Shown one piece after another: positions 1 to 32,422 of a stretch of DNA of 32,422 bases. Both the position numbers and the translations under genes were made by a program. Source of the stretch: Gammaproteobacteria bacterium (GTDB lineage Bacteria; Pseudomonadota; Gammaproteobacteria; SZUA-229); the NCBI GenBank assembly GCA_029881795.1, contig JAOULX010000020.1, forward strand, positions 1 through 32,422. The letters are read 5' to 3'. How positions within the stretch are numbered: position 1 is the stretch's first letter; each line of letters begins with the position of its first letter. The notes below the pieces were generated by a model. It had not been told where the DNA came from. It searched no databases and was given only the letters and a program-made list of their open reading frames with translations.

Positions 1-12
1 TTTTTATTTGTA

Positions 13-102
13 TGGCGGAGAAAGAGGGATTCGAACCCTCGATGGGCGTAAACCCATACACCCTTAGCAGGGGTGCGCCTTCAGCCACTCGGCCATTTCT
101 CC
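13..102 (-). tRNA. serX: tRNA-Ser (anticodon GCT)
   Basis: Read on the minus strand, this is a 90-base class II tRNA that begins GGAGAAATGGCCGAGTGG and ends in an encoded CCA. The 7-bp acceptor stem (GGAGAAA/TTTCTCC) is followed by the discriminator G. The anticodon arm CACCC-CTGCTAA-GGGTG gives anticodon GCT, which reads AGC/AGU serine codons. The long variable arm (TATGGG..CCCATC type) and the T-arm GGGTTCGAATCCC are both present. It lies downstream of csrA in the same direction, with a rho-independent terminator between, so it probably has its own promoter or is fed by read-through. The symbol is provisional; the identity as tRNA-Ser(GCT) is secure. Confidence 0.96.
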
Positions 103-130
103 TGAAGTTTGTACTTTATCTTTTTTCAAT

Positions 131-158
131 AAAAACCGCCACATAAGCGGCGGTTTTT
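131..158 (-). terminator. Rho-independent terminator after csrA
   Basis: A perfect 10-bp inverted repeat (AAAAACCGCC / GGCGGTTTTT) surrounds an 8-base loop. The minus-strand copy ends in a T-run, so it ends csrA transcription before the tRNA-Ser gene. The A/T ends make it potentially bidirectional. Confidence 0.88.
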
Positions 159-225
159 AAGTGCGGTAAGAATACCTGCGAATGGCGTTTTGGTAAAGAC
201 CTAAAACGACATTTTTTGGAATTAT

Positions 226-423
226 TTATTCCATTGCGCCGGTAGTACCGTTTCCTTCCTGTTCGCGTTTAATACGCTCATAAATCTCTTCACGATGAAC
301 AGAGACCTCTTTAGGTGCATTGATACCTATTCGTACCTGATTGCCTTTTACACCCAATACTGTCACGGTTACTTCGTCACCGATCATTAAAGTTTCGCCA
401 ACACGACGAGTTAAGATTAACAT
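226..423 (-). CDS. csrA: Carbon storage regulator CsrA (RsmA)
   Basis: CsrA is a small dimeric RNA-binding protein that binds GGA motifs in mRNA leaders and controls translation and stability of carbon-storage, motility and biofilm transcripts. The 65-aa product starts [18 protein letters not shown] and contains the core [19 protein letters not shown], both near-identical to the family; the C-terminal tail is short and polar as usual. The chosen ATG at 423 has AAGGAG about 7 bases upstream. A longer reading that adds eight residues (MQQQGDNL) would run through that Shine-Dalgarno and is rejected. It follows lysC by about 146 bases, as in many gammaproteobacteria, and is closed by a strong terminator. 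Confidence 0.97.
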
Positions 424-569
424 TAAGTTATCTCCTTGTTGTTGCAATCACCAAATTAATAACAATCGATCTTTGCGCGAGGAACTGTTATTAACTCTCC
501 TAAACGATGGCTGTGATTTCATCTGAAACTACAACTTATCATTTGTCTTATATAGCTTACTTTATGTGA

Positions 570-1790
570 CTATGCCTGCTGTTCCAGACCAAAGGCGCTG
601 TGCAATGTGCGCACACCCAGTTCCAGATACTTCTCATGGACGACAACGGAGATTTTAATTTCTGAAGTTGAAATTAATAGTATATTGATACCTTCGTCAG
701 CCAGAGCTTTAAACATAGTGGTGGCAATCCCTGCATGCGAACGCATACCGACGCCCACAATGGATATTTTTACTATATCTTGTCTTCCGGTGACTTTTTC
801 AGCTTTAACCTGCTCTGAGGTCTTGTTCATGATCTCCAGAGCCTGGTCATAATCGTTGCGGTGTACAGTGAAGGTAAAATCTGTGGTGCCGTCTTCACTG
901 ACATTCTGGATAATCATATCCACTTCTATATTGGCTTCAGAGATAGGCCCTAGCAAATTAGATGCTATACCCGGCTGATCTGGAACACCGGAAATCGTTA
1001 GTTGTGACTCGTCACGATTAAAAGCAATACCTGAAATCACGGCTGATTCCATTTGATCATCCTCTAAAGTAATTAATGTGCCATCGCCTTCTTCAAAAGA
1101 GGACAATACACGCAGTGGAACATTGTATTTACCGGCAAATTCAACCGAGCGAATTTGCAGTATTTTGGAACCCAGACTGGCCATTTCTAACATTTCTTCA
1201 AATGTGATTTTATCCAGTTTTCGTGCTTTAGGTTCAACCCGCGGATCGGTTGTATAAACTCCATCGACATCGGTGTATATCTGGCACTCATCGGCCTTAA
1301 GCGCTGCTGCTATCGCTACTGCAGAGGTATCCGAGCCACCTCTACCCAGCGTGGTGATGTTGCCTTGTTCATCAGCACCCTGAAATCCGGCTACCACGAT
1401 GATATTGCCGTTGTTTAAATCATTGGTGATTTTTTCAGCGTCAATATCTAAGATTCTGGCTTTTCCGTGCGCATCATCGGTCAGCATTTTTATCTGCGTG
1501 CCGGTATAAGAACGGGCTTTGTGACCGGCCTGCTGAATCGCCATGCTGAGCAAGGCAATCGTGACCTGTTCGCCGGTGGAGACCAGCACATCAAGTTCGC
1601 GTGCAGGCGGGCGATCCATTATTTGATTGGCCAGTGTGATTAAGCGATTGGTTTCACCGCTCATAGCAGAGACCACGACCACTAGCTGGTCACCATTTTC
1701 AGTCGCTTTAATTACTTTTGCTGCGACATGCTGTATGCGTTCTATCGAACCTACCGAAGTACCACCGTATTTTTGAACAATTAAGGCCAT
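570..1790 (-). CDS. lysC: Aspartate kinase (LysC type, two ACT domains)
   Basis: Phosphorylates L-aspartate to aspartyl-4-phosphate, the first step toward lysine, threonine, methionine and diaminopimelate. The 406-aa product has the length of monofunctional aspartokinases. The amino-acid kinase domain carries KYGGTSVG at residues 7-14, the VVVVSAMSGETN segment near 37-48 and GRGGSDTSA at 149-157. Tandem ACT regulatory domains lie at about 265-330 and 341-406 (GVPDQPGIAS and VGVGMRSHAGIA), implying feedback by lysine and/or threonine. An internal methionine at 247 before the ACT region could start a separate regulatory beta subunit, as known in some relatives; this is inference. The start has GAGAAG upstream. 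It lies downstream of alaS, separated by a strong perfect hairpin. Confidence 0.97.
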   Translation of the reverse strand: MALIVQKYGGTSVGSIERIQHVAAKVIKATENGDQLVVVVSAMSGETNRLITLANQIMDRPPARELDVLVSTGEQVTIALLSMAIQQAGHKARSYTGTQIKMLTDDAHGKARILDIDAEKITNDLNNGNIIVVAGFQGADEQGNITTLGRGGSDTSAVAIAAALKADECQIYTDVDGVYTTDPRVEPKARKLDKITFEEMLEMASLGSKILQIRSVEFAGKYNVPLRVLSSFEEGDGTLITLEDDQMESAVISGIAFNRDESQLTISGVPDQPGIASNLLGPISEANIEVDMIIQNVSEDGTTDFTFTVHRNDYDQALEIMNKTSEQVKAEKVTGRQDIVKISIVGVGMRSHAGIATTMFKALADEGINILLISTSEIKISVVVHEKYLELGVRTLHSAFGLEQQA

Positions 1791-1834
1791 TTTTATAGAC
1801 TTCTCAACACCATCATCAGACTAATTAACCGGAA

Positions 1835-1868
1835 CTGAACGGGCCTGCAACTCTGCAGGCCCGTTCAG
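1835..1868 (-). other. Perfect 15-bp hairpin between alaS and lysC
   Basis: The inverted repeat CTGAACGGGCCTGCA / TGCAGGCCCGTTCAG has a 4-base loop and no mismatches. On the minus strand it is followed by TTCCGGTTAATTAG, which is not a T-tract, so it is a poor classical terminator. It sits 40 bases after the alaS stop and 44 before the lysC start. It may be a weak terminator, an RNA processing or stability element, or a leader structure affecting lysC. Confidence 0.7.
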
Positions 1869-1908
1869 CGGCGCATTATGCCACAAAAGCTCAGACAGAA
1901 CGAGTCGT

Positions 1909-4530
1909 CTAAGCGATATTTTCTCGTACCCAATTTTCAACCGAAGCGATAGCCGCATCAAGGTTCTCAGGCTGAGTGCCACCGGCCTGTGCCATATCGG
2001 GACGGCCGCCGCCTTTACCGCCAACCTGACTGGCAACTGCATTAATCAGCTCGCCTGCTTTAACTCGGCCAACCAGGTCTTTAGTGACACCAGCAATAAG
2101 ACTGACTTTATCGCCATTAACCGCGCCAAGAACGATAATGCCGCTATTTAGCTTGTTTTTTAACTGATCCAGCAGATCTCTCAGGGCTTTTGATTCAGCT
2201 TCAATTCTGGCAGCCAGCACTTTAACACCGGCAACTTCTACCACCTGTGAGCTGAGATCACTACCAGCAGCACTGGCCAGTTTCGATTTGATTTGCTCCA
2301 GCTCTTTATCTTGCGATTTAATTCGCTCGATTAATTGCTGCACTTTGTCTTCTACGTCATCTGATGTTGATTTCACCAGTTTAGCGACACTGTGTAACTG
2401 ACGCTCAATGCCATCGACCCAGTCCAGAGCAATATGTCCTGTTAAGGCTTCGATTCTGCGTACACCCGAAGCTACCCCGGATTCTGAAACGATTTTGAAC
2501 AACCCAATATCACCGGCACGATTAACATGAACACCACCGCAAAGCTCCATCGAGAAATCACCCATCGAAACAACCCGCACTTCATTACCGTATTTTTCAC
2601 CGAATAAGGCCATCGCGCCTTTTGCTTTGGCCGCATCAATCGACATAAGCGCTGCATCGGTATCGGCGTTGTGCCTGATCTGGCTGTTGACCAGACTTTC
2701 GATAGCGGTGATCTGTTGCGGCGTGACCGCTTCGAAATGTGAAAAATCAAAGCGTAATTTATAGGGGTCAACCAATGAGCCTTTTTGTTGCACGTGTTCA
2801 CCAAGGATCTGGCGTAAAGCGGCATGCATCAGGTGAGTGGCCGAATGATTACAGACCGTGGCATTGCGGCGACCGGTATCAATTGCCGCGTCCAGTTGAT
2901 CGCCCAGCGCAATACGGCCACTGATAAGACTACCGATGTGGGCAAAGGCATTTGTCTGTTTTTGTGTGTCGATTACTTCAAACTGCACGCTGGATGCTGT
3001 TAAAAACCCGGTATCGCCAACCTGTCCACCGGATTCGGCATAAAATGGCGTGGTATCAAGTACTACAATTGCTTCATCACCGGCATTGATTTGTTCAACC
3101 AACTCACCGTTTTTGATCAGTGCGGTGACCTGACTTTTATGCGTGATCTCGTGATAACCGGTAAATTCGGTTACCGCATCGATTTTCAGGTCCTTATTGT
3201 AATCGACACCAAATTTGCTGGCGGCACGTGCGCGATCTCGTTGCGCATTCATGCAATTTTCAAAACCGGCTTGATCGACCTCTAAGCCCTTTTCACGTGC
3301 AATATCTGCGGTTAAGTCGGCTGGAAAACCGTAGGTGTCGTACAATTTGAAAACGGTTTCTCCGCTGATGATATTGCCATTAAGCTGGGCGATATCTTCT
3401 TCCAGAATTTTCATACCGGTGTCCAGCGTTTCTGCAAAACGCTCTTCTTCCACCGCCAACACCTGTTCGACAACTGCCTGTGCTTTAGCCAGTTCAGGAT
3501 AGGCCTGGCCCATCTGCTCTACCAATGTGACGACCAACTTGTTGAAAAAGGCTTTACTTTGCCCCAGCTGATGACCGTGTCGTAAAGCACGGCGAATAAT
3601 ACGCCGCAACACATAACCGCGCCCTTCATTTGAAGGCGTAACACCATCGACAATCAAGAAAGAACAGGAACGGATATGATCGGCAATAACACGCAGTGAT
3701 TTATGTTCAAGATCCGTCGTCGCTGTCAGTTTTGCAGCGGCAGCAATTAAACTCTGGAACAGATCAATTTCATAATTACTGTGCACATTTTGTAAAATAG
3801 CCGCTAGTCGTTCAAGCCCCATACCGGTATCGACAGACGGTTTAGGTAACAGCTGCATGCTGCCGTCTTTTTCACGGTTGTACTGCATGAAAACGAGATT
3901 CCAGATTTCGATATAACGGTCGCCATCTTCATCCGGTGTACCTGGTGGGCCACCAAAAATGTCTGCACCGTGATCATAAAAAATCTCGGTACACGGACCA
4001 CAAGGACCGGTATCACCCATCGACCAGAAGTTATCGCTCTCGTGTTTTTTGCCGCCTTTTTTATCACCAATGCGTGAAAAACGTTCACTGCTGACGCCAA
4101 TTTGTTTTAACCAGATATCTGCAGCTTGCTGATCTTCATCATAAACAGTTACCCAGAGCTTTTCTTCCGGCAGCTTTAATACCTGGGTTAAGAATTCCCA
4201 GGCATATTTGATGGCGTCTTCTTTAAAATAGTCACCAAAACTAAAATTACCCAGCATTTCAAAAAAGGTGTGATGACGCGCGGTATAGCCGACATTCTCT
4301 AAATCATTATGCTTACCGCCGGCACGGACACAACGCTGACTACTGGTCGCGCGAACATAGTCGCGTGTTTCTTGTCCGAGGAAGGTGTCTTTGAACTGTA
4401 CCATACCTGCATTAACAAACAGCAAGGTAGGGTCGTTACCGGGAATCAGTGATGATGAAGCCACCAGCTGATGATCTTTGGATTCAAAAAATTCTAGAAA
4501 TTGTTGCCTTAACTGCGCGCTGCTTGTCAT
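1909..4530 (-). CDS. alaS: Alanyl-tRNA synthetase
   Basis: Charges tRNA-Ala with alanine and edits mischarged Ser/Gly-tRNA-Ala. The 873-aa length matches the E. coli enzyme. In order: class II catalytic core (residues 1 to about 240, with [15 protein letters not shown] and [11 protein letters not shown]), tRNA-recognition region (about 250-460), editing domain with zinc ligands HSATH (H562, H566) and CGGVH (C664, H668), a coiled-coil stretch (about 720-755), and the C-terminal C-Ala/DHHA1-like domain with the glycine motif [12 protein letters not shown] at 840-851. It lies downstream of recX and upstream of lysC. No clear Shine-Dalgarno precedes the ATG. A TATACT hexamer lies 13 bases upstream, so the leader may be very short. 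Confidence 0.98.
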
Positions 4531-4578
4531 AGTATGTACATTAAGTATATTGTTTATATTATTGATTTAATTGGATAT

Positions 4579-5046
4579 TTACAACTTAATCAATTCTGTT
4601 ATATGAGAACTTTCAAAGCCTCGACTTTGTAAATATCGACAGCGTTTAATTTTCTCTGAGTAATCGTCCGCTTCTCGTTCGGCGTATTTGCGATCATAAG
4701 CCTGCTGCATTACAGCGAACCAATCATGTGCTAATTGATCACAATCCTGTTCCATCACAGTAGCAATAATTCCGCCTGAGACCCCTCTTTCTTCCAGCTC
4801 AAGACGTATTTTAACCGGGCCGTATAATTTGTTTTTTCGAGTGCGAAGATAAGCTTCTGCAAAACGCGAATCTGATAAATAATTTTCAGATTTTAAGCGC
4901 TCGATAGCTTCACCGATCTCAGTCTCATCAAACTCACGCTGTTGCAGTTTTTTATATAGCTGCAACTCAGAATGCTCGCGCATGGCGAGCAATCTGATGG
5001 CATTGGCATAAGCGGTTTTATCAGGCTTCTGTTTCTTCTTCAGCAT
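4579..5046 (-). CDS. recX: Regulatory protein RecX
   Basis: RecX binds RecA filaments and limits RecA activity. The 155-aa product is the typical size and carries the repeated three-helix RecX modules: [19 protein letters not shown] (about 16-34), [30 protein letters not shown] (about 56-91) and a C-terminal [18 protein letters not shown] module (about 132-149). The chosen ATG lies inside the end of recA, giving a 26-base overlap and so probable translational coupling; a shorter start at Met-22 would cut the first module. RecX directly after recA is the standard arrangement. Confidence 0.93.
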
Positions 5047-6076
5047 GTTTCTGATGAGGTGCTAAATTTTCCTTGGACTTTCTTTCCGGTTTGATCAGCA
5101 GTTTGGTTCTCAATTCGGCTTCAATCACACCAGCGATTTCCGGATTTTCTAATAAAAAGGCACGTACCTTTTCTTTACCCTGTCCTATTTTATCGCCATT
5201 GTAGCTATACCAAGCACCGGCTTTTTCGATCAGACCATTGGCCACACCCAGGTCAATAATTTCACCTTCGCGTGAAATACCTTTGCCATAAAAAATTTCA
5301 AAGTTTGCCAGCTTGAATGGGGGCGAAACTTTATTTTTAACTACTTTGACTTTGGTTTCATTACCGACAACCTCATCACCCTGTTTAATGGCACCGGTAC
5401 GACGGATATCCAAACGCACAGACGAATAGAATTTCAGTGCATTACCACCGGTAGTGGTTTCAGGGCTGCCAAACATGACACCTATTTTCATACGAATCTG
5501 GTTGATGAAAATCACCAGCGTGTTGGAGCGTTTGATATTGGCGGTTAATTTACGCAAAGCCTGTGACATTAAGCGGGCCTGCAAACCAACGTGATGGTCC
5601 CCCATATCGCCTTCAATTTCAGCTTTCGGTGTTAATGCCGCAACCGAGTCAACGATGACAATATCAACACCACCGGAACGAACCAGCATGTCGGTAATTT
5701 CCAGGGCCTGCTCACCGGTATCCGGTTGAGACACTAACAGGTCATCAACATTGACACCGATGTTCTCGGCATAGATAGGATCAAGCGCATGCTCGGCATC
5801 AATGAAAGCAGCAGTACCACCGGCTTTCTGACATTCGGCAACAACCTGTAAGGTCAGCGTTGTTTTACCGGATGACTCCGGCCCATATATTTCACAGATA
5901 CGACCCTTCGGTAAGCCACCTATACCCAATGCAATATCAAGGTTTAATGAACCGGTTGAAATAGATTCAATATCCATAGGACCTGCATCGCCCATGCGCA
6001 TGACCGAGCCTTTACCAAACTGACGCTCAATTTGAGAAAGTGCGGCGGCGAGCGCCGTTTTACGATTTTCGTCCAT
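5021..6076 (-). CDS. recA: Recombinase RecA
   Basis: DNA-dependent ATPase that forms filaments on single-stranded DNA, drives strand exchange and triggers LexA-type self-cleavage. The 351-aa product has Walker A GPESSGKT at 65-72, the [18 protein letters not shown] Walker B/loop 1 region, the loop 2 segment [24 protein letters not shown] and an acidic C-terminus ending EEETEA. No intein is present. AGAGG precedes the ATG. I looked for an E. coli-type LexA operator (CTGT-N8-ACAG) in the 120 bases upstream and did not see one. The SOS control of this organism may therefore use a different operator; this is inference from a by-eye scan. Confidence 0.99.
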
Positions 6077-6196
6077 TAGTTACCTCTGTGATCATTATCT
6101 GTGGTGTGATTGGAATTAGTTGCGAATTATCACATTAAAAGCAGGCATGTCATAGCCAAAATGTGGTGATTTTTATGCAAATGAAATATTGCACTG

Positions 6197-6697
6197 TCAG
6201 TGTTCAGTCTTCAGCAAGTCGATTAAACCCGATACTGCTGCGATGGTTGCCTGCAGACGAACTTCAGTGCGACCACCGCTGAATAAAAAGCACTGGCTGA
6301 TACTAGGCCGATTGCGCATTTTCCAGGCAATCCAGACTGTACCTAACGGTTTTTCGGCTGTGCCGCCAGCTGGTCCGGCGATACCACTGATGGCAACTCC
6401 AATCGATACCGCTTCAATCAACAGTAATCCATTTACCATTTCAGTGACGGTCTCTTCGCTGACTGCGCCGTAATGTGCCAATGTGGATTCTGACACCCCC
6501 AACAAATCTTGTTTTGCCTGATTGCTGTAACTGACAAGGCCGCGATCAAACCAGCCTGAACTACCGGCCAGATCAGTTGCAGCTTTTGCCAGCCAGCCAC
6601 CGGTACAGGATTCGGCGCAGGCCATTTTAAAACCTTTATCACAGAGCCTGTCTGCCAGCTCTGTCATCAGCGCGGAAAGCTGTTTTTCTGTCACCAT
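6197..6697 (-). CDS. pncC: Nicotinamide-nucleotide amidohydrolase PncC (CinA C-terminal family)
   Basis: Deamidates nicotinamide mononucleotide to nicotinate mononucleotide, recycling NMN released by DNA ligase. The 166-aa product is a stand-alone CinA C-terminal domain: ACAESCTGGWLA at about 27-38, SYSNQAKQDLLGV, GAVSEETVTEM and GIAGPAGGTAEKPLGTVW. The usual GPGGGT glycine loop has Ala for the second glycine here. The ATG has GGAG seven bases upstream. The gene is co-directional with recA, as in many gammaproteobacteria (cinA/pncC-recA-recX), and divergent from mutS. Confidence 0.95.
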   Translation of the reverse strand: MVTEKQLSALMTELADRLCDKGFKMACAESCTGGWLAKAATDLAGSSGWFDRGLVSYSNQAKQDLLGVSESTLAHYGAVSEETVTEMVNGLLLIEAVSIGVAISGIAGPAGGTAEKPLGTVWIAWKMRNRPSISQCFLFSGGRTEVRLQATIAAVSGLIDLLKTEH

Positions 6698-6742
6698 ATT
6701 TCAACTCCAGGTACGCGTTATCGGTCATTCAAATCAGCAATC

Positions 6743-6760
6743 AATGTGACAAATCACATT
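6743..6760. promoter_or_regulatory. Operator-like palindrome between pncC and mutS
   Basis: AATGTGACAAATCACATT has perfect 7-base arms (AATGTGA/TCACATT) around four bases. The half sites resemble those of the CRP/FNR family, but the spacing is 4, not the 6 of classical CRP sites. It lies in the 182-base divergent region between the pncC and mutS starts, upstream of both. The binding protein is unknown. Confidence 0.45.
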
Positions 6761-6879
6761 ACTTAAGACCCGCAACACATTGTTATATATACACAATTAC
6801 AACTTAAAGTGTTTTTTCAGAAAGCGTTTCATAAAAACTTTACAGCGCAGCCTTGCAGTTTCTTGTAAAATTTGCGCCC

Positions 6880-9465
6880 ATGGTCGAAATCGCAGAAAAA
6901 TCAATAAAGAACAGTCAACACACCCCCATGATGCAGCAGTATCTTGGTATTAAAGCGCAGCATCCTGAGACCCTGTTATTCTATCGCATGGGTGATTTCT
7001 ATGAGCTGTTTTTTGATGATGCCGTCAACGCCGCTAAATACCTGGATATCACCTTAACGGCTCGTGGCAAAGCTAACGGCAACCCGATTCCTATGTGCGG
7101 CATTCCTTACCACGCTGCCGAAAATTATCTGGCCCGGCTGGTTAATAAAGGTCTTTCGGTTGCTATCTGCGAGCAAGTTGGTGATCCGGCCACGTCCAAA
7201 GGCCCGGTTAAACGAGAAGTTGCCAGAATCCTAACGCCCGGCACACTGACCGACGAAGCCCTATTGGATGAACGCTCTGAAAATCTGTTGCTGGCACTGC
7301 ATAGTGTTGAGCAGAAAATCGGGCTGTCTTTTCTGGAAATGAGTTCTGGGCGCTTTAGCGTTCTTGAGCTCGATAATGAAAACGCTTTATTGGCCGAGCT
7401 GGAGCGACTGCAACCGGCCGAAATTTTGATCAGTGAGAACGATCCGCTGATTTCTGTATTAAGCAGCAACTACCCGATTAAAAGGCAGTCTCCCTGGCAT
7501 TTTGATCTCGATAGCGCGATTCTTCAGCTGACCTCACAGTTTAAAACCCGCGATTTAAGCGGCTATGGCTGTCAGGACTTAGACGCGGCTGTGATGGCCA
7601 GCGGCTGCCTGCTGCAATACGTTAAAGACACTCAAAAAGCTGCCTTACCCCACATCACCGGGCTACAGACCGATAGTGCCGAAGACGCGATTATTATGGA
7701 TGCCGCCAGCCGCCGTAATCTCGAACTCGAACTGAATATGGCGGGCGAAAAGGACAACACGCTGGCCTCGGTGCTTGATCGTACCATGACCAGCATGGGT
7801 AGCCGTTGTTTACGGCGCTGGTTAAAACAGCCCTTACGTGATCAGAAAGTGATCAGTCAGCGGCATCAGGCAGTGGGTGAATTACTGCATAATCAGCAGT
7901 TTCAGGAGATTCAACAACAGTTAAAACCCATTGGTGATATTGAACGGATACTGAGCCGTATCGCCCTGAAGTCTGCTCGTCCGCGTGATTTATTTAGCCT
8001 CGGGCTGTCATTGCAGCAATTACCGGGCTTACAAACACAGCTCCAGGCATTCAGCAGTCATAATCTGCAATTACTGTCCGACAGTATTGGCGAGCACCCG
8101 CAAGTCTGCCAGTTGCTGCAAAGCGCGATTATTGAAAACCCGCCAGTCCTGATTCGTGACGGCGGCGTGATTGCCGAGGCTTATAACGCTGAATTAGATG
8201 AACTGCGTAACCTGAGCCAGAATGCCGATCAGTTTCTGATCGATCTTGAAAACAAAGAGCGTGAACGTACCGGCATCAACACGCTTAAAGTCAGTTATAA
8301 CAGGGTGCATGGCTACTACATTGAAATTACCCATGCCCATGCTAGCAAAATCCCGGACGATTATACCCGCAGGCAAACGCTGAAAGGGGCTGAACGCTAT
8401 ATCACTCCCGAACTTAAATCATTCGAAGACAAGGTATTGAGTGCCCGTGAACGTGCGCTGGCCAAAGAAAAACAGCTCTATGATGAACTGCTCGATCAGC
8501 TGCTTGAATCGATCAAGCCATTGCAGCGCTGCGCTGCATCATTAGCCGAACTGGATACCCTGAGCTGCTTTGCAGAGCGGGCCGACACGCTCGATTACAA
8601 TCCTGCAGAACTCAGTGATAAACCCGGTTTAAGCATCAGCGCCGGCCGCCACCCGGTAATTGAACGGGTGCTCGATAAAAACTTTGTGGCCAATGATATT
8701 AACCTCAGCAACAATCAGCGCATGTTAATGATTACCGGACCGAATATGGGCGGTAAATCGACCTATATGAGACAAACAGCGATCATTGTTCTAATGGCGC
8801 ATATCGGCTCCTACATCCCCGCAGAAACGGCCTTAATCGGCCCTATCGACCGAATTTTTACCCGTATTGGCGCCTCTGATGATCTGGCCGGTGGCCGCTC
8901 CACGTTTATGGTGGAAATGACTGAAGCGGCTAACATCCTCAATAATGCCAGCCAAAACAGTCTGGTATTAATGGATGAAATTGGTCGCGGCACCAGCACT
9001 TTTGATGGTCTTTCACTGGCCTGGGCCTGCGCTGAGTTTCTGGCCCGAAAAATTAAAGCATACACCCTGTTTTCCACCCATTACTTTGAACTGACAGCGC
9101 TGGCAGCAGAACACAGCTCGGTACTCAATGTGCATCTGGATGCCGTCGAACACGGTGATAGTATTGTTTTTATGCATCGTGTTAAAAAAGGACCGGCCAA
9201 TCAAAGCTACGGTTTGCAGGTAGCTCAGCTGGCGGGTTTACCGAAGAACGTGATCGATGCGGCGCGCAATAAATTACTCGAGCTGGAGAGACAAAGCATT
9301 AATCAGCAAGAGCAGCATAAAATCGACGGACAGCTGGATATGTTTTCGGTGGCACCGCCGAACCCGCTTATCGAGCGCTTTGAAAAAATCGAACCCGACA
9401 ATCTGAGCCCTAGACAGGCGCTGGATTTACTTTATGAATTACAGGCACTAAACGAGACCCTGTAA
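6880..9465 (+). CDS. mutS: DNA mismatch repair ATPase MutS
   Basis: Recognises mismatches and small loops and recruits MutL. The 861-aa product has the N-terminal mismatch-reading motif F40-Y-E42 in [11 protein letters not shown], connector and lever domains, the ATPase Walker [11 protein letters not shown] at about residue 620, and Walker B with the signature [13 protein letters not shown] at about 697-709. A C-terminal helix-turn-helix/tetramer region follows. The ATG at 6880 gives an N-terminus matching E. coli MutS in length; an upstream TTG at 6853 would add nine residues. No Shine-Dalgarno precedes either start. A TAAAAT hexamer ends 8 bases before the ATG, so the mRNA may be leaderless, but no good -35 box is visible. 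Confidence 0.97.
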
Positions 9466-9519
9466 AATGTATAAATCGATAGCTTGGCCACACGCCCACG
9501 CCATGATAATGTGCCGTTA

Positions 9520-10392
9520 ATGGATAAACATATAAAAACAATCGGGCTTATCGTCAAAAATAACGAACAAACTGTGGCGGATAATTTCCAGCGCCTGTTC
9601 AGTTATCTTAAAACCAAAGATTACACTGTGCTGCTTGATGAAAGCGTTGGCAAACTTAATACCGATATGGAACTGGTAAGCCGGGAAACATTGGGGACTG
9701 AAAGCCAGCTGGTAATTGTAATCGGTGGCGATGGCACCTTACTCAACGCGGCACGTTCTCTGGCTGACTCTAACACTCCTATTCTTGGTATCAACCTCGG
9801 CAGGCTGGGTTTTCTGGTCGATGTTTCACCGCATGATATGCTGGATGTTATCGATCAGGTACTGGAGGGTCAGTATAAAGATGAACGCCGTTTTCTGCTG
9901 CAGGCTCAGGTTATGCGCGGCGACAAAGAGTTGGTTGCATCATCTGCTTTTAACGATATTGTTGTACACATTCGTGATGTCGCACGAATGATCGATTTTT
10001 CAACTTATATCGATGGTGTTTTTGTCAATGAACAGCGGGCAGATGGTCTGGTTATCTCAACCCCGACCGGATCCACCGCTTATGCTTTATCCAGTGGCGG
10101 ACCTTTAATTCACCCGACACTCGAAGCGATGACGCTGGTGCCCATTTGTCCGCATACTTTAAGTAACCGCCCGATTGTCATTGGCGCTGACTGCAAAGTT
10201 GAAGTCGTTATTAATGAAAACAACCGCAGTACACCTCAGATATCCTGGGATGGGCAGTCTAATTTTGATTTAGAACCGGGTGACAGAATTTTAATTCAAC
10301 GTAATGCTAATGATGTTCACCTGATTCATCCTCAGTTTTATGACTACTTCCAAATACTAAGAGCTAAACTCCGCTGGAGCGAACAACTGTAA
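9520..10392 (+). CDS. nadK: NAD kinase
   Basis: Phosphorylates NAD+ to NADP+ with ATP. The 290-aa product (E. coli 292) has the GGDGT phosphate-binding motif at 69-73, NLGRLGFL, the ISTPTGSTAYALSSGGP segment and the NADP-contact region TLVPICPHTLSNRPIV. The ATG at 9520 aligns with the start of known NadK proteins. A TTG at 9484 would add 12 residues of non-family sequence and is less likely. The start lies 54 bases after mutS, and recN begins four bases after the nadK stop, so mutS-nadK-recN probably form one transcript; nadK-recN is a common gammaproteobacterial pair. Confidence 0.96.
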   Translation: MDKHIKTIGLIVKNNEQTVADNFQRLFSYLKTKDYTVLLDESVGKLNTDMELVSRETLGTESQLVIVIGGDGTLLNAARSLADSNTPILGINLGRLGFLVDVSPHDMLDVIDQVLEGQYKDERRFLLQAQVMRGDKELVASSAFNDIVVHIRDVARMIDFSTYIDGVFVNEQRADGLVISTPTGSTAYALSSGGPLIHPTLEAMTLVPICPHTLSNRPIVIGADCKVEVVINENNRSTPQISWDGQSNFDLEPGDRILIQRNANDVHLIHPQFYDYFQILRAKLRWSEQL

Positions 10393-10396
10393 TCGT

Positions 10397-12076
10397 ATGC
10401 TTACTCATATTTTTATTCGCAATTTTGCCATTATCGATGAACTCGATCTGGATTTAAAAAACGGCATGACAACGCTCACCGGTGAAACCGGTGCCGGAAA
10501 ATCTATTTTACTCGACGCACTGGGCTTAATACTGGGTGACCGTGCTGACAGCAATAATGTCAAACACGGCTGCGACAAAGCCGATATCAGTGCCAGCTTC
10601 GATATAACAGCGCTGCCAGAATTACAGCACTGGCTGACAGAAAACGATTTGGATGACGATCTCAGTGAATGCATTATTCGCCGGGTTGTTAGCAAAGACG
10701 GTCGCTCAAAAGCCTACATCAATGGCAGCACTGCCAGCTTGCAACAAATTCGTCAGGCCGGTGAAATGCTGATAGATATACACGGCCAGCACGAGCACCA
10801 GTCACTGATGCGACGGGATATTCAAAGACGATTACTGGATGATTTCGCCTCGCATAACGAGCTGCTCGGTCAGGTTCGTGAGGCCTATCAAGTCTGGTTT
10901 GAGACTGAAAACAAACTGACTGAGCTACAATCAAAATCAAAAGACCGTAATGAACGTGTTGCCCTGTTAAAGTACCAGGTTGAAGAACTGGAGCTGCTTG
11001 AGCCGCAAGAAAACGAATATGATGCACTGGTCACTGAACACAATCAGTTAGCCAATATCGACAAACACACAGCGACCTGCGCCGACATAAGTGACACGCT
11101 TTATGACAGCGAAAACAGTCTTTATTCTGTTATCAGTCAGAAATTAAAAGCTGTCGCAGCGCTTAATTCAGCACACCCTGATCTGCTTGCTGCAACCGAG
11201 CTATTAACGGACGCGCAAACCCAGATCAGTGAGGCGGCCAGACTGGCAAAAAACTATCTGGATAATCTGGACAATGATCCGCAAAAACTTAACGAAATAG
11301 AATTACGACTCAACAAAATACATGAACAAGCCAGAAAGCACCACATTGAACCGGATCAGCTTTATGCAACGTTCAGCCAACTCAGTGAAGAACTTGAGCA
11401 GCTGAGCAATGCTGATGAGTCATTGCTTACATTAAATGCCGAGCGAGACCGGCTGAAACAAAACTACCTGAAACTTGCAAAAGAATTAAGTACGAATCGG
11501 TTAAAAGCTGCAAAAAAACTCGGCGCAGAAATCAGCAACGCCATGCAGACCCTGAATATGAGCGGTGGTGTTTTTAATATCCACATCAGCCAGCATGAAC
11601 CACTGAAATGCTCTGCCGAAGGCTACGACAGTATCGACTTTTTGGTCAGCGCAAACCCGGGACAGCCCGAAAAACTGCTGGCTAAAGTCGCATCCGGTGG
11701 CGAGCTGGCCAGAATCAGCCTGGCAATACAAATGATTACCGCAAACCAGACACATATACCAACGCTTATCTTCGATGAAGTAGATTCCGGTGTTGGCGGC
11801 GCTACAGCAGAAATTGTGGGACAACATTTACGCACAATCGGCAAACAGTGTCAGGTTTTATGTGTCACGCATCTGCCTCAGGTTGCGGCTCAGGCCCATC
11901 ATCATTTACTGGTAAACAAAACCAGTACGGCAACCAGCACGCATACCACAATTAAGATACTCGATGACACTGACAAGCAGCAAGAGATTGCCCGTATGTT
12001 AGGTGGTGTTGATATTACCAGACAGACGCTGGATCATGCCCAGCAAATGATTGAGAATGCCGCTGCTAACGGCTGA
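10397..12076 (+). CDS. recN: DNA repair protein RecN
   Basis: SMC-like ATPase that acts early in double-strand-break repair, probably bridging DNA ends. The 559-aa product shows Walker A GETGAGKS at 29-36, a long coiled-coil middle (about 155-370), the ABC signature ASGGELARISLAIQ near 430 and Walker B TLIFDEVDSGVGG near 455, followed by LCVTHLPQVAAQAHHH, the D-loop/His switch. It directly follows nadK. No LexA operator is visible in front of it, but it has no intergenic space of its own. The downstream junction with the convergent GGDEF-like gene has only a weak GCCAT/ATGGC stem and no clear terminator. Confidence 0.97.
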   Translation: MLTHIFIRNFAIIDELDLDLKNGMTTLTGETGAGKSILLDALGLILGDRADSNNVKHGCDKADISASFDITALPELQHWLTENDLDDDLSECIIRRVVSKDGRSKAYINGSTASLQQIRQAGEMLIDIHGQHEHQSLMRRDIQRRLLDDFASHNELLGQVREAYQVWFETENKLTELQSKSKDRNERVALLKYQVEELELLEPQENEYDALVTEHNQLANIDKHTATCADISDTLYDSENSLYSVISQKLKAVAALNSAHPDLLAATELLTDAQTQISEAARLAKNYLDNLDNDPQKLNEIELRLNKIHEQARKHHIEPDQLYATFSQLSEELEQLSNADESLLTLNAERDRLKQNYLKLAKELSTNRLKAAKKLGAEISNAMQTLNMSGGVFNIHISQHEPLKCSAEGYDSIDFLVSANPGQPEKLLAKVASGGELARISLAIQMITANQTHIPTLIFDEVDSGVGGATAEIVGQHLRTIGKQCQVLCVTHLPQVAAQAHHHLLVNKTSTATSTHTTIKILDDTDKQQEIARMLGGVDITRQTLDHAQQMIENAAANG

Positions 12077-12131
12077 TAAATCATCGTATTTATAGCTACC
12101 ACGCCATATAAACGAATGGCATAACGATTAC

Positions 12132-13715
12132 TTAAAGCTTTACTTTAACTGAATTTTTGCCCGACTGTTTTGCCACATACAGCGCCATGCTGGCGCGCTG
12201 AGTCAGAGACGCAATGTCTTCATCGGCATCAGAGGCTGCAGCCAGGCCAATACTGACCGTCACGGTTATTTTTCCGACTGCTGTTTTACTCGGCGTTCTT
12301 GCAATTAATTCACGAATTCTGTCTGCCTGTTTTTTTGCATCCAGCAGATCTGTATCGTTTAATAAAACAATGTAACTGTTACTACTGTAATGCCCGACAA
12401 TATCGTTATCACGAGTCGACATCAGGATTAATTTTGAAATGCTCTGGTAAACTGCCTGACTGATTTCAAGACTGAAACGCTCATCCAGCTTTGAAAAATT
12501 ATCAATTTCAAGAATCATCAGTGAAGCATTTCTCGGCTGATTCAGACTGCCTATTTGTTTGGCAGAGTTTTGCATAAAGCGTTCTTTGGTCATCAATGTA
12601 GACGGCTTGCTGTTACCCTGAAGTTTTTTAAAATCTTCATATAACCGAGCATTGCGCAATGACACCATGCTATGAAACAAAATACTGGAGGACAGTTTAC
12701 AGGAGTATGTGTCAAATTCAGCAGTGTCTCTGATTACAGTGACAACACCGATAAATTTTTCATTCGATATAAGAGGCAGAACAAGCCGGTAGTAATATTC
12801 TTTGTGATGGCTATGTTCTTCGTAAATAAACGTATTAGTAACCGGCTGTCGCCTTTCAGCTAATGTACGTATCAGCTCATTGTTCCAGTTAAGTACCTCA
12901 GGCGTCAGGATATCCTCGTCACCAAACGACTGTTTCTGCATTAAATCGCGCCCGTTCAGCAGCCCTACAGCTGCTGCTTTATATGGAATCGCCTGCATTA
13001 ATGCCTGCAGCATTTTTTGAAAAACGATATCCACATCATGAATTGAATTAAGACTCTTGCTCAGGCTTTCTAATACCTGAGGCCAGTCATGATCCAGATT
13101 ATTCTGATGTGTATCGGCGAACAAGCGCTCGGCTTCTTCGTCATAAACCATATTTGAAAGATCGCCGCTTAACATATCCTCTGGTAAGTTATCGCGGGCA
13201 TGGGTATCACGATGAAGCCGTGAAAAAATACCCATCATGATACCGCTCAATAGTAATACAGAAACAACGATAATATTCTGAAGCGAAATCTGTGCATTAA
13301 TCAATGCAAATGTCAGCGATAAAACCAGCAAAACTGTTACCACGGACTGCAATAGCGGATTAATTCTAGGCGCACTGGTCAGCCATATAGCGATCAGCAT
13401 CATTGCAGCGCTAGCATGCATATGTATATCAGGGGCTTTTGAAACCATTAAAAGTGCCAAAGCACTTGTTGCAATCGCCGAGATACCGATCGGCATAATC
13501 GTTAATAATTTCGAATGAAGACTCATGGTCCAGGTTACCAGACACATGAAAGATGCCAGCACAATTAAAATATTGGGTAACGATAAAGCGACTGTGCCGG
13601 TAATAATAAAATCGACAAGAGGCAGACTTGCGAGAATAAATAATGGCGCTAGAAAATAAAACCGGGATAGTATATCAGCCAGTTTGTTTTCCGGATTTAT
13701 ATAATCTCTGTTCAT
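12132..13715 (-). CDS. Membrane GAF protein with degenerate GGDEF domain
   Basis: Likely a sensory or scaffold protein. The 527-aa product has about six predicted transmembrane helices (residues 18-165), a GAF-like cytoplasmic domain (about 215-355) and a C-terminal GGDEF fold (about 375-527). The fold is shown by LMILEIDNFSKLDERF, ITVTVSIGLAAAS and ASMALYVAKQSGKNSV. The signature GGDEF position is SSNSY (444-448) and no RxxD inhibitory site precedes it, so diguanylate cyclase activity is very unlikely; GTP or c-di-GMP binding without catalysis is possible. The N-terminal helices resemble MASE-type sensors only in general shape. It is convergent with recN and transcribed away from the VOC gene. 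A sigma-70-like promoter ends 11 bases before the ATG, and no Shine-Dalgarno is visible. Confidence 0.88.
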   Translation of the reverse strand: MNRDYINPENKLADILSRFYFLAPLFILASLPLVDFIITGTVALSLPNILIVLASFMCLVTWTMSLHSKLLTIMPIGISAIATSALALLMVSKAPDIHMHASAAMMLIAIWLTSAPRINPLLQSVVTVLLVLSLTFALINAQISLQNIIVVSVLLLSGIMMGIFSRLHRDTHARDNLPEDMLSGDLSNMVYDEEAERLFADTHQNNLDHDWPQVLESLSKSLNSIHDVDIVFQKMLQALMQAIPYKAAAVGLLNGRDLMQKQSFGDEDILTPEVLNWNNELIRTLAERRQPVTNTFIYEEHSHHKEYYYRLVLPLISNEKFIGVVTVIRDTAEFDTYSCKLSSSILFHSMVSLRNARLYEDFKKLQGNSKPSTLMTKERFMQNSAKQIGSLNQPRNASLMILEIDNFSKLDERFSLEISQAVYQSISKLILMSTRDNDIVGHYSSNSYIVLLNDTDLLDAKKQADRIRELIARTPSKTAVGKITVTVSIGLAAASDADEDIASLTQRASMALYVAKQSGKNSVKVKL

Positions 13716-13726
13716 GAATGAGCAGT

Positions 13727-13756
13727 ATTAAACACTGAAAAATCCATCTTTGTCAT
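13727..13756 (-). promoter_or_regulatory. Probable sigma-70 promoter of the degenerate GGDEF gene
   Basis: On the minus strand, ATGACA (5/6 match to TTGACA), an 18-base spacer and TTTAAT (5/6 match to TATAAT). The -10 box ends 11 bases before the ATG at 13715, so the predicted leader is only about 4-5 bases. Confidence 0.5.
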
Positions 13757-13934
13757 CTTCTGATGACTCCATGTTTTTATATTCACAATGCACCCAAGTG
13801 GTTGGTATAGTCATAGTGAGTATAAGTGAGTTTTATTTTTGTAGAATCAAATCGAGTGGGATTCCCGATAAAATATCTCTTAATACCGATAATAAGTCTT
13901 ATTTATTAAAAATACCACCAGTGCTGTGCTGACG

Positions 13935-14303
13935 CTATTTTTTTTCTAATTCGCCTATCGTTATTTTATGACCGTCTGGATCATAGAAACTGCACTGCAA
14001 AAGACCGTAAGCGGTTTTAGCAAGCACTGAAACCTGAAAATTCTTCGCTTTCATATACTGATGAAAGTCACTTATATTATCTGTGTAAAAATACAGCTCG
14101 ATGCTTGGTTCGGCAGACACTTCGATGCCAGCTTGCTGTTCCAGCATTAAAAAAATGTTATCCGATGTGATATATGCCCATTCAGTCTCAGACTCACCTT
14201 TGCGGCTTCTGATTTCAATAAACTGAAGACTGTCTTTATAGAATTTGAGACTGCGATCGACTGATCGGCATTTAAGAATAGGAACTAAACCGGTAAGACT
14301 CAT
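13935..14303 (-). CDS. VOC (glyoxalase/bleomycin-resistance) family protein
   Basis: A 122-aa single-module vicinal-oxygen-chelate fold: LVPILKCRSVDRSLKFYKDSLQF at the N-terminus (first beta-alpha-beta unit) and FYDPDGHKITIGE at the C-terminus, the usual DPDGH..E ending with a metal-type glutamate. SIELYFY in the middle supplies the other typical acidic position. The substrate cannot be told. Members include glyoxalase I, fosfomycin/bleomycin-resistance proteins and dioxygenases. It starts 23 bases after fabH and probably shares its transcript. In many relatives fabD-fabG-acpP follow fabH, so this gene marks a break in that order. Confidence 0.85.
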   Translation of the reverse strand: MSLTGLVPILKCRSVDRSLKFYKDSLQFIEIRSRKGESETEWAYITSDNIFLMLEQQAGIEVSAEPSIELYFYTDNISDFHQYMKAKNFQVSVLAKTAYGLLQCSFYDPDGHKITIGELEKK

Positions 14304-14326
14304 AATGTTTGCTTACCGGCCGAATA

Positions 14327-15295
14327 TTAAAACTTGACCAGTGCAGAACCCCAGGTAAAACCACCACCAAAGGCTTCAAGCAACAGCGTTTCACCACGCT
14401 GGATACGGCCATCACGAACAGCGGTATCCAAGGCAAGCGGAACAGAAGCCGCTGATGTATTACCGTGTTTATTCACGGTCAAAACCACATTATCCATCGA
14501 CATTTTAAGTTTTTTAGCCGTTGCATTGATGATCCGGGTATTCGCCTGATGCGGTACCAGCCAGTCAATATCAGATTTTTTCATGTTATTAAATGCGAGA
14601 GTTTCATCAACGATACGGCCTAATGTATTGACCGCCATCTTGAAAACTTCGTTACCTTTCATACGAATATGCGCATCAAGCTCAGACAGCTTATCAACAC
14701 CGTTAGAAACCCCAGATGGCACAGTAAGCAGACTTTCGTACTGTCCATCGGCGTGAATGTGGGTCGATAAAATCCCTGGCTCTTCACTGGCCTCAAGAAT
14801 GACCGCACCGGCGCCATCACCAAACAGAATACAGGTGCCCCGGTCAGTCCAGTCGACAATACGTGACAAGGTTTCAGCGCCGACCACTAGCACGCATTTG
14901 TTGCTGCCAGATTTAATAAATTTATCAGCTACGGTTAATGCATATACAAAGCCTGTGCAAACGGCCTGTACATCAAATGCAGGTGAACCATGGTTTTGTA
15001 AACGCTGTTGCAACAGACAGGCTGTACTTGGAAAGATTCTGTCCGGCGTAGTGGTTGCAACGATAATTAAATCGATATCGTCTGCTGTTTTACCCGCCAT
15101 TTCCATCGCATTTCGAGCGGCTTTTTCTGCAAGGTCAACGGTAAACTCGTCATCTGCGGCTATATGTCGCTGCTCGATACCGGTTCTTTCGCGAATCCAC
15201 TGATCAGTAGTTTCAACGATTTTTTCCATATCCGCATTTGTTACAATATTTTCTGGTAAATAACTGCCAGTGCCGCTGATTCGAGAGTATGTCAA
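14327..15295 (-). CDS. fabH: Beta-ketoacyl-ACP synthase III (FabH)
   Basis: Condenses acetyl-CoA with malonyl-ACP to start type II fatty acid synthesis. The 322-aa product has the thiolase-fold catalytic triad C113 (AVCTGF), H249 (VPHQAN) and N279 ([12 protein letters not shown]), plus [13 protein letters not shown] at the end. The start codon is TTG, preceded by AGGT overlapping the plsX stop; its position agrees with the N-terminus of E. coli FabH (GTGSYLPE near residue 8). It begins five bases after plsX, indicating coupling. The next gene is a VOC protein rather than fabD. Confidence 0.97.
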
Positions 15296-15300
15296 AATCG

Positions 15301-16320
15301 TTACCTATCTAAAATATGTTCTAATTGCTTATCAATCCGCTGCGTCAGGTTTTCTTCGACCTGATGCACCGCTGTTTCAATGGCTTTAGAAAAAGCAAAA
15401 ACATCTGCTCCGCCGTGACTTTTGATAACAATACCACGTAAACCCAGTAAACTGGCACCATTATATACCCGCGGGTCAATTCTGGCTTTAAGCGCCTTTA
15501 ATACCGGCAATGCAATCAATGCTGCCAGTTTGTTATACCAGTTACGTTTAAATTCGTCCTTCATAAACTGGGTGATCATCTTTGCCACGCCTTCGGCAGT
15601 CTTTAATGAGACATTACCAACAAAACCATCACAGACCACTACATCAATCGATGACTGGTAAATATCATCACCTTCAACGTAACCAACGTAATTAATATCC
15701 TTAACCGCCGACAACACTTCATCGGCTTCTTTAACCTGAGTATTACCTTTTAATGCTTCAGAACCGACATTTAACAGACCGACTTTCGGAGCCGGATTAT
15801 TATCCATCGCCTGCGCCAGTACCGAACCCATAACCGCAAACTGCATTAAATGCTGTGCACTGCAATCAACGTTTGCACCCAGATCGAGCATATGAGTATG
15901 ACCGTTTGATGATGGCAGGGTCGAGATAATAGCTGGCCGGTCGATGCCTTTTAATGTTTTAAGCACGAACTTGGCAGTAGCCATTAAAGCCCCTGTATTA
16001 CCAGCACTGACCACTGCATCGGCCTTTTTATCATGCAACAGATTAATCGCGACGCGCATTGAAGAATCTTTTTTCTTGCGCAGAGCCATCGACGGCGCAT
16101 CATGCATTTCCACTTTTTCAGAAGCATGATGAATAGTCAGGCGATCACTTACTGAGCGGTCCAGGGAAGTTATATAGGTTTCAAGAAGCTGTTGATCACC
16201 AACAAGAATAATCTTTAAGGATTTATTTGTTTTCAGGACTTTAACAGCGGCGGGAATGACGACATCCGGGCCGAAATCACCACCCATTGCGTCTATTGCG
16301 ATAATCGGTTTATCCGACAT
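15301..16320 (-). CDS. plsX: Phosphate acyltransferase PlsX
   Basis: Converts acyl-ACP to acyl-phosphate for glycerol-3-phosphate acylation by PlsY at the membrane. The 339-aa product begins with [19 protein letters not shown] and carries the conserved [19 protein letters not shown] and [17 protein letters not shown] blocks. The ATG follows the rpmF terminator T-run by about 14 bases with only GGAAAAA as ribosome site. Expression therefore depends on read-through of that terminator or on an unseen promoter. It is the third gene of the canonical yceD-rpmF-plsX-fabH order. Confidence 0.97.
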
Positions 16321-16335
16321 AAATTTTTTCCATAA

Positions 16336-16363
16336 AAAAACGCGGGCCTAAGCCCGCGTTTTT
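16336..16363 (-). terminator. Rho-independent terminator between rpmF and plsX
   Basis: A 12-bp perfect stem (AAAAACGCGGGC / GCCCGCGTTTTT) has a 4-base loop and, on the minus strand, a T7 run just after it. It lies 10 bases after the rpmF stop and 15 before the plsX ATG. It probably lets most transcripts stop after L32 and passes a fraction on to plsX-fabH. Confidence 0.85.
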
Positions 16364-16373
16364 AACGTGTGAA

Positions 16374-16565
16374 TTACTCTTCGCTGGCTTCAGCTTTCTT
16401 TTCAATTACCTGTTTACCACGGTAAAAACCATCAGCACTAACGTGATGACGTAAATGCGTTTCACCAGTAGTAGGCTCAATTGAAACCGTCTTACCAGTA
16501 AGTGAATCATGAGAACGACGCATACCGCGTCTTGAACGAGTAACTCGACTCTTTTGAACAGCCAT
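16374..16565 (-). CDS. rpmF: 50S ribosomal protein L32
   Basis: A 63-aa basic ribosomal protein starting [20 protein letters not shown], with the [17 protein letters not shown] core. It has no cysteines, so it is the zinc-independent (C-minus) form. AGGAG lies nine bases before the ATG. It sits between yceD and plsX as in E. coli and is followed by a strong terminator. The C-terminal EKKAEASEE tail is slightly longer and more acidic than in E. coli. Confidence 0.97.
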
Positions 16566-16629
16566 TATATGACTCCTGATTAAATAATCTAAAATTTACG
16601 TTAACTGTGAAAACTATCGTTTTAAATTT

Positions 16630-17142
16630 TCACAACAAATCTTTTAATACCGCAAAAGGATTGGGCTTTTTAACCGCCTCTTCCTGCTGATGCTCTGCCG
16701 GCACTGCTTCAAATTCCTTTACATAATCAGAACAGTCTGAATCATGTGTCGCAATTATAGGCACTGCCAGTATTAATTCATCTTCAATAACATCCGGTAA
16801 GTAATGACGACCTTCAGTCATTAAGGCCTCATACTGCTCCGGCAGTCTGCCAATCTGAGACTCATTGTCGACCAATGCCAGCAAAAACTCAGTATTTAAT
16901 GACACCGTTGTTGAATCCAGACAACGCTGACACTGCATCTCTACATCAACCGACACAATGCCTTTAATAAAGCGAATTCTGCCGTCTCGACCAAATTCAA
17001 GTTCAGCCTTAACCTCACCACCATCAGCCGCCAGCATCGTTAATAAACGCGGCATTTTAGCAACAGGCCAGTAACCCGACATTGTTGCTGATTTATCAGC
17101 TAGCTGATACAAGTCACAATATTCTGGTAAGCGGCTTTGCAT
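16630..17142 (-). CDS. yceD: YceD family protein (DUF177), 23S rRNA accumulation protein
   Basis: YceD homologues are needed for normal 23S rRNA accumulation and are almost always placed before rpmF. The 170-aa product shows the family motif CQRCLDS (about 99-105), the VEDEL/VIEDELILAVPIIATHDSDCSD block and the C-terminal KPNPFAVLKDLL ending that matches E. coli YceD. The start at 17142 gives an N-terminus of the family length. No Shine-Dalgarno precedes it, and a near-consensus promoter ends nine bases upstream, so the message is probably close to leaderless. It is divergent from yceF (maf), as in E. coli. Confidence 0.93.
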   Translation of the reverse strand: MQSRLPEYCDLYQLADKSATMSGYWPVAKMPRLLTMLAADGGEVKAELEFGRDGRIRFIKGIVSVDVEMQCQRCLDSTTVSLNTEFLLALVDNESQIGRLPEQYEALMTEGRHYLPDVIEDELILAVPIIATHDSDCSDYVKEFEAVPAEHQQEEAVKKPNPFAVLKDLL

Positions 17143-17151
17143 AAGCAGACA

Positions 17152-17180
17152 ATAATATAATTATTAGAGCCTTCTGTCAA
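17152..17180 (-). promoter_or_regulatory. Near-consensus sigma-70 promoter of yceD-rpmF(-plsX-fabH)
   Basis: On the minus strand, TTGACA, an exact 17-base spacer and TATTAT. This is the best promoter seen in the window. Transcription should begin about 7 bases after the -10 box, around 17145, leaving only about three bases before the yceD ATG. Confidence 0.8.
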
Positions 17181-17291
17181 AGAAAAACGTTAATATTCAA
17201 TAGCTTCCACCGGATAAAACAAATCTCACTATAAAGATAATGTCAATTAGCGTAATATCGTCTAACTATCAGAAAAATAGGAGGTTTTTGA

Positions 17292-17325
17292 CGCTGATCA
17301 GGGTGTTATTTCTGGCAGATCAGCG
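17292..17325. promoter_or_regulatory. Inverted CGCTGATC sites between yceD and yceF
   Basis: CGCTGATC (17292-17299) and its reverse complement GATCAGCG (17318-17325) are separated by 18 bases in the divergent spacer. Extending each half gives CGCTGATC(A/T)G on both sides. A TTGCGA-N17-ATTAAT promoter guess for yceF (17329-17357) lies just downstream, so this could be an operator or a weak hairpin. Both readings are inference. Confidence 0.35.
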
Positions 17326-17372
17326 GTTTTGCGATAACTTCTTACAATTTAATTAATATTTGAGTGATTTTT

Positions 17373-17948
17373 ATGCAATTAATTCTCGGCTCCTCCAGCC
17401 CTTTTAGAAAACAATTATTACAACAACTGGATCTTGATTTTATCACCGATAGCCCTGACATCGACGAGAGCCCATTACAAAACGAAAGCGTCGAAGAGAT
17501 GGTATTGCGCTTGTCGATTGAAAAAGCCCGTGAAATTGCAAAAAGACATAGCGACAGCCTGGTTATAGGCTCAGACCAGAGCGCCCTGCTCAATGGCAAA
17601 GTCCTGCATAAACCCGGCAATCACGAGACTGCTGTGAGCCAGCTAAAAGACGCATCCGGCCAGACCGTGGTGTTTCAGACCGGACTTTGCCTTTTTAATA
17701 CCAATAGCAACACCTATCAGAGCAAACTGGTGCCTTATAGTGTTACCTTCAGGACCTTAACCGATGCTATGATCGAGAATTATCTGCTCAAAGAAAAGCC
17801 GTATAACTGCGCTGGCAGTTTTAAATCTGAGGGCCTGGGCATTGCCCTGTTTGAAAAAATGCAGGGCACGGATCCTTCAGCACTGATTGGTTTGCCTTTA
17901 ATAGAATTAGTCAATATGCTTGAACAAGAGTCGTTCTCAGTGTTATAG
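17373..17948 (+). CDS. yceF: Maf-like nucleotide pyrophosphatase, YceF type (m7GTP)
   Basis: Hydrolyses modified nucleoside triphosphates such as 7-methyl-GTP to the monophosphate, cleansing the pool. The 191-aa product has the Maf entry motif SSSPFRKQLL (7-16), the IDESPLQNE segment, the GSDQSALLNGKV loop and CAGSFKSEGLGIALFEKMQGTDPSALIGLPL. The CAGSFKSEG version, rather than the dTTP/UTP-type sequence, matches the E. coli YceF subfamily. The ATG at 17373 is preferred to a GTG three codons earlier because MQLILGSSSP matches family starts. It is divergent from yceD as in E. coli and heads a three-gene plus-strand run. Confidence 0.93.
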   Translation: MQLILGSSSPFRKQLLQQLDLDFITDSPDIDESPLQNESVEEMVLRLSIEKAREIAKRHSDSLVIGSDQSALLNGKVLHKPGNHETAVSQLKDASGQTVVFQTGLCLFNTNSNTYQSKLVPYSVTFRTLTDAMIENYLLKEKPYNCAGSFKSEGLGIALFEKMQGTDPSALIGLPLIELVNMLEQESFSVL

Positions 17949-17982
17949 ATCACCGAACAACAACAAAACGAAAATACAAATT

Positions 17983-18492
17983 ATGGACAACAATAACAAA
18001 CACCCACTGTGGGAAAATATTTTCCGCCGCAAGGATGACAGGATTACCGAAATCTGTCGCTTGTGGTCTTCAACACCACTCTTTAAACGGATCCCTCAGT
18101 TATATATCCGCAGACTGGTTAAAAACATGCACCCGCGCTTTTATAAAACCAATGAAAGCATTTTTACTACCGGAGATATCGGTGCCGGCGCTGCCATCAT
18201 CAAATCCGGTGAAATCAATATCATGGCGGGAAATAATGTTCTGGCAAATCTTAAAGCCGGTGATTTTTTTGGTGAAGTGTCACTGGTAGTTGATGAACCC
18301 AGAACAGCTGATGCCATAGCCAGTACCGACTGTGAACTGATTTTTTTTCTGCGCACAGATCTTGAAGAATGGGTTCACAGCTCACCCAAACAAGGTGCTC
18401 AATTAATGGCAAATATCTCGCGTGTACTGGCTGGCAGACTGCGTCATGCCAATGATATGCTGACCGAAAAAAACAACTCCTCCTCGCTATGA
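17983..18492 (+). CDS. Stand-alone cyclic-nucleotide-binding domain protein
   Basis: A 169-aa soluble protein with one cNMP-binding beta-barrel (about 50-135). The phosphate-binding cassette is intact: FGEVS at 96-100 and PRTAD at 106-110, with E98 and R107 in the positions that contact cyclic nucleotide ribose and phosphate. A short C-terminal helix follows (to 160), but there is no helix-turn-helix, so it is not a CRP-type regulator. The ATG at 17983 avoids overlap with yceF; a TTG at 17920 is less likely. Its stop overlaps the next ATG (ATGA), coupling it to the PerM-like membrane protein. It may regulate that protein in trans; this is inference. Confidence 0.85.
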   Translation: MDNNNKHPLWENIFRRKDDRITEICRLWSSTPLFKRIPQLYIRRLVKNMHPRFYKTNESIFTTGDIGAGAAIIKSGEINIMAGNNVLANLKAGDFFGEVSLVVDEPRTADAIASTDCELIFFLRTDLEEWVHSSPKQGAQLMANISRVLAGRLRHANDMLTEKNNSSSL

Positions 18493-19538
18493 TTAAAATT
18501 GCCGATAAACCCTTACTCAGAAGCCTGGTTATTTTTTCTGCCTTTTTAACGGCCGGTGGCATCTGCGCCTATTTGCTAGCACCATTATTGATACCGATTA
18601 TCTTATCCTTCGCGCTGTATGCCTTATTCGGTCCGTTAAGCGGCTATCTGCAACGCAAAGGTTTTAATAACAGCGCCTCGGCACTTCTGGTATTACTGCT
18701 ACTGGTACTGATTAGCATCATAGGCATTTCGGTATTATTTCCTATGCTGGCAGAGCAACTGCTTATTTTACAAACTAAAATGCCAAAACTGTGGGAATCA
18801 CTGACCGTGTTAAGCGATCAGATCCGGCTTTTGCTGACCAACTACGGTATTAAATTTGACACCTCGACCATCACTAAACCAGTGATGAATATGTCATCGG
18901 AATGGAGTAAGGACGCAGTCTTTAAGGTATCTAATTTATTAATTGATATGTCGGTGACAGTGGTACTGGTACCGCTGTTTACCTTCTTTTTAATTCGTGA
19001 CTATAAGCAATTACGAAACCAGGCACTTGATCTGTTACCCAATAGCAGCTTTGAATTGGGCTGGCTTATTTATTACCGGGTCACGAAAAAACTGGAAATC
19101 TATATTCGCGGCATCATGTTACAGTCTGGAATTATGGCGATTGTAGTCTCTGTTGGATTTTATTTGACCGGCTTAGAGTCGCCAATTTTACTAGGTACGA
19201 TTGCTGGTTTATTAAACCTGATTCCTTACATCGGCCCGTTGCTGGCAATGGTTCCGCCAATCATTATTGCCCTGGGAACACCGGTGTTTGACCCGATGCT
19301 AATTACCGCAGCTGTCGGCGTGATTATTGCCGCGCAAATCATCGATAACGTGATAGTAGTGCCTGCTGTCATCGCCAACGCCGTCAACCTGCACCCGATT
19401 ACTGTCATTGTTGGTATCATTATTTTCGGAAACTTTTTTGGTTTTATCGGCATGATAATCGCCATTCCGGTGCTGGCAACCAGCAATATCATTCTGACAG
19501 GCCTGAGAAAAGGCCTGAAAAAAGACATTATGGCCTGA
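18489..19538 (+). CDS. AI-2E/PerM family membrane protein
   Basis: A 349-aa inner-membrane protein of the UPF0118 (AI-2E transporter/PerM) family. It has hydrophobic N-terminal helices (about 8-45 and 60-90), a soluble segment (about 95-145), another helix near 150-170 (VVLVPLFTFFLIRDY, where the FFLIRD motif is typical), and five closely packed C-terminal segments from about 205 to 340, including LLNLIPYIGPLLAMVPPIIIAL. Family members have been proposed as exporters or Na+/H+ antiporters; the substrate cannot be read from sequence. It overlaps the cyclic-nucleotide-binding gene by four bases and ends at a shared hairpin with the convergent protease gene. Confidence 0.92.
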   Translation: MIKIADKPLLRSLVIFSAFLTAGGICAYLLAPLLIPIILSFALYALFGPLSGYLQRKGFNNSASALLVLLLLVLISIIGISVLFPMLAEQLLILQTKMPKLWESLTVLSDQIRLLLTNYGIKFDTSTITKPVMNMSSEWSKDAVFKVSNLLIDMSVTVVLVPLFTFFLIRDYKQLRNQALDLLPNSSFELGWLIYYRVTKKLEIYIRGIMLQSGIMAIVVSVGFYLTGLESPILLGTIAGLLNLIPYIGPLLAMVPPIIIALGTPVFDPMLITAAVGVIIAAQIIDNVIVVPAVIANAVNLHPITVIVGIIIFGNFFGFIGMIIAIPVLATSNIILTGLRKGLKKDIMA

Positions 19539-19544
19539 TTAAAT

Positions 19545-19568
19545 AACGCGCTGTGGATTCAGCGCGTT
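19545..19568. terminator. Hairpin at convergent gene ends
   Basis: A 9-bp perfect stem (AACGCGCTG / CAGCGCGTT) has a 6-base loop. It lies just after the PerM-like gene and overlaps the last codons of the opposite-strand protease gene. The T-tracts are short on both sides, so it is a modest bidirectional terminator. Confidence 0.6.
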
Positions 19569-20197
19569 TGTAGCAGCATGGTATTACCGCTCTTCTCTAC
19601 TTTTAACTGCTTGAGAAAAGACATACCAAGCAAAGCATCCGTCGGATAAGCGCCTTCAATCACCACCGCCAATACATCAGACTGAGATATATCACCGACC
19701 TTAACCGACTTCAGTTTAACAACATAGGCCTGTGCAACCCCTGATGCAGTCTGTGTAGTGGTAGGCTTTCCGGTCAGACGATAACGAATATTGAGTTTTT
19801 TTGCCTGCTCCGAACTCATCGCAACCGCCGTCGCTCCGGTATCAACAAGAAAACGTACAGCACGGCCATTAATTGTGCCGGTAGTCTGGAACATACCCCT
19901 GCTGTCAGCATATATAGTTTTAGATTGCGTAGCCGATTTTTTGAAATCTAAAGAAACAGCCATTCCCATTTTGTAATTAGAACGCTCGCCGTTTATTTCC
20001 AGCATCACATCATTAGCAACCGGTCGGATATAACTAACACCCTGAGCTGACTGGCCCTGTTTGATGATATATTGCTGACCATCAATCAGTAGCACAACCT
20101 TGCCCGGAAACATACCCACAACCTGTACCGACTCAGCAGCAAACAGGTTTTGCCCAAAGAACATTAACAGCAGAAACCATCGTGACCGGTTTGTCAT
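19559..20197 (-). CDS. Periplasmic retropepsin-like aspartic protease (TIGR02281 type)
   Basis: A 212-aa protein with a signal peptide (positively charged start, hydrophobic 7-19, cleavage probably after AAE or FAA near 21). An N-terminal beta module (about 24-85: GMFPGKVVLLIDGQQYIIKQGQ..GV) resembles the homology region of GspC-like proteins. The C-terminal clan AA protease domain (about 100-212) has the catalytic motif FLVDTGAT with D119, the TASG flap and the LLGMSFL ending. It is a single-lobe protease and so must act as a dimer; no substrate is known to me. GGAG precedes the ATG. It is last in the riboflavin-thiamine operon, 12 bases after the outer-membrane-type gene. Confidence 0.85.
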   Translation of the reverse strand: MTNRSRWFLLLMFFGQNLFAAESVQVVGMFPGKVVLLIDGQQYIIKQGQSAQGVSYIRPVANDVMLEINGERSNYKMGMAVSLDFKKSATQSKTIYADSRGMFQTTGTINGRAVRFLVDTGATAVAMSSEQAKKLNIRYRLTGKPTTTQTASGVAQAYVVKLKSVKVGDISQSDVLAVVIEGAYPTDALLGMSFLKQLKVEKSGNTMLLQTR

Positions 20198-20209
20198 ATT
20201 ATGACTCCA

Positions 20210-20971
20210 TTAAAAGCTATACCTGATTCCGCTTTTATAACTGCTGTCATTTTTTTCAAGGCTGTTAAACGGTTTATTATCGTAGCTCACATCCATCGTG
20301 ATAAAATAAACCAGATCACTGACCACACTGAATTCAAAACTCAGTTGTTCAAGCGCACGGTAATCAGCAGCCGACTCTATATCGGGCTGATAGTAAGTGG
20401 TAGACAGAAAATTAACACCCTTAGTGACGCTGTACTTATAGGTAAAATAAATATTAGCGCGATTGATATTATCATATGTAACAGCACCTGCCGGTGGCTT
20501 TAATTCCTCACGCGAATGAAAAATACCCAAGCCCAGCTTTGCATAGCTATTTTTATTTTTTTCAAGTAACTGAAACCACATACCGGCACCCAGTAATGAG
20601 CGCAGTTGCAAGTCGGCAAATTCATTTTTTTCGAGCTGAAAAAAACTCTCCCAGCTAGATCTTGCTTTCGCGTTATTAACAAAACGGTAATGCATAAAAG
20701 ATTTATCGGTACTTTTAACACCTAAACTTTTTGCATAATCATACTTAAGTACCAGAAACTGTGTGGCGATATCGTTCCATTGCAAGCGACTGCCGAGCGA
20801 ACCCGAGCGAATTTCGGAGTTACCACTGACGCCGGACAAATCAAATTCTAGCTGCCCCTGAAAAGGTTTACTTTCTGACAAGGAATTAATTTTTTCGATA
20901 TTAACAATAGCGCTCAGCGGAGCTGCATACACAAACATGACTAAAAAAAATCCCGCGTAAACTCTAAACAT
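20210..20971 (-). CDS. Secreted outer-membrane-type protein, DUF481-like
   Basis: A 253-aa protein with a signal peptide (hydrophobic 5-20, likely cleavage after the APLSA region). The rest is alternating beta strands: FQGQLEFDLSGVSGNSEIRSGSLGSRLQW, ATQFLVLKYDYAKS, SFMHYRFVNNAK, then GAGMWFQLLEKN..YAKLGLGIFHSREE, ending in phenylalanine (GIRYSF) as in BAM substrates. The GNSEIRSG segment and a barrel of about 12 strands suggest the DUF481/YdiY family, but the match is by eye. It overlaps the end of pgpA by eight bases. Function is unknown. Confidence 0.7.
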   Translation of the reverse strand: MFRVYAGFFLVMFVYAAPLSAIVNIEKINSLSESKPFQGQLEFDLSGVSGNSEIRSGSLGSRLQWNDIATQFLVLKYDYAKSLGVKSTDKSFMHYRFVNNAKARSSWESFFQLEKNEFADLQLRSLLGAGMWFQLLEKNKNSYAKLGLGIFHSREELKPPAGAVTYDNINRANIYFTYKYSVTKGVNFLSTTYYQPDIESAADYRALEQLSFEFSVVSDLVYFITMDVSYDNKPFNSLEKNDSSYKSGIRYSF

Positions 20972-21452
20972 ACTGCAATCCTGTAATAATTAAATGCAAA
21001 CAAATAGCGGCCATGATACCGGCTAATACGTCATCGATCATAATACCCAGCCCGCCTTTTACCGATTTATCCAGCCAGCCGATAGGTTGTGGTTTTACAA
21101 TATCAAAAAAACGAAACAAAATAAAACCAAGCAGTACCCAATGCCATTCAAAAGGCACAGCAATCATGGTAATTAAATAACCGGCAAACTCATCCCAGAC
21201 GATGCCGGGGTGATCATGTACTCCCATCATTTTTGATGACTGATCACAGATATAAATACCAATAACCGAAACAAAGATCACCACCGCAACATAAGCCTCG
21301 ATATTAAGTGGCTGCAATAACAGATAAAGCGGTACCGCCATCAGAGTACCGAAGGTGCCTGGTGCTTTCGGTGCCAGGCCGCTGCCAAAACCCAGCGCTA
21401 AAAAATGCAGCGGATGTTTTAACAGACTGACAGGTAATTTTTTATGACTCAT
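20964..21452 (-). CDS. pgpA: Phosphatidylglycerophosphatase A
   Basis: Dephosphorylates phosphatidylglycerol phosphate to phosphatidylglycerol at the inner membrane. The 162-aa product has the family blocks GSGLAPKAPGTFGTL (about 23-37), DQSSKMMGVHDHPGIVWDEFAGYLITM (Mg-binding acidic residues) and RFFDIVKPQPIGWLDKSVKGGLGIMIDDVLAG, separated by hydrophobic segments. The ATG overlaps the thiL stop as ATGA. The thiL-pgpA pair is standard in gammaproteobacteria. Confidence 0.97.
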   Translation of the reverse strand: MSHKKLPVSLLKHPLHFLALGFGSGLAPKAPGTFGTLMAVPLYLLLQPLNIEAYVAVVIFVSVIGIYICDQSSKMMGVHDHPGIVWDEFAGYLITMIAVPFEWHWVLLGFILFRFFDIVKPQPIGWLDKSVKGGLGIMIDDVLAGIMAAICLHLIITGLQYV

Positions 21453-22393
21453 TTGAAATGTTCGAAACCTTTTTCATTGAAAGTGACTGTTTTGTTGTTC
21501 TGATCAACAAAGCTAAGTGAATCCGCTGTGCTGATCTGACCAATGCAGCTCAGCGCCAGTCCGGACTGATGCGAATACACTTCGACCTCTTTCGCCGCGT
21601 TTTTATTTACACAAAAACACAACTCATAGTCATCACCAAAACTTAATGCGGTCTGATAATCCGGCTGATTATGATAATAATCCATAAACTCTGCGGATAA
21701 CGGAATTTTGTTAAGCATAATCTCAGCACCGCACTGACTTTGGGAACATATATGCCCCAGATCAGAGATTAATCCGTCAGAGATATCGATACACGCGGTA
21801 GCGTGTTGCGCTAACCACAGACCCAGTTCAATACGCGGCTCAGGCTGGTTGAATTTTTTTATGCAGGACTGTGCAATATGCGTATCGCCCTGATAAGATC
21901 GCAAGCCTAATGCAGCATCACCCAAAACAGCGCTGACATATATCAGGTCACCGGGGCTGGCAGTAGATCGCAACAGTGGCTTTTTAACAAAGCCGTGCGC
22001 CTGAATTGTCACGGCTAAAGGACCACTGCAGGTATCGCCACCGATCAGCTGAACCTGATAACGCTCAGCCAGCTCAAAAACACCTCTGACAAACTCGGTT
22101 ATCCAATCAACATCAGCAACCGGCAGGGTTAATGACAAACTGACCCAGGCTGGTATTGCCCCGGCCGCTGCCAGATCACTCAGATTAACGGCTAGCGCTT
22201 TATAGCCTATGCAATAAGCCGAAGCAGAATCAGGAAAATGCACACCCTTGACCAGGGTATCCATTGAAACGGCCAGTGAATAACCTTCCGGTACAGACAA
22301 GATGGCACAGTCATCACCAATGCCTGTTACAACATCAGCACGCTGTACTGTTTGTGTATTGATCAGCTTGTAGATGAGTTCAAATTCAGTCAC
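21449..22393 (-). CDS. thiL: Thiamine-monophosphate kinase
   Basis: Phosphorylates thiamine phosphate to thiamine diphosphate, the active cofactor. The 314-aa product has GIGDDCAI at 24-31 (Mg/ATP aspartates), the SMDTLVKGVHFP segment, NLSDLAAAGAIP, GGDT and the ACIDISDGLISDLGHIC motif of the PurM/ThiL fold. The start codon is GTG at 22391-22393, with no obvious Shine-Dalgarno. It lies 69 bases after nusB and overlaps pgpA by four bases. Confidence 0.96.
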   Translation of the reverse strand: MTEFELIYKLINTQTVQRADVVTGIGDDCAILSVPEGYSLAVSMDTLVKGVHFPDSASAYCIGYKALAVNLSDLAAAGAIPAWVSLSLTLPVADVDWITEFVRGVFELAERYQVQLIGGDTCSGPLAVTIQAHGFVKKPLLRSTASPGDLIYVSAVLGDAALGLRSYQGDTHIAQSCIKKFNQPEPRIELGLWLAQHATACIDISDGLISDLGHICSQSQCGAEIMLNKIPLSAEFMDYYHNQPDYQTALSFGDDYELCFCVNKNAAKEVEVYSHQSGLALSCIGQISTADSLSFVDQNNKTVTFNEKGFEHFK

Positions 22394-22462
22394 AGCGTGT
22401 ACCGTAAATTGTGGCGTTAAAAATTTATTACGACTGTGACCGGTTTGCTTAGAACAGCCGGC

Positions 22463-22897
22463 TTAGTTTATTTCAGCCTGTCGCAGATCGTGCGCCGTTT
22501 TATCAACGATACCGTTGACAAAGGTATGACTGTTATCACCGCCGAAAGCTTTTGCCAAAACCACCGCCTCGTTGATCACCACTTTATAAGGCACATCAAG
22601 GCGATGCATTAATTCATAAGCGGAAAGGCGAATAATCGCTCTCTCGATCGGATCAGTTTTTTCCATCGTCTGATCCATATGCTTTTCTGTTGCAGCATCC
22701 AGCAGGTCGATCAATTGCGGCACTTTATGTATCAGTTCGACAAAATATTCGACATCGACTTTCGACATATCCTGCTCAGTCAGATACTGTGTTTCAATTT
22801 CTTTTAAGTCATTGCCTGTCATCTGCCACTGATAAATGGCCTGCATAGCCCGGCGTCGGGCTAAGCTGCGTTGCTTTACAAAACTGGGAGCTGCCAT
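22463..22897 (-). CDS. nusB: Transcription antitermination factor NusB
   Basis: Binds boxA RNA with S10/NusE in rRNA antitermination complexes. The 144-aa all-helical product has the basic N-terminus KQRSLARRRAMQAIYQW, the middle EKTDPIERAIIRLSAYELMHRLDVPYKVVINEAVVLAKAFGGDNSHTFVNGIVDK and the standard C-terminus. It starts three bases after the ribH stop, the usual ribH-nusB order. Confidence 0.97.
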   Translation of the reverse strand: MAAPSFVKQRSLARRRAMQAIYQWQMTGNDLKEIETQYLTEQDMSKVDVEYFVELIHKVPQLIDLLDAATEKHMDQTMEKTDPIERAIIRLSAYELMHRLDVPYKVVINEAVVLAKAFGGDNSHTFVNGIVDKTAHDLRQAEIN

Positions 22898-22900
22898 AAA

Positions 22901-23374
22901 TTAATCGATCTGCTTGAGTAAGTTGACCATTTCGATCGCAGTAACAGCGGCTTCAGCACCTTTGTTACCGGCCTTGGTACCGGCACGCTCAATCGCCTGC
23001 TCTATAGTGTTGGTAGTTAATACACCATTAATCACAGGAAGATTATGATCCAGAGAAACGGCAGCCATGCCTTTTGAAGCCTCGTTGGCGACAAAATCAA
23101 AATGCGGTGTTGATCCACGAATAACAGCACCGAGACCCACTATCGCATCAAAGTTTTCGGTTTGTGCCAGTTTTTGAATCGTCACCGGCATTTCATAAGC
23201 CCCGGGGACTCGTAATACGGTAATAGCGTCATCTGGTACACCACTGCGTTTGAACGCATCCAGCGCACCTGATAACAGGCTCTCTACAATAAAGCCGTTA
23301 AATCGCGCCACAACGATAGCAAATTTGCCACCGCTATAATGTAAATCACCTTCAATATTTTTTATCTCATTCAT
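22901..23374 (-). CDS. ribH: 6,7-dimethyl-8-ribityllumazine synthase
   Basis: Condenses 5-amino-6-ribitylaminouracil with 3,4-dihydroxy-2-butanone 4-phosphate to lumazine. The 157-aa product carries FAIVVARFN (18-26), VPGAYEMPV, the catalytic loop [19 protein letters not shown] with H91, and [25 protein letters not shown] precedes the ATG. It lies 53 bases after ribBA and directly before nusB. Confidence 0.97.
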
Positions 23375-23427
23375 CTTTCTATCCTGATTTAAAACTCATT
23401 AATTAAAACGCTTGGGCTATGGTGTTG

Positions 23428-24546
23428 TTATTCGTCAGGTGCATCGGTACCTTTTACATAATCTACCACTTCAAGACCAAAACCTGCCAGACCGTGAATC
23501 TTGCGAGGCCGACTCATCAGACGCATTTTTTGAACCCCGATATCAGTCAATATTTGTGCACCCACACCCAGCGTTCTTAAATCGGTAGGCTGGTTTTCTG
23601 CATTATTGTCATCGGTTATTGCCTGCAAGGTCATTTGTTTGACGATGTCACGCGCAGCATGCTGCTTTCTGAGGATAACGATAACACCTGGTTCATCGCT
23701 CTCGGATATCTGCTGCATAGCTTTATCTAAAGGCCAGCCACAGTGCTCTGTTGAGCCTAAAGCATCGCATAAAACATTTTCCATATGGACACGTACCAGC
23801 ACCGGCTTATCAGCCTCGATTTTGCCTTTAACCATTGCAAGGTGCAGACAATTATCCAGATTATCCTGATAAGCATACAGCCGATAATTACCAAAATGGG
23901 TCGGGAAGTCAGTTTCAGTGACCCGTTCTACCGTCTTTTCATTTTCAATCCGGTACTTGATCAGATCTTCGATCGAGCCCATTTTCAGGCCGTGCTCTTT
24001 GGCAAAAATCTCAAGGTCAGGACGCCGTGCCATGGTGCCATCATCATTTAAAATTTCAACAATAACCGCGCTCGGATCAAGCCCTGCCAGACGAGCAAAA
24101 TCACAACCTGCTTCGGTATGGCCGGCCCGGTTTAAAACACCACCGGGCTGAGCCATCAATGGGAAGATATGACCGGGCTGAATAATATCTTCAGGTCTGG
24201 CATCTTCAGCAACCGCTGCCAGCACAGTTTTCGCACGGTCGGCGGCAGAAATACCGGTAGTAACACCTTCTGCCGCTTCAATCGATAAAGTAAAATTAGT
24301 GCCATGCTCTGCGTTAGTGCCATTGACCATTAACGGCAAACGCAGTTGCTGGCAACGATCGCGGGTCAGGGTCAGACAGATCAGACCGCGACCGTATCGC
24401 GCCATAAAATTTATATCTTCTGCGGTTGTATGACTCGCAGCCATTAATATATCGCCTTCGTTTTCACGGTCTTCATCATCGACAATGACGACCATTTTCC
24501 CCTGACGAATATCTTCGATAATTTCTTCTATTGTATTAAATGCCAT
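23428..24546 (-). CDS. ribBA: DHBP synthase with degenerate GTP cyclohydrolase II domain (RibBX type)
   Basis: The N-terminal half (1 to about 205) makes 3,4-dihydroxy-2-butanone 4-phosphate from ribulose 5-phosphate. Its motifs are intact: DDEDRENEGD (23-32), EHGTNFT and HIFPL..GVLNRAGHTEAGCDFARLAGL. The C-terminal half (about 210-372) has the RibA fold (VLVRVHMEN, DLRTLGVGAQILTDIG) but not its active site. The zinc cysteines of SEC..RCDCG are replaced (N257; EHC at 267-269), and the RQEGRGIGL motif reads RKQHAARDI. GTP cyclohydrolase II activity is therefore unlikely, as shown for RibBX proteins of other gammaproteobacteria, and a separate ribA is expected elsewhere. It lies between ribE and ribH. 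Confidence 0.93.
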   Translation of the reverse strand: MAFNTIEEIIEDIRQGKMVVIVDDEDRENEGDILMAASHTTAEDINFMARYGRGLICLTLTRDRCQQLRLPLMVNGTNAEHGTNFTLSIEAAEGVTTGISAADRAKTVLAAVAEDARPEDIIQPGHIFPLMAQPGGVLNRAGHTEAGCDFARLAGLDPSAVIVEILNDDGTMARRPDLEIFAKEHGLKMGSIEDLIKYRIENEKTVERVTETDFPTHFGNYRLYAYQDNLDNCLHLAMVKGKIEADKPVLVRVHMENVLCDALGSTEHCGWPLDKAMQQISESDEPGVIVILRKQHAARDIVKQMTLQAITDDNNAENQPTDLRTLGVGAQILTDIGVQKMRLMSRPRKIHGLAGFGLEVVDYVKGTDAPDE

Positions 24547-24561
24547 AATTTAGTTTATCTT

Positions 24562-25227
24562 TTAAATATTTTTAATAAATCCATTCTCTGCAAGAAAGGA
24601 CATAGAGATACCATCAGTGTCTTTTTCCGCCGCTCTATCACCGAGCAGTAAACGCTCAAGATAGCGGGCAATCAGATCAACTTCAAGGTTAACCACGGTT
24701 CCGGGCTGGTAATGTTTAATCACCGTTTCCTGTATGGTATGTGGCACGATGTTTAATTCAAACACCGCACCGTTGACTTTATTTACCGTCAAACTGATTC
24801 CATCGACCGTAACAGAACCTTTATGAGCGATGTATTTAGCCAGCTCATCAGGTGCTTTAATGCTAAAACGTACCGAACGACCATCCTCTGAACGCTCAAT
24901 CACCTGTGCCACACCGTCGACATGTCCACTGACCAGATGACCGCCTAAACGGGTCGTCGGGGTTAAGGCTTTTTCCAGATTTACATCCGCGCCTTGTTGT
25001 AGTTTACCGGTGGCTGTGTGCTCTAATGTTTCATTCGAAACATCAGCCACAAAATGCGTCTGATCAAATTCTATCGCCGTTAAACAAACGCCGTTGACGG
25101 CAATACTGTCGCCGCACTGAACATCACTCATATCAAGTTTGCCAGTGGCTATTGTCAGGCGCAGATCACCGCCTTTTTTTTCAGCGGCAATGATATGACC
25201 CACCGACTCTATAATACCGGTAAACAT
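24562..25227 (-). CDS. ribE: Riboflavin synthase, alpha chain
   Basis: Dismutates two lumazines to riboflavin and the pyrimidinedione. The 221-aa product begins MFTGIIESVG and contains two homologous lumazine-binding barrels, the first with GDSIAVNGVCLT (39-50) and the second with GSVTVDGISLTVN (about 136-148), plus GGHLVSGHVDG between them. The ATG overlaps the stop of the HslV-like gene by one base (TGATG), so it is probably translated by re-initiation after that gene. The last 25 residues after the second barrel are slightly longer than in E. coli. Confidence 0.97.
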   Translation of the reverse strand: MFTGIIESVGHIIAAEKKGGDLRLTIATGKLDMSDVQCGDSIAVNGVCLTAIEFDQTHFVADVSNETLEHTATGKLQQGADVNLEKALTPTTRLGGHLVSGHVDGVAQVIERSEDGRSVRFSIKAPDELAKYIAHKGSVTVDGISLTVNKVNGAVFELNIVPHTIQETVIKHYQPGTVVNLEVDLIARYLERLLLGDRAAEKDTDGISMSFLAENGFIKNI

Positions 25228-25814
25228 CAGCTCTTTAACGCCAGTGTGTATGAGGTCATTGGCATTGAGGTTGCGCTGTTAAATTCGGCTCCGGCTTCGA
25301 CCCCAATTTTCGCGATTTCTTCAGCCGACTCGAGTCGGTCATACATCGCAAACATCGCACCCAGCGCAAATTCCGAGCCTGATCCAATCGCCCAGAAACG
25401 GTTAAATTCACTAACTTCACGCAGCGAATAAACACCAAAGATACCGTGCTCGTTCGCTATCAGTGCGTCGATATGTGTTGCCTCATACGGGTCATCTTCT
25501 TCATCTTTGCTGTTTAAAAAGTACTTATCTTTTAACACCGGGTGCAGCGCACGAAAAGACTCAAAAATATTTTCACGTGATGACAAATCGATTTCGATTT
25601 CATTTTCCGTCAGCGCTTCATCTTTAAGAATGCTTTCCATAACCAGCGCATGCGCAGCACTGCCTACAATGCCGAAATAACTGTCACCAAATTTCTGAAT
25701 TTTGTCATAAACCTTTTCATAGGTCGCCCCCATACGCAGATCACCAAAACTGGTTAAACTATCCGCGGCAATACAGACCTTACCGGCTTTTTTTACTACC
25801 ACAATCGTGGACAT
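25227..25814 (-). CDS. Proteasome/HslV-like Ntn hydrolase with N-terminal Ser
   Basis: A 195-aa protein with the proteasome-beta/HslV fold. MSTIVVVKKAGKVCIAADSL aligns with the HslV start MTTIV-type sequence. Counting Ser2 as residue 1 after Met removal, D18 and K34 occupy the catalytic Asp17 and Lys33 positions. A GSGSEFALGAM segment (about 143-153) matches the HslV GSGG..A region. The nucleophile is Ser rather than Thr, as known for Bacillus HslV/CodW. An acidic insert (KDEEDD, about 103-108) is unlike HslV. No hslU lies nearby, so it is not the ordinary HslVU protease. It overlaps ribD and ribE by one base each (TGATG), so it is tied to riboflavin gene translation. Substrate and partner are unknown. 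Confidence 0.82.
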   Translation of the reverse strand: MSTIVVVKKAGKVCIAADSLTSFGDLRMGATYEKVYDKIQKFGDSYFGIVGSAAHALVMESILKDEALTENEIEIDLSSRENIFESFRALHPVLKDKYFLNSKDEEDDPYEATHIDALIANEHGIFGVYSLREVSEFNRFWAIGSGSEFALGAMFAMYDRLESAEEIAKIGVEAGAEFNSATSMPMTSYTLALKS

Positions 25815-26941
25815 CAGTGCTGCTCCAGTCTGTTATTTATTAGCATTTCAGTGATCACCGGTCTGGCGGTAATACGCCAGTCCTCACCTACCGCCCGAAT
25901 ATCTTCTATTTTTAAATTGATACGCTGTTGCATAGTTTCTATATCAGGTAATGAAAATAAACCTTGCGCATCATTACCCATCAGATGCGAGGCCATATAA
26001 ATCACGATTTCATCAACCAGATTTTCGTTTAATAAAGCACCACATAAAACCGAACCGGCTTCAACATGCACCTCATTGACCTGATATTTTGCCAGCAGCT
26101 GCATCACCTGTTGCAAATCCAGTCTGCCGTTAATGACGGCCACTTCTTCCACCATTAAGTTAGGGTGCTCAATCGCAGCCGTCTTGTCAGCTGTCAACAA
26201 TAACACCTGGCCTTGAAGATTCAACAGTTTAGCCGTCGCCGGTAGTCTGCCATGGGTATCGAGTATGACGCGTAGCGGCTGTCGAATCTCGCCACTAAAT
26301 CCTGCATTTGTTTCATCGAAGCGAACATTCAGTGACGGATCATCAGCCAGTACCGTACCGATACCGGTCAGGATAGCCGAGCTGCGCGCGCGCATTCGCT
26401 GTACATCCTGTCTGGCATCAGGCCCGGTCACCCACTGACTTTCCCCCGATGCCATCGCAGTGCGACCATCCAGACTCATCGCCATCTTGACCCGCACAAA
26501 GGGCAGCCCCGTGTCCATGCGTTTGATAAAACCGGGGTTTAATTGCCGCGCTCTGGATTCCAGCAAGCCGACATGAACCTCTAGACCCGCCTCGCGCAAA
26601 CGGGCAATACCCTGTCCGGCAACTAATGGATTAGGGTCTTGCATTGCAATATAAACTGTTGAAATACCCGCCTCGATCAAGGCATCTGCACAGGGCCCGG
26701 TTTTGCCCTGATGACTGCACGGCTCCAGCGTGACATACGCGGTTGCACCGCGAGCCAACTCACCGGCTCGATTCAAAGCATTTATTTCAGCATGCGCTTC
26801 ACCGGCTTTCTGGTGCCAGCCAACAGCCACTTCCTGATTGTCTTTGACGATAACACAGCCCACATTCGGGTTTGGCGACGTACTATACACACCTCGTCTT
26901 GCATAACGCATTGCACTGGCCATAAAGCGAGTATTTTGCAT
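25814..26941 (-). CDS. ribD: Bifunctional riboflavin deaminase/reductase RibD
   Basis: Deaminates and then reduces the pyrimidine intermediate after GTP cyclohydrolase II. The 375-aa product has an N-terminal cytidine-deaminase-like domain with the HAE zinc/catalytic motif (H50, E52) and PCSHQGKTGPC (C75, C84). The C-terminal RibD reductase domain (about 147-365) has MSLDGRTAMASGESQWVTG and DDPSLNVR for NADPH and substrate. It starts two bases after nrdR and overlaps the HslV-like gene by one base. Confidence 0.97.
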   Translation of the reverse strand: MQNTRFMASAMRYARRGVYSTSPNPNVGCVIVKDNQEVAVGWHQKAGEAHAEINALNRAGELARGATAYVTLEPCSHQGKTGPCADALIEAGISTVYIAMQDPNPLVAGQGIARLREAGLEVHVGLLESRARQLNPGFIKRMDTGLPFVRVKMAMSLDGRTAMASGESQWVTGPDARQDVQRMRARSSAILTGIGTVLADDPSLNVRFDETNAGFSGEIRQPLRVILDTHGRLPATAKLLNLQGQVLLLTADKTAAIEHPNLMVEEVAVINGRLDLQQVMQLLAKYQVNEVHVEAGSVLCGALLNENLVDEIVIYMASHLMGNDAQGLFSLPDIETMQQRINLKIEDIRAVGEDWRITARPVITEMLINNRLEQH

Positions 26942-26943
26942 GG

Positions 26944-27396
26944 TTATTTATTGTGCTCTAGTTTATCGATAGCCTGACGAAACGCATCAACATCATCAAA
27001 ACTTAAATAGACCGACGCAAAGCGGATATAGGCCACATGATCCAGCGATTTCAGGGCTTCCATCACCAGTTCACCAATAAAGCCGGTACCCACTTCTCGC
27101 TCGCCACTGGCTAGCAGGCGGTGTTTTATCTGATTGATAGCATCATCAATCTTCTGCGTTTCGACCGGGCGTTTTTCCAGCGCCTTCGACAGACCCGAAC
27201 ACAGTTTTTGCTCGTCAAAAGGCTCCCGCGTGCCGTCGCCTTTAATCACACGCGGCATGTTCAACTCGGCTTTTTCGTAAGTTGTAAAGCGCTCGTTGCA
27301 GGACACGCATTCACGTCGCCGGCGCACGGTATCCTGATTGGATAAACGCGAATCGACAACTTTTGTGTCAGCAGCCGAACAAAAAGGACAATGCAT
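26944..27396 (-). CDS. nrdR: Transcriptional repressor NrdR
   Basis: Zinc-finger/ATP-cone repressor of ribonucleotide reductase genes that senses dATP/ATP. The 150-aa product has the zinc ribbon cysteines C3, C6, C30 and C33 (HCPFC and CVSC), the [17 protein letters not shown] block and an ATP-cone (about 48-138, [19 protein letters not shown]). It lies between glyA and ribD, the usual gammaproteobacterial neighbourhood. I saw no NrdR-box pair in the short flanking gaps. Confidence 0.97.
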
Positions 27397-27411
27397 AGAA
27401 ACCCTGCCTAC

Positions 27412-28668
27412 TTATTCTGCTGAATAGACCGGTTTACGAGTACATAACTCGGCAACTTTGGCTTTAACTGCTGCGATCGTCTGTTCGTTACTCATATCGT
27501 CGAGAATATCGCACATCCAGTTAGCGATCTCGGTTGCATCGTTTTCATCAAAACTACGCGAGGTAATCGCCGGTGTACCAATCCGTAAACCACTGGTTAC
27601 AAACGGTGACTGCGGATCGTTAGGCACTGCATTTTTATTAACGGTTAAGTGCGCCTTGCCTAATGCCGCTTCTGCATCTTTACCGGTTAAGCCTTTCTTA
27701 ATCAGACTGATCAGCAACAAATGATTCTCGGTGCCGCCAGAGATTACATCATAACCACGCGCCATCATCACTTTTGCCATTGCCTGTGCGTTCTTTACAA
27801 CCTGCTGTTGGTAGGTTTTAAAGCCCGGCTCAAGTGCTTCTTTAAATGCGACAGCCTTTGCTGCAATCACATGCATTAACGGACCGCCTTGACCACCTGG
27901 GAAAATAGCTGAGTTTAATTTTTTCTCCAGATCTGGATTTGATTTGGCGATGATAATGCCGCCGCGCGGACCGCGTAAGGTTTTATGCGTGGTTGATGTC
28001 ACCACATCCGCAAAAGGAACCGGGTTGGGATAGATACCCGCTGCCACTAAACCTGCCACATGTGCCATATCTACAAACAAAAAAGCACCGACTGAATCGG
28101 CAATCTGACGAAAGCGCGCCCAGTCAACCACCTGTGAATACGCAGAAAAACCAGCAACGATCATTTTGGGCTTATGCTCGGTTGCCATCGCCTGTACTTC
28201 ATCGTAATCGATCATGCCGTTTTCATCGATGCCGTACTGAACCGAGTTATAGATTTTGCCTGAGAAGCTAACCTTTGCACCGTGAGTTAAATGACCACCG
28301 TGCGCCAGAGACATACCTAACACCGTATCACCCGGTGCGCATAAAGCCATATAAACCGCGGCATTAGCCTGTGAGCCAGAATGCGGCTGAACATTGGCGT
28401 AATCAGCACCGAATAATTCTTTAACGCGGTCTATCGCCAGTTGTTCGGCAATATCGACATATTCACAGCCACCGTAATAACGCTTGCCGGGATAACCCTC
28501 TGCGTATTTATTGGTTAAGGCAGAGCCCTGAGCTTCCATAACACGAGGACTACAGTAATTTTCTGATGCGATCAGCTCAATATGTTCTTCCTGTCGCACC
28601 GTCTCTTTTTCAATAGCTGAGGCCAGTTCATCGTCATAACCGGCAATACTCATGTGAATTGAAAACAT
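27412..28668 (-). CDS. glyA: Serine hydroxymethyltransferase
   Basis: PLP enzyme interconverting serine and glycine with tetrahydrofolate, the main one-carbon source. The 418-aa product shows [11 protein letters not shown] (27-37), [19 protein letters not shown], the PLP-lysine motif [14 protein letters not shown] with K229, and [14 protein letters not shown]. The ATG at 28668 has AGGGGG five bases upstream and matches E. coli in N-terminal length; Met-6 is the less supported alternative. It is the first gene of the long minus-strand operon. A 24-base palindrome lies about 90 bases upstream. Confidence 0.98.
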
Positions 28669-30701
<2,033 letters not shown>

Positions 30702-30711
30702 AAGAACGGCT

Positions 30712-31212
30712 TTATTTCGACTCTGATGCAGCGAACCGCTCACCAGCTGCTGCATTTTCCAGCCACGCAAGTAACTCTGTTGCCTGCTCTTGCCCTTCCA
30801 GCGGCGCCCAGCTGGCAAAATCGCTTTCCTGCGTGGGCATAAAAGGCCCCTCTTTTATCTCTAATAAAATAGCATCATCGCTTAACGGATAAAGCGTATG
30901 CCAGGTGTCAGGAGGCAGCTCGATGCCGTTTAAAGCCTGACCAGGGCTGAGCGTTAGTTTATCAGACAGGGCTCCATTTTTATCGAAAATTACCAGACAA
31001 ATCTGCCCTTGTAAGCACAGCATCAACTCCCACTTATTACTTTTCGGGTGATGGTGAGGACGAATATATGTTCCTCTTTTAAGTGCAATACACAATCTTT
31101 GAACAGGCTCATCAAGCTCTTTGTGCAAATTAAAATGACTGCGTTTTCTCGGGCTTTGTGCCGCCTTTTCTAATAACGCCTGATAAAATGACTCATCTAG
31201 TTTTAAACTCAT
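30712..31212 (-). CDS. WbuC family cupin metalloprotein
   Basis: A 166-aa single cupin barrel with RPHHHPKSNKWELMLCLQG at about 50-68 (the HxH...E metal ligands of cupin motif 1) and LPPDTWHTLYPL at about 100-111 (the His of motif 2). RPHHHPKS..WE is diagnostic of WbuC, found in O-antigen and sugar loci; its biochemical role is not established to my knowledge. The ATG at 31212 is preferred over a GTG two codons upstream. Its neighbour is phosphoglucomutase, which fits a link to sugar-nucleotide or polysaccharide metabolism; this is inference. Confidence 0.87.
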   Translation of the reverse strand: MSLKLDESFYQALLEKAAQSPRKRSHFNLHKELDEPVQRLCIALKRGTYIRPHHHPKSNKWELMLCLQGQICLVIFDKNGALSDKLTLSPGQALNGIELPPDTWHTLYPLSDDAILLEIKEGPFMPTQESDFASWAPLEGQEQATELLAWLENAAAGERFAASESK

Positions 31213-31619
31213 AATCACTCTGGTAAATATTTTTAATATGACGCAATGTGCGGTAAATTAGTGGGGCTGTCAATAAGCCAAGTACAGTCACCAGAAAATG
31301 TGAACTAATATCGATAGATCAGTTAGCATTTACATTTTTATATAGTTTAAGAGTGAAAATTAATTGTAGACGATAGGCGTTTTTAATGTCCGCCCTACCG
31401 CAGTTTTTAATGTCCGCCCTACCGCACCTGGCACTTACATGGTTAGTGTATTCAATGTAACTACTTACTGCTATTGAGGACTTTTTCTTGAACCTCGCCG
31501 CCTGATCAACTGTATCTAATGGAGTGAGTATAAAACCATCAGCTTGACGACTTTATGCGCATTAATGATCGATTTAACTGATAAATAGAGATATTATCAA
31601 TTTAAAAAGGACAAAAATA
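31213..31619. other. Intergenic region with tandem repeat
   Basis: 407 bases without a supportable gene. The centre holds an exact 24-base tandem duplication (31379-31426), flanked by CACCTGGCACTTACATGG, which also looks like a dispersed extragenic element. The right end carries AAAAAGGAC, the ribosome site of the next gene. No good promoter or terminator was recognised. Confidence 0.55.
31379..31426. repeat. 24-bp exact tandem repeat, two copies
   Basis: Two abutting identical units begin at 31379 and 31403. Each starts GTTTTTAATGTCCGCCCTAC and ends CGCA. The minus-strand reading, GTAGGGCGGACATTAA, looks like the arms of dispersed GTAGGG-type extragenic repeats seen in gammaproteobacteria. 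This may be a decayed or shortened member; assignment is inference. Confidence 0.75.
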
Positions 31620-32174
31620 ATGATCAGGATTTACATCGTTTTAGCACTGTTAAGCATTCAAACCGTTGCTCAGGCAACAGAAGAGCAACCTAAAGAACTG
31701 TTTAATGCCATAGGCTATAGCATTGGTAATCAGACAGACCCGGACTTTAAGCTGACGTCACAGGCAATATCACTCTATATAACCGGCATAGGAACATACA
31801 ATTTATCATACCGCCTTGGCTTAAAAAAAGAAGTCGTTGAAGACAGCAGTCTTAATATCGCAGCAGAATACAAACACTTCACTGCTGGTGTCATATACAA
31901 CTTAAAACAAAAAGGTCGCTGGTTTCTTGACACATCGATCGATACAGACCTGACACTAACTCAAGAACAGACACAAACATCAGCAATCGCAGATTTTGAA
32001 CAGTCTGTGGTTGGCATAGCTATAGGACTCGGAACCGGCTTGTCTTTTCCTGACTTATCGCTTCGGTTTTTTATAACCATCGAAGACTTTATAGAATCCG
32101 ATTATAAAAACTCCGACCTGCAAACAAACCACAATATCAGCAGAACCGGTGTTTCTGTGATTTACTGGTGGTAA
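31620..32174 (+). CDS. Secreted protein of unknown function, beta-barrel-like
   Basis: I do not recognise the family. The 184-aa product has a clear signal peptide (MIRIYIVLALLSIQTVAQATE, likely cleavage after AQA near 19) and then amphipathic beta-type segments: FNAIGYSIGNQ, AISLYITGIGTYNLSYRLGL, LNIAAEYKHFTAGVIYNL, GRWFLDTSIDTDLTL, SVVGIAIGLGTGLSFPDLSLRFFITIEDF. It ends GVSVIYWW, an aromatic C-terminus as in outer-membrane barrels. AAGGA lies eight bases before the ATG. It is alone between repeat-rich spacers and next to a RAYT gene, so the region looks accessory. A small barrel of about eight strands is a guess. Confidence 0.75.
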   Translation: MIRIYIVLALLSIQTVAQATEEQPKELFNAIGYSIGNQTDPDFKLTSQAISLYITGIGTYNLSYRLGLKKEVVEDSSLNIAAEYKHFTAGVIYNLKQKGRWFLDTSIDTDLTLTQEQTQTSAIADFEQSVVGIAIGLGTGLSFPDLSLRFFITIEDFIESDYKNSDLQTNHNISRTGVSVIYWW

Positions 32175-32225
32175 TTTAGCATCACAAACTAGGTTATATT
32201 GCTTTAGCTTCTTATTTTGCGTGTG

Positions 32226-32302
32226 TTTTTGTGTGGACACCTATTTTTGTGTGGATATTTTTGTGTGGACACCTATTTTTGTGTTATTTTTGTGTGGACA
32301 CC
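32226..32302. repeat. GTGTGGACAC-centred short repeats (REP-like)
   Basis: Two identical 27-base copies (32226-32252 and 32258-32284) and a third 16-base partial copy (32287-32302) share TTTTTGTGTGGACACC. The core GTGT-GG-ACAC can fold as a tiny hairpin. They lie 75-150 bases upstream of the RAYT start, where such enzymes commonly carry their recognised REP sequences. Confidence 0.75.
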
Positions 32303-32376
32303 CATCTCTTTATTTGACTACTAACCACTCCAGTATTACCCTATTCAACAGGATTTATCAGATCAAGGAGATGATC

Positions 32377-32422
32377 ATGCCGCGTCCTCGTTATGCTCAG
32401 GTATCACTCGATGCCACATCTT
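32377..32422 (+). CDS. REP-associated tyrosine transposase (RAYT), N-terminal fragment
   Basis: Only the first 15 codons are in the window: MPRPRYAQVSLDATS, cut by the edge. This beginning is characteristic of IS200/IS605-like Y1 transposases of the RAYT group, which cleave single-stranded REP hairpins. AAGGAG lies six bases before the ATG. The catalytic HUH motif and tyrosine lie beyond the window, so whether it is intact cannot be seen. The GTGTGGACAC repeats just upstream support the assignment. Confidence 0.8.
   Translation, partial: MPRPRYAQVSLDATS

Follow-up and report, generated by a model that had tools for sequence, protein, structure and literature searches.

Two linked questions are raised by the yceD-rpmF locus: where does its messenger begin, and does the first gene have a 5' leader at all? 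In the window (the whole stretch of 32,422 nucleotides that was analysed) yceD is followed by rpmF, coding for ribosomal protein L32, and then by plsX and fabH, with the divergently transcribed maf starting from 17373. The start codon of yceD is an ATG (17142-17140). It is preceded on the minus strand by TTGACA (17180-17175), a 17 nt spacer, TATTAT (17157-17152) and the nine bases TGTCTGCTT (17151-17143). The preliminary description of this DNA had reported exactly this pair of hexamers ending nine bases before the ATG and the lack of a Shine-Dalgarno (SD) sequence. Both observations hold, as the hexamers and their spacing are exact and no SD was found within 20 nt upstream of the ATG. With the -10 element ending 9 nt before the ATG, the 5' end of the yceD RNA should lie at the AUG or within a few nucleotides of it. 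The description had therefore proposed a near-leaderless message, to be checked by the spacing in related genomes. The comparison strongly supports this proposal, since the arrangement is present in 148/172 sampled genomes of the class against 0/28 from other classes. Our reading, to which we assign a probability of about 0.72, is that a growth-type sigma-70 promoter some 9 nt before the AUG would produce a leaderless yceD-rpmF mRNA, with little YceD and much L32 made from one transcript. The features on which this reading is built are collected in Table 1.

Table 1. Features of the yceD-rpmF transcription unit in the window
Feature	Position	Strand	Basis
-35 element TTGACA of the yceD promoter	17175..17180	-	Sequence; kept as TTTGACA across sampled class genomes
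-10 element TATTAT, 17 nt spacer to the -35 element	17152..17157	-	Sequence; genus alignment (n=4 genomes) retains TATATTATT, spacer varies
Discriminator and predicted start region TGTCTGCTT; predicted leader of 0-4 nt, without SD	17143..17151	-	Start point predicted
yceD (DUF177, large ribosomal RNA subunit accumulation protein), first cistron, predicted to be leaderless	16630..17142	-	PF02620, E 1.1e-17
SD AGGAGT of rpmF	16572..16577	-	Sequence; rpmF control set
rpmF, ribosomal protein L32, SD-led second cistron	16374..16565	-	PF01783, E 3.7e-20
Probable intrinsic terminator behind yceD-rpmF: 12-bp inverted repeat and T run, between rpmF and plsX	16334..16363	-	Read by eye

The yceD promoter scores 11/12 with a spacer of 17 and is the top one among 14 promoter-like sites located in 15500-20500, a region that yields 11.2 such sites of any quality when shuffled. 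It is also the sole match of at least 11/12 with a spacer of 17 on either strand of the whole window. However, 20 mononucleotide shuffles gave a mean of 0.35 such matches per window, so the quality of the promoter alone is not rare. The pattern TTGACA-N17-TANNAT-N7-11-ATG was matched once in the draft genome of 2,928,332 bases (27 contigs), at yceD, and its reversed form had no matches in the same 2.93 Mb. Chance was dropped as an explanation, because promoters of this quality are not rare, but the position and the conservation of this one are.

Three transcription start candidates follow from a -10 element ending at 17152: G 17146, C 17145 and A 17142, corresponding to leaders of 4, 3 and 0 nt. 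Whichever of them is used, the yceD leader in this organism is predicted to be 0-4 nt long. A start about three bases upstream of the ATG, as given in the preliminary description, corresponds to C 17145 and so is among the candidates, but the sequence does not single out one nucleotide, and G 17146 and A 17142 are candidates too. The T before the ATG is strongly kept among relatives (87% at -1 and 80% at -2), which together with the purine A of the ATG makes a start at the AUG itself plausible. However, such a start would be 10 nt away from the -10 element, at the long end of the usual start-selection range.

An abutting promoter was defined as a match of at least 9/12 with a spacer of 16-18 nt (the only lengths searched) and a -10 element ending 6-12 nt before the yceD start. 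The organism was assigned to this class by its nearest named relative, a Gammaproteobacteria MAG. The sample of 172 Gammaproteobacteria genomes was made up of four sets: 30 genomes of the organism's own family, 106 class members with better and 32 with weaker scores, and the named species E. coli, Serratia, Proteus and Aeromonas. The promoter was found in 25/30, 95/106, 24/32 and 4/4 of them, respectively, while shuffles preserving single-base content only gave means of 0.64, 0.83, 0.35 and 0.03, about 1.8 in sum. The family set represents the best 30 of 51 matches. The 106 better-scoring genomes are 26 loci and 80 further places taken from the better-scoring matches listed (290 of 370 genomes matched), and the weaker-scoring set holds the best 30 of 61 matches in 78 hand-listed genomes, supplemented with two from the phylum search. 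As the sets were drawn from best-scoring matches, the weakest homologues and genomes without a match are under-sampled. For L001-L141 the yceD start was set by homology and for L142-L201 by how far it lies from the Pfam match, ATG being preferred in both. A few of these starts are wrong or doubtful: L020, L021 and L132 fit with another ATG, and L151, L155 and L156 look mis-set.

Of the 148 abutting promoters, 113 have exactly 9 nt between the -10 element and the start codon; the spacer is 17 nt long in 117, 18 in 30 and 16 in one. Alignment of the regions on the ATG shows conservation of the -35 element as TTTGACA, the -10 element, a C/G-rich stretch and TT-ATG, but not, across the class, of the spacer or of anything further upstream. 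The same pattern is seen within the genus, where an alignment of four genomes has invariant hexamers and last bases before the ATG and a variable spacer. In the 113 cases with the 9 nt distance, the first seven bases of the discriminator have a mean G+C content of 0.82 vs 0.51 upstream (higher in 104/113); in the 23 cases with upstream G+C below 0.40 the values are 0.76 vs 0.33. The first 40 nt of the predicted yceD message fold less than internal stretches in 159/172 genomes, which suits recognition of a 5'-terminal AUG. Weak folding near the start is also common at ordinary starts. The abutting promoter, unusual for bacteria of this class, has apparently persisted in most of its sampled members over a very long period. 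The 24 genomes without an abutting promoter count against our reading: five of them fit with a nearby in-frame start and 19 still fail, 11 of the latter retaining a -10-like hexamer 8-12 nt before the start with a weak -35 element.

Downstream genes of the same loci were used as controls. A sequence pattern identified rpmF in 52 and plsX in 59 of the 140 loci; the remaining loci were left unused. No abutting promoter was found at the starts of either gene (0/52 and 0/59). An SD of at least four contiguous bases precedes 51/52 rpmF starts, 18/59 plsX starts and 8/140 yceD starts (none of at least five at yceD; 17/172 in the wider set). Since plsX is a weak SD control with its 18/59, we rely on rpmF here. 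In 60 class genomes the strict pattern TTGACA-N17-TANNNT-N8-10-ATG gave 70 matches, 37 at yceD and 33 elsewhere. These genomes were hand-picked after their yceD regions had been viewed, which affects the count at yceD but not the one elsewhere. The reversed pattern gave 37 matches, close to the 33 found elsewhere, so the excess over chance in these 60 genomes lies at yceD. Sixteen of the 60 have no strict-pattern match, including G005, G007 and G018, the three members of the family outside the genus, which have a distance of 12 nt, and this also counts against our reading.

Outside the class the picture is different. Among the other classes of the phylum an abutting yceD promoter was found in 0/28 genomes and an SD of at least four bases in 18/28, with start codons (19 ATG, 5 GTG and 4 TTG chosen) that are less certain than those within the class. 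This set is based on the best 30 of 111 matches; two of the 30, L198 and L201, are class members and were counted with the class, and the other 28 come from few families. One of these families, f176, provides an outgroup with a similar promoter: all six loci fetched (L184, L192, L196, L197, L199 and L200) carry TTGACC-N16-(G/C)ATAAT followed by a GC-rich stretch, but here the promoter lies 31-54 nt upstream of the yceD start and a GGAGG-type SD intervenes. Within one phylum, a similar promoter is thus found both with and without a leader, and this lineage constitutes a ready evolutionary control.

With the inverted repeat and its T run placed after rpmF and before plsX, the transcription unit is probably yceD-rpmF. 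Flanked by T/A runs, this repeat is a likely terminator which could work in both directions; the sequence scan did not list it, probably because its T run belongs to the stem. The E. coli yceD promoters are assigned to a yceD-rpmF unit as well (PMC13060810, PMC5049393), and longer E. coli mRNAs also continue into plsX according to a review (PMC3896788). As rpmF has its own AGGAGT (16577-16572), in line with the 51/52 rpmF starts that have an SD, only yceD would be leaderless. Leaderless initiation does not apply to the second cistron, L32, which the preliminary description had named as following yceD in the leaderless message.

Starting from what was observed directly (the promoter, its spacing, the lack of an SD at yceD, the conservation in the sampled class genomes and the SD of rpmF), we propose the following course of events. 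A sigma-70 promoter composed of TTTGACA, a spacer of mostly 17 nt, TANNAT and a mostly G+C-rich discriminator appears to be fixed about 9 nt before the yceD start, so that the 5' end of the yceD-rpmF mRNA would coincide with the AUG or precede it by no more than about 4 nt. Ribosomes would initiate on yceD in a leaderless, SD-independent way and at a low rate, a lower yield of YceD being reported for E. coli, and would use the SD of rpmF on the same message to make L32. A single growth-regulated promoter would then supply little assembly factor and much ribosomal protein, offering a simple way for one mRNA to yield two ribosome-related proteins in different amounts. Control of this promoter would be of the ppGpp type. 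In most relatives the yceD promoter resembles the stringent promoters of the rRNA P1 type in its consensus -35/-10 region and G+C-rich discriminator, and G+C-rich discriminators mark ppGpp-repressed promoters (PMC3293720). The window promoter differs in that its discriminator TGTCTGC is only moderately G+C-rich (4/7), which counts against our reading. A growth-transition table for E. coli O157 lists yceD (-2.86) and rpmF (-2.36) together, both with negative values (PMC2241611).

E. coli offers the closest comparison. Its yceD is orthologous, belongs to the same operon and has a TTGAC-N17-TAnnAT-like geometry nine bases before the ATG, being preceded in K-12 MG1655 by TTGACT-N17-TAATAT-GCGCGCCCT-ATG. 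Among 38 annotated genes in a 40-kb K-12 stretch, only yceD has this arrangement. The two loci differ in the discriminator (GCGCGCC in E. coli, TGTCTGC in the window) and in the sRNA gene SraB, which lies directly in front of yceD in E. coli but had no match at the window locus. The best support for the leaderless reading comes from a ribosome profiling study (PMC4378010), which states that E. coli yceD is "without 5'-noncoding leader" and has a lower translation efficiency. It presents yceD-rpmF as one operon whose genes are translated to different degrees; the method behind the 5' end is not given in the excerpts of it used here. Leaderless yceD of E. coli is thus already in print, in passing. 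Reading by 70S ribosomes, which the preliminary description pointed out for leaderless mRNAs, may apply to yceD; the only published effect found is this lower translation efficiency within the E. coli operon.

A nucleotide-resolution E. coli map lists five mRNAs with leaders shorter than 10 nt (dicA, pgpA, racR, rhlB and ymfK), three of them coding for prophage regulators, and yceD is absent from this list as given in the excerpts of the paper (PMC4681348), which counts against the leaderless reading. rhlB and pgpA resemble yceD in being chromosomal, non-prophage genes with a very short leader or none; their starts were mapped by RNA sequencing and RLM-RT-PCR, and the excerpts give no conservation across the class for them (PMC4681348). 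Reported counts of leaderless genes are 18 in E. coli, from a study of E. coli and Klebsiella (PMC3415461), and 33 in Salmonella (PMC3293720). The words leaderless, PA2971 and rpmF do not occur in a Pseudomonas aeruginosa map (PMC3460626), and yceD and rpmF are unnamed in the main text of the Cappable-seq paper (PMC4782308). Zheng 2011 (PMC3160421) predicted leaderless genes from a TA-like signal located about 10-12 bp before the start, with the same signature and logic as ours. In that work genome-wide signals indicated leaderless genes in only 15/239 gammaproteobacterial genomes, whereas we follow one gene and find its arrangement in most sampled members of the class. Leaderless yceD itself is of a known kind; for its class-wide conservation, no published report was found in literature searches covering titles and abstract openings, with supplementary leaderless-gene lists outside their scope. 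In Gammaproteobacteria leaderless mRNAs are considered rare, and the abutment of promoter and AUG at yceD is kept in most of the sampled members. This breadth makes the case worth following, and yceD constitutes a natural, testable substrate for asking why cells retain leaderless initiation.

The alternative that survives best also accepts the abutting promoter but holds that its position is kept for growth-type control of rpmF transcription, the leaderlessness of yceD being a tolerated by-product without a regulatory role. We regard it as a possibility to be reckoned with, at clearly less than even odds. It would account for the conservation of the consensus elements and the G+C-rich discriminator, and an E. 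coli yceD mutant is reported to grow like the wild type on rich media (PMC5049393). On the other hand, nothing in promoter function requires an ATG 9 nt away. A leader left to drift would be expected to carry an SD in many lineages, yet an SD of at least four bases stands at only 17/172 yceD starts, and the outgroup f176 does have both a leader and an SD. A further extension of our reading, that the leaderless state of yceD is maintained throughout the Gammaproteobacteria as a device for feedback in which yceD translation tracks the state of the initiation machinery (free 70S, IF2/IF3 ratio, 30S shortage), appears unlikely in this full form. If it were true, a 23S rRNA accumulation factor would be made according to ribosome-assembly status, with L32 supplied by normal SD-led synthesis. 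Some putative regulatory role through the state of 70S ribosomes or initiation factors is possible.

Most YceD could also come from longer transcripts starting upstream, with the abutting promoter playing a minor part, which we consider improbable. E. coli is credited with two yceD promoters, yceDp1 and yceDp2 (PMC13060810), a point that counts against our reading. The SraB gene annotated just upstream of yceD in E. coli and the absence of yceD from the five-gene leaderless list (PMC4681348, in excerpts) speak for longer transcripts as well. However, annotated SraB of E. coli ends at 1146757, in the -35 element of yceD, behind a terminator-like hairpin recognised by eye. On the minus strand of the window, the interval 17180-17373 contained no further promoter-like site scoring 9/12 or more. 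Longer transcripts would, moreover, still have no SD for yceD.

A misassigned ATG, with the true start further inside yceD (an in-frame ATG is present at codon 21) and hence an ordinary leader, is hardly credible, since the LP motif of the conserved YceD N-terminus starts at residue 4-10 in 109/140 relatives with the chosen start and codons 2-20 differ among four congeners by 28 synonymous vs 12 non-synonymous pairwise codon changes. The ATG given in the preliminary description is upheld by these changes, by the PF02620 match (1.1e-17) and by a relative with 82% identity which aligns from residue 1; the frame of this relative stays open for only two codons further up. ATG stands at 169/172 chosen yceD starts in the class, a figure to which the preference for ATG in the choice procedure contributes.

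Several features around the promoter are worth recording. In E. coli, SraB (L202 6590-6758, MG1655 1146589-1146757) has its annotated end within the first two bases of the yceD -35 element, and the T run of the terminator-like hairpin seen by eye at this end leads into TTTGACT. SraB termination may thus insulate the yceD promoter. At the gathering threshold the only Rfam match in the window is a tRNA at 16-102, and a scan with a lax threshold gave only two weak sub-threshold matches, Leu_leader and SorX, both falling on the inverted repeat between rpmF and plsX. A known structured RNA upstream of yceD was dropped as a candidate, because the Rfam matches in the window lie elsewhere. A hairpin CGCTGATC...GATCAGCG was seen by eye at 17292-17325 in the maf-yceD intergenic region; it matches no Rfam family. 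No class-wide upstream regulator site was seen at yceD, where conservation is limited to the core promoter, the discriminator and the start. Before the -35 element of yceD (17188-17209, minus strand) there is a non-coding block GGAA-N4-TTGAAnnnTAA. A same-strand upstream gene was dropped as its source, as the 16 loci examined share no open frame. The block occurs at the same offset in several loci of the family and is common to the family, not to the class.
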